The notes beneath the pieces are model-generated. The model searched no databases. It was not told the origin of the DNA and worked only from the letters and a program-made list of their open reading frames with translations. Shown here one piece after another: positions 1-64,000 of a DNA stretch of 64,000 nucleotides. Made by a program: the position numbers and the translations under genes. This stretch comes from Brasilonema angustatum HA4187-MV1 (GTDB lineage: Bacteria; Cyanobacteriota; Cyanobacteriia; Cyanobacteriales; Nostocaceae). The DNA is taken from NCBI GenBank assembly GCA_019359695.1, contig JAHHGV010000002.1, positions 62,001-126,000 of the forward strand, read 5' to 3'. The first letter of the stretch is position 1. Each line of letters opens with the position of its first letter.

Positions 1-728
1 TTATCGATGTCAGTACCACCCAAATTTTGCCCAGCTTTCGCCAACACGCGAGCGGTTTTTACCTTTTGCTTTGAGTCTTCGGCTAAGGACTTGTTACCCC
101 ACTTGAGAAGAAATCCTACCGGCTTTTGAATTCTTTGCACGGTTTGATCTAGCCGCACGAGAGATAAATCCAACGTTCCACCGCCAAAGTCAATCACCAA
201 GAGAATTTCTTGATCTGCCAAGCCATAGCCCAAAGCCGCTGCTGTTGGTTCATCCAGCATCCGCACTTGTTCAACGGGTAGGGTTTGGCAAACTTGTCCC
301 AGCCAGTGGCGATAAGCCTCAAAGCTGTCTACAGGTACAGTTAACACCAGAGAATCTATTCCCCCTTGCAGTGGTGCCAATTGCTCAATGATTTGAGAGA
401 GGAACAATTGCCCCACCTGCTCAAAAGTAACGATTTGTCCATCCAACTCTGGTAAGAAACCTTGGATGTCTGCACCAATACCGCGTTTAAAGCTGCGGAA
501 AAATCGCGGGTCATTTTTTAAATCAAGACCGCGATCGCGCACTTGTTGACCCAATAACACTTGCCCCTTCGAGGCATCTTCAACATAAACCAAGCTAGGA
601 ATCAGTGGGGGATTGAGACTTTGTTGAATAGATAAACCAGGTATGTTGAGAGTTTCTGGTTGTTGGGTGACAGGGTTCCAGCGAGCGATGACTGTGTTGC
701 TTGTACCAAAATCTATTGCTATTGCCAT
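1..728 (-). CDS. Hsp70-family (DnaK-like) protein, N-terminal part, cut by window edge
   Basis: The reading frame starts at an ATG at 728 and runs off the left edge, giving about 242 residues. It begins MAIAIDFGTSNT, the phosphate-1 loop of the actin/Hsp70 ATPase fold. It also has DEPTAAALGYGL (the Hsp70 connect-1 region) and VIDFGGGTLDLS (phosphate-2). These three motifs in order identify an Hsp70-type ATPase. The wording (IDFGTSNT rather than IDLGTTNS) suggests a divergent Hsp70-like protein rather than housekeeping DnaK. The C-terminal part, including any substrate-binding domain, is outside the window, so a short ATPase-only form cannot be excluded. Cytoplasmic role in protein folding or signalling is inferred from the family. 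Confidence 0.88.
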   Translation of the reverse strand, partial: MAIAIDFGTSNTVIARWNPVTQQPETLNIPGLSIQQSLNPPLIPSLVYVEDASKGQVLLGQQVRDRGLDLKNDPRFFRSFKRGIGADIQGFLPELDGQIVTFEQVGQLFLSQIIEQLAPLQGGIDSLVLTVPVDSFEAYRHWLGQVCQTLPVEQVRMLDEPTAAALGYGLADQEILLVIDFGGGTLDLSLVRLDQTVQRIQKPVGFLLKWGNKSLAEDSKQKVKTARVLAKAGQNLGGTDID

Positions 729-1108
729 AACTTTTTAATCATCTCATGCAAATATGCAAAGCATGAGATTATTTTCTCATCTCAAACCTCCGCAAGGGGA
801 CTTCTGCCATAAGCACACTAGCCTTGGCTGTAGTGGCGTTGGGACGATTAATTTTTCTTTTGTTTCTCTCGTTCCTATGCTCTGCATGGGAATGCCTTAA
901 AGGAGGCAGAGCCTCCCAATGATTATATTGAGGCAGCAGCATAGCTATCTCTTCCCTTCTCAGTTGCAAGAAAGGGCTTTGTCAACAGCTAAAAGAATGA
1001 TTTTTTGTTAAGTTTTATATGTAAGAATCATTACAAAGCTAGATGGTGGATCACTCCTCTAGACAAATATCATTCAAATAATCCGGAAAAAGCGCCAAGA
1101 GCGCTAAG
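729..1108. other. Intergenic region with a hairpin repeat
   Basis: No convincing gene. A 66-codon open frame on the minus strand overlaps the hairpin repeat at 870-918 and has no ribosome site, so it is not called. Confidence 0.5.
870..918. repeat. Double-hairpin dispersed repeat
   Basis: Two adjacent short inverted repeats are visible: an imperfect one around TTCCTATGCTCTGCATGGGAA (871-891) and a perfect GGAGGC-AGA-GCCTCC (902-916). This layout matches a very common cyanobacterial intergenic repeat with a CAGAGCCT core. That family assignment is from memory of such genomes. Confidence 0.6.
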
Positions 1109-1690
1109 TTGAACAAGAAACAGGCTTTGGAAATGAAAAATTTTTCGCTGTTTATAACTCATATTAAGTTTTTACGTGAGCAGCCAGAGTTTTTGTGTGA
1201 GTTGGTAGAGAGCCAAAACCTACATTTGCAGTACAGACAGCAGCAACCCGAAGAGGTAGAGCAAGAATTAAAGGCGACAAACCAAAATTTGTGTATTGCA
1301 CTCCTGTCACAGGGAAGTCACCCCTGAAGGGGTGACTTCCCTGTGACAGGTTTAGAACACTCAACACTCTTTAAGGCTCAGGAATTACAAGAGACAATTT
1401 CTAAAATTGAAAAATCTGCTAGCGAGTCAGTAGTAGAGCTACTTACTATGATCAATGGTGAAGAAGTTCAATCAGAAGAATTGCACAAGATGGACAAGGT
1501 AATTTTTCAAAAAAATACTTTCAATAAGGAAATTGCTAATGAGATTATAGCTCATTCCAAGAAACTTAGAACTCATTCACAAGAGCTTGAAACTCGGTAT
1601 AAAAAGCTTGCTTGTCAGTTTGTTAACTTGAAAACTTGCTACACTGAATTTAAGAAAAATTGGACTCAGCTTAGAAAAACAACAAAATAA
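1109..1690 (+). pseudogene. Coiled-coil protein gene interrupted by a palindrome carrying a stop codon
   Basis: Two open frames, 1109-1327 and 1343-1690, lie in the same frame. They are separated only by a TGA at 1325-1327 in the middle of a perfect 48-bp palindrome (1303-1350). Removing exactly 48 bases would restore one continuous protein of about 177 residues without a frameshift. The predicted protein is rich in Glu, Lys, Gln and Leu, looks mainly alpha-helical or coiled-coil, and has no motif I recognise. The first start is a TTG at 1109; an ATG follows at 1133. As written, the gene is broken unless the stop is read through or translation restarts downstream. The small gene at 1778 encodes a similar charged helical protein. 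Confidence 0.6.
1303..1350. repeat. Perfect 48-bp palindrome inside a coding region
   Basis: The arms at 1303-1325 and 1328-1350 are exact reverse complements (23 bp) around the 2-nt spacer GA. The left arm begins CCTGTCACAGGGAAGTCACC. No second copy was seen in this window. Confidence 0.95.
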
Positions 1691-1777
1691 AAAATTAAGT
1701 TTTGGGAATGATCTCAAAGTAAAGTAGTTTAAATATTGTTTATAATTCACGCTTATTATCAAAGAGTTACTTGAGTT

Positions 1778-1945
1778 ATGAATGAAAGAGCAAAAAAATT
1801 AGAGAAGTCCTCCCAGGAACGTATACAAATAACAAATGAACATCTCCAGGGTTCTCGGGAGCATATGAAGCGAACAAGGGAAATCTTGGAAGAATCAAAA
1901 AAGTGGCTAAGCAAGATCAAGCCGCACTCAGATACCCAAGATTAG
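1778..1945 (+). CDS. Small charged helical protein (55 aa), unknown function
   Basis: An ATG at 1778 opens a 55-residue frame ending at TAG 1943-1945. The product is highly charged (Glu, Lys, Arg, Gln) with a helical pattern and no hydrophobic segment. It lies 87 nt downstream of the interrupted coiled-coil gene on the same strand, so the two may share a transcript. I recognise no family. The composition and matching style of its neighbour argue for a real gene, but no strong ribosome site is seen before the ATG, so certainty is moderate. Confidence 0.5.
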   Translation: MNERAKKLEKSSQERIQITNEHLQGSREHMKRTREILEESKKWLSKIKPHSDTQD

Positions 1946-1966
1946 GGAAGGGGTAGACAACAGAAT

Positions 1967-2893
1967 TTATTGCAGCCACCAAGAACGTAAATGGGCGATC
2001 GCCTCTTCCTTGCTTTTTGCTTCGACTTCTATCCAAGGCGCTTGTTGATAAACACTGGGCATAGCGTTAATAAAATCACTATGTTTTCTATCACCGAAAG
2101 CTTGTTGACCGTTGGAAATGTGGACTAACTGCCAGTCTGGGTTAGCCCAAGTTTCCCTTGCAGCATAAAACATTTGGGCAACACTTGGATCGTCGTAACT
2201 GTCTAAACTTTCATGGCAGATATGGTGATGAGCATCAAATACTAATGGTATGTTAGTTCGTTGACAAACTTCTAAAATTTCACTGGAACTGTAGGCGTAT
2301 TCGTCATTTTCCAAAGTCAAGCGACTTTTGATGTTTTCTGGTAATTCAGAAATAACATCCACCAGTTGATCCGAACGTTGAGATTTGCCACCATGAATGT
2401 TCATTAATGACCAACAAGAACGCGGTAAACCTAGTAAATCTAGTGTGCGAGCGTGTCGCTCTAAGATTTTAAGACTTAATGCCACCACTTGCGGTGAATC
2501 AGAACTGAGCACAACGTACTGATCCGGGTGTAATACCATTCGGATGCCTAATTTTACTGCCCTTTGCCCGATTTTGGCTAAATCTGCGCTCATATTCTCT
2601 AGAACAGTTGCGCCCACTTCATCCTCCAAGTCACTCATCGGAAATAAAGCAGAGGACATTCGATAAAGCTGTATTGAATTGCGCACACAAAAAGTTAACG
2701 CCAAATCTAAGCGCTGTAAGTTCTCCCGATAAATGACTTTTAGTGCGGTTTCACGTTGGTTCTCTGGGAGTTCTAAGTAGCGCTTACGCGTTATTGTCCG
2801 AAAGCGCACCTCTTTGGACAATGTAATGCAAACTAATCCTAAGTGCGGTAAAGCAGTTTTTTGCAACTGCTGTGCATTAGGTGAATTGTTCAT
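1967..2893 (-). CDS. uvsE: UV damage endonuclease UvsE (UVDE)
   Basis: UvsE cleaves DNA next to UV photoproducts and starts an alternative excision repair pathway. The protein shows the TIM-barrel metal-site signatures of the family: LGLVCITLSKE near the N terminus, LHPDQYVVLSS in the middle, MNIHGG, LENDEYAYS, FDAHHH and LVHISNG. The His, Glu and Asp residues in these motifs match the metal ligands expected for UVDE. Length, 308 residues, suits the bacterial family. The open frame extends 20 codons further upstream to 2953. I prefer the ATG at 2893 because an AGGGG sequence sits five bases before it. The gene stands alone on the minus strand. Confidence 0.9.
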   Translation of the reverse strand: MNNSPNAQQLQKTALPHLGLVCITLSKEVRFRTITRKRYLELPENQRETALKVIYRENLQRLDLALTFCVRNSIQLYRMSSALFPMSDLEDEVGATVLENMSADLAKIGQRAVKLGIRMVLHPDQYVVLSSDSPQVVALSLKILERHARTLDLLGLPRSCWSLMNIHGGKSQRSDQLVDVISELPENIKSRLTLENDEYAYSSSEILEVCQRTNIPLVFDAHHHICHESLDSYDDPSVAQMFYAARETWANPDWQLVHISNGQQAFGDRKHSDFINAMPSVYQQAPWIEVEAKSKEEAIAHLRSWWLQ

Positions 2894-3464
2894 CACAACC
2901 CCTGATGGGGATTTCGACTCCCGCACTGCTGACATATGACATATTGCTATCACTTTCTTGATTTAACTCATTTCTGCCCCGGAATGATGAGTATCCAAAG
3001 GCAGAAGTCACCCGCTTGGTGGTTGGATTTAAACGTGTAAAAATCTTTTTTCGCTTATCTTGCTTGCCATCTTCTCAACAGCCAAAACCTTCCAGTTCCG
3101 TAGAGACGATAAAACAACGCTGTAAAAGCATATCTGCTTACACAAAGATTAATAGCGAAAAATCAATGATTTTTAAGTTATTTCTCCAACCAATCAATCA
3201 ATCTTTACATTTTAGGATTGAAAACCTATTGACAAAAAGTACATCTAGATTATATTATCCTCACAACATGAGGATATGTACCTTTTGGCAGTTATGTCAA
3301 GTACCTTAAAAATTGTTAAATTTATGAAAGAAATATAAAGTTCAAGAGCCACAGTCAGAAAAACTTTCAGCTGAGGGAAAAATAACACCTGAAATCTACT
3401 AGTGGCTGGTATCCGCCGCTGGCGCATCCTCTAACTATCAGATTCTTCACCTACGGAGAAAATC
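2894..3464. other. Intergenic region, no gene seen
   Basis: AT-rich sequence between uvsE and a small membrane protein gene. A 97-codon open frame on the plus strand (3016-3309) lacks a ribosome site and protein-like composition. It probably holds the promoters of the diverging genes at 2893 and 3465. Confidence 0.5.
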
Positions 3465-3683
3465 ATGAAAAATCGGCACTCATCAGACTCTAAACAATTT
3501 GTAGGAAATATAAAAAATGGAATTTGGGTGTTTGGTATCTCGTCGTGGCTATTTGGTATAACTGATCGCAGTATTGCTTCGTTTTCCGATGGTTATCTGT
3601 CTGCGATGGATCTAACGCAACTATTTACAGCTGGAATCTTCCTTGTCGCTTGGTGGTTTCTCAAGCCTACATCTAGGGTATAG
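3465..3683 (+). CDS. Small membrane protein (72 aa), unknown function
   Basis: The ATG at 3465 is preceded by GGAG about eight bases upstream (CTACGGAGAAAATC), a good ribosome site. The product has a polar N terminus, then two hydrophobic stretches at about residues 20-32 and 45-66, and ends with a short basic tail. It may be a small inner- or thylakoid-membrane protein. I recognise no family. It stands alone, with no gene in the following kilobase. Confidence 0.55.
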   Translation: MKNRHSSDSKQFVGNIKNGIWVFGISSWLFGITDRSIASFSDGYLSAMDLTQLFTAGIFLVAWWFLKPTSRV

Positions 3684-4039
3684 TTCCATTTTCCATGTTT
3701 GATTTTGAATGGAATGCACTCTTTAGCAGCGATCAAACTAAAAAAGTAAAGCTTGAATGTCTGATCTCGATAAAATCCATTTTCTACCAATTGCGCTCCT
3801 ATACGTCTAAACCTTTATTTGTGAGTACCTTTGACTTTTTTTATGTCACCATAATTAATGACAATCGAAAAAATTTTACGCAACTGGTTCTAATTTTTGC
3901 CAAATAACATCAGTTAAGTTGTTTGATTTGGATTTTGTTGAGATGAGAGAATGTTTGGAAAGTCTCATTTTGTACCAAAATTGATTCGCCACTCCCCTAA
4001 ATTCCTGATGTCTTGGGAGCATCTCAATTTTGTGAACAT

Positions 4040-4063
4040 AGTGCGAGCCGAAAGGCTCGCACT
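4040..4063. other. Perfect 10-bp hairpin with GAAA tetraloop
   Basis: AGTGCGAGCC (4040-4049), GAAA, then GGCTCGCACT (4054-4063). The stem is perfect and the loop is a GNRA tetraloop in RNA on the plus strand. No T tract follows, so it is not a classical terminator. Confidence 0.7.
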
Positions 4064-4195
4064 GTATTTGGTATAAATTTGAAGATAAGTACTTTTTACG
4101 ACAATACGGTTGCTGTTCAAATACTTTGTAACAATAATGGACAATTGGTATCACAAGAACCAATGTAAGAGACGTCACCCAACGAGAGAGTCAGT

Positions 4196-4345
4196 CGCAC
4201 TCAACACAGAGAACCTCCCCAACAGGCTGACTCACATGCAACAGAGCCACTCGCGTGCACGGCTTCCCCAGTGCGTTGGGGAGCCAGTACTTGATGAGGG
4301 TTTCCCGACAGAGGTATCTGGCGTTCGGGTTTTTTTGTAGCACCT
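4196..4345. repeat. Dispersed cyanobacterial repeat (GAGCCAGT / CTGGCGTT type)
   Basis: Contains the hairpin GGCTTCCCCA-GTGCG-TTGGGGAGCC followed by CCAGTACTTGATGAGGG and CTGGCGTTCGGG. Related fragments occur near 6985-7110, 39945-40110, 46965-47060 and 58105-58205, showing a dispersed family in this genome. Confidence 0.6.
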
Positions 4346-4783
4346 GCCGCCGCGTTGAGCGATGTAGCGTTCTCTACATGTGTGATACCAATTGATATGA
4401 AATCTTTAAAAACTTTTTTAGTTTTTCCGTAAAGATTCACGCTGCAATTGTATTTACTTAAAGTCACTGAAGAATTTGTCAATCATGAAATAATGAATAA
4501 AAAAATTAGATTCGCAAGCTCTGCAAAGAAAAAATCTTGATTTTGGTAAAGAAGGTAATTCCTCTAAGTAGGATTTTCAGAAAAATCATTAGTGTTTTAG
4601 CAGTTTTTATTTGGATGTAACACCTTATGGCTGAAAAAAATATGTATTTTACCCAAATGATAACTGCCATAATTTTTCTCCAAAAATCAGGGAAATCTAA
4701 AATTATTCACAATTCCTAATTCTTCAGATTGTCCTGCTAAAATGTTGCAGATATTCAACTTCAATATATTCAAGAGACGTCAA

Positions 4784-6520
4784 ATGAGACATCAAAAACT
4801 ATCTCCAGGACTGCTATTAGCATTTGAAGACTATCAACGGGAAGGACAGCAAGCTTTAACTCCCCAGATCAGAATGCTGAGTATAGTTCCCCCGAAAAAC
4901 AATCTCAAGCCAACCCGTAGCATAGTTTTTATCTACTGTGATGAAAATGCAGACTTAAGTCACTTGTCACAACATGGTGTTGAAGTCAACCAAAATAGAG
5001 GACACGTGCGGACGGCGTTCTTACCCGTACAAAGTTTAGACGCCTTATCTGATGACCCTGCGATTGAGCGCATTAAGCCATCGCGCAAACTTAAACTGCA
5101 CATGGACGTTGCCAAAAGCACAGTACACATACCGGAGTTTAGGAAGAAAAATAGTAACCTTACTGGCAAGGGAGTGATGATCGGTATTATCGACAGTGGC
5201 ATTGATCCGAAGCACCCCGCCTTTAAAGGACGTATTTTACGCATCTGGGACCAAACACTGTCTGGTTCTGGAGTGATAGAAGGTAAATATGGGGCAGAAT
5301 TAACTGGCTCACAACTCACAATTTCCCAAGATACAAACGGTCACGGAACTCACGTTGCTGGAATTGCTGCTGGTATGGATGCTACCTATGGTGGTGTCGC
5401 ACCAGAGGCAGAATTGCTCATCGTCAAAAGCGACTTGGATGAAGGTCACATTGCCGATGCTGTCCGCTACATCTTTCGCGTCGCCCGAGAAATGGGACGT
5501 CCAGCCGTTGTGAATATGAGTATAGGGGGACACTTTGATCCTCACGATGGGAGCGACTCGCTGTCAAAAGTTATTAACTCTGAAACTGGTCCTGGACGCA
5601 TAGTTTGCTGTGCTGCTGGTAACGAGGGCAACGATAACATTCACGCTCAAGCAATTGTTCCTGCTGGTAAAACTCATACTATGCGCTTCAACGTACCATT
5701 AAATCAAGCCAGCATGGCAACGTTAAACGGTTGGTACTCTAGTGCAGGTCAATTAGAAGTGTCCTTGCGTAGTCCCAACGGTTTCGTCACCCCCTTCCAA
5801 CCAGTCATTGCTGATGGCAACTATATAAAGGAATACACCTTACAAGATTCGCAGGTGCAAGTTGCAACACCAAAACGCGATCCCGGCAACGGCGACTATA
5901 ACGTTTTAGTACAAATTCGCGGTCAAGGGAAAGCCAGTTATACTACACCCGTCCAGGGTGGAATTTGGCAGTTGCGGTTCAAAAACACTTCAGCAAAAGA
6001 TGTGCGACTAGATGTGTGGACATTAGATGGGTCAAGCTTATTCACCGGCCAAAGTGTTGTTGATTCAGTCAAAATTGGTTCACCAGGATGTGCCAGCAGT
6101 GCAATTACAGTTGCTGCTTATACAACAAAAGATAAGTACACTGACATAGACAATAAAGCCCAAGAAATGGGCTTCTCTTTGAATACAATTTCTGATTTCA
6201 GCAGTGAAGGACCTCTGCGGAATGATGCTAAAAAACCGGATGTCGCAGCACCAGGAGCGATGATTGTTTCTACTCTTTCCTCCAATGCCAACTCTGATCG
6301 CTCAACGATCATTAATTCCAAGTTCATGGTGTTAGCTGGTACGAGTATGGCTGCACCCTTCATCACTGGCTTAGTCGCACTGCTGTTGCAGCGTAACCCC
6401 AAGCTTGACCCCGGTGCTATTAAACTGCTGCTACGTAAAAATAGTTCCATACCAAAAAAACCAGCCGAAACCTTTGATAGCAAATGGGGTTATGGACTGA
6501 TTGATGCACAAAATCTGTAG
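4784..6520 (+). CDS. Subtilisin-like serine protease (S8) with N-terminal prodomain
   Basis: The catalytic triad is clear: Asp137 in GIIDSGIDPKHP, His187 in DTNGHGTHVAGIAAG, and Ser521 in LAGTSMAAPF. The oxyanion Asn280 lies in CAAGNEG. About 190 residues separate this Asn-containing segment from the GSPGCASSAITVAAY segment, so the protein has a large insert that looks beta-rich between the core strands, as in some large subtilases. Residues 1 to about 110 form a prodomain-like region. I chose the ATG at 4784 over the upstream ATG at 4742 because the resulting N terminus MRHQKL aligns with MNYQKL of the neighbouring small protein. No obvious signal peptide is seen, so it may act inside the cell or be exported by another route. 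The prodomain-like gene follows 123 nt downstream. Confidence 0.92.
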   Translation: MRHQKLSPGLLLAFEDYQREGQQALTPQIRMLSIVPPKNNLKPTRSIVFIYCDENADLSHLSQHGVEVNQNRGHVRTAFLPVQSLDALSDDPAIERIKPSRKLKLHMDVAKSTVHIPEFRKKNSNLTGKGVMIGIIDSGIDPKHPAFKGRILRIWDQTLSGSGVIEGKYGAELTGSQLTISQDTNGHGTHVAGIAAGMDATYGGVAPEAELLIVKSDLDEGHIADAVRYIFRVAREMGRPAVVNMSIGGHFDPHDGSDSLSKVINSETGPGRIVCCAAGNEGNDNIHAQAIVPAGKTHTMRFNVPLNQASMATLNGWYSSAGQLEVSLRSPNGFVTPFQPVIADGNYIKEYTLQDSQVQVATPKRDPGNGDYNVLVQIRGQGKASYTTPVQGGIWQLRFKNTSAKDVRLDVWTLDGSSLFTGQSVVDSVKIGSPGCASSAITVAAYTTKDKYTDIDNKAQEMGFSLNTISDFSSEGPLRNDAKKPDVAAPGAMIVSTLSSNANSDRSTIINSKFMVLAGTSMAAPFITGLVALLLQRNPKLDPGAIKLLLRKNSSIPKKPAETFDSKWGYGLIDAQNL

Positions 6521-6643
6521 TTGGACGTACAGATAAATGCATTAAGTCTGTATAAGGATAGGTAATGATAACCTAATAATTTGATAGGTTGATAATAGGG
6601 TAAGCTTCTTTGCTTGCCCCTGTTGACTTACTGGAAGGTTTTT

Positions 6644-6949
6644 ATGAATTATCAAAAGCTAGATAGCGCCCTTGCAGTAGCGCTCAATGACGTTAATAAC
6701 TCACAGGAGCCTGGTTTAAAAGTTTTTATTCATACTAAAAATGATGCAACATATACTGAAACAACTACTGTATTAGAAAACTTAGGTGTTGCAGATGTAA
6801 CTCCTGAAAAGGATGTTTTCACAGCAACCCTATCACCAAACGCAATTTCTGAGTTATCAGAGCAGCCTTGGGTGGAGTATATTAAGCTGTCTCAAAATTT
6901 GCATTTGGTAAATCAAAAAATTAAAGGCGGTATGAAATTTTTTAAATAG
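6644..6949 (+). CDS. Stand-alone subtilase-prodomain-like protein (candidate protease inhibitor or chaperone)
   Basis: The ATG at 6644 has a strong ribosome site, GGAAGG, five bases upstream; an in-frame earlier start at 6614 is less likely. The 101-residue product aligns with the N-terminal region of the protease just upstream. Both begin M..QKL with an Ala/Leu-rich helix, both have a VFI strand followed by an acidic or polar loop, then an F-A/T hydrophobic strand, LS, P-W/A-IE/VEYIK and LHL near the end. This pattern resembles inhibitor-I9-like prodomains, which fold the protease and inhibit it. A free copy next to its likely partner could inhibit or help fold the protease in trans. That role is inferred; the resemblance itself is read directly from the two sequences. 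Confidence 0.7.
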   Translation: MNYQKLDSALAVALNDVNNSQEPGLKVFIHTKNDATYTETTTVLENLGVADVTPEKDVFTATLSPNAISELSEQPWVEYIKLSQNLHLVNQKIKGGMKFFK

Positions 6950-7470
6950 TATTAAGGGAAAGGTAAAGGAATAGAATTTGTGCGCCAGTTCCTACCCTAC
7001 GGTTCGCTTTCTGGTCGGCGTCTACAAGTCGGCAGAGCGTTTCCCTTCGCACTGGCGATCTTCGGGGATGACCTCCGCAAATCGCTGCGATAGCCGAATG
7101 GTGTAGCGTCAGCCATAGAGAACCAGTTCCCTAAAGATCCGTAGTGTGACATTTGATATCATGTCCGGCTAATTAGTTGTGATTACCAAATATGTGCAAC
7201 AACCGGAAAATCCTCTTTCTCCCTGCTCCCTGCTCCCTGCCCCCTGCTCAGAGCCGTCTTAATGATAAGTCTTTCACCGGACATGATATGAGGGTGCAAA
7301 AAGTGAGATGGAAAAATTCTGATAAAGTTCTGTATCCTAAAGCACTTTCATCACTGAGTTTAAGTCCCCCACCAAATGGTGGGAAGCGTACTTAAAGGGA
7401 AAGCTGTGACTAGGTTACGAGTAACAGCAACCTCACCATACGCTGTCAGGACTTTTCACTTTTGAGTCAT
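6950..7470. other. Intergenic region with dispersed repeat and heptamer-type array
   Basis: Repeat-like sequence at about 6979-7120 (CGCCAGTTCC, GGCGTCTACAAGTCGG) and a TCCCTGC array at about 7210-7248. A 67-codon frame at 7192 is made mostly of this array and is not called. Confidence 0.5.
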
Positions 7471-8010
7471 TTAAGCAGTTTCCAACGATGCGCTAGGAAA
7501 ATGTGGTTTCAATACCTCAAGCCAGCTTGCAATACGCTCATCGGTTTTATCGCTCTCATTCACTTCGTCAATAGGTAGTCCGACAAATTTATCGTCACGT
7601 ACAGCAAAGGAATATTCGTAAGTATAACCGTCTAGAGGGAACTCACCAACTAAAGTTGCACCTAATTCTTTGAAGTGGTTATATAAAGTACCCAAGGCGC
7701 TAACAAACTGTTCTCCGTGAGTTACACAATCTCCCGCACCGAATAAAGCAATCGTTTTACCTGTAAAATCGGGTTTTTCGATTGACATCTCGAATATAGG
7801 ATCGCGCCAATCATTTTGGACTTCCCCTGAACCCCAGGTAGAACAACCAAAGAGCAAATAATCGTACTCAAGCATTTGATCGACGCTTACAAAATCTTCT
7901 TCCATGCTGTAAAGATCACAAAGATCCTCGCCAAAATGCTCGTGTAGTTTCGTGGCGACTGATTCAGTGATACCGGAAGTACTGCCATAGAAAATAGCCA
8001 TTTTTGCCAT
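7471..8010 (-). CDS. Flavodoxin, long-chain, divergent
   Basis: Flavodoxins carry electrons on a bound FMN and often replace ferredoxin under iron limitation. The FMN phosphate loop reads FYGSTSGITESV near residues 7-18, followed by LLFGCSTWGSGEVQNDW (the W loop region) and ALFGAGDCVTHGEQF. The C-terminal third has DGYTYEYS and FVGLPIDEVNESDKTDERI, the long-chain insert and last helix. A GAGGAGC ribosome site precedes the start. The sequence differs from the usual cyanobacterial IsiB (GTQTGKTE, CPTWNIGELQ), so it may be a paralogue with a special partner. No Fur box was identified by eye. It stands alone on the minus strand. Confidence 0.9.
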   Translation of the reverse strand: MAKMAIFYGSTSGITESVATKLHEHFGEDLCDLYSMEEDFVSVDQMLEYDYLLFGCSTWGSGEVQNDWRDPIFEMSIEKPDFTGKTIALFGAGDCVTHGEQFVSALGTLYNHFKELGATLVGEFPLDGYTYEYSFAVRDDKFVGLPIDEVNESDKTDERIASWLEVLKPHFPSASLETA

Positions 8011-8745
8011 AACAAAAGCTCCTCTGGGTTTGAATGTTAGCGCAGCGTGCCGCAGGCAGCGATTTTTTTCTTCTGTGATCGCGTAAGGATGTTTCTTTCT
8101 GTGAGATTCCCAAGATTTAACAGCTTAGAATTTGGCAGGAATTCCCTATAATTAGCATTTGAAGTGAAAATTTATAGGCAAGCATTGTTCTCACAGAGAT
8201 CACTCCATCCCTGTTAGTTAGACAAGACGCTATAAAGTATGCTACTTAATGAATATAAATTGGAATAAGCGCTAATTAAATAATATTTAGATTGACAACT
8301 AAAAAAAGTTTAAATATTACAAGTGATATTTTCGAAAATTAATGATTGGCTACAGAATTGAATTTATTTTTTGAAGTTTCCCAGGAATCTCAACAAGTAT
8401 GTCTAGGACTCCTCCGCAGATTTTTGACGAAGCTAGGAACACCTTTACAGCTTCTTAAGCGTTCCCTGTTCCCTGTTCCCTGTTCCCAACCCTACCCTAT
8501 GGGAAGCCGCGTGAACACTACAAAAGTCTGGGGTTCTCCATTCGCCTACATTCCCCGGATTTACATCGTAGATTTTGAACTGTTTAGTTTTTTGACAAAA
8601 AAGTCAAGTGACTGATATAAAAAAAGATTGCTCATATGAAAATCCGTCATAAGTAATACCATAATCTAGCCTCCCCCCCTTTATCAGTGGTCTCAGCTAG
8701 CCCTAAACTGTAGGTGAGAGTTGAAAGGCAGTCTGGAGAAATCTT
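8011..8745. other. Long intergenic region upstream of glgC, with heptamer array
   Basis: Contains a GTTCCCT array (8461-8487, four units) and a fragment GCGCAGCGTGCCGCAGGC near 8041. The long AT-rich stretch 8250-8345 and the leader up to 8745 probably include the flavodoxin and glgC promoters. An 89-codon frame at 8346 crosses the array and is not called. Confidence 0.5.
8461..8487. repeat. Heptamer tandem repeat (GTTCCCT)n
   Basis: About four direct copies of the 7-mer. Similar arrays occur at 21473-21496 and in altered form near 7210, 24040, 32240 and 63870. Confidence 0.85.
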
Positions 8746-10035
8746 GTGAAAAAAGTTTTGGCAATAATCCTTGGAGGGGGTGCAGGTACCCGCCTTTATC
8801 CACTCACTAAGTTACGGGCTAAACCAGCCGTACCAGTGGCTGGAAAATATCGTTTGATCGATATTCCAGTCAGTAACTGTATCAACTCAGAAATATATAA
8901 AATCTATGTTCTGACGCAATTCAACTCAGCTTCGCTGAATCGCCACATTGCTCGTGCTTATAACTTTGCTGGCTTTACAGAGGGTTTTGTAGAAGTTCTA
9001 GCTGCACAGCAAACCCCAGATAGCCTCAACTGGTTCCAAGGTACAGCTGATGCGGTTCGCAAGTACTTGTGGCTGATGGAAGAGTGGGACATAGACGAAT
9101 ATCTTATCCTTTCGGGTGACCACCTCTACCGCATGGATTACCGTGAGTTCGTACAGCGTCACAGGGAAACTGGAGCTGATATTACTCTTTCGGTGCTACC
9201 AATTGATGAGCGTCGCGCCTCTGACTTTGGCTTAGTGAAAATTGATGATTCTGGTAGAGTAATCAATTTCAGCGAAAAACCCAAAGGTGATGCGCTAAAG
9301 GAGATGCACGTTGATACAACTGTACTGGGATTAACTCCAGAACAGGCTCAAAAACAGCCCTATATTGCCTCAATGGGAATTTATATCTTTAAAAAAGAAG
9401 TTTTGACTAAGCTGTTGAATGAAGCTTCAGAAAGGACAGATTTTGGAAAAGAAATTATTCCCGAGGCGGCAAACAATCACAACGTTCAAGCCTACTTATA
9501 CAATGGATACTGGGAAGATATCGGAACAATTGAGGCATTTTATGATGCAAATTTAGCACTGACCAAGCAACCTCAGCCGCCTTTTAGCTTCTACGATGAA
9601 GACGCGCCAATTTACACTCGTGCTCGTTACCTACCTCCCAGTAAAGTCTTGGATTGCCAAATCACAGAATCAATGATTGGAGAGGGTTGCATTATCAAAA
9701 AATGCCGGATCGAACATTCGGTGCTGGGAGTGCGATCGCGCATTGAAGCTGGCTGTGTCATTCAAGATTCCCTACTTATGGGGGCAGATTTCTATCAACC
9801 ATTTGCTGAACGCCAGTCAGACTCTCAAAGTGGGGAAATTCCTTTAGGGATTGGTGCGAACACCACAATTCGTCGTGCCATCATCGATAAAAATGCTCGC
9901 ATTGGTTCTGATGTGCAAATTATCAATAAAGATAATGTCCAAGAAGCTCAGCGCGAAAATCAAGGTTTCCATATCAAAAGTGGTATCGTTGTCGTGCTGA
10001 AAAATGCCGTCATTCCGGATGGAACCATTATTTAG
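8746..10035 (+). CDS. glgC: Glucose-1-phosphate adenylyltransferase (ADP-glucose pyrophosphorylase)
   Basis: GlgC makes ADP-glucose from ATP and glucose-1-phosphate, the committed step of glycogen synthesis. The N terminus has the nucleotide-binding loop [13 protein letters not shown], then [22 protein letters not shown], the [11 protein letters not shown] metal/substrate site and SEKPKGDAL. The C-terminal third is a left-handed beta-helix with hexapeptide-like repeats ([18 protein letters not shown]). The 429-residue length is normal for cyanobacteria. The start is GTG at 8746, preceded by CTGGAGAAATCTT. The family is activated by 3-phosphoglycerate and inhibited by phosphate. It is not adjacent to the debranching enzyme gene at 13.6 kb. 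Confidence 0.97.
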
Positions 10036-10137
10036 TCATTAGTCATGAGTTATTAGTTCGCCAGTACGGCGCAGTCCTTGTCTGCCGATCTACTAAGCGA
10101 CTGGCGAATCCGATAGCCTTCTGACTTGGACGTTCCC

Positions 10138-10202
10138 ACTAGGGTCATTAGTCATTAGTTAGTAGTTAGTAGAATAACCAACAACTAACTACTAACTATT
10201 AA
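10138..10202. repeat. TAGTTAG/CTAACTA-type repeat array
   Basis: Short direct copies of GTCATTA and GTTAGTA followed by their reverse complement (CAACTAACTACTAAC), forming an inverted array between glgC and the kinase gene. Confidence 0.7.
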
Positions 10203-10226
10203 CAAAGGAAAAAAGACAATGGACAG

Positions 10227-10739
10227 ATGACTCAGTTAATTGTGTTAATTGGTCTTCCTGGTAGTGGTAAGTCCACTTTGGCAAGGCAATTGCTAGCAGA
10301 ATGCCCGAGGACGCAACTTATTTCTACTGATGCTATCCGAGGGCAATTGTTTGGTAATGAAGCTTTTCAAGGACCTTGGTTACTGATTTGGCGGGAGATT
10401 CAACGGCAATTTCAACAAGCGCTAATCCCAGGTGGTACAATAATCTACGATGCGACTAATGCCCAGCGACGTCATCGCCGTGAACTTATCGATATAGCGC
10501 GTGAACTAGGCTTTACCCATATAACCGGGATGTGGGTGAGAACCCCAGTATGGCAGTGTTTAGCACGCAACAAAAGACGGGAACGTAAAGTCCCAGAAGA
10601 TGTCATATTTCGTATGTATCGTCAGCTTCGGGATGCCCCTCCAAGTCTAGAGGAAGGATTTGATAATTTAATTTGCTATTCTCCGGAAGCCCAGGAGTAC
10701 GGGAATTGCACTCCTGTAATGAGCAAGAACCCCACTTAA
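10227..10739 (+). CDS. P-loop kinase-like ATPase (AAA_33 / polynucleotide-kinase-like)
   Basis: The N terminus has a perfect Walker A motif, IGLPGSGKSTLA, and later IIYDATNAQRRHR, which resembles the Walker B and following Arg-rich segment of small nucleotide or polynucleotide kinases. At 170 residues it is a single-domain kinase. RNKRRERKVPEDVI fits the lid region of the same group, in which VPE and a following Arg are common. The substrate cannot be inferred; related proteins phosphorylate nucleic acid ends or act as zeta-toxin-like kinases. No antitoxin-like partner is adjacent. The gene is plus-strand, after glgC and before dnaJ. Confidence 0.8.
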   Translation: MTQLIVLIGLPGSGKSTLARQLLAECPRTQLISTDAIRGQLFGNEAFQGPWLLIWREIQRQFQQALIPGGTIIYDATNAQRRHRRELIDIARELGFTHITGMWVRTPVWQCLARNKRRERKVPEDVIFRMYRQLRDAPPSLEEGFDNLICYSPEAQEYGNCTPVMSKNPT

Positions 10740-10859
10740 ATTGATTTAATATTTGTTAATTTATTATCAGAGTTTATGCACCAGAATTATATCTGGATTA
10801 CTCTGTCAAGTTTAATTTTAGATAAAAATTTAACGGAAATTTCTAAGGGAGGCAGGTAG

Positions 10860-11858
10860 ATGGCTGCAACTGATTTTAAGGATTATTACGCAACTTTGGG
10901 CGTTAGTAAAACTGCCAGTCCAGAAGAAATCAAACAAGCCTTTCGCAAATTAGCCCGCAAATATCACCCTGACGTCAACCCAGGTAACAAACAAGCTGAG
11001 GCAAGCTTCAAAGAAGTTAACGAAGCATACGAAGTTTTGTCAGACTCAGACAAACGCAAAAAATATGACCAATTTGGTCAATACTGGAAACAAGCAGCTG
11101 ATGGCTTCCCATCTGGTGCTGGTGCTGGTGTTGATATGGGCGGTTTTGATTTCAGCCAATATGGTAGCTTTGATGAATTTATTAACGAATTACTAGGACG
11201 CTTTGGCGGTGGTAGTCCACGCGGAGGACGGCAATCATATTACCGCACCAGCACTGGTGCACCTAGTGGTTTTGGTGGGTTTAATGATTTTAATTTTCAA
11301 GATGTAGGTACTACTGGCGCTACCCAAGACAGTGAAGCTGCCATCGCCCTGACTTTTTCCGAAGCGTTTCATGGTGTACAAAAGCACCTAAATCTGGGCA
11401 ACGAAGTCATTGATGTTCGTATACCCGCAGGTGCAAAGTCTGGCAGTCGTTTACGCGTACGCGGTAAAGGACCAGTTAGTCCTTTCACCCAACAACGTGG
11501 TGATTTATATCTGAAAGTTGAACTTCAACCCCACTCTTTCTTCCAGTTCGAGGGCGATAACTTGGTGTGCGAAATACCAATCACGCCAGACGAAGCCGTT
11601 TTAGGAGCCTCAGTTGAGGTACCCACACCAGATGGTTCGGTTACGGTGAAGCTTCCTCCTGGAGTGCGTTCTGGTCAATCTTTGCGCTTACGTGGCAAAG
11701 GCTGGCCCCAACCTCGCGCTGGACGTGGTGATCAGTTAGTGAAAGTTGCTATTGTTCCACCAAAAGACATTAGTCAGCAGGAACGCGAATACTACGAAAA
11801 AATTCGCTCTATTCGTACTTTTAATCCCCGCGAACATTTGCCGCATATTAGGCTTTGA
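10860..11858 (+). CDS. DnaJ/CbpA-type Hsp40 co-chaperone without zinc finger
   Basis: The J domain occupies residues 8 to about 72 with the Hsp70-activating HPD motif at residues 36-38 (KYHPDVN). A Gly/Phe-rich linker follows (about 80-140), then two C-terminal beta-barrel substrate-binding domains ([39 protein letters not shown]). There is no CxxCxGxG zinc-finger region, so this is the class II (CbpA-like) type. At 332 residues it is full length. GGAGG sits about eight bases before the start. An Hsp70-like gene lies at the left edge of the window but is not linked to it. A hairpin terminator follows at 11961. Confidence 0.93.
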
Positions 11859-11960
11859 CACTCTGCGCTCTTTTGACGCCCAGATTCTTGCTTAGTGGGG
11901 ATTCCAATGAATTTACCCGCGCTAACGCGCCACTCCGCTAACAGCAAGCATCGTAAGGTT

Positions 11961-11994
11961 AGCCCACACCTTATCTATTGATTCGGTGCGGGCT
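11961..11994 (+). terminator. Hairpin terminator after dnaJ-type gene
   Basis: AGCCCACACC (11961-11970) pairs with GGTGCGGGCT (11985-11994) with one G-U pair, and TGGTGTTTT follows on the plus strand. Confidence 0.6.
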
Positions 11995-12053
11995 TGGTGT
12001 TTTAACAGGTTTTAGTTTTCAACTTGAAATTTGTTTCTTTGGCATTGCTCTGC

Positions 12054-12590
12054 CTAATTGTATTGCTCTAACAATCTCTCCACGCTAGCGTTGTGGTCAA
12101 GAAAAGAAAATAAATGTTTGTAGCGAAGTTTGCCTTCTTGATTTAACACAAATTGTGCTGGTAAAGGTGCTCCTAATGCTTGTCCAACTTTATAGTTACG
12201 GAAGACGCGACAGCTTGGATCACTCAAAAGCGGCATTTTTAAATTCAAATCTTTCACAACGATTTGACTTTGCCGTTCATCGGTACTGGTAATCATTAAA
12301 ACTTCTATACCCCTGTTTTGAAATTGCTCGTAGTTTTCATTTAAAGATTTGATATGAGGAAAGCAAAAAGGGCAATAATTTTTTTCTGTAAAGATACGAG
12401 TGAAGGCAAGTAAGACTGGTTGCTCGCCTCTATAATCAGATAATTTAACTAAAGTACCATGAGTGATATCTGGGAGTTGAAAATCTGGTGCCAGATATCC
12501 CAATTCCAGCGTATTAGATGCTGGTTTTGGTAAAAAGTTGCGGAAGAATCGTTGATTGAATAAGCCGCTAGAAGCCGCTGAAGTAACCAT
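12054..12590 (-). CDS. Peroxiredoxin-like / AhpC-TSA family protein
   Basis: A thioredoxin-fold protein of 178 residues. LGYLAPDFQLPDITHGTLVKLSDYRGEQPVLLAFTRIF is the typical first half of the AhpC/TSA fold. The active-site region reads KNYCPFCFPHIKSL, a CxxC in place of the usual VCPTE of 2-Cys peroxiredoxins, so it may work as a thiol-disulfide reductase-like protein instead of a classic peroxidase. GAPLPAQFVLNQEGKL is the conserved cis-Pro region. No signal peptide is seen, so it should be cytoplasmic. It is followed on the same strand, with a 217-nt gap, by a true 2-Cys peroxiredoxin gene upstream at 12808. Confidence 0.85.
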   Translation of the reverse strand: MVTSAASSGLFNQRFFRNFLPKPASNTLELGYLAPDFQLPDITHGTLVKLSDYRGEQPVLLAFTRIFTEKNYCPFCFPHIKSLNENYEQFQNRGIEVLMITSTDERQSQIVVKDLNLKMPLLSDPSCRVFRNYKVGQALGAPLPAQFVLNQEGKLRYKHLFSFLDHNASVERLLEQYN

Positions 12591-12807
12591 CTTTTTATCC
12601 CTAATGTTATGAAAATATTAAATGAAAAAGCCATAGATCTACACGGAATATAACCAAAGAATTAGTAATTTTTCAGTCGTAATTCCTTCTGAGAGATTAC
12701 GAATTATTCATTACGAATTTGATTTGTCTGTGTTTATCTGTGGCTAAGTTTGAGTTAGTTTGTAATAGCACGTCATAGTGGTACTACTACTCTATTACTT
12801 TTGAAAC

Positions 12808-13419
12808 CTAAACAGCAGCGAAGTAAACTTTGGACTTGACTGGATCGGGAACCATTGTCTTGTCGCCTGGTTGCCAGCCAGCAGGGCAAACTTCGTCCGG
12901 ATGGGACTGAACGTATTGAATGGCTTGCAAAGTCCGCAGGGTCTCATCAACGTTGCGACCAAAAGCTAAGTTGTTGATGGTAGCGTGCTGTAAGACACCT
13001 TCTTTGTCAATAATGAACAAACCGCGCAAAGCAACGCCAGCTGCTGGATCAAGCACGTTGTAAGCTGCACTAATCTCTTTTTTGATGTCGGAAACTAAGG
13101 GGTAATTGAGGTCACCTACGCCACCAGACTTGCGATCCGTTTGAATCCATGCTAAATGAGAAAACTCACTGTCAACGGAAACACCAAGGATTTCGGTGTT
13201 AAGATTCTTAAATTCTTCGTGGCGATCGCTAAAGGCTGTGATTTCAGTGGGACAAACAAAGGTAAAGTCTAAAGGATAGAAAAACAGTACGACATACTTG
13301 CCGCGATAGTCGGAAAGTTTTATGGTTTTAAATTCCTGATCTACCACAGCCGTTGCTGTAAAGTCGGGAGCCTGTTGACCTACACGGAGGCATCCTTCTG
13401 ATGGATAAGTGAGAGGCAT
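12808..13419 (-). CDS. Typical 2-Cys peroxiredoxin
   Basis: The peroxidatic Cys lies in [15 protein letters not shown] and the resolving Cys in [15 protein letters not shown] near the C terminus, the two signatures of typical 2-Cys peroxiredoxins. The 203-residue length, [13 protein letters not shown] and [14 protein letters not shown] are also canonical. The enzyme reduces hydrogen peroxide and organic peroxides with electrons from thioredoxin. In cyanobacteria this protein is an abundant cytoplasmic antioxidant. The start at 13419 has GGAGAA upstream. The gene is transcribed away from the debranching enzyme gene (13597), so the 177-nt gap should contain two divergent promoters. Confidence 0.97.
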
Positions 13420-13596
13420 TAACCTAATTCTCCTTCAATTTATTATCTATTTAGTATTGTTGGAGCTCGGGTCAGGTAATCTCACCCGTTCTCGTCATCT
13501 CGTGAACCAATAGTCTCACCGCCTGTAGGGCTAGACTTACGGCTTCATTACATTCTGTTACAATAATATCATACTCATAACGATTTTGAGTAGACA

Positions 13597-15696
13597 ATGG
13601 TGGATTTAGATACAAGAGAATGGTTACTGACTAATGGCTTAGGAAGTTTTGCCAGTGGTACAGTTTCTGATATCCGCACTCGCAGTTATCATGGCTGGTT
13701 GTTTGCCGCGACTAACCCGCCTTCTGGGCGTACTCTGTTGCTTTCGCACCTAGAAGCTAGCCTAGAACTATCAGATCGGGTTGTGGCATTGGGGACAAAT
13801 TTCTGGGGCAGTTGTCAGATAGAGCCAAAGGGCTACGAACTGCTGCGCCTTTTTGATATTAACCCAGTTCCAAAGTGGATATGGGGTGAAGATGACTGGC
13901 AGTTGACTAGACGTTTGGTGATGCCGTATGGATTAATGGAAAAAGTAGGGCAAAACAGAGAAGTAAGCCCTGACTCGCTCACTCCCACATCCCCCCCATT
14001 TCATTTTTGCCATCGTATCTTGGTTCAATATCGCTATGAAGGTACACAAACCGCGATATTGAAGCTGCGACTGCTTATAGGCGATCGCGACTTTCACCAT
14101 CAACAAAAGGTTATTCCAGAATTACAGTTCTCACAATTGCTGGGACAACAGCAAGTCTGCCTGCAAGCAATAAGTTCTGACAATTTTGGAACACCTTGGC
14201 ACTTGCGCTGGACGCAAGGAAACTATCAACCAGATCCATTTTGGTACTTGGATTATAAACTTCCCGAGGAAACTCTGCGGGGGTTGGGCGATCGCGAAGA
14301 CCTCTATAGCCCTGGTTACTTAACAGTTACACTCAGTCCAGGGGATGCGGTGACAATGGATGCACGAGTGGGTTTTCCGAATGAACTGCAAACTCCCCTG
14401 ACTTGTGAAACCTTTGCGGAACTTGTCGAAGCAGAGCAACAGCGGCTGTCTCAAATTTTTGGGTGGGAAAATTGCCAGGGGGAAGTAGGGCGAGATCATA
14501 CTCTTATATCTCCCTCATCTTCCTCAACTCCATCCCACCTCTGGCGGCGACTACTACAAGCTGCCGATCAGTTTATTGTTTATCGTGCTTCTATTGCTGG
14601 TCCGAGCGTGATTGCTGGATATCACTGGTTTAATGACTGGGGGCGCGATACCTTAATTGCCTTACCAGGGTTGACTCTTACTCCACAGCGTTTTGAGTTG
14701 GCAAAAGGACTGTTGCAAACTTTTGGACGTTACTGTTCTCACGGTTTAATTCCTAATGCATTTCCTGACGCGGATGGCGAACCGTTTTATAACAGTATTG
14801 ATGCGGCACTATGGTGGATTGAAACTTTAGGGCTTTACTTAGAAGCAACACAAGACTGGCAGTTTTTGGTAGAGCAATATCCAGTGGTGCAGCAAATCTA
14901 CAAAGCTTTCATTGGAGGGACACGCTATAATATCCAGGCCGATGTTACCGATGGGCTAGTTAGTTGGTATGCTCCTGCTGTAGCTTTGACCTGGATGGAT
15001 GTGGTGGTAGACGGGCAGCCTATCACTCCCCGTCGTGGTAAGCCAGTGGAAATTAATGCTCTATGGTATTCAGCGCTATGTTGGACAAGTCGGTGGGCAG
15101 AAATTTTGAGTGAACACGAAGCTATGGTTGACCGTGGGCGTCTTGCTAAGCAGGCTTTGCGTTACACTGAGCTAGCACAACAAGTGAAAGCTTCTATGCA
15201 ACAGTACTGGAATCCTCAACTGGGTTACTTGTACGATGTGATTGAGCCAGATGATCTAAGAAATTCTCAGATTCGCCCAAATGCCGTTTTGGCACTTTCG
15301 CTTTCACATTGTGCGTTCTCTCAACAGCAAGGGCAAAAAATCCTTGATCTTGCTCGTTCTTGCTTACTCACTCCTTATGGTCTTCGCAGTCTGGCTCCAA
15401 CAGATCCACAATACATTGGCAAATATAAGGGTAACCCAGAAAAACGCGATCGGGCTTATCACCAAGGCACGGTATGGAGTTGGTTAATTGGCCCTTTCAT
15501 TCGTGGTTGGGAGCGTTTTTATCCGGGACTTCCATTACCTTTTGATTGGCAACCCTTGCTAAAACACTTTCTATCTGATGCCTGTCTTGGCTCTATTTCT
15601 GAAATTTTTGAGGGTGACGAGCCGCATACACCAAGAGGAGCAGTAGCTCAAGCTTGGTCTGTTGCTGAAGTCATTCGACATTTGAAGAACTACTAA
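13597..15696 (+). CDS. Glycogen debranching enzyme (amylo-alpha-1,6-glucosidase type)
   Basis: The N-terminal part (REWLLTNGLGSFASGTV, RTRSYHGWL) is the beta-sandwich domain of archaeal-type debranching enzymes. The C-terminal half is the (alpha/alpha)6 barrel with WFNDWGRDTLIALPG, where the Asp is the likely catalytic acid, then HGLIPNAFPD, YNSIDAALWWIE and YHQGTVWSWLIGPF. Its expected action is hydrolysis of alpha-1,6 branch points of glycogen. The 699-residue length is slightly larger than the usual form; two polar, low-complexity stretches (about residues 117-137 and 295-313, rich in Ser, Pro, Thr) look like in-frame additions. A stem of 14 bp follows the stop. Together with glgC it supports glycogen turnover. 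Confidence 0.93.
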   Translation: MVDLDTREWLLTNGLGSFASGTVSDIRTRSYHGWLFAATNPPSGRTLLLSHLEASLELSDRVVALGTNFWGSCQIEPKGYELLRLFDINPVPKWIWGEDDWQLTRRLVMPYGLMEKVGQNREVSPDSLTPTSPPFHFCHRILVQYRYEGTQTAILKLRLLIGDRDFHHQQKVIPELQFSQLLGQQQVCLQAISSDNFGTPWHLRWTQGNYQPDPFWYLDYKLPEETLRGLGDREDLYSPGYLTVTLSPGDAVTMDARVGFPNELQTPLTCETFAELVEAEQQRLSQIFGWENCQGEVGRDHTLISPSSSSTPSHLWRRLLQAADQFIVYRASIAGPSVIAGYHWFNDWGRDTLIALPGLTLTPQRFELAKGLLQTFGRYCSHGLIPNAFPDADGEPFYNSIDAALWWIETLGLYLEATQDWQFLVEQYPVVQQIYKAFIGGTRYNIQADVTDGLVSWYAPAVALTWMDVVVDGQPITPRRGKPVEINALWYSALCWTSRWAEILSEHEAMVDRGRLAKQALRYTELAQQVKASMQQYWNPQLGYLYDVIEPDDLRNSQIRPNAVLALSLSHCAFSQQQGQKILDLARSCLLTPYGLRSLAPTDPQYIGKYKGNPEKRDRAYHQGTVWSWLIGPFIRGWERFYPGLPLPFDWQPLLKHFLSDACLGSISEIFEGDEPHTPRGAVAQAWSVAEVIRHLKNY

Positions 15697-15700
15697 CAAA

Positions 15701-15738
15701 GGAGTGGGGAGTTGTTGGTTAAAGCAACTCCCCACTCC
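15701..15738. terminator. Strong hairpin between debranching gene and tRNA-Met
   Basis: GGAGTGGGGAGTTG (15701-15714) pairs perfectly with CAACTCCCCACTCC (15725-15738). No long T tract follows, but its place between two convergent genes fits a bidirectional transcription stop. Confidence 0.6.
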
Positions 15739-15766
15739 CTATCTGTTACTTAAAGATTTGCAAAAA

Positions 15767-15840
15767 TGGCTCAGGTGTGACTCGAACACACGACCAAGGG
15801 CTTATGAGTCCCCTACTCTAACCAACTGAGCTACTGAGCC
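15767..15840 (-). tRNA. trnM: tRNA-Met (CAU), elongator type
   Basis: On the minus strand the 74-nt cloverleaf has acceptor stem GGCTCAG/CTGAGCC, D arm GCTCAGTTGGTTAGAGT, anticodon loop CTCATAA with anticodon CAU, and T arm GTGTG-TTCGAGT-CACAC. The closing pair of the anticodon stem is A-G (positions 31-39), a mismatch. CCA is not encoded. The discriminator base is A. The acceptor starts with a G-C pair, unlike initiator tRNA, so this is elongator Met; an Ile-lysidine type (CAU) cannot be fully excluded without a model. Confidence 0.92.
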
Positions 15841-15996
15841 ATACACATGATTCGATTATTTAATTTAGCATACAGAAACTTTGAAGTCAACACTCAAGAA
15901 TTGACAGCTAAACATGAGTTGACCAACAAAGGGGTGTATTGTTGACTTTCCCCATCTGCCCACCTATGTGCTACTTTGTATAATAAATAGCCAAAA

Positions 15997-16013
15997 AGGG
16001 AGCTGGGCTCCCT
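15997..16013 (-). terminator. Rho-independent terminator of the LysM/M23 peptidase gene
   Basis: On the minus strand AGGGAGC-CCA-GCTCCCT is followed directly by TTTT. It lies 41 nt past the stop of the peptidase gene. Confidence 0.8.
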
Positions 16014-16053
16014 CTATATAATAAGCAATCATCAAGTTACAGATTGCCAACTA

Positions 16054-18315
16054 CTACAGACGTGCTGTTGGCAGGAAAGCTATTGGGTTGACTGCGTCCT
16101 TGCCAGTTGGATGGATTTCAAAGTGGCTATGAGGGCCAGTACTGAAGCCAGTGCTGCCCATTAAAGCAATTGTTTGGCCTTGGTGTACCTGTTGACCAGA
16201 CTGCACCAAAATCTTACTATTGTGACCATAGCGAGTCATGCTGCCATCAAGATGGCGGATATCCACAACATTGCCATAGCCACCACTGTTCCAACCTGCC
16301 TTTTCTACAACACCGTCAGCGGATGCGTAGATCGGCGTGCCAACTGAGTTAGCAACATCAATTCCCTTGTGCATTCTTCCCCAGCGCCAGCCAAAGCCAG
16401 AGGTTAGAGTTCCCTTTGCAGGCCACATATAAGCTGTGGTAGAGGTGGACGGACCAGGTGTATTCTCGTCAATCGCTCTTGGCAGATATCTATCCACTGC
16501 TGCTAAAGGCGGTAACTGTGGATAAACTATTTTTCCCTGCATAGAACCAAGAGATCGAGAAGCATCAACACCTGTGGGAGGTGTTACTATCGCTTGATTT
16601 GGTAACAGTTGTGGCCTACCTGGTCTGCTACCATAATTCGGGGCTATCGGTCTGGGAACGGGTATGGAAATTCCAGCTTTGTTCTGTTCACTCACAGGTA
16701 TTTGCACTGCTGAGTTATTTGGTCTCGGAACAGAAATTGGCACTACACCATCATTTTGACTGGCACCAGGAACTGTTACTGGCGCATCATTAGCTTCATT
16801 TGCGTCTGCAACTGTATTACCAGCTTCCTGAGAACGGTATTTTTCCCGCAATCTTTCAATTTCTAATTGCAAGCGGCGCAGACGTTGATCATTTTTTACT
16901 TGTTTTGTTTTTGTAGAAGTTGGTATTTGTGCCAATTGAGCTTCTGTAACAACTGTTGGCAGTGGGGCGTCACCACCTACACCATAATATGTGATAGAGT
17001 CAGAAGATTGGCTATTTGTAATAGTATTTTCTGCTAAGTTAGTCGTCGATTGAACGTATGACTGAAACTGGGTATTACCAACTACTGATGTTGGAACTGT
17101 AACACTGCTGTTGTTGGCAATGAGTGATTTTGTAGTTGTTTGGCTAATATTGCTAGTACCACTGGCTCCAAGCGCACTCAGTTTCGTTGCGACAGATGCC
17201 TGAGCAGTACTGGGGTTTTGCGCTACAGGAATTGACAGTTTTTGACTGATTTTCAGCTGATGAGGATTGTTAAGATTATTTGCCTTTATCAGTTCTAGGA
17301 CTGAAATGCCATAATCGTTGGCGATCTCCCCTATTGTATCTCCTGGCTTAACTTCATATACTGCAGCTGCTGTTTGTGTGACTGCTATTGGTGCAACTGC
17401 TGTTGAAGCTGGTAGTGTTGACACCTGCACCTCTGATTGTTGGTTTAACTTTGATACGAGCCTTGCTGTGTTAACATCGCTAGTTGTATTCAACTGTGAT
17501 GTACCAGTGATAGTACTTGTCTGGGGCATTTTACCTGCCACAGTCATTGGCTGTACTAACCTAGTTGCTGCTTGTTGTGATAAATCTTTGGTTTGTTGAG
17601 AGTGCCATTGAGTTAAACTTTTCCTGAGATGGTCTGATTCTTGCTGTAATTGATTTCGCGCGAATTCTTGCTGCGCTTTTAGTTGAGCATTTACTTCTGA
17701 TTCTTCTGTGTTCTTAGCTTCTACTGTTTTTGGTTGAGCAGATTGGGAAGACACAGCTTGCACATTAGTAATACCATCAGCATTAGAGAGTATTTGTGCT
17801 CCCAGCTTTTTAGACTGTTGGAAGTTGTTTTTTTCCCAAGCAATACTTTGTTGTGCTTGTGCTGTTGTCAGTAAACTTGGAACTCCTACTGATGCTGAGC
17901 TTTGCACTGATGTCTTGCTTGCCCCAACTTGCCATTTTGCTCTTTGTTGAGTTAGCTGTGAAATTGCTGTTGGTTCTACTACTGTAGGACTTTCTGGCAA
18001 GCTCACTGATGAGATGGCTTGTGATTCTAGTTTCTTGGTGGAAGCAAATTTCACCTCCAAATTATTCGCAACAGGAATTGTTGAGGCTGTATTTAGGTTA
18101 CCTAACACTTCTGCAGCTGCAGCTTGGTCGCTTTGTCGAGTCACCAAAAAGCTGGTTGCTCCCATTGATATTGCCAAGCCAATCATTACAGCTGTTGTTG
18201 GTACTTGACATTGGTTAACCTTTGGATTAACTGCATCTATTGGTTCCACTGCAACATCATCTCCTGGGGTATTCTCCAACTCAGCCCTCCCTTTCTTTTT
18301 TAATGCTCGTTTCAA
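16054..18315 (-). CDS. LysM and M23 peptidase (LytM-type) cell-envelope protein
   Basis: After a basic N terminus, one transmembrane helix at about residues 40-59 anchors the 753-residue protein in the plasma membrane. A long low-complexity region rich in Ser, Gln, Val and Thr follows. A LysM domain lies at about 319-364 (YEVKPGDTIGEIANDYGI). The M23 zinc metallopeptidase domain occupies the last 110 residues: HKGIDVANSVGTPIYA, RYGHNSK and GPHSHFEI carry the metal and catalytic His and Asp. Family members cut peptidoglycan peptides or activate amidases during cell separation. A terminator follows the gene. The upstream region is nearly 900 nt without genes. Confidence 0.92.
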   Translation of the reverse strand: MKRALKKKGRAELENTPGDDVAVEPIDAVNPKVNQCQVPTTAVMIGLAISMGATSFLVTRQSDQAAAAEVLGNLNTASTIPVANNLEVKFASTKKLESQAISSVSLPESPTVVEPTAISQLTQQRAKWQVGASKTSVQSSASVGVPSLLTTAQAQQSIAWEKNNFQQSKKLGAQILSNADGITNVQAVSSQSAQPKTVEAKNTEESEVNAQLKAQQEFARNQLQQESDHLRKSLTQWHSQQTKDLSQQAATRLVQPMTVAGKMPQTSTITGTSQLNTTSDVNTARLVSKLNQQSEVQVSTLPASTAVAPIAVTQTAAAVYEVKPGDTIGEIANDYGISVLELIKANNLNNPHQLKISQKLSIPVAQNPSTAQASVATKLSALGASGTSNISQTTTKSLIANNSSVTVPTSVVGNTQFQSYVQSTTNLAENTITNSQSSDSITYYGVGGDAPLPTVVTEAQLAQIPTSTKTKQVKNDQRLRRLQLEIERLREKYRSQEAGNTVADANEANDAPVTVPGASQNDGVVPISVPRPNNSAVQIPVSEQNKAGISIPVPRPIAPNYGSRPGRPQLLPNQAIVTPPTGVDASRSLGSMQGKIVYPQLPPLAAVDRYLPRAIDENTPGPSTSTTAYMWPAKGTLTSGFGWRWGRMHKGIDVANSVGTPIYASADGVVEKAGWNSGGYGNVVDIRHLDGSMTRYGHNSKILVQSGQQVHQGQTIALMGSTGFSTGPHSHFEIHPTGKDAVNPIAFLPTARL

Positions 18316-19187
18316 AGACGACCTCCTATGATCACTTGCGCTTAACCAACCTCAATTCTCCAGTCTGAGTACTAGTCAATGATTTTAATCACTACAAGCA
18401 ATAGATCAATACCACATACACCAGAGATACTTACGCAAGATTAACCTGCTTCTCTGATTTAGACAAGTTCACATCGATATTTTAAATATTAAATTTTTGC
18501 CTTGGGTTTTTCTGTTCACATCTGACACCTTTCATTTTTCATAGGTCATAAAAGTTTTCTTTTTTACAGTTCAGGCTTTTGTTGCTTTTGTTTCACGATT
18601 GATTATCACACATTCGGCATGTTCTTTTGCCTTGAGCAAGTTGTCTGCTGCTAGCTCATAGAATACACTACACCCTTCTGTAAATCTTTTTCAGCATTTT
18701 TTCAGTTCATCCGTATTTATTACACAAGGTTTTACGTTGATTATTACTCGAAAATAACCGTATTAACTAGCAGATTTTATAGCTCAAAAAAAGAAAAAAC
18801 ATGAGAGTAACTACCTCAAACTCTTGATATGACTGGCTCATGATGTTTTCGTTCCCTACTCAAAAGAAAATTCAAATTTAAGAAAATCTATCATTTCACC
18901 TCGACTGTTTATCAAAACTACTATAGAAATTTCTTATAGATTTTCTTCAGTCTCAAGTCATTTTTACTCCAGCAGTGTTGAATATAGAGTACTGAGTCAT
19001 GAATAATAATTCAAACATAGTTTGGTTCTATCTGTATTTGCAGTTAGTCACTTCGTACTGCTTACTATTAAGATATCAGAGATTTTTTTGAATCGCTGTA
19101 TAAAAAGAATCTCAAAAATCAGTATATGATCACATAAAAACTGTTAAGATTTTCCCTATGCTGGCGTCTTTAAAAGAACTCGAATTA
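18316..19187. other. Long gene-free region upstream of the M23 gene
   Basis: About 870 nt of AT-rich sequence between trmL (ends at 19188) and the M23 gene. No open frame with a ribosome site, tRNA or strong hairpin was seen. A lone ACTTACGCAAG near 18432 matches the terminal sequence of the element at 32295, without a partner nearby. It may hold the M23 promoter and a long leader. Confidence 0.45.
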
Positions 19188-19643
19188 CTATAACCCCAAT
19201 TGACGACGAGCTTCAAAAAGACCCACTGCTACACTCACAGAAAGATTTAAGCTGCGAACATTTGGTTCGTTCATAGGAATATAGAGAGTAACATCACAAG
19301 CTGATGTGATCTCAAGTGGTAAGCCAGTGGTTTCACAACCAAAGAGCAACCAATCATTGGGTTGAAAGTGGAAATCCACGTAGTTGCAACTACCTCTGAC
19401 GCTAAAACCTAATAATCTTCCGCCACGTGAGCGATGCGCGGACTTAAAAGCTTCCAGAGATTCGTGATAGTGCAGTTTGACATAAGGCCAGTAATCTAAA
19501 CCAGCTCTTTTGAGGTAGCGATCGCTAATCTCAAACCCCAAAGGTCCTACCAAATGTAATTCAGTGCCTGTGGCAGCACAGGTGCGAGCAATATTACCTG
19601 TATTGGGAGGAATAAGCGGGTTAACTAAAACGACCTGGGGCAT
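19188..19643 (-). CDS. trmL: tRNA (cytidine/uridine-34-2'-O)-methyltransferase TrmL
   Basis: TrmL is a small SPOUT methyltransferase that methylates the wobble base of tRNA-Leu. The 151-residue sequence shows the knotted SPOUT signatures: VVLVNPLIPPNTGNIARTCAA at the N terminus, LLFGCETTGLP in the middle, and IPMNEPNVRSLNLSVSVAVGLFEA at the C terminus, where the AdoMet-binding trefoil knot forms. The length matches the family exactly. The start ATG at 19643 follows a weak purine-rich region. It stands alone between a long gene-free region and gshA. Confidence 0.95.
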   Translation of the reverse strand: MPQVVLVNPLIPPNTGNIARTCAATGTELHLVGPLGFEISDRYLKRAGLDYWPYVKLHYHESLEAFKSAHRSRGGRLLGFSVRGSCNYVDFHFQPNDWLLFGCETTGLPLEITSACDVTLYIPMNEPNVRSLNLSVSVAVGLFEARRQLGL

Positions 19644-19916
19644 TTGCGGAAGAATTAATATATTGAAAATCTGATTAAAATGCAGTCTGTTTTTTTTTAC
19701 ATCTTCCCTAGTGTTGAAAATACATAATTTTTTTTTATATTGTGATCAGGAGTCAATTGATTAGAAATTTAAAACAGACAAAAAATGTGCTTTATAAGAG
19801 CTAAGGGGATATACTGAGATATATTACGATTTATTAAGTTATTTGTAGGTGTATTGTACACTACCAATATCTGACATACATCAAGTTTTAACGCCAAATA
19901 GACATTTCCATAAAAA

Positions 19917-19982
19917 GGGTTCGGAATTCACTGAAGGGACAAATCTGGATCATGATTTGTTCATATTTAGATTTCCGAACCC
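19917..19982 (-). terminator. Structured terminator downstream of gshA
   Basis: GGGTTCGGAA (19917-19926) pairs with TTCCGAACCC (19973-19982), and on the minus strand a TTTTTA tract follows. The 46-nt loop holds a second stem, ACAAATC / GATTTGT. This suits a rho-independent terminator with an extra nested hairpin. Confidence 0.7.
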
Positions 19983-20000
19983 TATTAATCCTAAGGTGTG

Positions 20001-21137
20001 CTAAGCAACCGAAGATGAACACAATTTATCTTCTAGTTCAACTTCGCATTCTCTTGTTACGTCAATAGCGTGAGTGAGAACGTGTCTTTCACTCAAGCCA
20101 AGTGCGTGCAGTTGTAACCATTGTTGAGCTTCGTTACCTTCACGCAAGATTTTTTGTAATGGTGAAAGGAAACAGGCAAAGCCATTCTGCTTAGCGATCG
20201 CCCAAACATCTTGATATATTTCACTAATCCAATCTCTGGCTAAAATACTCCTACCATCTTGCCAATGCTGAAGTTGAGCCTCAAGACTGGAAGTCGCGGC
20301 TGCAGTTTCGTTGGCATAGGTTAGGGAAATAAGTTCGTCTGGGGTGAAGGTGCTTTGGGTTAATGGATCGATAGAGGGATTATTGATAACTTGTAATAAA
20401 CGTGCCTCTACTAAAGCTGCTATCCCCAGTAAAGCAATTGGATCTGTGACTAAATCGCAAATTCGTAGTTCTAAACGATTCAAATCATAAGGGCGGCGAT
20501 CGCCATTTGGTCGAACTGACGCCCAAAGATGACGAACATTTTGCATTGTTCCAGCCACCAGTTGGTTTTCCACCCATTCAATGTGATGGGCGTGGCTTTC
20601 AAATAAAGGTACATGAGAAGGCGTTTGCGGAAAAACACCCCAGCGTGTGGAATGATAACCAGTTGCTTTGCCATTCAGAAACGGAGATGATGCACTCAAG
20701 GCAAGGAACAAAGGTGCTTCTACCCTTATAACCCGACACGCCCGCATTAAGACTTCTGGATCGCTAATGCCTACATTAATGTGAACGCTAGCGGTGACAA
20801 CCTTGGTACCGTATGTTTGCTCAATGTAGTCATGATAAGGGTTTGTTGGATCTGAGCGAAAAAAGCGATCGCCTCCTCCTAAGGATAGAGTGCTTCCTGG
20901 AATCAGCGTGTAATCACCTAATTGCTTGATGAAGTTTCTAAGTTGAAGCCGAGGACGCAACAAGGCACATAAAAGCTGTTCGTAATTCTGTAATGGTGGA
21001 GTGATATATTCTACGTTTCGACTATCCGGCTCTCGGACAAATCCATCCAAAGATCCAACTATCTTGTCGGAGAGTCCGACTATATCACCACTGGGCGTGC
21101 CAGTGTACATCTCTATCTCAAAGCCTTTTAATAGCAC
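20001..21137 (-). CDS. gshA: Glutamate-cysteine ligase, cyanobacterial type
   Basis: GshA joins glutamate and cysteine, the first step of glutathione synthesis. The sequence has KGFEIEMYTGTPSGD at the N terminus, EPDSRNVEYITPP, and VTASVHINVGIS, which matches the GCS2-like (glutamine-synthetase-fold) ligase family. RWGVFPQTPSHVPLFESHAHHIEWVE and DLNRLELRICDL follow. The 378-residue length agrees with the cyanobacterial enzyme, which is shorter than E. coli GshA. The product is cytoplasmic. The gene is alone, ended by a structured terminator, and has a 370-nt upstream gap shared with a divergent small gene. Confidence 0.93.
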   Translation of the reverse strand: MLLKGFEIEMYTGTPSGDIVGLSDKIVGSLDGFVREPDSRNVEYITPPLQNYEQLLCALLRPRLQLRNFIKQLGDYTLIPGSTLSLGGGDRFFRSDPTNPYHDYIEQTYGTKVVTASVHINVGISDPEVLMRACRVIRVEAPLFLALSASSPFLNGKATGYHSTRWGVFPQTPSHVPLFESHAHHIEWVENQLVAGTMQNVRHLWASVRPNGDRRPYDLNRLELRICDLVTDPIALLGIAALVEARLLQVINNPSIDPLTQSTFTPDELISLTYANETAAATSSLEAQLQHWQDGRSILARDWISEIYQDVWAIAKQNGFACFLSPLQKILREGNEAQQWLQLHALGLSERHVLTHAIDVTRECEVELEDKLCSSSVA

Positions 21138-21509
21138 TGGTCTGTTCTCCTCGGCTCTCCTTACTTCTAAATTGTATCGAAGGCAACGAAATCCTGCTTA
21201 CAACCTTAGGGTGAATTAAGAGTTGATCAACAAAGGGGTGTAAGGGTGTGAGGGGAAAAGAAAATTTTCTAGCCCCTAAGAGGGGCGCACTCTCGGATGT
21301 GGTACACCCCTAGCCCGGAACCAACAAGGACGCAAGCCGCGTTGACAAACCACAGAGTACCGAAATCTTTCTCTTATCCTTAATTTAAGCCTCAAGATAG
21401 TGTGTACCTCCTACAGCAAAGCTTAAGCTGAGGCGTGTAAGGTTCAAACAGTGAACAGTTATCAGTTATCACTGTTCCCTGTTCCCTGTTCCCTCTTGAG
21501 GAAATAATT
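21138..21509. other. Intergenic region with repeats between divergent genes
   Basis: Contains a fragment beginning GAGTTGATCAACAAAGGGG (21221-21239), also seen near 15918 as GAGTTGACCAACAAAGGGG, and a GTTCCCT array at 21473-21496 immediately upstream of the small gene at 21510. No gene seen. Confidence 0.5.
21473..21496. repeat. Heptamer tandem repeat (TGTTCCC)n
   Basis: About three direct copies, immediately before the ribosome site of the gene at 21510. Confidence 0.75.
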
Positions 21510-21731
21510 ATGTCCAGCAATGAAACAACTCCTAATCAAGCAAAAAAAACAAATCCACAAAGCGATGAATCCCAATTAAGTCCTGAGATACTTGACAAAA
21601 TTAAAAATCCTCCAAGAATAGACGATGTGATATTGAGTCAATCGCCAGAAGAACGTAGGAGTAACCCAGCTATAGCACCGGAAATGCTGGATGAACCAAG
21701 CGATGAATTTACCGGGTTCCCCAAAGAGTAG
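21510..21731 (+). CDS. Small hydrophilic protein (73 aa), unknown function
   Basis: The ATG at 21510 has GAGGAAA about nine bases upstream, a good ribosome site. The product is polar, rich in Pro, Ser, Glu, Asp and Asn, and lacks hydrophobic segments, so it is probably disordered and soluble. No family is recognised. The stop is 48 nt before the start of the deacetylase-like gene, so the two may be co-transcribed. Confidence 0.6.
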   Translation: MSSNETTPNQAKKTNPQSDESQLSPEILDKIKNPPRIDDVILSQSPEERRSNPAIAPEMLDEPSDEFTGFPKE

Positions 21732-21779
21732 TCAGCATACAATTGAAATCAGTATCTTACTGCTTACTTCACTCGCCTT

Positions 21780-22697
21780 ATGCTGCCAGTCATTTATTCC
21801 GACGAGTTTCTGGATCACAAGACTGGATCTTTCCATCCAGAGAAACCAGAACGTCTGAGTGCGATCGCCACCGCCTTAAAACAAGCTGCGTTTGCACAAC
21901 ATATTGAATGGCGCTTGCCCACTCTACCAGAAAAGCGCTGTATCATATCTGTGTTAGAACAAGCACACACCCGGCGCTACATCAAGAAAGTTCAAGAAAT
22001 TGCTGTTGCAGGCGGTGGTTATTTGGATGGAGATACGCCTGTTTCTCGACGCAGTTATGATGTTGCTTTGTTGGCAGTGAGTGCCTGGTTGGATGGAGTT
22101 GATGTTGTATTGGAAACTGGCGAACCAGCTTTTGTGTTGGCGCGTCCACCAGGACACCACGCTGAAAGTGATGCGGGGATGGGGTTTTGCTTGTTTTCCA
22201 ATGCGGCGATCGCTGCTCTTTATGCCCTGGAACAACCAGGAATTAACCGTGTTGCCATCCTTGACTGGGATGTGCATCACGGTAATGGTACTCAGGCAAT
22301 AGTAGAAAAAAACTCACAAATTGCCTACTGTTCTCTTCATCAGTACCCTTGCTATCCAGGGACAGGACATCATACAGAGCGAGGTTTTCATAAGAATGTA
22401 CTGAATATACCAATTCCTCCTAGCAGCGATATAAAAATATACCAACCTATTTTTGAAAAAAAAGTAGTACCCTTTTTATCTAGTTTTCAGCCGGATTTAT
22501 TGATTGTGAGTGCAGGTTACGACGCCAACGCCGATGATCCATTGGCTAGTATAAATTTGCAACCGCAAGATTATGGTTTATTCACAGATTATTGTCTAGG
22601 AATAACTCGTAAAATTCTGTTCGGCTTGGAAGGTGGTTATGATTTTGACGCACTTTCCAAGTCAGTTGTCGCAACAATTGAGCGCTGCATCGCGTGA
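21780..22697 (+). CDS. Histone deacetylase-fold amidohydrolase
   Basis: The arginase/deacetylase fold is clear: RPPGHHAESDAGMGFCLFSNAA holds the active-site His pair, WDVHHGNGTQ holds zinc ligands Asp and His, and SAGYDANADDPLA holds the second Asp ligand. GLEGGYD near the C terminus is the glycine-rich loop. Length (305 residues) matches bacterial deacetylase-like enzymes, whose substrates are often acetylated small molecules, polyamines or lysine side chains. The exact substrate cannot be read from the sequence. The stop is immediately followed by the truncated CHAT/TPR copy. Confidence 0.9.
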   Translation: MLPVIYSDEFLDHKTGSFHPEKPERLSAIATALKQAAFAQHIEWRLPTLPEKRCIISVLEQAHTRRYIKKVQEIAVAGGGYLDGDTPVSRRSYDVALLAVSAWLDGVDVVLETGEPAFVLARPPGHHAESDAGMGFCLFSNAAIAALYALEQPGINRVAILDWDVHHGNGTQAIVEKNSQIAYCSLHQYPCYPGTGHHTERGFHKNVLNIPIPPSSDIKIYQPIFEKKVVPFLSSFQPDLLIVSAGYDANADDPLASINLQPQDYGLFTDYCLGITRKILFGLEGGYDFDALSKSVVATIERCIA

Positions 22698-22710
22698 GTA
22701 GTAAGTAGAT

Positions 22711-23849
22711 CGGAGACTCAAGCTGAAGCAATTTTTCAACATATTGATTGCGTCATTGGTATGGGACAATCTATTCCAGACAATTCTGCTATCCTTTTTT
22801 CCAAAGGATTTTATGATGCTATTTTTGGTGGCAGAAACTACGCAGATGCTTTTCAATTTGGTTGTAATAATATAGATTTAAATAATCTTTTGGAATTTAA
22901 TACTCCCACAATAAAAATTAAACATAGAGATTTTAGTCCGGAAGACTCAATGACAAGTCAACCACATGCACGCTTATTCTTTCTTGGCACGGTAGTATTT
23001 GTTTTGATAATTAGTTTACTAGGACTTTTCCGGTTAGTACTTGCTGATTTTAACCAAGCAACAAAACTTGATAAAAACGATGCCCAAGTTTACTACAACC
23101 GAGGAATTTCTTACGGCAATAAAAAAGACTATGACCGCGCAATAGCTGATTTTAACCAAGCAATTAAACTTGACCCGAACTATGCCACAGCTTTCTACAA
23201 CCGAGGACTTTCTTACGCCTATAAAAAAGACTATGACCGCGCAATAGCTGATTTTAACCAAGCAATTAAACTTGACCAAAACTATGCCACAGCTTACTAC
23301 AACCGAGGACTTTCTTACTACAATAAAAAAGACGATGACCGCGCGATAGCTGATTATACCCAAGCTATTAAACTTGACCCGAACTTAGCCCAAGCTTACT
23401 ACAACCGAGGAATTTCTTACGGCAATAAAAAAGACTATGACCGCGCGATAGCTGATTATACCCAAACAATTAAACTTGACCCAAACTATGCCGCTGCTTA
23501 CAACAATCGAGGATATTATTATTTGTATAAAAAAGACTATGACCGCGCGATAGCTGATTATAACCAAGCTATTAAACTTGATCCGAATGATGCTGTAACT
23601 TATGATAGCCGATGTGAGCTATACCGTGTTAAGAAAGACTATGATCGTGCTATAGCCGATTGTAACCAAGCTATTAAACTTGACCCAAACTATGCCGCAG
23701 CTTACAACAACCGAGGGTTAGTTTATAAGAATAAGGGCAATAAAGATAAAGCTATACAAGACTTCCAAAAAATCTTGCAATTAAATAATGATGTTGAATT
23801 GAACGAAAAAGCAAAACAAGAACTGAAAACAGTGAACAGTGAACAGTGA
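22711..23849 (+). pseudogene. Truncated copy of the CHAT-TM-TPR gene, lacking catalytic residues
   Basis: From AGACTCAAGCTGAAGC onward the DNA is close to identical to the CHAT gene at about 24705 onward. The copy starts just after the position of the catalytic Cys, so it lacks both the His and Cys of the CHAT dyad. After the first transmembrane segment (CTTTTCCGGTTAGTACTT) it jumps directly to a TPR repeat, missing about 230 residues of the middle region. About eight TPR units follow, then the same C terminus (KGNKDKAIQDFQKIL). The only usable start is an ATG at 22761 with no clear ribosome site, giving up to 362 residues. In this frame the upstream stop is the TGA of the deacetylase gene. 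It is probably a decaying paralogue or donor for repeat exchange. Confidence 0.85.
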
Positions 23850-24211
23850 ACAGTAGCCGAAGCTTCGGCTTCGCTCAGCTTAAAGGGAGTCGAAGCAAAA
23901 TTCAAAACTAAATTTCCGTAGGGCATACAATGTTTGAGCAGCGAGTGAGGGGGATGAGCAGGATAACTTCCTGATCGTTGGAAGTCTATAGGACACCTAT
24001 TTGATTTTGACGAAGCTAGGTACATGTTTATTCCTTCTTCCCTGTTAAGCGTTCCCTGCGATGCACTGACTCGCCCTGAGCGTAGCCGAAGGGGCGTGGT
24101 CGTTGTGTTCCCTGTTCTAAAATTTATAAGTTTGTCCGAAACCAGACATTGTACATTTGTAGATATATTTGGATACAATTTTTTCTACAAGCTTTAAAAT
24201 CTGTAAAACTG
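23850..24211. other. Intergenic region with repeat fragments
   Basis: Tandem GTGAACA copies at 23832-23852, an inverted GCCGAAGCTTCGGC at 23855-23868, and CCCTGTTAAGCGTTCCCTG near 24041. No gene seen; a 151-codon minus-strand frame crosses the end of the pseudogene and is not called. Confidence 0.5.
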
Positions 24212-24361
24212 ATGCACATTAGTATCACTGACGACATCAAAAAACGGTTTCACGCAGCCTGTGCTATCCGTGGGCTGAAGATGAACCAAGTGATAACTGA
24301 ACTAGTTGAACAGTGGTTAAAAGCGAACGAAGTTACTTCATTGAGTGATCCCAAACCCTGA
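24212..24361 (+). CDS. Ribbon-helix-helix-like small DNA-binding protein (49 aa)
   Basis: The 49-residue product has a short N-terminal beta-strand-like segment (MHISITDDI), then two helices (KKRFHAACAIRG and NQVITELVEQWLKAN), the arrangement of MetJ/Arc/CopG-type ribbon-helix-helix proteins. Such proteins often autoregulate operons or act as antitoxins. Its TGA (24359-24361) overlaps the ATG of the CHAT gene by one base, so the two are probably translationally coupled. The open frame extends upstream to a TTG at 24149, but the ATG at 24212 gives the canonical fold. No strong ribosome site is seen. Confidence 0.7.
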   Translation: MHISITDDIKKRFHAACAIRGLKMNQVITELVEQWLKANEVTSLSDPKP

Positions 24362-27222
24362 TGAAGAAGATTTTAATATTATCAGCTAATCCTATAAATA
24401 CAAATAACTTGCGCTTGGATGAAGAAGTACGAGAAATTCAAGCAGCGTGGGAACGCGCTCTTAATAGAGAAAAATTTGAATTGATTAATAAAGGTGCAGT
24501 TCGTATTGATGAGTTGCGTCGTACATTGTTAGATCATAAACCACAAATAGTACATTTTTCCGGTCACGGTACTGGGACTGATGGCTTAGTTCTGGAAAAT
24601 AACTCAGGTTCGGCGCAGATAGTAAGTACGCAATCACTCTCACGTTTTTTTGAGTTATCAAAAGAGCAAGTAGAGTGTGTTTTACTAAACGCTTGCTATT
24701 CCAAGACTCAAGCTGAAGCAATTTTTCAACATATTGATTGTGTCATTGGTATGGGACAATCTATTCCAGACAATTCTGCTATCATTTTTTCCAAAGGATT
24801 TTATGATGCTATTTTTTGTGGCAGAAACTACGCAGATGCTTTTCAATTTGGTTGTAATAATATAGATTTAAATAATCTTTTGGAATTTAATACTCCCACA
24901 ATAAAAATTAGACATAGAGATTTTAGTCCGGAAGACTCAATCACAACTCAACCATATACACCGTTGTTCTTTATTGGCACGGTAGTATTTGGTTTGATAA
25001 TTAGCTTACTAGGACTTTTCCGGTTAATACTTAACGATTATGGATTAATAACTCATATTTTACTCGGCTTTGGTCTGATTACTTTTTGGATCTGTTGTGC
25101 ATACATCTACTATCCCTCAAGTCGAATTGCTGGTTTTAATATCAATTTCTTTAGACGATTCAAACAATACAAAAAATTACGGCGTTTGGCTCTAGCAGGG
25201 ATGGTGATTCTACCTCTTTTGGGTATAACTGGATTTTATATATTGGAACTCCCAACCAAGGACATTATTGTTCTTCTCGCTGATTTTGAAACTTCTGCTG
25301 AGCACAAAAAGTTTCGTGTAACTCAAAATATCTTTGAGAACCTAAATAATGCCTTTCAACAATCTCCTGATGTCAAAGTACAACGTTTAAACAAAATAAT
25401 TACTAACCGTCAAGATGCCCTTAGTGAAGGAGAAAGTCACAAAGCTAGGATTGTCATTTGGGGTGATTATGACGTAACAAGTACAAGTACACAGTTTAGT
25501 CCACACTTTGAAGTATTGCGTACCCCAAAATACTTACCTAAAATTGGCTCGTTAGAACAGACGGCTAGCATCTCTGAATTAAACAATTTTCAATTGCAAT
25601 TACGTCTTTCAAAAGAGATGAGTTATTTGACTCATTTTACTGTGGGATTAATTCGTTACACAGTTAGTGATTGGGAACAGGCTATAACCTCTTTTAGCGA
25701 AGCTTTGGAACAGGGTAATGATTCAATGAAAGCGTTAAACCAGAAAATAGTCTACAATTACCGAGGAAATTCTTACTTTTATAAAAAAGACTATGACCGC
25801 GCTATAGCTGATTATAACCAAGCTATTAAACTTGACCATAACTATGCCTTCCCTTACAACAACCGAGGACTTTCTTACTTTTATAAAAAAGACTATGATC
25901 GTGCTATAGCTGATTATAACCAAGAAATTAAACTTGACCCGAATTATGCCCTAGCTTACAACAACCGAGGAAATTGTTACTTATATAAAAATGAGTATGA
26001 CCGCGCTATAGCTGATTATAACCAAGCAATTAAACTTGATCCGAACGATGCCAAAGCTTACTACAACCGAGGACTTTCTTACGACACTAAAGAAGAGTAT
26101 GACCGCGCTATAGCTGATTATAACCAAGCAATTAAACTTGATCCGAACGATGCCAAAGCTTACTACAACCGAGGAAATTATTACTTATATAAAAATGAGT
26201 ATGACCGCGCTATAGCTGATTATACCCAAGCAATTAAACTTGATCCGAACGATGCCAAAGCTTACAAAAACCGAGGACTTTCTTACGACACTAAAGAAGA
26301 GTATGACCGCGCTATAGCTGATTATACCCAAGCAATTAAACTTGATCCGAACGATGCCAAAGCTTACTACAACCGAGGACTTTCTTACGACACTAAAGAA
26401 GAGTATGACCGCGCTATAGCTGATTATACCCAAGCAATTAAACTTGACCCTAACTTAGCCAAAGCTTACAAAAACCGAGGAAATTCTTACTTTTCTAAAG
26501 AAGAGTATGACCGCGCTATAGCTGATTATAACCAAGCAATTAAACTTGACCAGAGCGATGCCCTAGCTTACAACAACCGAGGACTTTCTTACAACAATAA
26601 AAAAGAGTATGACCGCGCTATAGCTGATTATAACCAAGCAATTAAACTTGACCCGAACTTAGCCAAAGCTTACTACAACCGAGGAGGTTCTTACTTATAT
26701 AAAAAAGAGTATGACCGCGCTATAGCTGATTATAACCAAGCAATTAAACTTGATCCGACCGATGCCAAAGCTTACAACAACCGAGGATTTTCTTACAATA
26801 ATAAAAAAGACTATGGCCGCGCTATAGCTGATTTTAACCAAGCTATTAAACTTGACCCGAACTTAGCCAAAGCTTACAAAAACCGAGGAATTTATTACTT
26901 ATATAAAAAAGACTATGACCGCGCTATAGCTGATTTTAACCAAGCTATTAAACTTGACCCGAACTTAGCCCTAGCTTATGATAGCCGATGTGAGCTATAC
27001 CGTATTAAGAAAGACTATGATCGTGGTATAGCCGATTGTGACCAAGCTATTAAACTTGACTCTAACTTAACCGATGCTTACTACAACCGAGGGTTAGTTT
27101 ATAAGAATAAGGGCAATAAAGATAAAGCCATACAAGACTTCCAAAAAATCTTGCAATTAAATGATGATGTTGAATTGAACCAAAAAGCAAAACAAGAACT
27201 TAAAGAACTAAGCACAAAATAA
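24361..27222 (+). CDS. Membrane-anchored CHAT protease-like protein with about 13 TPR units
   Basis: Residues 1 to about 180 form a CHAT (caspase-like) domain, with His69 in VHFSGHGTG and Cys112 in LLNACYSKTQA as the expected dyad. Two or three hydrophobic segments follow at about 202-224, 229-252 and 276-297, predicting a membrane anchor. Residues 300-450 form an unrecognised globular region. From about 464 to 930 there are roughly 13 TPRs of 34 residues with the pattern YDRAIADYNQAIKLDP, followed by a degenerate last unit. The DNA of the repeats is nearly identical with a 102-nt period. CHAT proteins cleave or regulate partner proteins; here the target is unknown. Coupling to the RHH-like gene suggests a regulated or toxin-like effector, which is inference. 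Confidence 0.9.
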   Translation: MKKILILSANPINTNNLRLDEEVREIQAAWERALNREKFELINKGAVRIDELRRTLLDHKPQIVHFSGHGTGTDGLVLENNSGSAQIVSTQSLSRFFELSKEQVECVLLNACYSKTQAEAIFQHIDCVIGMGQSIPDNSAIIFSKGFYDAIFCGRNYADAFQFGCNNIDLNNLLEFNTPTIKIRHRDFSPEDSITTQPYTPLFFIGTVVFGLIISLLGLFRLILNDYGLITHILLGFGLITFWICCAYIYYPSSRIAGFNINFFRRFKQYKKLRRLALAGMVILPLLGITGFYILELPTKDIIVLLADFETSAEHKKFRVTQNIFENLNNAFQQSPDVKVQRLNKIITNRQDALSEGESHKARIVIWGDYDVTSTSTQFSPHFEVLRTPKYLPKIGSLEQTASISELNNFQLQLRLSKEMSYLTHFTVGLIRYTVSDWEQAITSFSEALEQGNDSMKALNQKIVYNYRGNSYFYKKDYDRAIADYNQAIKLDHNYAFPYNNRGLSYFYKKDYDRAIADYNQEIKLDPNYALAYNNRGNCYLYKNEYDRAIADYNQAIKLDPNDAKAYYNRGLSYDTKEEYDRAIADYNQAIKLDPNDAKAYYNRGNYYLYKNEYDRAIADYTQAIKLDPNDAKAYKNRGLSYDTKEEYDRAIADYTQAIKLDPNDAKAYYNRGLSYDTKEEYDRAIADYTQAIKLDPNLAKAYKNRGNSYFSKEEYDRAIADYNQAIKLDQSDALAYNNRGLSYNNKKEYDRAIADYNQAIKLDPNLAKAYYNRGGSYLYKKEYDRAIADYNQAIKLDPTDAKAYNNRGFSYNNKKDYGRAIADFNQAIKLDPNLAKAYKNRGIYYLYKKDYDRAIADFNQAIKLDPNLALAYDSRCELYRIKKDYDRGIADCDQAIKLDSNLTDAYYNRGLVYKNKGNKDKAIQDFQKILQLNDDVELNQKAKQELKELSTK
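25755..27140 (+). repeat. 102-nt tandem repeat array encoding TPRs
   Basis: About 13 direct copies of a 102-nt unit with blocks such as GACCGCGCTATAGCTGATTA conserved at DNA level. The pseudogene copy at about 23030-23750 shares the unit. Confidence 0.9.
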
Positions 27223-27270
27223 TAACAATAGTAAGTAGCTCAACCAATAAATTAAACAGGGGCGAGGAAA

Positions 27271-28191
27271 ATGAAAGCAATAGTAATCAATGAATACGGC
27301 AATGATGACGTTCTAAATTATGCCGATGTCGAACGCCCGGAGCCGAAGGCGGAGGAAGTTTTGGTGAAAGTTCACGTTGCGGGGGTTAATCCGGTTGACT
27401 GGAAAATCCGCAACGGTTTGGGCGAAAGGCTCGGTTTGAAACTACCCATCATACTCGGCGGCGAGATTGCCGGAACAATCGAAAGAATTGGCGATGATGT
27501 CAGAGGTTTCAAAGAAGGTGATGCGGTTTACGGCATCATACGCTCTGGAGGTTTCGCCGAATACGCGATCGCCAAAATGGGGGATATTGCGTCTAAACCC
27601 CAAAGTCTCGATTTCGAGAACGCGGCGGCGGTTCCACTCGGCGCGTTAACCGCATGGCAGGCGATTTTTGATTTAGCCCATCTCAGCAGCGGGCAAAGAA
27701 TTTTGATAACCGGCGCGTCAGGCGGAGTCGGTTCGCTGGCTGTTCAACTTGCCAAAGCAAAAGGCGCATACGTCATCGGTACGGCTTCGGGACGCAATGA
27801 AGAGTTCGTCAGAGATTTAGGCGCGGATGAATTCGTTGATTACACGAAGCAAAACTTTGAACAAGTCGTTAAAGACGTTGATGTCGTCTTCGATGCAGTC
27901 GGCGGCGACACGTTTGAAAGAGCGTTCCAAACTTTGAAAAAAGGTGGCTTTCTGGTAACGTCAGTGGAGTTTCCGTCCGAAGAAAAAGCGCAGGAATTTG
28001 GCGTCAAGTCCGCGCGGGTTTATTGCAAGCCAAACGCGGAACAATTAGCTGCCATCAGCGCATTGGTTGACGAAGGCAGATTAAAAGCGCACGTCGCAAC
28101 CGTTTTGCCGCTTGTAGAAGTCAAAAAGGCATTCCAACTTTCCGAAAGTGGGCGCACACGCGGCAAAATTGTTTTGCAAATTGGGACATAG
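27271..28191 (+). CDS. Zinc-independent MDR oxidoreductase (quinone-reductase-like, NADP-dependent)
   Basis: Medium-chain dehydrogenase/reductase of 306 residues. The N-terminal GroES-like domain has [18 protein letters not shown]; the nucleotide-binding domain has [28 protein letters not shown], the quinone-reductase-type Rossmann loop. The C terminus has [16 protein letters not shown]. No zinc-binding Cys cluster is seen. GGGGCGAGGAAA precedes the ATG, a good ribosome site. The gene is visibly richer in G and C and in GCG, GGC and CGC codons than its AT-rich neighbours, consistent with recent acquisition. Substrates of this family are quinones, enones or aldehydes. Confidence 0.9.
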
Positions 28192-28304
28192 TTTTGAACT
28201 GGAGTTTAGCCTAAAAAAGAAAGGTTACTAGTTTGGGTATGGTTTGAGTCATAAAATGTTGAATAGGTAAAAGATGAATTATTTTTGCATATGTCTAATG
28301 TGCC

Positions 28305-28481
28305 TTAGCTCAGATCTTGCACCATAATTCTCATCCGCCAAGAAATAAATTTCTTGGCTCAAAGTTCAAGTCCGTTAAAACGGACTAGGTAAGTCTTTGA
28401 GTCCGTTTTAACGGACTTTGGCTATGAGCCTTGAACTTCAGTTCAAGGCGTACTAACGCCGAGGTGCAAGATCTGAGTTAG
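28305..28481. mobile_element. MITE-like element with 15-bp terminal inverted repeats and TTAG duplication
   Basis: CTCAGATCTTGCACC (28309-28323) and GGTGCAAGATCTGAG (28463-28477) are perfect inverted repeats, bordered on both sides by TTAG (28305-28308 and 28478-28481). The interior has two reverse-complementary copies of AGTCCGTTAAAACGGACT near 28370-28425. No transposase frame is present. The right TTAG contains the stop codon of the kinase gene. Confidence 0.8.
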
Positions 28482-29377
28482 CGCGAAATCGCCAAAATCT
28501 GGGAAATCATCCGGTTTGCTTGCGACAAATAACCACCACCAAATAAATTGAAATGATTCAAAATGTGATACAGGTTGTAGAGAGTTTTTCTTTGCTCATA
28601 TCCTTGATCTAAGCGCCAAACTTCGTTGTAACCGCGATAAAACGCAGCAGAGAAACCACCGAATAATTCTGTCATGGCGATATCAACTTCGCGATCGCCA
28701 AAATAAGCCGCTGGATCAAAAATCACTGGTTCTCCTGCAACAGTACACCCAGCATTTCCTCCCCATAAATCACCATGTACAAGAGAGGGCTGTGGTTTAT
28801 GATCTGCGAATATTTCAGGAATAGCCTCTAGTAACTCCTTTTCTTGGGGAAAATGACCTCCCTTACGCCTTGCCAATTGGAATTGATAACTCAGCCGATA
28901 TTTAGTATAAAACTCACCCCAATCTGCTGTCCAAGTATTAATTTGAGGCGTGGAACCAATAGTATTGTTTATATCCCAACCAAAACCCCCCTGACTTCCT
29001 CCATTACCAAGGCGAGGGGGGTTCCATCGGTGCATTGCTGCTAACTTGCGCCCCATTTCTTCCCAAGATTTTGTTTGCGCTGAACCCATCTCTAGCCATT
29101 CCAACACCACATAGCTAGAATCACCAGCAATACCCCAGCAAATAGGTTTGGGAACGCGGATAGTCGCTGTTTGGTACATTTGCTGTAAGCCTAGCGCCTC
29201 AGCCTCGAACATTGCAATTTGCGACGCTTGATTAAACTTGACAAAATAGGTGCGCTCACCGTCACAGACACTGTAACCTTGATTTATACATCCACCACCG
29301 ACTGAGCGTCGTTGTGACGATTGAAATTTTTCGCCAGTCACCTGGCTAATATTGGCATCAATTTCAGTCCACATCAT
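28478..29377 (-). CDS. Fructosamine kinase-family protein
   Basis: Aminoglycoside-phosphotransferase fold, 299 residues. The N-terminal lobe has GGCINQGYSVCDGERTYFVKFN, with the ATP-contacting Lys. The catalytic loop reads PSLVHGDLWGGNAG and the metal loop reads PVIFDPAAYFGDREVDIA, the fructosamine-3-kinase signatures. Bacterial members phosphorylate ketosamines such as ribulosamine on proteins so that they are removed. The protein is cytoplasmic. The stop codon overlaps the direct repeat of the MITE-like element, so insertion may have changed the last codons. The M16 gene lies 12 nt upstream, so the two form an operon. Confidence 0.93.
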   Translation of the reverse strand: MMWTEIDANISQVTGEKFQSSQRRSVGGGCINQGYSVCDGERTYFVKFNQASQIAMFEAEALGLQQMYQTATIRVPKPICWGIAGDSSYVVLEWLEMGSAQTKSWEEMGRKLAAMHRWNPPRLGNGGSQGGFGWDINNTIGSTPQINTWTADWGEFYTKYRLSYQFQLARRKGGHFPQEKELLEAIPEIFADHKPQPSLVHGDLWGGNAGCTVAGEPVIFDPAAYFGDREVDIAMTELFGGFSAAFYRGYNEVWRLDQGYEQRKTLYNLYHILNHFNLFGGGYLSQANRMISQILAISR

Positions 29378-29389
29378 AGTAATAGGAAA

Positions 29390-30673
29390 CTAAAATGGTT
29401 TGATAACAACGACACCATAGGCATCTGGGGAAAGATATTCTTGTGCTGCTTGCATCAAGCTAGTTGTATCTTGAGCTTGAATGCGAGCTGGGTAGTTAAA
29501 TGCTGGTTCCAAATCTCCTACCATTGATTGATAGTAACCGTATAAATTGGCGCGATCGCTTGGTGTTTCATTGGCAAAAATAAATCTGTTAGCCACTTTT
29601 GTCCGTACACGAGCTATTTCCGCCTCTTTTACCATTTCTGTTTGCAGATTTTGGATATGCTGCACAATCCGAGCCTCTGTTGCCGACAGATTTTCAGTTG
29701 TACAATAAGCCGTAATATAAAATGTACCTTGTAACTGCTGCGTCATATTGCTGACAGAAATATGGGAAACCAGCCCCAGTTCTTGGCGCAAATCCTGCAC
29801 CAGCCTTGATGTCAGCCCATGTCCCAAAATTGCCGCCAAAACATCCAAGGCATAAGTTTTTTCTAATTGGTTCAACCCAGGTACTCGCCAAAGCATGATT
29901 AGCCTTGCTTGCTGCAGGCTTTGATCAATAAATTCTTTACGGACAATATTTGTAAACAGAGGTTCTGAGTTAGCTAGTAAGTGCTGAGTGATAGGCGTTG
30001 CATGCTGAGTGCTTACAGTTCGTTCAAAACCTTTTGCAACAATTTCAACTAATTCTTCCACAGGTAAATTACCTACAGCCACAGCAGTTATTGAACGGGG
30101 TTGATACCAAGTTGCATGAAAATCCCGCATCTGCTGAGGTTGCAATTGAGAAATGACAGTTTCTGGTCCCAAAACTGGACGCCGATAAGGTAACTTATCA
30201 AAAGCTGTCTCCATCGCTCGTTGAAAAATGCGGCGACGGGGATTATCCTCAGAACGTCGAATTTCTTCCAAAACGACTAATCTTTCGCGCTCAAAAGCTT
30301 CGTTAGGTATACTCGCATTGAGTACGACATCAATTTGCAGTGGCGCAAGCTCTACAAAGTCCTTGGGAGCAGTCGTAATGTAGTAATGAGTATAGTCTTG
30401 ACTTGTAGCGGCATTAGTTACAGCACCGCGCTCTTCAATTCGACGTTCAAACTCGCCGCTTGCCAATCGTTCAGTTCCCTTAAAAATCATATGCTCAAGA
30501 AAGTGAGCCATACCGTTAATGGTATCTGACTCGGCAGTGGAACCAACATTAACCCACAAGCTCAGGTTCACTGCTTCAACAGGCATCTGTTCTGCAACTA
30601 TAGTCAAACCCCCAGGCAATTGGTAAAGCTTTGGAGTATTAAGACGAGGAAAGTTTAGCAGTGTGGTGGTCAT
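29390..30673 (-). CDS. M16-family zinc peptidase (mitochondrial-processing-peptidase-like)
   Basis: The inverted zinc motif HxxEH appears as His57-Phe-Leu-Glu60-His61 (MAHFLEHMIFKG), and LVVLEEIRRSEDNPR supplies the distal Glu ligand. The 427 residues match single-chain M16B peptidases, which act alone or with a catalytically dead partner. The second half has RDFHATWYQPRSITAVAVGN, the linking domain. The role is turnover or processing of peptides; substrates are unknown. The protein lacks an obvious signal peptide. The fructosamine kinase gene starts 12 nt past its stop. Confidence 0.95.
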   Translation of the reverse strand: MTTTLLNFPRLNTPKLYQLPGGLTIVAEQMPVEAVNLSLWVNVGSTAESDTINGMAHFLEHMIFKGTERLASGEFERRIEERGAVTNAATSQDYTHYYITTAPKDFVELAPLQIDVVLNASIPNEAFERERLVVLEEIRRSEDNPRRRIFQRAMETAFDKLPYRRPVLGPETVISQLQPQQMRDFHATWYQPRSITAVAVGNLPVEELVEIVAKGFERTVSTQHATPITQHLLANSEPLFTNIVRKEFIDQSLQQARLIMLWRVPGLNQLEKTYALDVLAAILGHGLTSRLVQDLRQELGLVSHISVSNMTQQLQGTFYITAYCTTENLSATEARIVQHIQNLQTEMVKEAEIARVRTKVANRFIFANETPSDRANLYGYYQSMVGDLEPAFNYPARIQAQDTTSLMQAAQEYLSPDAYGVVVIKPF

Positions 30674-31030
30674 TTCAAGTTGTAGGGATAAGCTTACACC
30701 TCTTTATCTTACCTAGGACTGAAATCTCTACCGGGATTATCAGTTAGGACTTACGCATGGAAACGAGAAATAACCGCGTTTGGGCAAGGGGTATAGGGGT
30801 GTAGGTGTTCAAACCCTTACACACGCCCTTACCCCCTTACACCCTCCCACAACGAAGGATCTTGTTGGATAAGTCCTGTCAGTGTCTGAGCGGGGTTTTG
30901 TTAAGAAATAGTAAATAATTTTTTTTTTAATTTTGCATATTATCACTGATGATGTTTGATACACAAACAATACATAACAGTAAATAAGTCATCGGAATTT
31001 GTTGACTTGATTGTCACAAACAAAAGTTGC
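30674..31030. other. Intergenic region with degenerate inverted-repeat element
   Basis: Holds AGGACTTACGCA at 30746-30757 and its imperfect partner TGGATAAGTCCT at 30866-30877. The interior is a TTACACCC-rich stretch. No gene seen. Confidence 0.5.
30746..30877. repeat. Degenerate element with AGGACTTACGCA ends
   Basis: Left end AGGACTTACGCA, right end TGGATAAGTCCT, complementary at 10 of 12 positions, 132 bp. The same terminal sequence borders the element at 32295-32445. Confidence 0.5.
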
Positions 31031-32209
31031 ATGAATATGGTCAATGAAATCAAGGGTGAATTGCCATTAGTTTCAGTTATCGTTCCTGCGTATAATGCAG
31101 AAGCTTTCATCACTCGCACCTTGCAATCAATCATATCTCAAACATATAAAAATATAGAAATTTTAGTAGTTGACGACGGTTCTCAGGATAAAACGGCTGA
31201 AATTGTCGAATTGTTTGCTCAAAAAGACAGTCGCATCAGCCTTTTCAAACAATCAAATTCAGGTGTCGCATCAGCTCGTAATTTGGCGATTGAAAATTCT
31301 AAAGGTGAATACATTGCACCGATTGATGCTGATGATATTTGGTATCCTCAGAAACTAGAGAAACAAGTGCAATGTCTGCTGGAGGCAGACCAATCGGTAG
31401 GATTAATTTATGCTTGGTCAGTGTTTATTGACGAAGAAGACGCAATTGTCGGACAGTACATTCCCCATCACCATTTAAATGTTCTCAGCATAGAGGGAGA
31501 GGTTTACCCAGCTATGCTATATACAAACTTTATTATTAATGCAAGTGTCCCTCTGATTCGTCGAGTTTGTTTTGATAAAGTTGGCGGTTACAGCAGCAAA
31601 CTCAGAGAGCAGAATGCACAAGGTTGTGAAGATTGGGATATTTACTTGCGGATTGCTGAATATTATCAATTTCGAGTTGTACCTGAGTTTTTGATTGGCT
31701 ATCGTCAGGTGAAAGCAAGTATGTCTAACGGATGTCAGACAATGGAGAAGTCTTACAATCTGGTTATGGCAAATTTTCAGAGAAAACATCCAGAAATACC
31801 TGCTCACATATATCATTGGGCTGCTAGTTCTTTTTACGTTCATCTTGCATGGAAAAGCAGGGCAAGCGGAGATTATTGGAGCACTCTAACTTGGTTATAT
31901 AAAAGCATCAAGTTAGACTACAGTCCACTGTTACTTCGACCAGTTTATCAATGTCTAATCGAATGCCTTTTCAAAATTGCAGTTGAACCTATTACATCTT
32001 TGATTTGGCAAGATCATCATTCTTCGTTGCGGTTTAGGGAAAAATTTTCTTATGATAAAAATAGGGCAGCGGTTAGTCAATTGACTACAGTTTCTGAGAT
32101 CCAAAACCAAATGTATCAACCGTACAAACTTCCGTTGAAACCGCATGCAAGAATTATGTGGCAAAGATGGTTAGAAGTTTTGCAGCTTTGTCGCGCCTTA
32201 TCCCATTAA
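31031..32209 (+). CDS. Family 2 glycosyltransferase
   Basis: GT-A fold enzyme. VSVIVPAYNAEAFITRTLQSIISQTYKNIEILVVDDGS is the canonical GT2 N terminus, and APIDADDIW supplies the metal-binding DxD. NSGVASARNLAIENSKG and CEDWDIYLRIAEY are also conserved. The frame extends to a TTG at 30956; I prefer the ATG at 31031 or 31037 because the GT2 domain starts directly after. About 392 residues. The enzyme likely adds a sugar to a cell-surface polysaccharide or lipid. No polysaccharide cluster is near. Confidence 0.88.
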   Translation: MNMVNEIKGELPLVSVIVPAYNAEAFITRTLQSIISQTYKNIEILVVDDGSQDKTAEIVELFAQKDSRISLFKQSNSGVASARNLAIENSKGEYIAPIDADDIWYPQKLEKQVQCLLEADQSVGLIYAWSVFIDEEDAIVGQYIPHHHLNVLSIEGEVYPAMLYTNFIINASVPLIRRVCFDKVGGYSSKLREQNAQGCEDWDIYLRIAEYYQFRVVPEFLIGYRQVKASMSNGCQTMEKSYNLVMANFQRKHPEIPAHIYHWAASSFYVHLAWKSRASGDYWSTLTWLYKSIKLDYSPLLLRPVYQCLIECLFKIAVEPITSLIWQDHHSSLRFREKFSYDKNRAAVSQLTTVSEIQNQMYQPYKLPLKPHARIMWQRWLEVLQLCRALSH

Positions 32210-32613
32210 ATTAAGTCTTTAAACTTTCAAGAAACACAGGGAACAGGGAACGCTTAACAGGTAAGAAGGGAGATGGTGTTTCTTTCATATGTTTAGGACT
32301 TACGCAAGCGTCACAATATAAGGTCAACTGGCACATATATTTCAAATTGAGGTGAAATGCTCGTAAGCATTGATTTATAAACGTTATAGCCAAATTCTCG
32401 GCCTGTGAAAGTTTGAAGAAAAATGTGCCAGTTGCGTAAGTCCTGATGTTGCTAACGGTGAGACCAGCACGCATGAGGAGGGCTTCGGCCGTGAGCTTAG
32501 CCGAACAGTTTCCCTCGTGCCGGCTCTGGCGTTCGCCTAACTGTTTAAGTTTATTTTTTAAAATTTATAAATCTTATTATAATTATAAAATAAGAAATAT
32601 GTCGTAAATATCA
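32210..32613. other. Intergenic region with MITE-like element
   Basis: Holds a CAGGGAACAGGGAACGC heptamer fragment near 32236, the element at 32295-32445, and a GC-rich repeat fragment (GGCTTCGGCCGTGAGC) near 32481. No gene seen. Confidence 0.5.
32295..32445. mobile_element. MITE-like element with AGGACTTACGCAA ends
   Basis: AGGACTTACGCAA (32295-32307) and TTGCGTAAGTCCT (32433-32445) are perfect inverted repeats. Inside, CTGGCACA appears 20 nt further in on the left end than on the right end, so the left arm seems to carry a 20-nt insertion. No transposase. Confidence 0.65.
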
Positions 32614-34128
32614 ATGCCAGGTTATCGTGTTGGCAACAGCAAACCCCGCGTTATAGTTATTGGTGCCGGAATTGGCGGACTCACTGCTGGTGCGTTACTA
32701 GCACATAGGGGTTACAGTGTGTTAATTCTGGATCAAGCTCTTGTACCAGGAGGCTGTGCTTCTACCTTTCAACGTAAAGGATTTACCTTTGATGTAGGAG
32801 CCACTCAAGTTGCAGGGTTGGAACCAGGGGGAATCCACCATCGTATTTTTACAGAATTAGAAATTGATTTACCGCAAGCAACGCCTTGTGATCCAGCTTG
32901 TGCAGTGTATTTGCCAGGTGAGCAAACACCAATCAACGTTTGGCGAGATCCACAGAAATGGAAACAGGAACGACAACGACAGTTTCCGTTTAGCGAACCT
33001 TTTTGGCAGTTGATGGCGGCTTTGTTTAAAGCGAGTTGGGAATTTCAAGGACGCGATCCAGTGCTACCACCACGTAACGTGTGGGATTTAGTGCAACTTA
33101 CTAAAGCATTACGTCCTAGTACATTCATAACCGTACCCTACACTTTGTTTACCGTTGGGGATGCGTTGCGTGCTTACAAGCTAGGAAACGACCACCGTTT
33201 AAAAACATTTTTGGATTTGCAACTCAAGCTCTACTCTCAGGTAGATACCGAAGAGACGGCTTTACTTTATGCAGCAACAGCGTTGAGTGTATCGCAGTTG
33301 CCGCAGGGATTGTATCATCTCCAAGGTAGTATGCAAGTCCTCAGCGATCGCCTCTTAGAAGCCCTAGAAAAAAAAGGTGGCACCTTACTCATGCGCCACA
33401 CAGTCGAACATATTGAAGTCGAAAAGGGCAAAGTGAGTGCTGTGGTCATTCGTAACCAGAAAACTGACGAAGTCTGGACAGAAGCAGCAGACCACGTAGT
33501 TGCTAATGTGACTGCACAAAACTTAGTGCAGTTATTGGGTAATAAAGCTCCTCATGGTTACAAACGGCGAGTCGAAAAACTACCACCCGCTTCAGGTGCT
33601 TTCGTTATCTATCTGGGTGTAGACGAAAGCGCAATTCCTTCTGGATGTCCGCCCCATCTCCAATTTATGTATAATGCCAAAGGTCCAATTGGTAACAATA
33701 ATTCCCTGTTTGTTTCTGTGAGTCATCCAGGAGATGGACGCGCCCCAGAAGGAAAAGCAACAATTGTTGCTTCTTCTTTTGTAGATACAAAACAGTGGTG
33801 GGTGAGTGAGGATTATGAGGGGTTAAAACAACAATATACACAAGATGCTATCTCCCGTCTGGCAAAGTTCTTTTACTTGAAACCAGAAACTATTGTTCAT
33901 GTAGAAGCAGCCACTCCTCGCACCTTTGCACGCTACACAGCACGAGACCAGGGTATTGTTGGTGGTATTGGTCAAAGGATATCAACTTTCGGTCCCTTTG
34001 GTTTTGCCAATCGTACACCCATCAACAATTTGTGGCTCGTTGGTGACTCCACTCACCCAGGCGAAGGGACTGCTGGTGTGAGTTACTCGGCGCTGACTGC
34101 AGTCAAGCAAATAGAGGCTCAAAAATAA
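32614..34128 (+). CDS. crtD: C-3',4' carotenoid desaturase CrtD-like (phytoene desaturase family)
   Basis: FAD-dependent amine-oxidase-type desaturase of 504 residues. VIVIGAGIGGLTAGALLAHRGYSVLILDQA is the dinucleotide-binding motif; PGGCASTFQRKGFTFDVGATQVAG is the conserved second element. The C terminus has NLWLVGDSTHPGEGTAGVSYSAL, the second FAD site of the phytoene desaturase family. The N terminus does not resemble that of the carotene isomerase CrtH. Cyanobacterial CrtD acts in myxol glycoside (myxoxanthophyll) synthesis. The gene is single and ends in a hairpin. I am sure of the family and fairly sure of CrtD. Confidence 0.8.
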   Translation: MPGYRVGNSKPRVIVIGAGIGGLTAGALLAHRGYSVLILDQALVPGGCASTFQRKGFTFDVGATQVAGLEPGGIHHRIFTELEIDLPQATPCDPACAVYLPGEQTPINVWRDPQKWKQERQRQFPFSEPFWQLMAALFKASWEFQGRDPVLPPRNVWDLVQLTKALRPSTFITVPYTLFTVGDALRAYKLGNDHRLKTFLDLQLKLYSQVDTEETALLYAATALSVSQLPQGLYHLQGSMQVLSDRLLEALEKKGGTLLMRHTVEHIEVEKGKVSAVVIRNQKTDEVWTEAADHVVANVTAQNLVQLLGNKAPHGYKRRVEKLPPASGAFVIYLGVDESAIPSGCPPHLQFMYNAKGPIGNNNSLFVSVSHPGDGRAPEGKATIVASSFVDTKQWWVSEDYEGLKQQYTQDAISRLAKFFYLKPETIVHVEAATPRTFARYTARDQGIVGGIGQRISTFGPFGFANRTPINNLWLVGDSTHPGEGTAGVSYSALTAVKQIEAQK

Positions 34129-34153
34129 TGAGTGATTTTTTAATTTTGCACAG

Positions 34154-34186
34154 AAGTCTGAGCCGGGGTTTCCTTGGCTCAGACTT
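34154..34186 (+). terminator. Hairpin terminator after crtD
   Basis: AAGTCTGAGCC (34154-34164) pairs perfectly with GGCTCAGACTT (34176-34186). No long T tract follows on the plus strand. Confidence 0.6.
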
Positions 34187-34245
34187 GAGTGATGTAATTA
34201 TGGCTTGTTAGTATGTGGAAACCCAACAAACTTTATTGTCCAAAT

Positions 34246-35115
34246 CTAGGCGTTCCACTCAGCTATCTTGCACAGCAAGTGATCAAGTTGTTCACCATCT
34301 TGGATGACATCCAAATCGGGGTCAGTCTTAACAAATATTTGAAAATTTAGATTGATTTTCAGCGCAGTCTCCAGGCTTTCAAGCGCTAGCGCTTCTTTTC
34401 CAACTCGGGCTGCACAGCAAGCGATGTTATACCAAGCGTACTCATCGTCTGGCTTCAGTTCAGTTGCTTTTTGATAGCTTACAAGCGCTTCTTCGTAGCG
34501 CTCCAGATATCTTAACGTATCGCCTATCTTGTAATAAGTCCAAAAATTATCTGAGCGACGAGAAAGGGCTTTGTCATAACTTTTTAGCGCATCTTCATAA
34601 CGACGTAAATGCCTTAATGCATCTCCCCGACGAAACCATGCCCAGTAATCATCGCGGCGAATTGATAAAGCTTCATCATAGTCAGAAATTGCATCTTCAT
34701 AGCGTTCTAAATATCTAAAGGCATCTCCTCGACGGAACCACGCCCAATAATCATCGCGGCGAATTGCGAGGGCTTTGTCAAAATTGGCGATCGCTTCCTC
34801 AAACTGCTCTAGTTCTTCTACCAAAATGTAGCCTCGACTGTACCACGCCCAGTAATCATTAGGGCGAAGTCCTAATGCTCGGTCAAAACTAGCAAGTGCT
34901 TCCTGATACTGACCTAATTCCCGTAGCACACTACCTCGGTCATACCAGAGCCAGTACTCATCAGGACAAACCTCTATTGCTTTGTCGTAATAAGTGAGCG
35001 CTTCCTCGTAATTCTCTTGCTTTTCGAGCCGTTTACCCTGTCGATACCACTCTTTATAGTTCTGTGTGACAAGTAGTAATGAACTATCTACCCCTGCGGG
35101 TGCTGCTTGACTCAT
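34246..35115 (-). CDS. TPR protein (289 aa)
   Basis: Six or more TPR units, with repeats such as YDKAIEVCPDEYWLWYDRGSVLRELGQYQEALASFDRAL and a conserved Trp pair (DDYWAWFRRGDA) unlike the CHAT-TPR array. The repeats span nearly the whole 289-residue protein (about 15-260). No other domain, no signal peptide or transmembrane helix is seen. TPR superhelices bind peptide partners, so this is probably a scaffold protein; the partner cannot be read from the sequence. Single gene on the minus strand. Confidence 0.9.
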   Translation of the reverse strand: MSQAAPAGVDSSLLLVTQNYKEWYRQGKRLEKQENYEEALTYYDKAIEVCPDEYWLWYDRGSVLRELGQYQEALASFDRALGLRPNDYWAWYSRGYILVEELEQFEEAIANFDKALAIRRDDYWAWFRRGDAFRYLERYEDAISDYDEALSIRRDDYWAWFRRGDALRHLRRYEDALKSYDKALSRRSDNFWTYYKIGDTLRYLERYEEALVSYQKATELKPDDEYAWYNIACCAARVGKEALALESLETALKINLNFQIFVKTDPDLDVIQDGEQLDHLLCKIAEWNA

Positions 35116-35287
35116 TGTTGATTCCCCAAAAAGTTATTATCGTTACAGACAAGCACACTATTTATATTACTTAACGATACAGGGTAAACAAAATCTACTT
35201 AGAGGTATGGAATAGGCAAAAATGTCTTTAATTGCTAGTTTTCTTTAATAAATCTTATTATTGTTACGCCTGAGTAAAACATTACGA

Positions 35288-35788
35288 TTACGACGCTCGA
35301 TCACAGAGGGCGATCGTGAGCGATGCTGCTGCTGCAAGTGCTGCTCCTGCCCGAACGTGGTTCCAAATTGTCCAGTTGACAAGGTAGCCAGACCATAGCC
35401 TCGCGCCCTCAGTGCTGTTCGGATCGGCGATCGCCAGGGCTTCGTTCAGCGGTACATTGAACACGATTGTCACGCCTATAGTGCCGACAAGATAAAGCAG
35501 GCTACCGACGAGCAAGTAGAAAGCACTGGGTTGATGCCACTTTAACAGTGAGAAGACAGCCAGAAAGATACAAGCCACAGCTGTTCCGAAGAACACTGTA
35601 AAAAACAACGGATTGATCACTGTGATGTTGATGGATTGCATGGCGGCAATGCCCTGTGTCGGCTTCAGTCGAGCAAGGGCGCTCATCACAAAGGTTGAGA
35701 AGGCGAAAAAGACTCCGCCTATCAGCCCGCAGCCCAGTGCTGAGAAAAGCTTCAATGCGAAAAGGGAATGGTTAGTCATTGTCTTCAA
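35288..35788 (-). CDS. DUF1772-like membrane protein
   Basis: Four hydrophobic segments at about residues 9-33, 57-79, 85-107 and 138-160 in a 166-residue protein. The pattern FSTFVMSALARLKPTQGIAAMQSIN and later TIVFNVPLNEALA is typical of the DUF1772/anthrone-oxygenase-like membrane family. Function is unknown in bacteria. It lies downstream of azoR on the same strand, separated by 65 nt filled by a heptamer-like repeat array, so the two were probably one operon. The base composition is somewhat richer in G and C than the neighbours. Confidence 0.75.
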   Translation of the reverse strand: MKTMTNHSLFALKLFSALGCGLIGGVFFAFSTFVMSALARLKPTQGIAAMQSINITVINPLFFTVFFGTAVACIFLAVFSLLKWHQPSAFYLLVGSLLYLVGTIGVTIVFNVPLNEALAIADPNSTEGARLWSGYLVNWTIWNHVRAGAALAAAASLTIALCDRAS

Positions 35789-35840
35789 ACAGTGAACAGT
35801 AAAAACTGGTAACTGATAACTGGTAACTGATAACTGATAA
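35788..35840. repeat. AACTGAT/AACTGGT tandem array between operon genes
   Basis: About five direct copies of the 7-mer AACTGRT (35808-35839), with an AACAGTG pair just before. It lies between the azoR and DUF1772-like genes. Confidence 0.7.
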
Positions 35841-35853
35841 AGCCTCCCAAGGA

Positions 35854-36486
35854 TTACCTTGCGATCAGTTGAGCGATTTGGGCACGGGCAGCTGCGATCG
35901 ATTTCACCAAACTTGTGCCACCCAACTCATCATTCTCAACATGAATAAAAGTGATGTCGGTGATGCCAAGAAATCCAAAAAGTGTTCTTAAATACGGATC
36001 TTGATGATTTAGCTTCTCGTTACGCTCACCAGGTCCAAAGCCAGAATCACCCCGCGCTGTGATGATAAACATTTTCTTATTCAATACGAGAGGTTTGTAA
36101 GGGTTTGCAGCATCTTCTGGCTCAAACACGAAAGTTCGCCCTGGACGGACAATTTGGTCAATATAAGCCTTAAACGTACTGGGAACGCTGAAATTGTACA
36201 TAGGAATACCGATGACGTAGAGATCCGCAGCTAAGAATTCGTCCACGAGTTGATCGCTAATGCGAATTGACTCTTGGAGCTGAGGAGTACGCTGTTCTGG
36301 CGGTGTATAAGCCGCTGCAATCCACGGTTCATCTACATGGGGAACAGGCTTACGACCAACATCGCGATAGGTGACGACATCATCCGGATGAGCCTGTACT
36401 CTCGCTTCAACAAATTCTCTTGTGAGTCTGCGAGAGTGTGAACGTTCTCCTCTGGGACTGGAATCAATGTGTAACAGGTGTGCCAT
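35854..36486 (-). CDS. azoR: FMN-dependent NADH-azoreductase
   Basis: Flavodoxin-fold quinone/azo reductase of 210 residues. LLHIDSSPRGERSHSRRLTREF is the N-terminal FMN-phosphate loop and IPMYNFSVPSTFKAYIDQI is the conserved FMN-binding segment. TARGDSGFGPGERNEKLN aligns with the central part of AcpD/AzoR enzymes. These proteins reduce quinones and azo dyes with two electrons from NADH, protecting against electrophiles. The divergent AraC-type gene lies 155 nt upstream, suggesting local regulation. Confidence 0.92.
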   Translation of the reverse strand: MAHLLHIDSSPRGERSHSRRLTREFVEARVQAHPDDVVTYRDVGRKPVPHVDEPWIAAAYTPPEQRTPQLQESIRISDQLVDEFLAADLYVIGIPMYNFSVPSTFKAYIDQIVRPGRTFVFEPEDAANPYKPLVLNKKMFIITARGDSGFGPGERNEKLNHQDPYLRTLFGFLGITDITFIHVENDELGGTSLVKSIAAARAQIAQLIAR

Positions 36487-36641
36487 AGCTTTTCCTAATC
36501 AATTACCATTCCAGCTTAGGTAAATGACTCGTGCTCAGCTATCTAATTCCTGTGTCACTATCAAAATCTTGCTGTCAGTTTTCAGACAATGAGCATCCAT
36601 TCATTGAATACAATCAGAATGAGACGAATTGGGTTTGTACT

Positions 36642-37511
36642 ATGAAAACGACAGTCCCCCTACAGCCTGAAACAAACTGTTTGCCCATTTTGTCTAGCCA
36701 AGCTCAGGGTTGGGAAAATATTTTGGTCGAGCAATTCCAGCAACCCCCAGGTGAGGCAACGTGTGATTACAGCAATGAACATTCGATTTATCTGTCTCTT
36801 GCACCCCGTCCAGTTCGCTTGCTGCAAATCCAAGGAGGAAAAACCTATACGGGGCTTTACGGAAAAGGAGATATTTCTGTAACTCCTGCAAAGACTCCGT
36901 CTTTTGCACGTTGGGATAAAGACGACCACTACTTGCAGATTCGCATTACATCTGATTTTATTCAAAGCGTTGCCAGAGAAACTATTGACACCAATCCCGA
37001 TCAGCTTGAATTACTAAGCGAATTCCGGACTCGCGATCCTCAGATTGAGTCAATCGGCATGATGCTTCTTGCTGAGCTAAAACAAGAAAATTTAGGCGGA
37101 AGGCTTTACATTCAATCACTAGCAAATGTATTGGCAGTGCATTTGCTCAGGCAATACGCTGCTCCTAAACTTCGCCTTTCAATTTACGAGGGTGGATTAC
37201 CACAGCGTCAACTTGTTCAAGTTTTGGAATACATCAACGAATATCTGAATCAAGACATCAAGCTGGCTGATTTAGCGGCGTTGCTAGGCATGAGCCAATA
37301 TCATTTCAGCCATCTGTTTAAACAATCAATCGGGACAGCTCCTCACCAATACCTGCTTCAGCAACGAGTAGAACGGGCAAAGCAATTATTGAAACAAACA
37401 GACCAAACAATTACGGAGATTGCTTTTTTATGTGGTTTTAATAGTCACAGTCATTTGAGTAAACAGTTTCGGCAGCTTACAGGCATGACACCCACCAACT
37501 ACAGGCAGTAA
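36642..37511 (+). CDS. AraC-family transcription regulator
   Basis: The C-terminal 100 residues hold both helix-turn-helix motifs: LADLAALLGMSQYHFSHLFKQ and ITEIAFLCGFNSHSHLSKQFRQLTGMTPTNYR. The N-terminal ligand domain (about 1-180) is of the short AraC type with GDISVTPAKTP, but its ligand is unknown. The frame extends to a GTG at 36531. I chose the ATG at 36642 because it matches the usual 290-residue length; no clear ribosome site decides it. It is divergent from azoR and likely regulates it. Confidence 0.88.
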   Translation: MKTTVPLQPETNCLPILSSQAQGWENILVEQFQQPPGEATCDYSNEHSIYLSLAPRPVRLLQIQGGKTYTGLYGKGDISVTPAKTPSFARWDKDDHYLQIRITSDFIQSVARETIDTNPDQLELLSEFRTRDPQIESIGMMLLAELKQENLGGRLYIQSLANVLAVHLLRQYAAPKLRLSIYEGGLPQRQLVQVLEYINEYLNQDIKLADLAALLGMSQYHFSHLFKQSIGTAPHQYLLQQRVERAKQLLKQTDQTITEIAFLCGFNSHSHLSKQFRQLTGMTPTNYRQ

Positions 37512-37568
37512 ACCAAAAAGTTTGCCGCAAGAGTTTATGGGATATTCGAGACTTGGCTTAGTGATAGC

Positions 37569-39218
37569 TCACGTTTCTTCAAATTGAAGTTGAGGCATAA
37601 GTTGAAGAGTCCCGAGACCCAAATCTTTGGGCGAGAGAAACTGTGCTTCAAACAAAGCCATCATATCTCGTAACTGGGGATTACCACGAGAAGCCCCTGT
37701 CAATCCTTTAGCAATAATCAAGCCACAGTACCCGTTGGTATTTTTACATCGTTGATTCCATTTCTTGCGAGCTTCTACGTGTATTGGATCATCATCTTCA
37801 AACTCACCAAACAGGAATAATTCGCCGTTTCCGGTTTGTAACAAACCTAAATCGTAGCGTGTCCCATCAAAAGGGTCAGCACCTGGATTAAAACAAATTG
37901 CCTTGAGTCCTCCAGCTTGTTCAATATTTGAAATCACAGTTTTAGCCTTGGGACGGGAAGTTTGAATCAAAATCACTGGTAAACCATCTCCTGCTTGTGT
38001 TATTTCCCCTGTTGCGTGATAAGCTCCCCCCTGACGCAAGTAATCCAACATCTCCCATGACACAACTCCTAAACTGAGAAATGAGTCTTCTGGTATCAAA
38101 TCATCTCGTAATGACTGAAGGATTGGTACCGGTGACTCGCTTTCATCTTCTAAAGTGTCAAAACCTGCTATTTCTTCTAACTCAGTTGCTAACTGTGGCA
38201 TGGAAGAGACAGCGATAGACACTGATTTTGTTAGTTCTTTTGACGACTCAGGTAACGAGATGCGATAACGGCGACTCAGGCTGGGGAAGGTATCACCACC
38301 AAGCTGATTACGGTAATCACGCATAAAGCGGGAAAGACTTTCTATTGCCACATAAACGACAAGTGCTTCTTCGTCATACAAAACAGAACGCAATCCTTCT
38401 AAAGGATGGATATTACCGAAAGTGGGTTCAATTTCGGATATTGGCAAATCTGCCAAGTCATCGAATTCGTCCTCCTCTTCTTCGGTATCATCAGCACGCT
38501 CAAAGGTCAGAAATAGACAATCTTGTTTTAAAAAAGCTTCTTCTAAATGGCCTTGTGATTCGTCTTCTTTTAAAACACTTGTGCGGAAACGCTTTAAAGA
38601 GTCTTCTGAACGATACAACAAAATTCCATATTCCATCCCCAGCATCCCCATAACACTGGCATAGAGTGTGCCAACATCCCATTTATTAATTTCTACGGAT
38701 AAGATTTGCTGTTCTTCCAAGAATTCCCAAGGTGCTGCTTGCCAAAGTGCAAATGCTTTTTCTCGCAGCGCTTGTGCATATTGTGGGGGTAAATCGGGAA
38801 CTTGGCTATCTAAGATTTCAGTAAATCCACGAAACAGTTCATCAATCAAAGGGAGTTCTGGCGCATACTCAATCGCAATGTCCAAATCCTGTAGTACTCC
38901 GCGCAGGTAAAATTGAATTTCGCGGTCTTTGACCACGATTCTTTGAGGACGAGCAGGTTTTGCGGGATTATGAGGATGCTCCATCGCTCGCATTAAGGTA
39001 CGAACAATGGCTTCAGGACCAGTTTCTGGTGCTACTACGTCCATACCCCGGACAATACCTTGCGAGCCATCTACCCAAAGAATACATTCACCTTTGACAT
39101 CTGGATCGGAATTTTGGGTTTGTGATGACGACAATGGACGGCGATCGCCCTCCCACACAGAAGGAATTTGGGTTAATTTCTTCAACCGACGACTGGTAGA
39201 GCGATTAAAACTTGTCAT
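37569..39218 (-). CDS. Conserved cyanobacterial protein, acidic, unknown function (549 aa)
   Basis: Long soluble protein with no transmembrane segments. The N terminus is basic (SRRLKKLTQIPSVWEGDRRPL). A first region (about 40-260) ends with an acidic cluster, ADDTEEEEDEFDDLADL. The central and C-terminal parts have GDTFPSLSRRYRISLPES and RCKNTNGYCGLIIAKGLTG. I recall similar proteins only as conserved cyanobacterial hypotheticals and do not assign a domain. No catalytic motif is evident. Single gene; its neighbours are an AraC-type gene and an IscA-type gene. Confidence 0.75.
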   Translation of the reverse strand: MTSFNRSTSRRLKKLTQIPSVWEGDRRPLSSSQTQNSDPDVKGECILWVDGSQGIVRGMDVVAPETGPEAIVRTLMRAMEHPHNPAKPARPQRIVVKDREIQFYLRGVLQDLDIAIEYAPELPLIDELFRGFTEILDSQVPDLPPQYAQALREKAFALWQAAPWEFLEEQQILSVEINKWDVGTLYASVMGMLGMEYGILLYRSEDSLKRFRTSVLKEDESQGHLEEAFLKQDCLFLTFERADDTEEEEDEFDDLADLPISEIEPTFGNIHPLEGLRSVLYDEEALVVYVAIESLSRFMRDYRNQLGGDTFPSLSRRYRISLPESSKELTKSVSIAVSSMPQLATELEEIAGFDTLEDESESPVPILQSLRDDLIPEDSFLSLGVVSWEMLDYLRQGGAYHATGEITQAGDGLPVILIQTSRPKAKTVISNIEQAGGLKAICFNPGADPFDGTRYDLGLLQTGNGELFLFGEFEDDDPIHVEARKKWNQRCKNTNGYCGLIIAKGLTGASRGNPQLRDMMALFEAQFLSPKDLGLGTLQLMPQLQFEET

Positions 39219-39573
39219 AGAGGTAAGTTAATCAAAACAAGCAATATGGAATTAAACTTTTGACCTGAGACTAGGCTCGGATAAAAACTCGCGGCCTTGC
39301 TGCTGTGAATAAGTGGTTGCTGCTGGTAGCTACCACTGCGGTTTGGACGAATAAAATATCGAATCTCAAAACACATTGAATCTCTCAATTCTAGAATAAA
39401 AATCTTTGTATGCTTTTGACGGAGTATTTACAATTTGCATTCCTAGCACATGAATATCGCTAGAATGAATACAAAAACTTTTGCAGCCACCTTCGCGGTG
39501 AGCTTGGAGTTTAAACCAAAGAGCTTGCCGCTACAAAGTCAAGCTCACACCAGCTAAGGAGTATAAACAGCAG
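39219..39573. promoter_or_regulatory. Upstream region of the IscA-type gene with alternative hairpins
   Basis: The sequence CAAGCTC (39540-39546) can pair with GAGCTTG at 39500-39506 or with a second copy at 39521-39527, so two exclusive stems are possible shortly before the start of the gene at 39574. The longer pairing is GTGAGCTTG (39498-39506) with CAAGCTCAC (39540-39548). No gene seen elsewhere in the gap. Confidence 0.35.
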
Positions 39574-39930
39574 ATGACACAAGCAACTCAGTCTTTACAA
39601 CGGGGAATTCAGTTGAGCGAAGCAGCATTGGGGCAGGTGAAATTCTTGCGAGATAAGCAAGGTCAAGACTTATGCTTACGGGTTGGGGTGCGTCAAGGTG
39701 GCTGCTCTGGAATGTCTTACATGATGGATTTTGAAGACGCCAGCAAGATTACACCTCAAGATGAAGTTTTTGATTATGATGGCTTCAAAATTGTTTGCGA
39801 TCGCAAAAGTTTATTATATCTCTATGGTTTGATGCTAGATTACAGCAACTCTATGATTGGGGGCGGTTTTCAATTCACTAACCCCAACGCCGCTCAAACT
39901 TGTGGTTGCGGGAAATCATTTGGAGTGTAA
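39574..39930 (+). CDS. IscA/SufA/HesB-type iron-sulfur cluster carrier
   Basis: The A-type carrier signature is complete: the first Cys in [15 protein letters not shown] and the C-terminal pair in [11 protein letters not shown], three conserved cysteines that bind an Fe-S cluster or iron. The 118-residue length is typical. The N terminus ([18 protein letters not shown]) is standard. The protein delivers clusters to target proteins in the cytoplasm. AAGGAG lies upstream of the ATG. It has no suf/isc neighbours here. Confidence 0.95.
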
Positions 39931-39944
39931 TATACTCATTTGTG

Positions 39945-40110
39945 AGCCAGCGCAGCTCAGTTGGAAACCAACAGGGCGGCGACTGGTTCGGTAGTCGCCT
40001 AAGTCGGGAAAATGCCACATGCTACCCAACGGGTGCGCCTTCTGGTGGGCGTCGCCAAGGGTGAAGGGAACCTCCCCACGGTGCTGGCTCTGCAACGTAG
40101 TGGCTCCCGT
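39945..40110. repeat. Dispersed repeat with GAGCCAGCGC / GTTGG segments
   Basis: Fragments GAGCCAGCGCAGCTCAGTTGG, CGGCGACTGGTTCGG, AAGTCGGGAAAATGCC and GTGCTGGCTCTGCAACG are shared in style with the repeats at 4196 and 58105. The first part mimics a tRNA D arm but no cloverleaf forms. Confidence 0.5.
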
Positions 40111-40153
40111 TGTGTATACCGCAGGCTAACTAATGACAAATGACAAATGAGTA

Positions 40154-40579
40154 ATGACTAATACAATTGAATCTCTCTTTGATACTGGTTTAGAACGTTA
40201 TAAAGCAGGAGAACCAGTAGCGGATTTAATCCCTGTTTTTAAAGAAGTTTGCGATCGCACTCCCAAAAGTAGTGCTGCTTGGACTTGTTTGGCGTGGTTG
40301 TATCTATTGGATGACAACCCAAATCTTGCTTATAAAGCTGCACAAAAAGCTGTCAAGCTTAATCCACAAGACCCACAAGCACGGGTGAATCTTGCGGTTG
40401 CAATGCTGGAAACAGGTCAAAAAGGTTTGCGACAACATGTAGACTTTGCACAACAGTTGATTTTTGTCAACCCAGACTGGCGAGAGGAAATCAAAAAAAG
40501 TATTGAAGACGGTTTGGGCAGAAAACCAGACTGGCAAAGTTTGGCAAAAGTCAACAGCTGGCTTTTTCCAGAGGAATAA
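40154..40579 (+). CDS. TPR protein (141 aa), small
   Basis: Contains TPR-like helices: SSAAWTCLAWLYLLDDNPNLAYKAAQKAVKLNPQDPQARVNLAVAMLETGQKG (about residues 36-90). The first half of the protein (LFDTGLERYKAGEPVADLIPVFKEVCDRTP) completes a TPR fold. The start ATG at 40154 lies inside a short array of ATGACTAAT/AATGACAAAT-type repeats and the first four residues are encoded by it, with no clear ribosome site; later starts are not obvious. Conserved small TPR proteins of this kind are common in cyanobacteria. The membrane protein gene follows 62 nt downstream. Confidence 0.8.
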   Translation: MTNTIESLFDTGLERYKAGEPVADLIPVFKEVCDRTPKSSAAWTCLAWLYLLDDNPNLAYKAAQKAVKLNPQDPQARVNLAVAMLETGQKGLRQHVDFAQQLIFVNPDWREEIKKSIEDGLGRKPDWQSLAKVNSWLFPEE

Positions 40580-40641
40580 CTGCTGAACAGTCCAAATTAT
40601 CAGTCAATAGTTTTAGACTATTGACTGATGATTAATAACTC

Positions 40642-40899
40642 ATGAATATGAAAGATAAATTTTTAAACTGGCTAAACTTGGTTTTAGTGGCAGATGTATT
40701 TTTAGTCTTGTTTGCTTTTGGGTGGTTTGCAGTTGCAGTTATTGGTAAAACAGTTGGATTTCCACTGGGGTTAGATTTGTGGCACAGCCTTTGGCAACCT
40801 GTATTTAACCCTGCTATTGGCATCCTTATGGCTGGTGCCATCATCAGTGGCATTATCAACTGGGTTTCCCAAAAATTCATAAAAACCGACAATGGGTAA
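40642..40899 (+). CDS. Small two-helix membrane protein (85 aa)
   Basis: Two strong hydrophobic segments, about residues 10-34 (VLVADVFLVLFAFGWFAVAVIG) and 53-74 (FNPAIGILMAGAIISGII), with a short polar C terminus. No motif recognised. The gene is plus-strand after the small TPR gene and is followed by a stem between convergent genes. Conserved look and position favour a real gene. Confidence 0.7.
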   Translation: MNMKDKFLNWLNLVLVADVFLVLFAFGWFAVAVIGKTVGFPLGLDLWHSLWQPVFNPAIGILMAGAIISGIINWVSQKFIKTDNG

Positions 40900-40908
40900 T
40901 TTTTTTTC

Positions 40909-40946
40909 AGTGGGGTGAGTAAACGCTTTTGATTACGCACCCCACT
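40909..40946. terminator. Hairpin between convergent genes
   Basis: AGTGGGGTG (40909-40917) pairs with CACCCCACT (40938-40946), perfect 9 bp. A T-run lies just before the left arm, and TTCATTTGTCTTT follows the right arm. Confidence 0.6.
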
Positions 40947-40992
40947 TCATTTGTCTTTACAGTGTCGATACCAGCGTCAAATCTCTAATTTT

Positions 40993-41913
40993 TTATTTCA
41001 AAATTTGTGCCAGTGCTGGTTCCAAATTAGGATACTTATACTCAAAGCCACTTTCCAAAGTCCGGTTGGGAAGGACTTGTTGACCTTCCAAAACGACCAT
41101 TGCCCCGTCCCCTAAAAGAGCCTCGATAGCAAAAGCCGGAACAGGTAACCAGGAAGGACGATTCATGACTTTTCCCATCGCTTGGCTCAGTTGAGCCATT
41201 CGCACAGGATGTGGGGCAGTAGCATTATAGACTCCTTGTATTTCTGGTTTCATTAAAGCTTGCAAAATCAAGTTAACAATATCATCTACGTGAATCCAGG
41301 AAAACCATTGCCGACCACTGCCTATAGGACCACCAGCAAAAAGTTTGAATGGTGTAATCATTTTACCCAAGGCACCACCCAGACCGAGAACAATACCGAA
41401 TCGCAGAATCACGAGTCGTACTCCAGCATTTTTGACCTTATTCGCTTCTGCTTCCCAAGCTTGGCAGACTTGGGCAAGAAAATCGTTACCTGCTGAGCTG
41501 GTTTCATCATAAGTAGCCGTTTCACTCGTGCCGTAGTAGCCAATAGCCGAAGCATTAACTAATACACTGGGCTTAGGGTTAGCGTTGATTATTGCGTCCA
41601 CAATGTTTTGCGTAACGAACTTGCGGCTGTTTAAAATTTCCTGTTTCCGTTCAGGTGTCCAACGTCCTTCGCCAATGGGTTCACCTGCTAAATTCACGAC
41701 ACCATCACAGCTAGAAATGGCACTTTGCCAAGAACCGGATTTATTCGGTGTGTAGGCAACAATTTCTACATTTGGAAAAGCTGTAGATGGAAAAACCTTT
41801 TGGGCATAGGTTGTGTTACGAGTTAACACAACCACTTGTATACCCTCTTGGCGTAGTCGTTCTATCAAACGACTACCTACAAATCCTGTTGCTCCAGCAA
41901 TTGCTATTTTCAT
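40993..41913 (-). CDS. TIGR01777-family epimerase (SDR superfamily)
   Basis: NAD-binding Rossmann protein with MKIAIAGATGFVGSRLIERL at the N terminus (GxxGxxG). SAIGYYGTSETATYDE and FGIVLGLGGALGKMITPFKLFAGGPIGSG match the YfcH/SDR39U1 group. The catalytic Tyr is in the YYGTSE segment, replacing the usual YxxxK position. The start is the ATG at 41913, with GGGAG seven bases upstream; the earlier ATG at 41919 sits too close to it. The reaction is not known for this family. 306 residues. Confidence 0.9.
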   Translation of the reverse strand: MKIAIAGATGFVGSRLIERLRQEGIQVVVLTRNTTYAQKVFPSTAFPNVEIVAYTPNKSGSWQSAISSCDGVVNLAGEPIGEGRWTPERKQEILNSRKFVTQNIVDAIINANPKPSVLVNASAIGYYGTSETATYDETSSAGNDFLAQVCQAWEAEANKVKNAGVRLVILRFGIVLGLGGALGKMITPFKLFAGGPIGSGRQWFSWIHVDDIVNLILQALMKPEIQGVYNATAPHPVRMAQLSQAMGKVMNRPSWLPVPAFAIEALLGDGAMVVLEGQQVLPNRTLESGFEYKYPNLEPALAQILK

Positions 41914-42114
41914 GATCATTCTCCCCCGAATCGTTATTTTAAAGTTTTTATCAAACTTTTGGTTTCGCTACTGCAGTATGAAGTCAGAAATTTGTTTGTC
42001 TGCCGTGTGTTGCGTTTGTGCGAACTCAAAACTTTGATTCTTTAATGAATCTATAATGACTTAGATGGTTCGATATTATAGGATGGACGGATTGTTGCAA
42101 GGCGTGGGGCTATT

Positions 42115-42462
42115 ATGGCTCGCTATACCTGTTCATTTATTCTTTCTGTTCCTACTGACCAACTTCAAGCTTCACTTGTAGAACTTCTGCAAGATTGTCA
42201 TTTGGATGTTCAATATTATACATCTGATTACATTCTGGCACGGGAAATTCTTGGTTCTGTACCCATTTCCAAGTTAGTAACCGTGGAAATATTGATTGAT
42301 AAAACCAGACCTAATGACACAGAAACCCGGATGAGTATTGTGATTAAAAACGAGGAACTACCACTTCAAAGAGATAATCACTGCCGACAAATATTTGAAT
42401 ATGTTAAGCAGTCTATTGAACATTGTCGCTATTGGCATCTTATTGAGAGCATAGCAGGCTAG
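42115..42462 (+). CDS. Conserved hypothetical protein (115 aa)
   Basis: Small soluble protein with alternating beta- and alpha-like segments (YTCSFILSVPTDQLQASLVELLQDC, LVTVEILIDKTRP, RMSIVIKNEELP). It resembles a ferredoxin-like fold of beta-alpha-beta type. No catalytic motif is recognised. The ATG at 42115 follows GGGGCTATT. It lies between the divergent epimerase gene and a GC-rich intergenic stretch. Confidence 0.65.
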   Translation: MARYTCSFILSVPTDQLQASLVELLQDCHLDVQYYTSDYILAREILGSVPISKLVTVEILIDKTRPNDTETRMSIVIKNEELPLQRDNHCRQIFEYVKQSIEHCRYWHLIESIAG

Positions 42463-42966
42463 TAGCGCTTTATGTTCGTCAAAAACAGCCAGCGCTATGC
42501 ACAGAGAGTGCCAGAAGGTAAGCGACTGTCGTGCATGCATGATAATCCGCTCTTCGAGACGCACTGCTTTGCCGTGACGCAGCGCGCCCTGCCGACGTTT
42601 CTCGCGACTAGCGCCCGATTCGTGAGCGTAAGCACAAAGCCCACGAATTGGGCGTTTGCCCAAGCCAAGTGCCGTAGGCATAAGATATAGGAAATAGCCG
42701 CACAGGGGTATCTGCCCATCCCAAGACAGAATGCATCATCCGTGCTTTGTAGCACAGCCTTTGTGGCTGAGTGAGTGTGTGCAAATTACCGTCAACTGGC
42801 GTAATTACTCTTTGACGAAAATCCTAATACATGTTTTGGCGTTAACGCACTCAAGACTCAAAGATCAACACTCTTGAGTTCTTCTGGACTTTTGAGTGTT
42901 TACTGCCCCTGATGAATAAAAGTACATTCTTTATGGATAACAGCTTTTTTGAGAATGAATATGCTT
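42463..42966. other. Intergenic region with a GC-rich island
   Basis: About 42495-42690 is clearly richer in G and C than the neighbours and includes GTGCATGCATGAT, GACGCAGCGCGCCCTGCCGACG and CCGATTCGTGAGCG. It has open frames in several frames but no ribosome site. No gene is called. Confidence 0.4.
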
Positions 42967-43509
42967 TCAGTCCTCAATATCATCGGTCATTCTCGGGTCT
43001 ATTAGTGTAATGTCATATTCACTGGTATCTATTTCTCCTCCTGTGGGCATACTATTTCGCAATAGGTAATAAATGGCACGTACTTGAGCACCAAAAACGA
43101 TTTCATCCTCATTTTTCAGGTCATGAGCTGGTATTTTCCGCCCGTTAACCATCAGACCGTCTAGTACTTTTCGCCCGTTAATCATCAGACCATTGGAACT
43201 CGGTTTGCCTTTAGCATCACCATCAACAATTCGATAATAATAGCTATGCTTCTTATCATCGCGCGGTACCCTAATGAGGGTGGCATGACGGCGCGAGACA
43301 AATAGTGAGTTTACTAAACAGATATCGCAGTCGGAATCTCTACCAATGGAGTAAACAGGGCGATCAAGAATGAACTCTCTGCGTTCTTGATCATGCTCTA
43401 CTATCAGTAGATGGGTTTCATTTGTTTGTGCTGCCATTGACACATCGTTGCTCAATGTATGAGTTGAACTGTGATTAATCAAAATTTCTTTAGTATTGTT
43501 TGCTGCCAT
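42967..43509 (-). CDS. FHA-domain protein
   Basis: FHA domains bind phosphothreonine peptides. VYSIGRDSDCDICL and NSLFVSRRHATLIRV carry the conserved Gly-Arg and Ser-x-x-His core. SSNGLMINGRKV is followed immediately by a near copy, LDGLMVNGRKIPAHDL, so the FHA loop carries an 11-residue tandem duplication, encoded by a 33-nt direct repeat (copies beginning 43139 and 43172). The remainder (about 150-180) is acidic. The protein is 180 residues with no other domain and no transmembrane segment. It is probably a soluble adaptor in Ser/Thr kinase signalling. Confidence 0.9.
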   Translation of the reverse strand: MAANNTKEILINHSSTHTLSNDVSMAAQTNETHLLIVEHDQERREFILDRPVYSIGRDSDCDICLVNSLFVSRRHATLIRVPRDDKKHSYYYRIVDGDAKGKPSSNGLMINGRKVLDGLMVNGRKIPAHDLKNEDEIVFGAQVRAIYYLLRNSMPTGGEIDTSEYDITLIDPRMTDDIED

Positions 43510-43730
43510 TTTTTTTGTAAAAGTTTATGGTTATTATGTGATAGGCATTTAAATTGCTTGATTGTGCACAAGAGTAGAACAGATTGTTCTACTCTTTTAA
43601 CTACTATAGATGTTGTAGCAGTTTTAACAAGTTTTGTGCATCTCGAAACAACAATCTATCAACGTAGTTCAACTTGAGAGTGGCAAAATCAAATACTTGT
43701 GTTCACAAATAATACCTCGAAAGGAGAAAA

Positions 43731-46187
43731 CTAAGAGCGATAAGCAAAACGTCGTAATAAAAGAGAATTAGTGACCACACTAACAGAGCTAAAAGCCATA
43801 AGTGCAGCTGCACCCGATGGGTTTAAGACAAAACCGAAACTTGGCAATAAAACACCAGCGGCTAAAGGAATGCCAAGAGTGTTATACGCAAAAGCCCAAA
43901 ATAAATTCTGACGGATTTTGCTCAAAGTTGCACGGCTCAGTAGTATGGATGCTACGACATCACTTAAGTTATCCCTCATCAAGACAATTTCTGCTGTTTC
44001 CATTGCGACATCAGTACCAGAGTGTAAAGCAATGCCCACATCAGCTTGAGATAAAGCTGGAGCATCATTAATGCCATCTCCCACCATAGCGACAATAGAG
44101 TGCCGAGTCGTTCCCTTTGTTTCTTGTAATTGTAATTCTTGTATGGCAGCAGCTTTCTTCGCAGGGGGAACGCCAGCCATAACATCAGCGGTAGCGAGTC
44201 CCAGTTGTTTTGCTGTCGCATGTGCTGCGTCTTGCGTATCTCCACTGAGCAGCATAACCCGTAAACCCATTTGGCGTAACTTGTCTATTGTAGCTTTGGC
44301 ATCTGGTCTTAGGGTATCTTGAACAGCAATGAGTCCGGCTACTGTATCTCCAACTGCCACAAAAACTATTGTTTTTCCATCTGTAGCTAACTCTTGAGCC
44401 TGTTTTTGGGCAGTTTCACTCATAGAAATACCGTGCCATTGCAACCAGTCGCAGTTCCCTAAAAGCACCAAAGTACTTTCTACTACAGCAGAAACCCCAA
44501 GTCCTGGTTCTGTGTGAAAGTCTGCAGCATCTGGAATAGATAACTCTTGCCGTTGCGCTTCTTGTTGAATTGCTGTTGCTAAAGGATGAATAGTACCGCT
44601 TTCTACCGCTGCAGCTAGTTGAAGAAGAGCAACAGGGGTACGAAAAGCTTTTTCTTCCTCTACTTGACAAGGTAGGCAATCTGTTACTACGGCACGACCT
44701 GTGGTAAGGGTACCAGTTTTATCAAACACTACCGTGTCTAACTGGTGAACTTTTTCTAAAATGTCACCGCCTTTGATTAATAAACCCCGTTCCGCACCGA
44801 TAGCTGTTCCTACTAGAATTGCTGTTGGCGTGGCAAGTCCCAAAGCACAGGGACAAGCGACTACCATAACGGCAATTGCTAGCTTTAAACTCACTAGAAC
44901 TGGTGTGTAAATTGTCAGGTGTGGGGTATGAGATGTGCTGAATAAGGAGTGGTCAGAGATTTGCATGGCATACGCCATAACGGCGTGATGCCAGATGTGG
45001 GTTCCAAAAAAGTACCAGAAAACAAATGTCAACAAAGATGCTGTCAACACACCGTAGGTGAAGTATCCAGCTACTGTATCTGCTAATTTTTGTACAGGTG
45101 CTTTGCGGGTTTGTGCGGCTTCCACTAAGGCAACGATTTGGGCCACAGTTGTATCACTTCCAACACGAGTTGCTTGAACTGCGATCGCCCCTGATTGATT
45201 AAGTGTCCCTGCTGTCACCAAATCTCCTGGTTGCTTTGTCACTGGAACTGCTTCTCCAGTCAGCATGGACTCATCGACTGTTGTTTGTCCATCCACAACC
45301 TCACCATCAACTGGGATTTTCTCTCCTGGCAAAACCTGTAACCATTCACCAACACGCACCAACTCAGCTGGAATTTCTACCAGTCCTGCATTAGAAGATA
45401 ATGAGGAAGTCGCTTCAGTCGTCTTAGGCTTGGCAATTAATCGCGCCATTTGTGGTTGAAGCGCAAGTAATTCCTTAAATGCAGCTGCAGCGCGAGTTCT
45501 AGCTCGTTTTTCTAGTGTCCGTCCGAGCAAGATAAAGCCCAACATCATCACTGGTTCATCAAAGAAGCACTCCCAACCAAGTTGGGGAAATAGCAGGGCA
45601 ACCAAACTAGCGGTATAAGCTGTAAGCGTTCCCAATCCCACCAACGTGTTCATGTTCGGCGCATTGTGCCGTAAACCCACCCAGCCATCCACTAAAATTG
45701 GACGACCAGGAAACAAAAGTGCTATCGTTGCTAATCCACAGTGGAACCAGATGTTATGCAACACTGGTATCACGTGACCGCTAATGCTTCCAAAATGACC
45801 AATAAATGAGAAAACTAGCAGAACAACAGCAATAACGAATTGCTGTCTGACAGCTTGCATTTCTTGCCGCTGTCGTTGGACTGGATCTTGTATTAATTGT
45901 GTCTCACCTGCTACTTTTCCACCAAGTTTTCGAGGTTGAGTTGGGAACCCAGCTGTTGTCAATTGCTTAGCTAGTGCATCCGCATCTACCGCACCAGCTT
46001 CCAATTCTACAACTGCTACTTCTGTCGCTAGGTTCACACAGGCACTTTTGACTCCAGGATACTGAGTCAGATGACGTTCTACTGCCCTTACACAACCAGC
46101 ACACTTCATACCTGCGACATCTAAAGTGATTTTCTCTGTCGTCGAGGCTGCTTCTGGGGAAAGGTTAGTTTTTGAGACAATTTGCAT
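43731..46187 (-). CDS. Heavy-metal (copper-type) P1B-ATPase
   Basis: 818 residues. An HMA domain at about 20-85 carries CAGC in [13 protein letters not shown] (Cys29 and Cys32). The pump core has [15 protein letters not shown], the intramembrane Cu-binding CPC motif ([13 protein letters not shown]), the phosphorylation site DKTGTLT and [10 protein letters not shown]. Together these identify a Cu(I)-type exporter or thylakoid importer. KCAGCV in the HMA domain resembles cyanobacterial CtaA more than PacS, so CtaA is likely, but this is not decided here. It sits in the plasma or thylakoid membrane and supplies copper to plastocyanin and oxidase. No copper-sensor gene is next to it. Confidence 0.95.
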
Positions 46188-46543
46188 GGAAAGTTTTTGG
46201 ATTTGCTAGTAAATTTTAACGCCTCTCTAAAAGCGTCTCTAATTTGAGCGTAGGCGAAATCCAAACCTTTGACTGATTGTCATAATTGTTAATTTTTCTT
46301 AAATTATGAGTAAATCAGGGTATAGTTGTGTATCTGTTATGGATAAACATTTTTCGTTTTGAATTTCTAATTGAATTCCCTTAACACTTTGACTATGGGA
46401 ATCCGGTTTGGTTTATGAACGAACTCGTTGAATTAGGAAACGCTTAACACCCGAACGCTTAACGCTTAACGCCCAAACGCTCAACATAAACTGTACGAAG
46501 CTTCGCAAAAATCTGCGGAGGAATTCTATAAAAGGGAATGTTA
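46188..46543. other. Intergenic region with ACGCTTAAC repeats
   Basis: A cluster of AACGCTTAAC/CCGAACGCTTAAC copies at about 46438-46486. No gene seen. Confidence 0.45.
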
Positions 46544-46723
46544 TCACCGACGAGTCAAACGAAAATAAGTCACAGATATCAGTGCAACCGCTTGTAGTGA
46601 GATCAAAGTCATCTCGCTTCTCCAGAAAGGATTTATTGCCATATTAGACATGGTACAGAAATACACAAATCCTAGTAAGCTGAGTATTGTCCAGGTTATA
46701 TTTTTACGTTTAAAAGTTAGCAT
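46544..46723 (-). CDS. Small membrane protein (59 aa), uncertain
   Basis: Starting at the ATG at 46723 the product is 59 residues with two hydrophobic stretches (TWTILSLLGFVYFCTMS and LISLQAVALISVTYF). The longer frame starts at a TTG at 46756. No ribosome site is strong and no family is recognised, so this call is tentative. Confidence 0.4.
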   Translation of the reverse strand: MLTFKRKNITWTILSLLGFVYFCTMSNMAINPFWRSEMTLISLQAVALISVTYFRLTRR

Positions 46724-46756
46724 ATTCGTAGAAAAAATAAAATATTTGTAAGTCAA

Positions 46757-47579
46757 TCAATTTTGGATTTAGGATTTTGCGAAAAGTTTGAGCGGAGGTT
46801 TCCTCCGATCAAAGCTTTTCAAGACGGATTTTGGATTAACTCCACCCTAAAAGTGCTCTGCTTGGAGTGGAGCGAAACGAAGCCTAGATTTTTAAATTTA
46901 CGATTTTGGATTAATTCCGTCAAAGATGGACGGGGCTTGTACCGAAAATCAACGCCAAGTACCAAGTGAGGAGCCAGTGCGGTCTTGGGGTCTCCCCAAG
47001 TAGAGCATCTGGCGTTGGAAACAAGGACTATGGCACAAAGTGCCACGCTACGCGCTTGCTGTATTGGCTCCCCAATTTAAAATCTAAAATTTAAAATCTA
47101 AAATTGCTTCGGTCAACAAAAAGTCTGTTAGTAGTCAGTAGTAGACTCTTCATTTATTGGTATTAATGATGAATTGATACTGAATCAAGAAGAACTCAGA
47201 ATCATGCGTCACAATATGTCTTACGGACACGCTGCGCTAACAGCTGTCATTCTCTATTGCTGGGTAAGTTGCCATAGTTACAAAGCAAGCGTCAAAATTT
47301 TTTGGGATCATTCTGCCTTCTGTGTTCTGCCCAGAGTTAATTCTTATTAATACAGAAACATATTTGCTCAAAGGTGAGTGAATCAAAAAGAGATTGAATT
47401 TTCCGGTTTGCGACACATGAGCAAGGAATAAGGAATAGTAGCGGTCTGCTGCAAATAGCCATAAGTCTTCTATATTCATTTATAGGATAGGCAGTGCCCA
47501 TCCTACTGCTGTCAAACTATGACCTAATGTACTGAGAATAGAAATCTAAAAAAGAGATTCAATATTAGGATAAAGATTT
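46757..47579. other. Intergenic region with several repeat fragments
   Basis: A dispersed repeat lies at about 46963-47060 (GAGGAGCCAGTGCGGTC, CATCTGGCGTTGG). Low-complexity AATTTAAAATCTAAA copies occur at about 47079-47103. Open frames at 46763, 46819 and 47237 fall in repeat or AT-rich sequence and are not called. Confidence 0.45.
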
Positions 47580-47855
47580 CTAAAACCACCCCTGCTTTTT
47601 AAGGAAGTAGGTATCAACAAATTCATTATGAGATTTGTTCAAATAAATCATCCCTTCAACTAAACCCACAAGCTGCATAATCAACAATGTCAATCCGTAG
47701 GTAAAATAACCACCGACTAAAGAAATGACCAGCATTATCAATCCTTCCGGTGCATACCCAAGAATAAATTTATGAGCACCAAAGCCTCCAAAAATAATGC
47801 CGCAGTATCCAGCCAAAAGTTGTTTGGTGGCATGACTAGGGGTAAGATTTGCCAT
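47580..47855 (-). CDS. TM2-domain membrane protein
   Basis: TM2 domain of about 60 residues: GYCGIIFGGFGAHKFILGY followed by a loop and a second helix, LTLLIMQLVGLVEGMIYL. The conserved Gly-rich GGFGAHKF is the hallmark. I chose the ATG at 47855 with GGAG ten bases upstream, not the TTG at 47864. The protein is 91 residues and is a small two-to-three-helix membrane protein of unknown role. Alone on the minus strand. Confidence 0.85.
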   Translation of the reverse strand: MANLTPSHATKQLLAGYCGIIFGGFGAHKFILGYAPEGLIMLVISLVGGYFTYGLTLLIMQLVGLVEGMIYLNKSHNEFVDTYFLKKQGWF

Positions 47856-48567
47856 ATGTATCAAGCTCCTGCACTTTCTATGTGATGTATAAAATGAAAG
47901 CTATATATTTTGATCAGATAAGTTCTGTTTGTTTGCTTACTTGATCCTCATACTTTTTTGTTTTTCAGTGGAAATACGATCAAAATACAAAAACAAACAT
48001 CAAAAAGTGGTGTCCCACTCGTTTACAAGGGACACTAAAGTTTAGGATCGAGCAGGTTTTCAGACAGTATCTGAAACTGCACTCCTCAATAACCCCTCTT
48101 TCTTTACTTTAACGATAAATTCCAGTACAGCAGTTTCGCTACGAAATCTCATGCCAGAAAAGAACTCCATAAAGAATTCTTGGGCATTTACGCAAAGCTA
48201 AGCTGATGCCATTTACTTTTTACAATTTAAGCATTGTTATTTCCGGACTTTTTTAATTTTCGTTGACATACTGATATCGTACTGATATGTTTTTAAGCGC
48301 TTAACTGCCCTGTACAATCAGATAAGTTTTTGCACTCCACGTTATAAGCATCTTGAGGATTGATCAAAAGTGGAGTTGCTAGTTTTTTCTTTCACCTTTA
48401 TGAAGGATTTAGACTTTTATACTTACAAATTTTTGTAGTAAGTTTTACCCTTGACAATCTCTGTGCATTAAAAATAGCACTAATGTGCACTAAATACCAA
48501 GATAAATTTGTAAAGTTTTGTAAAAAAAACGAAATTTTTCTAAGTATTGTTTGCACAAGATAAAGTA
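47856..48567. other. Long intergenic region with an orphan promoter
   Basis: Contains a near-consensus promoter at 48263-48291 with direct repeats; see its entry. A possible stem, GCACTCCAC / GTGGAGTTGC, lies at about 48332-48380. A 67-codon frame at 48360 has a TTG start overlapping its only ribosome-like site and is not called. Confidence 0.5.
48263..48291 (+). promoter_or_regulatory. Near-consensus promoter with overlapping direct repeats
   Basis: TTGACA (48263-48268), 17-nt spacer, TATGTT (48286-48291). The spacer holds two copies of TACTGATAT, 11 nt apart (one helical turn), suggesting a regulator binding site. No clear gene lies downstream on the plus strand, so it may drive a non-coding RNA or a short peptide. 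Confidence 0.5.
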
Positions 48568-50145
48568 TTATTGACCACTACTGCCTAAGACAAACAAGCT
48601 TAACAAAGTGCCGCTATTCCAAAGGCTGTGGAGAAGCATGGGAGCAAGGAGGTTGCGCGATCGCGTGTAAACAACACCCAAGACAATACCTAGGGCGAAG
48701 AGCGGTAAAATTTCGGATAAGCTGAGGTGAGCAACTGCAAACAGAAAACCACTCGCAAGAATTGATCCCCACACAGAGAGGTAACGGGTAAGGGAGGGTA
48801 ACAAAAAGCCGCGAAACAAGAGTTCTTCAAAAATTGGGGCAGCAATAGCAGCGGTAGAGAAGAATATAGCAAGCGCCACAGTATCTTGGCTTTCTAACGC
48901 GAGTTGCAACAAAGGATTGCTACCACCTTGTCCTTGCCATAGCTGTTGATTAATTAAAGACACAACCACTACTATGGGCAAAGCTACGCAATAGCCACCT
49001 AGCCCCCATAAAAACCAGCTACCCTGTAACCGAAAACGAAACCAGTTCTGTGGTAAAGGGAAAAAGCGTTTGATAGACAAATACAGCACTGATAGGGCAC
49101 CAAATGCCACTAACAGGTAACTTATCAACACATATAATGCCTGTATTCTGACATTTTGGGTAGGACGGGGGATGGGAAGCAGTTGGATTGCCAAGGGCAC
49201 TATGATTTGTCCCATCAAGAAAAAGCCTACGACAAAAACTTGTAAAATTGTTTCACCATCCCAAGGTGTTGACCAACGCACATCTGAATTTTGAGCCAAT
49301 AGAGATGTTTTCCCTTTGACAAGGCGCTGACCGATGAGAAAAATCACCAGCCCTACACCAAAAAATGCTGTTAAGGCAGGAATAGTACCAATAACTGCTA
49401 ATTTTAAAAGAGCTTGTTCAGCTGTTTCTTGTTGAATAGTTTCAAGCTCTGCTGAAGCATCTTGACGTTGTTGAAGTTGGTATAGTTTATCTAGAGCAGT
49501 ATAGCGAAACCAACCTTTTAAATTATTTTGAATTGGTCGTTCAGCATTTGGCAAAATACGCGGGGGATCACTCCAAAGCCCTGCCAAAACAGCAGCAACT
49601 TTATCAAACTCAGAATTAATGTCTGATTGTTGCTGCAATTGGCTCCAAGTTTTCAAAGCTGTTTGTGTCTTTCCTTGATTTGCTTGTAAAATTCCCAGAT
49701 GCAAATCTAATTCAGCAATCAATTTTTGCAGTCCTTTTAGTGATTGCTGCAATTGTTGTTGCTGTAATTCACTAGAGGTGTTACTAACAGGAGGATATTC
49801 CGATTGGGATTTTGGGGTTGTAGGAGTCGTCGCGGGTTGAGACTGAAGCTGTGCGAGTTGCTTTTTCGCTTTTTCCAAATTAGTTTGAGCAGATTGGCGC
49901 GTCTGTTGATATTGCTCTGTAGCGCTTTCAACAGGTTTGACGCCAAGGAGTGCATCCTGCAATGGCTTCAAATCCTTGTTGTCATTTGGCAGTTTCCAAG
50001 AAGCAGCTTGCAGCACAATATTTGTTTGGTAAAGTTCCAAGCGACTTTGGAACTGAGGTTCCTCCCAACTACCCAACAAAGACGAGCCTGCAAACAGTAT
50101 TGCAACCAGCGTCAGTATGATTAAACCCAACCGTTTGAGAGTCAT
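48568..50145 (-). CDS. CPBP-family intramembrane metal-independent protease (CAAX-like)
   Basis: The CPBP active site is complete: EELLFRGFLLPSLTRY with the Glu-Glu pair, FLFAVAHLSLSEILPLFALGIVLGVVY with His, and a final helix with NLLAPMLLHSLWNSG. About ten hydrophobic segments are seen from about residue 240 on. Residues 40-200 form a long soluble region with Gln-rich coiled-coil helices (LEKAKKQLAQLQSQ), unusual as an N-terminal extension. The first 25 residues are a membrane-anchor or signal helix. 525 residues. Substrates of cyanobacterial members are unknown. Confidence 0.9.
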   Translation of the reverse strand: MTLKRLGLIILTLVAILFAGSSLLGSWEEPQFQSRLELYQTNIVLQAASWKLPNDNKDLKPLQDALLGVKPVESATEQYQQTRQSAQTNLEKAKKQLAQLQSQPATTPTTPKSQSEYPPVSNTSSELQQQQLQQSLKGLQKLIAELDLHLGILQANQGKTQTALKTWSQLQQQSDINSEFDKVAAVLAGLWSDPPRILPNAERPIQNNLKGWFRYTALDKLYQLQQRQDASAELETIQQETAEQALLKLAVIGTIPALTAFFGVGLVIFLIGQRLVKGKTSLLAQNSDVRWSTPWDGETILQVFVVGFFLMGQIIVPLAIQLLPIPRPTQNVRIQALYVLISYLLVAFGALSVLYLSIKRFFPLPQNWFRFRLQGSWFLWGLGGYCVALPIVVVVSLINQQLWQGQGGSNPLLQLALESQDTVALAIFFSTAAIAAPIFEELLFRGFLLPSLTRYLSVWGSILASGFLFAVAHLSLSEILPLFALGIVLGVVYTRSRNLLAPMLLHSLWNSGTLLSLFVLGSSGQ

Positions 50146-50400
50146 TTATCCTGCTCCATAAAATCTCTGTTTACTAAACCAATTTGGAGCGCAGCAGCGT
50201 TTGCGCAGCGCCCCCTTAGGGGCTAGCTATCGCGCAGAGGCTTACCCCTTGGAAATTATCGCAAACAAACCCTGTTGGAGTGTAGATTTCCATCCACAGG
50301 GGTGATAATTAATTTCAGGGTGTGGGATATGCTGTGAGTACGAAATCCACAGGGGTGGAATTTCACACTACCATCACCCTGTTAAGCAAGTTCAACTTTT
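50146..50400. other. Intergenic region with repeated TCCACAGGGGTG
   Basis: TCCACAGGGGTG occurs at 50293-50304 and 50346-50357; the second copy sits in an imperfect palindrome around GAAATCCACAGGGGTGG. A GC-rich fragment (GGAGCGCAGCAGCGTTTGCG) lies near 50187. No gene seen. Confidence 0.5.
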
Positions 50401-51045
50401 TTAGGGTTTAATTTGCTCTGCTGCTTTCGAGTAAGCATTAGCTTCTAACTCATAAGAGTCACATAGCTCATGTCCCCAACTGGTTCGGGAGTAAACGGAT
50501 CGCACAAACGGAATATCGTCCTGATCAGGTTCTTCGGTTGGTGTGACTCCATAGGTTTTGCGCTCAAGATTAGTATTTTGGGATCTGCCCTGTTGTGCTG
50601 TGTCATTTTGGGGAAGAACGCCAACCTTGTTTGTGACTGGAGTTGGTGTGGGTAGGGGTGGCTCGTAAGCAGGAGTTGTTTTTGGAGGTGATGCTACAGG
50701 TAATTCTGTTTTAAGAGCTGCGCTTGAGAAGCTAGTATCAATCGCTATTCCCAGAGAGTGAATCTTCTGTACTGTTAATTCCGCACGTTTTTCTTTAAAC
50801 CCTTCTGGACGCTCAATCGTATTCATTGCTAAACGTCCTTCCAGAAGAACGCGATCGCCTTGGTGATAGTTTTGCTGAATTTCTTTTGCTAAGTTTCCCC
50901 AGCCTACCACTTTTAAAGTTGCCGGAGGTTCTCCTTCTCGGGCTGAAGGAAACTCCACCAGCATTTCAGTCACTTCCAGGTTATCTGCTGTAAAGCGCAG
51001 TTGTGGTTCTTGAATAATTTCTGCTAACAATATGCAACTATTCAT
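50401..51045 (-). CDS. Single-stranded DNA-binding protein-like (SSB/OB fold)
   Basis: OB-fold N-terminal half, with VEFPSAREGEPPATLKVVGWGNLAKEIQQNYHQGDRVLLEGRLAMNT, the conserved SSB core. Residues 110-165 are Pro/Thr-rich linker. A DDIPF motif, the usual extreme C-terminal peptide of SSB that recruits partner proteins, appears but is followed by about 34 further residues (VRSVYSRTSWGHELCD and onward). So the acidic tip is internal here. 214 residues. Probably a paralogue of the housekeeping SSB. Confidence 0.85.
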   Translation of the reverse strand: MNSCILLAEIIQEPQLRFTADNLEVTEMLVEFPSAREGEPPATLKVVGWGNLAKEIQQNYHQGDRVLLEGRLAMNTIERPEGFKEKRAELTVQKIHSLGIAIDTSFSSAALKTELPVASPPKTTPAYEPPLPTPTPVTNKVGVLPQNDTAQQGRSQNTNLERKTYGVTPTEEPDQDDIPFVRSVYSRTSWGHELCDSYELEANAYSKAAEQIKP

Positions 51046-51403
51046 GAAATCAAATCCTCCTTATGAAAAGAAATTTTAATTGATAAAAAAAGATGTAGCG
51101 CCCTTGCTGATTGATGGAATGTGGGAAAGGCTGGATGAGGAGATTCGCATAAACGCTTTTGGAGATAAATCAATAATGAAAATCTTTGGCTTTTTGACAA
51201 ATTTATTTCAAAAAGCTCAGTTTTCAGTCATTTCTAGCATAAAAGCCAAGCGATTGTCGCAAACAGCGACCAAGACCCTGTTTACAACCTCCGCCTGACT
51301 AAAAAAAGCATTGATTTTGACACTTAACTAGTACAATTATACCATAAAAATCTTAATAAATTATAGGTAATTTGTAATAATGAACACAACAAAAAATGAA
51401 AAA
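51046..51403. other. Intergenic region, no gene supported
   Basis: A 72-codon plus-strand frame (TTG start, 51080) has no ribosome site and no motif, so it is not called. The rest is AT-rich. Confidence 0.4.
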
Positions 51404-51998
51404 TTACAAATTTTTCTTGACATGAGATGGAAAAAGACCAAAAGCGATTAACCTGGCTGGTAGATCACGTAAAAAGGGCAACCGCAAAAAAGCTGGTGGC
51501 TGGAACTGCTGCTCTGAGTTGAGAACACGGGCAAATATCTGCTGCTGCACCAAGGACTGAAAAGCCTGAATCACACGTGTAGGTACATCGCGCTGGCGTT
51601 GTACTTTTGCCAAGTCGTGTAATTCGACACGTCCTTCTTTGAGTGGTTGACTCAGAACATTGGCACCAACAACAGCATCTTGAATAGCATAGTTAATGCC
51701 AACTCCACCAACAGGGGACATGACATGGGCGGCGTCACCAATGAGGAGCAACCCAGGACAATACCAACGCTTAAGGCGGTTAGACTCCACTGAGAGAAAA
51801 GCGATTTGCGACCAATCTTGCAATTGTTCTATACGGTCTTGTAAATTTGGTACGATTTCAATGATAGATTGTCGAAGCGCCTCAATACCAGCAGTACGAA
51901 TCTGCTGATAGCCGCCTTTAGGGATAACATAGGCGATTTGCCATTGGTCACCACGGTCAAGCATTGCCACAAAATATTCACAATTCCACGGTAGTTAG
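51404..51998 (-). pseudogene. FAD-dependent monooxygenase remnant (C-terminal half only)
   Basis: The C-terminal half of a UbiH/PHBH-type flavoprotein is clear: YCPGLLLIGDAAHVMSPVGGVGINYAIQDAV is the second FAD-binding segment. The first possible start, GTG at 51970, gives 188 residues. Translation upstream still reads WNCEYFVAMLDRGDQWQ, which looks like continuing homology, until an in-frame TAA near 51995-51997. The N-terminal Rossmann (GxGxxG) half is missing. So the gene is a 5'-deleted remnant, not a full monooxygenase. Confidence 0.8.
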
Positions 51999-52154
51999 CT
52001 TTTTATGACTAAAGCTACTTTTTTTACTTTTCGTATTCTCTTTAAGCGTGTATCATGAGCGCTAAACCTTCGTTATCTGTCGTTAGTCCTTTGTCTTTAG
52101 TAATTTATAACTAATGACTAATGCTAGTGACTATTACAGTTACCTTAAATTCTC

Positions 52155-53480
52155 GTGGCGCAAGTTGTTTTAGAAAACGTTTATAAAAGTTTTCCCCCTC
52201 GAAGAGGAGAAGGTGTTGCATCCCAAATACAACCCTCTCTCACCTCTGGAAATGTTGGCGATACAGTTGTTCACCGTCCAGAAAGCCTCAACGTCCTGCG
52301 GCGAATTAACCTAACGATCGCAGATGGTGAATTTATGGTGCTGGTGGGACCTTCCGGTTGTGGGAAAAGCACCCTTTTGCGGTTAATTGCTGGGTTGGAA
52401 GCGATGACGGGCGGTAATATTTGGGTGGGCGATCGCCTAATCAATGATTTGCCCCCCAAGGAACGAGACATCGCAATGGTGTTTCAAAATTACGCCCTTT
52501 ATCCCCATATGACGGTGTATGACAACATTGCTTTTGGGCTACGACGCCGTCCCACCTCCGGTGGGGAAGATAACGAAGATAAGGGAGCAATATCCCCCTC
52601 ATCCCATGTTCGTGATTGGGCAGAAAATTTGTTGGTAGGAATAACGAGGACGCTTCCTAAGGGACTGAGATATATTTCTGATAGAGAACGAACTGTGCAT
52701 GAGCAGGTGCGTACTGTTGCTCAACTGTTGCAAATTGAAGCGCTGTTAAATCGTTTACCCAAGCAACTGTCTGGTGGACAAAGGCAAAGGGTAGCTTTAG
52801 GAAGGGCGATCGCACGTAATCCCCAAGTGTTTTTGATGGATGAACCGCTTTCTAACTTGGATGCAAAACTCCGCGCCGAAACCCGCGCCCAAATTGTCAA
52901 ACTACAGCGTCAGTTGGGCGTCACGACAATTTATGTCACCCATGATCAAACTGAAGCTATGACAATGGGCGATCGCATTGCTATTCTTAATCATGGTCAA
53001 CTCCAACAAGTTGCATCCCCCTTGGAACTTTATAATCGTCCAGCCAACCGCTTTGTTGCAGAATTTATTGGCTCACCACCGATGAATTTTATCCCTGTGC
53101 AATTTCATGCTCCCCAATTAATTACCAATGGTGATTTTCGCTTCACTTTATCAGCAGTTTGTGGTGAAGCTCTGCAAAAATACGACAATCAAAACCTTAT
53201 TTTAGGAATTCGCCCAGAACATTTAATTTTGAGCGTACCTGCAAATAAAAATCTCCAGGTGCAAGTGGAATTAGTAGAAAATCTGGGAAATGATACATAT
53301 ATTTCCACTAAACTTCTCCAACCAGGTTTTCAAAAATCTGCCTTTGGGATAAAGGAAGTGCAAGTGCGAGTTCCTCCAGAGCGTTTTGTGTCTTGTGGCG
53401 AGGAACTGTGGTTATCTTTGACGCCAGAAAAACTGCACTTTTTCGACCCGGAAACGGAATTGGCAATATTTCCAAATTAG
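52155..53480 (+). CDS. Sugar-type ABC transporter ATP-binding protein (MalK/UgpC class)
   Basis: Walker A GPSGCGKSTLLRLIAGLE, Q loop MVFQNYALYPHMTVYDNIAFGL, signature LSGGQRQRVALGRAIARNPQVFLMDEPLSNLDAKLR and switch His in IYVTHDQTEAM are all present. The C-terminal regulatory OB domain follows (about 300-440). The length, 441 residues, is above the usual 360-370. Two stretches explain it: residues about 15-45 and about 130-190 (RRPTSGGEDNEDKG and onward), just after the Q loop. The start is GTG at 52155. No permease gene is adjacent, so it probably serves distant permeases. Confidence 0.92.
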   Translation: MAQVVLENVYKSFPPRRGEGVASQIQPSLTSGNVGDTVVHRPESLNVLRRINLTIADGEFMVLVGPSGCGKSTLLRLIAGLEAMTGGNIWVGDRLINDLPPKERDIAMVFQNYALYPHMTVYDNIAFGLRRRPTSGGEDNEDKGAISPSSHVRDWAENLLVGITRTLPKGLRYISDRERTVHEQVRTVAQLLQIEALLNRLPKQLSGGQRQRVALGRAIARNPQVFLMDEPLSNLDAKLRAETRAQIVKLQRQLGVTTIYVTHDQTEAMTMGDRIAILNHGQLQQVASPLELYNRPANRFVAEFIGSPPMNFIPVQFHAPQLITNGDFRFTLSAVCGEALQKYDNQNLILGIRPEHLILSVPANKNLQVQVELVENLGNDTYISTKLLQPGFQKSAFGIKEVQVRVPPERFVSCGEELWLSLTPEKLHFFDPETELAIFPN

Positions 53481-53493
53481 CCGATAGTAGCGG

Positions 53494-54189
53494 TTAACGG
53501 TTACTATTGATGCTTTCCACAAATGCTTGATGTTCTTGTGTTTGCAGCCCCTGGTGAAGAACTGCCAAAACCTCAACCATGTTTCCCTCTTGCAAAGCAG
53601 GGACTGCTAACCATAATCCAGGGAAAATATAAGAACGAATCACTCCAGTTGTATCTGGTTCTAATGAGACATATCGCCCTTCTTCTAACTTAAACCAATT
53701 CAAGCGATTCTCATACATTTGCCAAACAATGTATTCTTGTACACCATTACGGCGATAGGCATTAAGCTTATCTGTAAGGTCATAAGAAGCACTACTAGCA
53801 GCAATTTCTACTATGAGTTCCGGTGCTCCTTCAACATAATCATCATCACTGATGCGAGACTTACCTCCTACTTCTGGTTCTAATCGTAATAAGGCATCGG
53901 GTTGAGGTTCATTATCAACATCAAGACGTACAGTGGCGTTGTCAGCCATATCTACTCCTGGTGTTGCAACACAGTAAGTTCCCAACCAGGTGATGATTTT
54001 TGCATGGGGTCTACCGTGACTTTTTACTCGAACGGGTGAAGCCAAGTACACAACTCCTTCAATTAATTCTGCTTTCTTTACGTGGGGCATTGTTTGATAG
54101 CGACGCTCGAATTCATGGCGAGTTAGGCGATCGCCACTTTCCAACGGAGGAAGTTTGAAGGTTGTAGATATAGCTGACATAGAAAACAC
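53494..54189 (-). CDS. Uma2-family (DUF820) endonuclease-like protein
   Basis: PD-(D/E)XK-like fold. KKAELIEGVVYLASPVRVKSHGRPHAKI near the N terminus, QPDALLRLEPEVGG and GAPELIVEIAASSASYDLTDKLNAYRRNGVQEYIVW in the middle carry the acidic and Lys residues of the catalytic site. 231 residues. The family is very abundant in cyanobacteria and its role is unknown. Complete copy, unlike the related frameshifted gene at 55780. Confidence 0.9.
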   Translation of the reverse strand: MFSMSAISTTFKLPPLESGDRLTRHEFERRYQTMPHVKKAELIEGVVYLASPVRVKSHGRPHAKIITWLGTYCVATPGVDMADNATVRLDVDNEPQPDALLRLEPEVGGKSRISDDDYVEGAPELIVEIAASSASYDLTDKLNAYRRNGVQEYIVWQMYENRLNWFKLEEGRYVSLEPDTTGVIRSYIFPGLWLAVPALQEGNMVEVLAVLHQGLQTQEHQAFVESINSNR

Positions 54190-54495
54190 TCATCTCTACG
54201 CTTTTATTTTCGCTCAGTAGACCTCTCCAAAAATCGATTTTGCGATGATTCGCATTATGGTCAAGCTTTTAGCATAAAAGCTGACTTATAATAACTTTAT
54301 GAAACACCCTTTTTATTAAACAAACCGCAAAGTACGCAAAGAACACAAAGGAAAAGATAAGTTACCTAGTACAGTGCGGCGTAAGTTTAGATAGGGTTAT
54401 ACTGCCAAACGCTTCCCCTTAAAAGTCTATATTTACACCCTAACCGAATTTACGCCTTGGAGTACTAGTAGCGGCAAAGGAGTAATTATAAAATC
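54190..54495. other. Intergenic region, no gene seen
   Basis: AT-rich 5' regions of the two divergent genes at 54189 and 54496. No strong hairpin or promoter stands out. Confidence 0.4.
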
Positions 54496-55662
54496 ATGCT
54501 CAAAAAAGTAGCTATTGTCGGTGCTGGACTTGGTGGTTTAGCAATAGCGATCGCACTCCAGAAACAAGGCATCAACGCCCAAGTCTACGAAAAAGCAGGT
54601 TTTTTACGCTCAGTTGGTGCTGGTCTAAGTATTCTACCAAACGGCTTGAATAGTCTCGAAGCAATTGCTCCTGGTATCACCGAGTCACTCAAAAATGCAG
54701 GTAGCAAAACTCAGATGCTAACCTTGAAAAAAAGTACTGGCGAGATGATTGCCCAAAAATCTGTCACCCTCATGGAGAAATACGGGCAGCCAATGTTGCT
54801 GATTCGGTGGTCGCGTCTACAAGAGATTCTTGCTGCTGCACTGCTAGGAGAAACTATCCATCTCGATTATCGCTGCATTGGCTTTGAGCAAAATGACAAA
54901 GGTGTTGAAGTTTACTTTGATGGCAAAAATATAGTACAAGCAGATTTATTAATTGGTGCTGATGGTTTAAACTCAGCAGTCAGACAGACACTGATTGGTG
55001 ATGGAGATCCTCGCTATGCTGGTCGCATGTCTTGGCGGGCTGTTCTCAAATTCAGCCATTCCATGCTACCTCCCAACGAAGTCATGTCAATGACAGCACC
55101 TGATGGTAGTAAAAATTTCAGTTTTTTTGATTTGGGTAGCGGATACATGTTTTGGGCTGCTACGTCGCTATGGCAGGACGAATCTATGATCCATACTGGC
55201 GATGCTAAGTCTCGCGTCCAAGAAAAGTTCTTGAATTGGGCACAACCAGTGCCAGCAATTCTCAAAGTCACAAATCCTGAGGATATTGTAGAACGACCGA
55301 TATGCGACAGACCGCCATTGCAAAACTGGAGCCAGGGCAGAGTAACGCTTTTAGGTGATGCCGCCCATCCAATGGTGCCATTACTAGGACAGGGAGCAAA
55401 TACAGCCTTTGAAGATGCTTGGGAACTTTCTCAGCACCTTTGCCATGCCCCCTGTATTGAAACAGCCCTTGCTAACTACGAAAACAGTCGTAAGCCCCGT
55501 ACACAAATCATTCAAATCCGTAACGCAGTACAGGCAAATCGCTCTTATCAATCTGATAGCGAGACATATCTTCGTGGGATGATTGAGCAAGCGCAAGTAA
55601 GTGATCGTGAGTTTGAAGAATGGCTTTATAGCTACAAGCCATCTGTGGCAGCTTATACGTAA
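54496..55662 (+). CDS. FAD-dependent monooxygenase (salicylate-hydroxylase / zeaxanthin-epoxidase-like)
   Basis: VAIVGAGLGGLAIAIALQKQGINAQVYEKA is the GxGxxG FAD motif; DLLIGADGLNSAVRQTL is the DG motif and VTLLGDAAHPMVPLLGQGANTAFEDAWEL is the GD motif of class A flavoprotein monooxygenases. All three are intact in 388 residues, a normal length. The ATG at 54496 has AGGAG somewhat far upstream. Substrate cannot be inferred; aromatic acid or carotenoid-like substrates are typical. Compare the truncated relative at 51404. Confidence 0.92.
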   Translation: MLKKVAIVGAGLGGLAIAIALQKQGINAQVYEKAGFLRSVGAGLSILPNGLNSLEAIAPGITESLKNAGSKTQMLTLKKSTGEMIAQKSVTLMEKYGQPMLLIRWSRLQEILAAALLGETIHLDYRCIGFEQNDKGVEVYFDGKNIVQADLLIGADGLNSAVRQTLIGDGDPRYAGRMSWRAVLKFSHSMLPPNEVMSMTAPDGSKNFSFFDLGSGYMFWAATSLWQDESMIHTGDAKSRVQEKFLNWAQPVPAILKVTNPEDIVERPICDRPPLQNWSQGRVTLLGDAAHPMVPLLGQGANTAFEDAWELSQHLCHAPCIETALANYENSRKPRTQIIQIRNAVQANRSYQSDSETYLRGMIEQAQVSDREFEEWLYSYKPSVAAYT

Positions 55663-55779
55663 AGTTGGATTGTAGATTAGAAGTAAAGAACAATAGAGTG
55701 CCCTTATCAAGATAATTCTGTTTTTTCTAAATATACGATACGCGTAGCGTCAAGCAAGCGGGCTTATCGCTTGAAAACT

Positions 55780-56338
55780 TTATCTGCGCTTCAACCAACT
55801 AAAGACTTCATCAACGGATAGTATCAGATTTATACCTTCTAACACTGGCAACACATCTGCTCCAGTCAACAAATCCGGCAGCCGATCCCGATGATAAACT
55901 AAGATAGAGCGTTCGCTCGGATCTATTAACCATCCTAGCTGAGTACCATTTCTTAGACAGTGCAGGATGTTGCCTGTTACCTTGGTCTGACTTTGAGCAG
56001 GGGAAAGGATTTCAATCACCCAAGGTGGAGGAAACTCAATACCGCTGGATGATATCACCGCTATCATCCAGCGGTAGTTGATCAGTGGCGACAACCGCGA
56101 CATCAGGAACTACTGAACGATTACCGAAGGTACAGCGTAATTTTGGAAAGCTTTCGTACTGACTTCCTGCTGCATCAATCACTGCAATTAAACGTTTCTG
56201 CAACAGGCTGTGTTTACCTCCTCCCATCGGTTTGTGAACCGCTTCTCCATTAATAAACTCCCAAGCTGGTGACTCATCAACGTATGGAAGTTCCAAAAAC
56301 TCCTTCAGTGTAGTGGTTACTGGAACTGTAATTGTCAT
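55780..56338 (-). pseudogene. Uma2-family gene broken by a frameshift at a 15-bp hairpin
   Basis: Two overlapping frames on the minus strand cover one Uma2-type protein. The first (from about 56338) reads through FLELPYVDESPAWEFINGE and VVPDVAVVATDQLPLDDSG and ends at a premature stop. The second (to 55780) continues in another frame with SSGIEFPPPWVIEILSPAQSQTKV and GWLIDPSERSILVYHRD to the natural end. The switch lies at a perfect inverted repeat of 15 bp with a 7-nt loop (56040-56076). A single-base indel in one arm would restore the frame. It is a natural frameshift or a sequencing error. Confidence 0.85.
56040..56076. repeat. Perfect 15-bp inverted repeat at the Uma2 frameshift
   Basis: TACCGCTGGATGATA (56040-56054), 7-nt loop TCACCGC, TATCATCCAGCGGTA (56062-56076). 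Confidence 0.9.
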
Positions 56339-56798
56339 TTCCGTCACCCATTTTTTCTTTGACTTTAGTTACATTTTTTCAGTCATACCAAGTTGCAATC
56401 AAAGGTAGCACCTGTCATTGCGTTAGCGTAGCGTGCCCGGAGGGCATACGAAACGAAGTGGAGCGTCCCTTGCGCGTGTCCCCTTGGGACTCAGCAATCT
56501 CCCCTAATCACAAACTACTACAACAGAACGCAACTTGGTATCAGCTATCATCTGATTTTACCATTAATTGGGATACAAAAAGGCTAATGCAGGAACGCCA
56601 TAAATAGTTCAATAAGTACAACATTCATAAGTTCGTAGCGTTATAGTTCGTAGTTGTACTGTCTAGCACAGATCTGCGCAAATATGGCAATTTTATAACA
56701 TTGTTCATCAAAGGAGCAAATCTACTTAACCCAATAGTAGGAAGCTTATTTGTAGAAGCTCATGTCAATGTTTTATCAAATGGATCATCAAGTTACTT
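56339..56798. other. Intergenic region with GC-rich repeat fragment
   Basis: A repeat-like fragment (GCGTAGCGTGCCCGGAGGGC, GGAGCGTCCCTTGCGCG) at about 56420-56485. A 91-codon frame at 56332 overlaps it and is not called. Confidence 0.4.
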
Positions 56799-57152
56799 AT
56801 GACTCAAAAAATTCAAGAATCTCCGGCAGAATCTAAAGATGTGCGAGTTACTGCAACCTCAATAATTTGGGGTATCGCTGTAGGAATGTTAGCAATTTGT
56901 ATCCCACTTTCATCTGCTACAAAAAGTGGTTCTATTTTACCTTTAGCTACTATGACAGCAGCGGCAATAGGTACTGTTGCTGTGTGGCGTTCTGATGAAA
57001 AAAAATCAACAAAGAACTCTTTACTTCCGCAAAATGTAGAACTCTTAGAGCAAAGAATTGCTAACTTAGAAACAATTATAACTCGTGATGATTTTGACTT
57101 GCGGATGAAAATTAAACAGGTAGAATCTCGCGATCGCAAAAGTGACAATTAA
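56799..57152 (+). CDS. Small membrane protein with C-terminal coiled coil (117 aa)
   Basis: Two hydrophobic segments, about residues 19-38 and 46-64 (GSILPLATMTAAAIGTVAVW), then a polar, helical tail ending with QNVELLEQRIANLETIITRDDFDLRMKIKQVE, a likely coiled coil. No recognised family. The ATG at 56799 has no strong ribosome site. The structure suggests a membrane-anchored dimer. Alone on the plus strand, with another small membrane protein gene 280 nt downstream. Confidence 0.6.
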   Translation: MTQKIQESPAESKDVRVTATSIIWGIAVGMLAICIPLSSATKSGSILPLATMTAAAIGTVAVWRSDEKKSTKNSLLPQNVELLEQRIANLETIITRDDFDLRMKIKQVESRDRKSDN

Positions 57153-57432
57153 ATAATTTTTATCCAACTCACTAACTTTGTGTAAGATATAACTCGACTG
57201 GCAATTTTTGATAATTGCCTTAATTTATTCTTAATCTTGTATTACTCTTTTTTCTTTTTGATTACCATATTATTTTTAAATTTTATATACACTCTGTCAG
57301 AATCGCATGTTTCTATAAAAAAAAGATCTAAATTGTGAAGCGATATTACATTTTTGAAAAAAATGTTTAGAAAACGTCTAAAAAGCAAACATGGCTCTAA
57401 CGTAGAACCTAAGAAGATACTAGAGGCAATTT

Positions 57433-57747
57433 ATGACGAGTAACATTCAAAAGTATCGATTTGTCTGTACCCTGACATTTGGCGATATCTATGGTCAAAT
57501 CATTGTTTGGTTGATTACCATTACAATAAGTTTGGCGTCAGCTTTGGCGTTGATGGGTGCCAGAAAACCTGTTTATGCTTTAGCCACTGTTGGACTCGTA
57601 GTTTTACTATCTTTGCCTTTCTTGCTTTTTGCCTTCGTCACTACCTTGCTAAATCACATTGAAGTGTCTCCTATAGAACCAGGAACAAAAATGGAACCAA
57701 TTCCAGGTAATGTGTCGCAGCAACAACCTGTAGAAGCAACTAGCTGA
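57433..57747 (+). CDS. Small two-helix membrane protein (104 aa)
   Basis: The ATG at 57433 follows AGAGGCAATTT, with AGAGG a plausible ribosome site. Hydrophobic segments at about 20-42 and 48-72 (ALATVGLVVLLSLPFLLFAFVTTLL), then a Pro-, Gln- and Val-rich polar C terminus. No family recognised. Likely a real small membrane protein of unknown role. Confidence 0.65.
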   Translation: MTSNIQKYRFVCTLTFGDIYGQIIVWLITITISLASALALMGARKPVYALATVGLVVLLSLPFLLFAFVTTLLNHIEVSPIEPGTKMEPIPGNVSQQQPVEATS

Positions 57748-58467
57748 TCAATTTTAGATTGAGGACTGATAAATGATTAGTTGTTAACGGCAAATGGTAA
57801 AGAACAAGCTAATGCGTGTCTAAGTTACTTGATTTTTTTTGGCTGTCATTAGTCAGCGCGTCGCCTGTTATTACAAATGATTAATGACCAAAACATACAA
57901 ACCCCGTGAACACGTCAATGTGTAACTTAACAAGTGCAACAGCGTAAGCTAACAACTAAACAATTCTCATTCCTGACTTCAAAGTTCATAACTGACACCA
58001 CATCCCTGTCTGTTGGCGGGGAATTTTTTTGACCAAAGCTAAGGGTGTAGGGGTGTAGGCAATACGGTTCGGTTAGCTTGTTTTTCTCAAGGAAGATCCC
58101 CCCAACCACGCCAGGTGCTACAACGGGGGGAACCCCAACGCCAGACGCCTCAAGTCGGGAAACCCGCCCACGGCGCTGGCTCCGCAACGCACTGGCTCCC
58201 CTTAAAAAGGGGGCTTATAACCCTCTTTTACCCCCTTTTTAAGGGGGTCGCCGCAGGCGGGGGGATCTTATCCAAACCGTATTGGGGGTGTAGGGGAAAG
58301 AAAAAACGATATTTTTGTACAAGAAAACCCCGGAATCACCTTGGTCTCAGAGCAAGCACTGATTTATTCCCTACACCCTTATACCCTTACACCCCTTCTT
58401 CTTGACACACGCGACGTATCAGCTTTTTACAATATAACAACTATAACTTTTTGATAATTGGGGATTT
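57748..58467. other. Long intergenic region with dispersed repeats
   Basis: A repeat of the GAGCCAGT family lies at about 58105-58205 (AACGCCAGACGCC, AAGTCGGGAAACCCGCC, GGCGCTGGCTCCGC). A long inverted pair of AAAAAGGGGGCTTATAACCC and CCCTTTTTAAGGGGG surrounds 58203-58250. TTACACCC-type runs lie up to 58395. The region contains the sdhA promoter. Confidence 0.5.
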
Positions 58468-60198
58468 GTGATGCTTGAACACGATGTAATTATTGTCGGA
58501 GGTGGGTTGGCTGGGTGTCGCGCTGCAGTGGAAATTGCCCGCATTGACCCCAGTTTGAACGTCGCAGTGGTTGCGAAAACTCACCCGATTCGTTCCCACT
58601 CAGTCGCAGCACAAGGTGGTATGGCTGCGTCTCTAAAAAATGTTGATTCAGCAGACACTTGGGAAGCTCATGCTTTTGACACTGTTAAGGGTTCTGACTA
58701 TTTAGCTGACCAAGATGCGGTGGAAATTCTCACGCGTGAAGCGCCAGATGTCGTGATTGATCTAGAACACATGGGCGTTTTATTCTCCCGTTTAAACGAT
58801 GGTCGCATTGCTCAACGCGCTTTTGGTGGACATTCTCACAATCGTACTTGCTACGCTGCTGATAAAACTGGTCACGCCATTTTGCATGAACTGGTGAACA
58901 ACCTGCGGCGATATGGTGTGCAAATTTATCAAGAGTGGTACGTGATGCGCCTGATTTTAGAAGAAGGTCAGGCGAAAGGTGTGGTGATGTACCGTATCGA
59001 AGATGGGCACATAGAAGTGTTGCGAGCTAAAGCAGTGATGTTTGCGACTGGCGGATATGGGCGAGTTTACAACACCACGTCTAATGATTATGCTTCCACG
59101 GGTGATGGTCTGGCAATGACTGCTCTGGCTGGTTTACCGTTGCAAGATATGGAGTTTGTGCAATTTCATCCTACAGGGTTATATCCGGTAGGGGTGCTGA
59201 TTTCAGAAGCAGTGCGTGGGGAAGGGGCATATCTGATCAACTCTGAGGGAGAACGGTTTATGGAAAGATACGCTCCCAGTCGCATGGAACTTGCTCCGCG
59301 TGATATTACTTCACGGGCGATCGCCTACGAAATTCGTGCTGGTCGTGGTGTTCATCAAGATGGGAGTGCGGGTGGTCCCTTTGTCTATCTTGACTTACGA
59401 CACATGGGTAAAGAAAAAATCATGAGTCGCGTTCCCTTCTCTTGGGAGGAAGCACACCGTCTGGTGGGTGTTGACGCAGTCACTCAACCTATGCCTGTCC
59501 GCCCTACCATTCATTATTGCATGGGTGGTATCCCTGTGAATACTGAAGGTCAAGTTCGTAGTAGTGGCGATGGTCTGATTGATGGCTTTTTTGCCGCTGG
59601 GGAAACTGCTTGTGTTTCCGTACATGGTGCAAATCGTCTCGGTAGTAATTCCTTGTTGGAATGTGTGGTTTATGGACGTAGAACAGGCGCTTCGCTTGCA
59701 CATTTTGTCCAAAAACGCAAGCTGCCCACAGTGGACGAGCAACGCTACATCAGTGAAGCTCAGCAAGAGATTCAAGCTTTGCTAGATCAGTCAGGCAAAT
59801 ACCGGATTAACCAAGTCCGGCAAGCCTTCCAAGATGACATGACTCAGTACTGCGGCGTTTTCCGCACCGAGGAATTAATGCGTGAAGGTCTAAACAAAGT
59901 GCAAGAATTAGAAGAACAGTACTCGCAGATATATTTAGACGACAAAGGCAGTTGCTGGAATACAGAAATCATAGAAGCCTTTGAAACGCGGAGTTTGATG
60001 GTAGTAGGGCGTATGATTTTGGAATCAGCCTTGAATCGTCAGGAAAGTCGCGGCGCTCACTTCCGCGAAGATTATCCCCAACGGGATGACACCAACTTCT
60101 TAAGGCACACAATGGCTTATTATTCGCCAGCAGGGATTGATATCCAATATCGCCCAGTGGCAATTACGATGTTTCAGCCACAGGAGCGGAAGTATTAG
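58468..60198 (+). CDS. sdhA: Succinate dehydrogenase / fumarate reductase flavoprotein subunit
   Basis: [19 protein letters not shown] is the FAD-binding GxGxxG. The covalent FAD histidine is His44 in [37 protein letters not shown] and the final [22 protein letters not shown] are the substrate- and FAD-binding signatures. 576 residues is full length. It oxidises succinate in the electron-transport-linked complex; the iron-sulfur and membrane subunits are not next to it, as is usual in cyanobacteria. A plain start ATG at 58471 may also be used (the frame begins MMLEHD). Confidence 0.97.
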
Positions 60199-60342
60199 GA
60201 AAGGCTAAAGTGCATAAAGCGGGATGTTGCTCATGATTGAAATGTCAGATGAGTAGCTCCGCTCCAAGCAAATATTAGCCTGATGTTGCCAGAAAAGTGA
60301 GTTTTGTCAAGTTTGAACAGAAATTTTTCACTAAAAATTTAA

Positions 60343-60427
60343 GTAACTAATAACTAATAACTAATAACTAATGACTAATGACTAATAACTAATGACTAAT
60401 AACTAATGACTAATAACTAATGACTAA
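60343..60427. repeat. TAACTAA/TGACTAA heptamer array at the 3' end of the kinase gene
   Basis: About 12 direct copies of the 7-mers TAACTAA and TGACTAA. Its right end runs into the last codons and stop codon of the histidine kinase gene. Confidence 0.85.
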
Positions 60428-61739
60428 CATTGCGTGGTAATTGTACACGGAAAGTGGAGCCTTCGTTAATGGTGCTTTCAACTGTGATTCTGCCATTCAT
60501 GAGGCGAACCAATTTATCAGCGATCGCCAGTCCCAAACCAATACCTCCGTACTTGCGTGTGGTAGACTTATCAACTTGCCAAAATTCTTGAAAAATGTGT
60601 GCTAGTTCCGATTGTGGGATGCCAATGCCTGTATCCTTAACCATTAACACAACTTGGTGTTGATTTCGTTGTTGTACTTCCACAAACACGCCGCCTGTAT
60701 CTGTGAATTTAATGGCGTTGGAAATCAGATTAACCAATATTTGCCGTAGACGAAGGCTATCGTTGATAACTGTGGGATTTTCGATATTTGCGTGCAAAAC
60801 TAAACTTAGGTTTTTTTGTTCGGCAAGACAACGCAGTTCCTCTGTGCTTGCTGTAACCAGCTCCAGTAAGTTAAATTCTTCTGGATTGAGTTCTAGTTTA
60901 TCTTTCTCTAATTTGGAGAAGTCAAGCATATTCTCAATCAGTGCTAGTAAATGTTTGCCACTTTTAGTAATCCGTTCTATCATGTCTCTTAATTCGACGG
61001 GGAACAGATTATAGTAGCGCTGTAACAGCAGCTGGGAAAACCCCAAAATTGAATTCAAAGGTGTACGCAGTTCGTGGGAGAGAACTGACATCATTTGAGT
61101 TTTGATGTGTGCAACTTCTTGTAACTCTAAATTCTCTTTCTGAATTAACCGCAGTTTTTCCTCTGCTTGCTTGCGGGAGGTGATATCACGCACAAGCCAA
61201 CGCAAGCCTTGAAATTTGTCTTCGGGAGCGAACACACGAGTGACACTGATGCTTGCATCAAATATATTACCTTGTCTGGTCTGCAAGCGGATTTCCCACT
61301 CTTGGATTCGCTCCATCTCAGATAACCGTGAGAATTGATTACCAAAGGCGCGACGTTCTTCCTCAGGAACAAAGTTGATCAGCGCTTTGCCTATCAAAAA
61401 ATTTTTCGAGATGTTGAGCAGTTGACTAGCCGCCTGGTTGGCTTGCAAAATTTTCCCGTTGGTATTTGTGACCAAGTAACCATCCGGTGCAAAATCAAAT
61501 AATTCCTGGTAGCGTTGACGTTCTAGTGCTAGCTGTTGGTTAGTAATTGTCAATTCCTCATTCTGTTGATGCAATTCTTCCTCTGCCACATACAATTCTT
61601 CCAAGGTGGTATTAAGTTCGTTGATAGCTTGCAACAGTACATCTTGCGGGGTCGTAGGTGATTCACGAGCACGAGATTCTAAGAATTGGCTGCGCTGGCG
61701 TACTTCCTCTATTTGTTGACTAAACTTGTCCAAATTCAC
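60417..61739 (-). CDS. PAS-domain sensor histidine kinase
   Basis: Residues 1 to about 75 form a coiled coil (NTTLEELYVAEEELHQQNEELTITNQQL). A PAS domain covers about 76-195 (FDFAPDGYLVTNTNGKILQANQAASQLL). The dimerisation/phosphotransfer domain has His222 in SVLSHELRTPLNSILGFSQLLL. The ATPase domain has NLISNAIKFTDTGG, DTGIGIPQ and GIGLGLAIADKLVRLMNG. No transmembrane segment is seen, so it senses in the cytoplasm. No receiver gene is adjacent. It follows the CheR-PAS gene on the same strand after 107 nt, so they are co-transcribed and probably partners. The last two codons and stop come from the heptamer array. Confidence 0.93.
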   Translation of the reverse strand: MNLDKFSQQIEEVRQRSQFLESRARESPTTPQDVLLQAINELNTTLEELYVAEEELHQQNEELTITNQQLALERQRYQELFDFAPDGYLVTNTNGKILQANQAASQLLNISKNFLIGKALINFVPEEERRAFGNQFSRLSEMERIQEWEIRLQTRQGNIFDASISVTRVFAPEDKFQGLRWLVRDITSRKQAEEKLRLIQKENLELQEVAHIKTQMMSVLSHELRTPLNSILGFSQLLLQRYYNLFPVELRDMIERITKSGKHLLALIENMLDFSKLEKDKLELNPEEFNLLELVTASTEELRCLAEQKNLSLVLHANIENPTVINDSLRLRQILVNLISNAIKFTDTGGVFVEVQQRNQHQVVLMVKDTGIGIPQSELAHIFQEFWQVDKSTTRKYGGIGLGLAIADKLVRLMNGRITVESTINEGSTFRVQLPRNVSH

Positions 61740-61846
61740 GGCGCACCTCTTCTAGTCTCCTCTATCAACCAAGATACATATCGTGCTTAGATCTAAAATC
61801 TATCTGACAGGTTATTCTTCAAGCGCCAATGAATGATAAAAGTTGA

Positions 61847-63706
61847 CTATTCTACTTGCGGGCGCTCTTCCATTAGGATAATAAGTCCTTGGATATCAGA
61901 GGCGTTACCCAACAGCGGGTTGCAAATCACCTGACACTGAATCGCTCTGCCCCGGCGGTTCCTAGCATCTAGCAACACTTCATAATGTTCTGACTCTCCA
62001 CTCAGAATTGTTCGCATCGGTTGTCTGAGTGGCTCCAACGGCAAATTAATGTCCAAACTCATAAAATGCTTAGAAAAAACTTCATCAAATCGCAAACCCC
62101 ACAAATCTTCTGCTTTGCGGTTCCAGATTACGACATGCAAGTCGGGACTTAGAACAACCACGCCAACACGTAAACTAGTCAGGATAGATTCTAAAAAACC
62201 GTTGACTGTATTGAGTTCTTGGCTACGTTGGCGCAATTGTTCGTTGATAGTCTGCAATTCTTCGTTGGTAGATTGCAGTTCTTCGTTCATAGTTTCTAAT
62301 TCTTCGTTGGTGGATTGTAGTTCTTCGTTTGTGGTTTCCAGCTCCTCCACTGTCGATTGAAGTTCTTCGTTGGTAGTCTCTAATTCTTCGTTTGTGGATT
62401 GGACTTCTTCATAAGCTGTTTCTAATTCTTGATTGGCGTTTACGAGTTCCTGTTGCAGATTTTTAAATCGAGTCACATCTATGAAGATAATCTTTGTACC
62501 CAAGATTTCGTCGGTGTTGTCACCTACTAAGGGTATTATCTGTACGTCGAGAGATTTCATTTCGCGGTCTGTAGTGGACCACTCAATATCTTTTAAGATG
62601 ATGGAGCGACGAGTGGAGCGAACATGGTCAATGCGCGATCGCAACTCCACAGGTCGATAAGAAAGCTCTAAATCTTGTAACGGACGACCCAAATCTTTAG
62701 AATTGAGATTAAACAAATTACGAGTTTCAGCATTAGCCAATATAACAATACTGTTGATATCCACGACTAATTGAGCGACCGGATCAATCTCAAAGGCTGC
62801 TTCATGAACGCGGATTTGGTCAACAATTTCTGGTACCGCTTGCTGTGTAGAAGAATTAGACATACTTAACAGCATATCTCGAATATTGCCGTTAGCAACT
62901 TTGGTAAATACCCGTCGCCGTAAATCTAGAGGGGTAAACGAGTGACTGCGAGTAAACAACATTTCTGCTTTCCCCAAAAACAAAAAACCATTATCATTCA
63001 GAGCAAAGTGAAAGCGATCAAGAATTTTTGCTTGGGTTTCGGTATTAAAATACATCAAAGTATTACGGCACACCAGTAGATCAATCCTGGAGATGGGTGC
63101 ATCTTGTACCAAGTTATGGCGACCAAATATGACACCGCGACGCAATTCTTTTTGAACTATGTAGCGATCGTTAACTCGCTCAAAGTATTTTTGCTGTAGA
63201 TTTGCGGGAACGCTTTCAATATCTTTTGGATTGTAACTTGCTTGGCGAGCGAGATTAAGAGCTTCCACGTCTACATCCGTGGCAAACACTTTCACCCGTG
63301 TTGTGTACTGTTCCATACCCATTGCTTCAGCAAGCAAAATCGCTATGCTGTAGGTTTCTTCCCCAGAAGCGCATCCTGCACTCCATACTCGGATTGGTTT
63401 AGTTGTATGTTTTTTTGCAACTATTTTAGAAATGATTTCACTAGCTATGTAGTCCCAAGCTTGTGGCTCACGGAAGAAAGCTGTCACATTGATCAAAATA
63501 GTGTTGAACAGCTCAGCAAACTCGTCTGGGTGTACCTCTAGATAGTCTAAATAATCATTAAAATTTTCTACACCAATAGTTTGCATACGTTTAAAAATTC
63601 GACGGCTTAAGCTTGTGCGCTTATAACCACTAAAATCAAAGCCTCGATTGCGTTTAATGTACTCTAATAAATTTTCTAATTCCGGATTTACTTCTTGGTT
63701 ATTCAT
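61847..63706 (-). CDS. CheR-type methyltransferase fused to PAS domains and a coiled coil
   Basis: Residues 1 to about 270 form a CheR methyltransferase, with the AdoMet motif VWSAGCASGEETYS at about 107-120 and NVTAFFRE before it. A PAS-like region covers about 310-420 (AQLVVDINSIVILANAETRNLF). A long coiled coil of 14-residue units (TNEELETTNEELQS) runs about 425-510. A second PAS domain follows (VVLSPDLHVVIWNRKAEDLWGLRFDE). The usual N-terminal CheB methylesterase part of the CheB-CheR-PAS hybrids is absent. The kinase gene follows 107 nt downstream. Probably the input or adaptor half of a signalling pair. 619 residues. Confidence 0.92.
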   Translation of the reverse strand: MNNQEVNPELENLLEYIKRNRGFDFSGYKRTSLSRRIFKRMQTIGVENFNDYLDYLEVHPDEFAELFNTILINVTAFFREPQAWDYIASEIISKIVAKKHTTKPIRVWSAGCASGEETYSIAILLAEAMGMEQYTTRVKVFATDVDVEALNLARQASYNPKDIESVPANLQQKYFERVNDRYIVQKELRRGVIFGRHNLVQDAPISRIDLLVCRNTLMYFNTETQAKILDRFHFALNDNGFLFLGKAEMLFTRSHSFTPLDLRRRVFTKVANGNIRDMLLSMSNSSTQQAVPEIVDQIRVHEAAFEIDPVAQLVVDINSIVILANAETRNLFNLNSKDLGRPLQDLELSYRPVELRSRIDHVRSTRRSIILKDIEWSTTDREMKSLDVQIIPLVGDNTDEILGTKIIFIDVTRFKNLQQELVNANQELETAYEEVQSTNEELETTNEELQSTVEELETTNEELQSTNEELETMNEELQSTNEELQTINEQLRQRSQELNTVNGFLESILTSLRVGVVVLSPDLHVVIWNRKAEDLWGLRFDEVFSKHFMSLDINLPLEPLRQPMRTILSGESEHYEVLLDARNRRGRAIQCQVICNPLLGNASDIQGLIILMEERPQVE

Positions 63707-63915
63707 GTCTTTTTTATACTAAACTTTAGTATTATATGTAATTGTTATCAAACTACAGCCTCCCAGGCATAATTAGTACCTCAACAAGAGATGTTTTTGC
63801 TCCAAACAGTTATTGTAAAACACTATCTGGAACGGTATAAGTTACCCTTCCACGAGACTTCCAAGCCTTTTCCCTGTTAAGCGTTCCCTGTTAAGCGTTC
63901 CCTGCTATACAAAGT
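63707..63915. other. Short intergenic region with heptamer-like array
   Basis: CCCTGTTAAGCGTTCCCTG copies at about 63870-63903. No gene seen. Confidence 0.5.
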
Positions 63916-64000
63916 TCACAAGATATTAGTTGGTTCTTCATTTGGTGCAACTTCAGTGTTGTTCCCCTGTACTGGTGTAGGGTTATCCTTGAGCAGGATA
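63916..64000 (-). CDS. C-terminal end of a gene continuing past the window
   Basis: On the minus strand an open frame runs in from the right edge and stops with TGA at 63918-63916. The visible end reads KDNPTPVQGNNTEVAPNEEP and then TNIL. The polar, Pro/Asn/Glu-rich composition fits a disordered C terminus. The family cannot be named from 27 residues. Confidence 0.45.
   Translation of the reverse strand, partial: ILLKDNPTPVQGNNTEVAPNEEPTNIL

Follow-up and report, generated by a model that had tools for sequence, protein, structure and literature searches.

The two Ser/Pro/Thr-rich stretches of the debranching enzyme gene described here are very probably remnants of intergenic-type repeats lodged in two permissive loops of a conserved protein. 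At the level of the gene family, the in-frame entry of repeats into these two loops is well supported. Several inserts of relatives belong to high-copy families of dispersed repeats, and empty and filled sites coexist within one genus, in agreement with a sequence-only reading which had suggested that repeats may have entered the gene in frame. The gene lies in a window of 64,000 nucleotides (the whole stretch of DNA that was analyzed), with the following features:

13597 to 15696, forward strand: glycogen debranching enzyme-like gene, 699 aa, with GDE_N at residues 7-253 and GDE_C at residues 322-694.
13924 to 14022, forward strand: variable site 1, residues 110-142, with a variable core at residues 113-137 (13933-14007).
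13966 to 13998, forward strand: Ser/Pro/Thr-rich tract of site 1, residues 124-134, C-rich DNA.
14446 to 14556, forward strand: variable site 2, residues 284-320, with a variable core at residues 290-315 (14464-14541).
14478 to 14496, forward strand: G-rich arm of the worn hairpin of site 2.
14508 to 14525, forward strand: C-rich arm of the worn hairpin of site 2, of the CTCCCTCATCTTCCTC type.
15701 to 15738, forward strand: hairpin with a G-rich then a C-rich arm, the same kind of motif outside the gene (folding of 15690-15745, z -6.74).

Judged by its domain content, the gene probably encodes a glycogen debranching enzyme of the GDE_N plus GDE_C type. The protein scores 456.3 bits against GDE_C and 222.5 bits against GDE_N in Pfam (gathering cut-offs 21 and 27), and 365.1 bits against TIGR01561 (archaeal-type glycogen debranching enzyme), about one bit above the cut-off of 364.15. 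It resembles this family in domain content and scores, and membership is silent on the variable loops. The predicted fold matches structures of GH63, GH116, GH94 and the yeast debranching enzyme with E-values of 1e-10 or better and TM-scores below 0.5. The structure models have moderate confidence (mean pLDDT of 62.4 for the first and 66 for the second), a point that counts against our reading. They place site 1 in a coil between predicted beta strands 101-108 and 140-149, and site 2 mostly in a coil between helices 270-288 and 312-324, both with pLDDT below 50. The models suggest that site 1 is a beta-hairpin loop of the N-terminal domain and that site 2 is the linker from GDE_N to the catalytic GDE_C domain.

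The Ser/Pro/Thr-rich stretches had been placed at about residues 117-137 and 295-313, which correspond to positions 13945-14007 and 14479-14535. Their cores hold 9 Ser, Pro or Thr in 11 residues (124-134) and 10 in 12 residues (302-313, the tract of site 2). Among 20,000 shuffles of the window protein, a 12-residue segment with at least 10 such residues arose in 15 and one with at least 9 in 205, so both tracts are unusual. The stretches as first described are mainly the C-rich 3' halves of the variable segments, which also have a G/purine-rich 5' half (residues ~113-137 and ~290-315).

A homologue search covered 149 relatives and found matches in 123, with 80 loci coming from named genomes, among which the nearest are Scytonema tolypothrichoides, Brasilonema bromeliae and Brasilonema sp. 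Part of the 123 genomes with a match were fetched, first as 30 loci and later as 40 regions. Two sets of homologues were compared. The first comprises 92 distinct cyanobacterial proteins, obtained from 110 loci ranked by similarity by removing 18 identical duplicates, with near-invariant columns serving as anchors. The second comprises 125 homologues from 150 loci, 25 duplicates or incomplete loci being left out; because 20 of its loci were picked for matches broken at the sites or for long frames, counts on the 125 homologues are not population rates.

Large length variation among homologues is limited to the two places that had been said to interrupt an otherwise conserved protein. In the set of 92, the length from anchor to anchor ranged from 9 to 88 residues in interval 110-140 and from 19 to 86 in interval 284-319 (spreads of 79 and 67), and the sole other interval to vary by at least 2 residues was 505-519 (11-13). 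In the set of 125, the standard deviation of length was 16.4 at site 1 and 18.7 at site 2, against at most 2.3 elsewhere, with site 2 reaching up to 137 residues between anchors. Eight other intervals varied in this set, mostly in single proteins, the largest being 180-189 (8 to 34 residues), and we count these few cases against our reading. The loops are as short as 8 residues (110-142) and 10 residues (284-320) in some species. Fourteen homologues come from other families of the order; their median loop lengths were 23 and 23.5, compared with 35 and 42 in the other 111. The lengths of the two loops correlate across homologues (Spearman 0.54).

When homologues (50-98% identical overall) were aligned to look for absence of the stretches, these were found shorter, longer or swapped for unrelated repeats. 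The window's genus holds empty sites alongside in-frame inserts of 57 or 102 bp: the distance between fixed words at site 1 is 96 bp in the window and in two relatives (L002, L031), whereas L005 has 153 bp and L032 has 198 bp. Outside the sites, L005 is 98.3% identical to the window gene. L005 and an L032-type gene (L007) have part of the insert in common, and a close relative of each is without it, which implies that the insert was gained repeatedly at one point, lost precisely or exchanged. The presence of the insert at site 1 (L005 and L007/L032 versus L001, L002 and L003/L031) seems to cross gene relationships.

Turnover at the two sites is rapid. Among 43 pairs with at least 95% identity outside the sites, loop length is unequal in 30 at site 1 and in 27 at site 2. 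Summed on the tree, the state changes of repeat families number at least 60 at site 1 and at least 80 at site 2, with gains and losses pooled, the families being our own word patterns set after viewing the sequences and the changes of different families not being independent. L073 and L077 differ at site 1 by 7 residues, the length of three heptamers.

Several inserts of relatives have many copies elsewhere in the genome; the window copy gave no such result. A 90-bp stretch of site 1 in L032 (the sister species Brasilonema bromeliae), for which 40 candidates were scored per genome, had 23-53 reported matches per genome, partial ones included, in all seven same-genus genomes. One copy of the repeat was located as follows:

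46967 to 47015, forward strand: member of the palindromic dispersed repeat family seen in frame at site 1 of L032, GGTCTTGGGG..CCCCAAG.

Out of 20 copies of this family taken from near the top of the list, 15 lay outside ORFs of at least 100 codons, one overlapped an ORF end and four were inside ORFs; ORF calls were mechanical here, as in the arm counts, order counts and ORF samples below. One of the copies inside an ORF belongs to a 513-residue frame with Orn/DAP/Arg decarboxylase domains (L213, 727-2265). The insert stretch of L064 had 36-43 matches, many of them partial, in three genomes, and 19 in the window genome. A 22-bp palindrome, ACAGACGCGATTAATCGCGTCT, seen at site 1 of L079, had 121, 178 and 97 exact matches in three genomes (strands summed, some places counted twice) and none for its reversed control. 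These three genomes carry this palindrome or a close variant at site 1, and in the window genome it had no exact match.

Other loops of relatives are filled with short tandem units. The G-rich units are GGGGACT, GGGGATT, GGGGAGCA and GGGGACAA, and they are followed by the C-rich units CCCAATG, CCCAATC, CCCCTCTG, CCCCACT and CCCTCAT; longer palindromes occur too, and the repeats differ from species to species. Neither 7 nor 8 is a multiple of 3, so these arrays run through all three frames. Strict arms of tandem 7-8 bp units were held by 53 of the 125 homologues at site 1 and by 56 at site 2. The two sites contained 179 of these arms, a density of 5.85 per kb. Elsewhere the gene had 0.046 per kb, other ORFs had 0.049 (31 arms in 628 kb) and the DNA between ORFs had 0.243 (65 arms in 268 kb). 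The corresponding values for loose arms were 10.99, 1.02, 0.685 and 1.165. The excess in the sites is therefore about 120-fold (strict) or 16-fold (loose) over other ORFs, and 24-fold or 9-fold over the DNA between ORFs. Strict G-rich and C-rich arms are also commoner between ORFs than in other ORFs of the same organisms, in line with membership in the STRRs. That loops exceed even intergenic DNA in arm density counts against our reading, as passive tolerance of random arrivals would predict less in the absence of a local seed or benefit.

Could the loops instead have varied by ordinary drift of low-complexity linkers at the protein level, dispersed repeats playing no part? Both sites are Gly/Ser/Pro-rich loops, and the window copy, which lacks an intact repeat and whose site 1 tract is not enriched, would fit such drift. 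Yet the inserts of relatives include palindromes with tens to more than 100 matches per genome, their tandem heptamers are read in every frame, and arms are far denser than in other ORFs. Drift is contradicted for the family and possible for site 1 of the window, and as the general explanation we hold it to be very improbable.

The order of the arms is more regular in the loops than elsewhere. The G arm stands ahead of the C arm in 49 of 49 sites holding both (strict) and in 90 of 90 (loose), compared with 20 G-C against 4 C-G neighboring arms in intergenic DNA (strict; 67 against 38 for loose arms). The skew was G-first in 100 of 103 and 105 of 107 sites; among control segments it was so in 38 of 103 and 51 of 107. 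By eye, a G-run marks the 5' edge of the sites and a C-run the 3' edge. The idea that G-rich repeats always face outward at gene edges was considered and rejected: G-rich arms were found 48 left and 27 right and C-rich arms 25 and 48, but divergent starts gave 7 and 9 for G.

The sites also tend to fold better than shuffled sequence. Against whole shuffles, 33 of 103 and 31 of 107 sites had z below -2, compared with 3 of 103 and 8 of 107 controls. With shuffles that keep the composition of each half, 20 of 89 and 17 of 98 sites had z below -2 and none had z above 2; most individual sites were not significant. Composition as the whole cause of the hairpins was rejected, since the native order folds better on average than sequences whose two halves were shuffled separately.

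This order, skew and folding, together with the higher density of arms in the loops than in intergenic DNA, favor an account in which the inserts are kept for use, a G-then-C mRNA hairpin (or quadruplex) in the loop and at the domain boundary slowing translation for stepwise domain folding or tuning expression. However, the insert sequences are not conserved, some species manage with loops of minimal length, and a paralogue manages without inserts. No strict arm was present at 72 (site 1) and 69 (site 2) of the 125 homologues, numbers that also count against our own reading, and site 1 of the window has no hairpin. The homologues are, moreover, not independent. We consider use of this kind distinctly unlikely. 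A related proposal is that the loops are preferred homes, where an active process seeded at the edge G-run and C-run would rebuild the G-arm/C-arm hairpin lineage after lineage, the resulting mRNA structure being used, for example, in pacing translation across the domain boundary; we regard it as unlikely.

An assembly or annotation artefact at repeats would be another source of apparent variation. In two genomes (G020, G074) the gene seems to be split between contigs at site 2, as short-read repeats would cause. The pattern is nevertheless present in genomes of one to three contigs (G003, G038, G040) and in many independent projects, and the frame is open across the match in 110 loci. An artefact is contradicted by these observations and can practically be dismissed.

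A paralogue group, 38-45% identical to the window protein, has no such inserts: its loops are short and nearly constant in 20 of 20 copies. These copies are a subset of the paralogues listed by the homologue search and come from 20 genomes, of which 16 carry the insert-bearing gene as well. In view of these nearly constant loops we reject a general permissiveness of the fold. As the paralogue is short-looped even in genomes with the insert-bearing gene, something beyond fold and genome matters, and this extra factor could be either the tolerance of the debranching protein or sequence seeds at the site edges (G-run 5', C-run 3').

The window copy itself would represent an old, worn state of repeat entry. 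The claimed likeness of its DNA to intergenic repeats held for site 2 and failed for site 1. In the window genome, the site 2 word CTCCCTCATCTTCCTC had 41 matches with at most 2 mismatches (the gene's own counted), about three times the 14 of its reversed control. The site 1 word CTCCCACATCCCCCC had 21 matches against 132 for its control, being rarer than the control and showing no enrichment, and within the window it occurred once with at most 3 mismatches, in site 1 of the gene. Folding of site 2 (14463-14540) gave z -2.25 against whole shuffles and a non-significant z of -1.0 when the halves were shuffled separately; site 1 had no hairpin (z 0.29). Tandem Repeats Finder (minimum score 40) reported no array in the window gene, and arrays of the CTCCCTCAT type are present on another contig of the window genome. 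The lack of an intact repeat in the window stretches, the absence of hairpin or enrichment at site 1 and the half-wise result at site 2 all count against our reading. With no array, no signal at site 1 and a weak signal at site 2, we infer the repeat origin of the window stretches from relatives, and on the sequence at hand this origin, of which the worn hairpin of site 2 may be what is left, is less well supported than for the gene family. The tracts are not recent, since they are common to the closest relatives (L002, L005, L031, L032). Directly 3' of the stop codon, the hairpin at 15701-15738 is composed of GGAGTGGGGAGT / ACTCCCCACTCC.

In the reading that we prefer, remnants of repeats in permissive loops, the two loops would be recurrent sites of landing and expansion across these cyanobacteria. 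Heptamer and octamer arrays, often as a G-rich then a C-rich arm, and palindromic dispersed repeats may enter the loops, where the inserts would lengthen or shorten in frame-keeping steps, be overwritten by others and disappear. Arrays would change by slippage and palindromes would arrive by transposition-like copying. The loops probably tolerate the inserts rather than need them, only stop-free and frame-keeping events surviving selection. An array of TAACTAATGACTAA in the window (60344-60427) is stop-rich; arrays of this type could not enter genes in frame because they are untranslatable.

STRRs inside the RNase P RNA gene were reportedly described by Vioque in 1997. In-gene repeats are known as a kind, since heptamers in Nostoc, intragenic REPs and palindromes in Rickettsia have all been published. 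One study reports 89 such heptamer repeats in Nostoc, 68% of them between genes, so that in-gene copies are known; in PCC 7120 it found that few repeats are paired in a way that allows inverted repeats, and it describes their functional role as still to be elucidated (PMC4692102). Another describes 7-bp STRRs between genes as hairpin-capable (PMC2670836). The Nostoc STRRs consist of the same units as here (GGGGACT/GGGGATT and relatives) in related organisms; unlike them, the repeats reported here recurrently hit two orthologous protein loops over many genera, with a fixed G-then-C order and the frame kept. Rickettsia palindromic elements (RPE) are described in a review as small palindromic repeats found in frame in unrelated protein genes (PMC10969869). 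The inserts of relatives resemble them in the in-frame entry of palindromes, a likeness by behavior, but the bacteria differ, tandem arrays are common here and two sites are filled again and again. REPs and REPINs (GTAG- and CGTC-tagged) and small dispersed repeats of cyanobacteria, with intragenic REPs in several species, are covered in two papers (PMC3733652, PMC3116915). The palindromes found here are like them in high copy number, shortness and mostly intergenic position. We found no paper on repeats in this debranching gene among the open-licence papers searched and, as far as this search reached, the double recurrent hotspot with its strict G-then-C order is new.

Filamentous cyanobacteria thus carry a conserved enzyme with two fast-changing patches of "junk" DNA in surface loops. 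The result is a series of about a hundred natural variants of one enzyme, which differ in length and sequence far more in two loops than in the rest. Such a series lets one measure how selfish or slippage-born DNA becomes protein and how fast it turns over, and may tell whether the fixed G-then-C order reflects repeat origin or use in mRNA.

In-gene arms as such are not unique to the debranching gene, which stands out by their recurrence over many genera. The strict detector flagged 7 of 229 and 16 of 229 ORFs in two 400-kb samples, several by single short words and maybe by chance. Clear translated G-rich and/or C-rich arms were seen in genes for a UvrD-type helicase (L202, 10689-13253), an Omp85 protein (L207, 13537-15723), a glycosyl-hydrolase-like protein (L155, 13980-16490), a GDSL protein (L199, 4173-5093), a methyltransferase (L157, 13552-14814) and a GNAT acetyltransferase (L154, 18177-18668). 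Two unrelated genes of G038 share an in-frame element with the C arm first (PLTPPLQREG..PPSLSGKG type; joined pieces 178382-184312 and 55726-58911, L191-L210), so the G-then-C order is not a rule for all in-gene repeats. In the window, 102-bp tandem arrays, which would be 34-codon units if translated, lie at 23043-23716 and 25753-27092.
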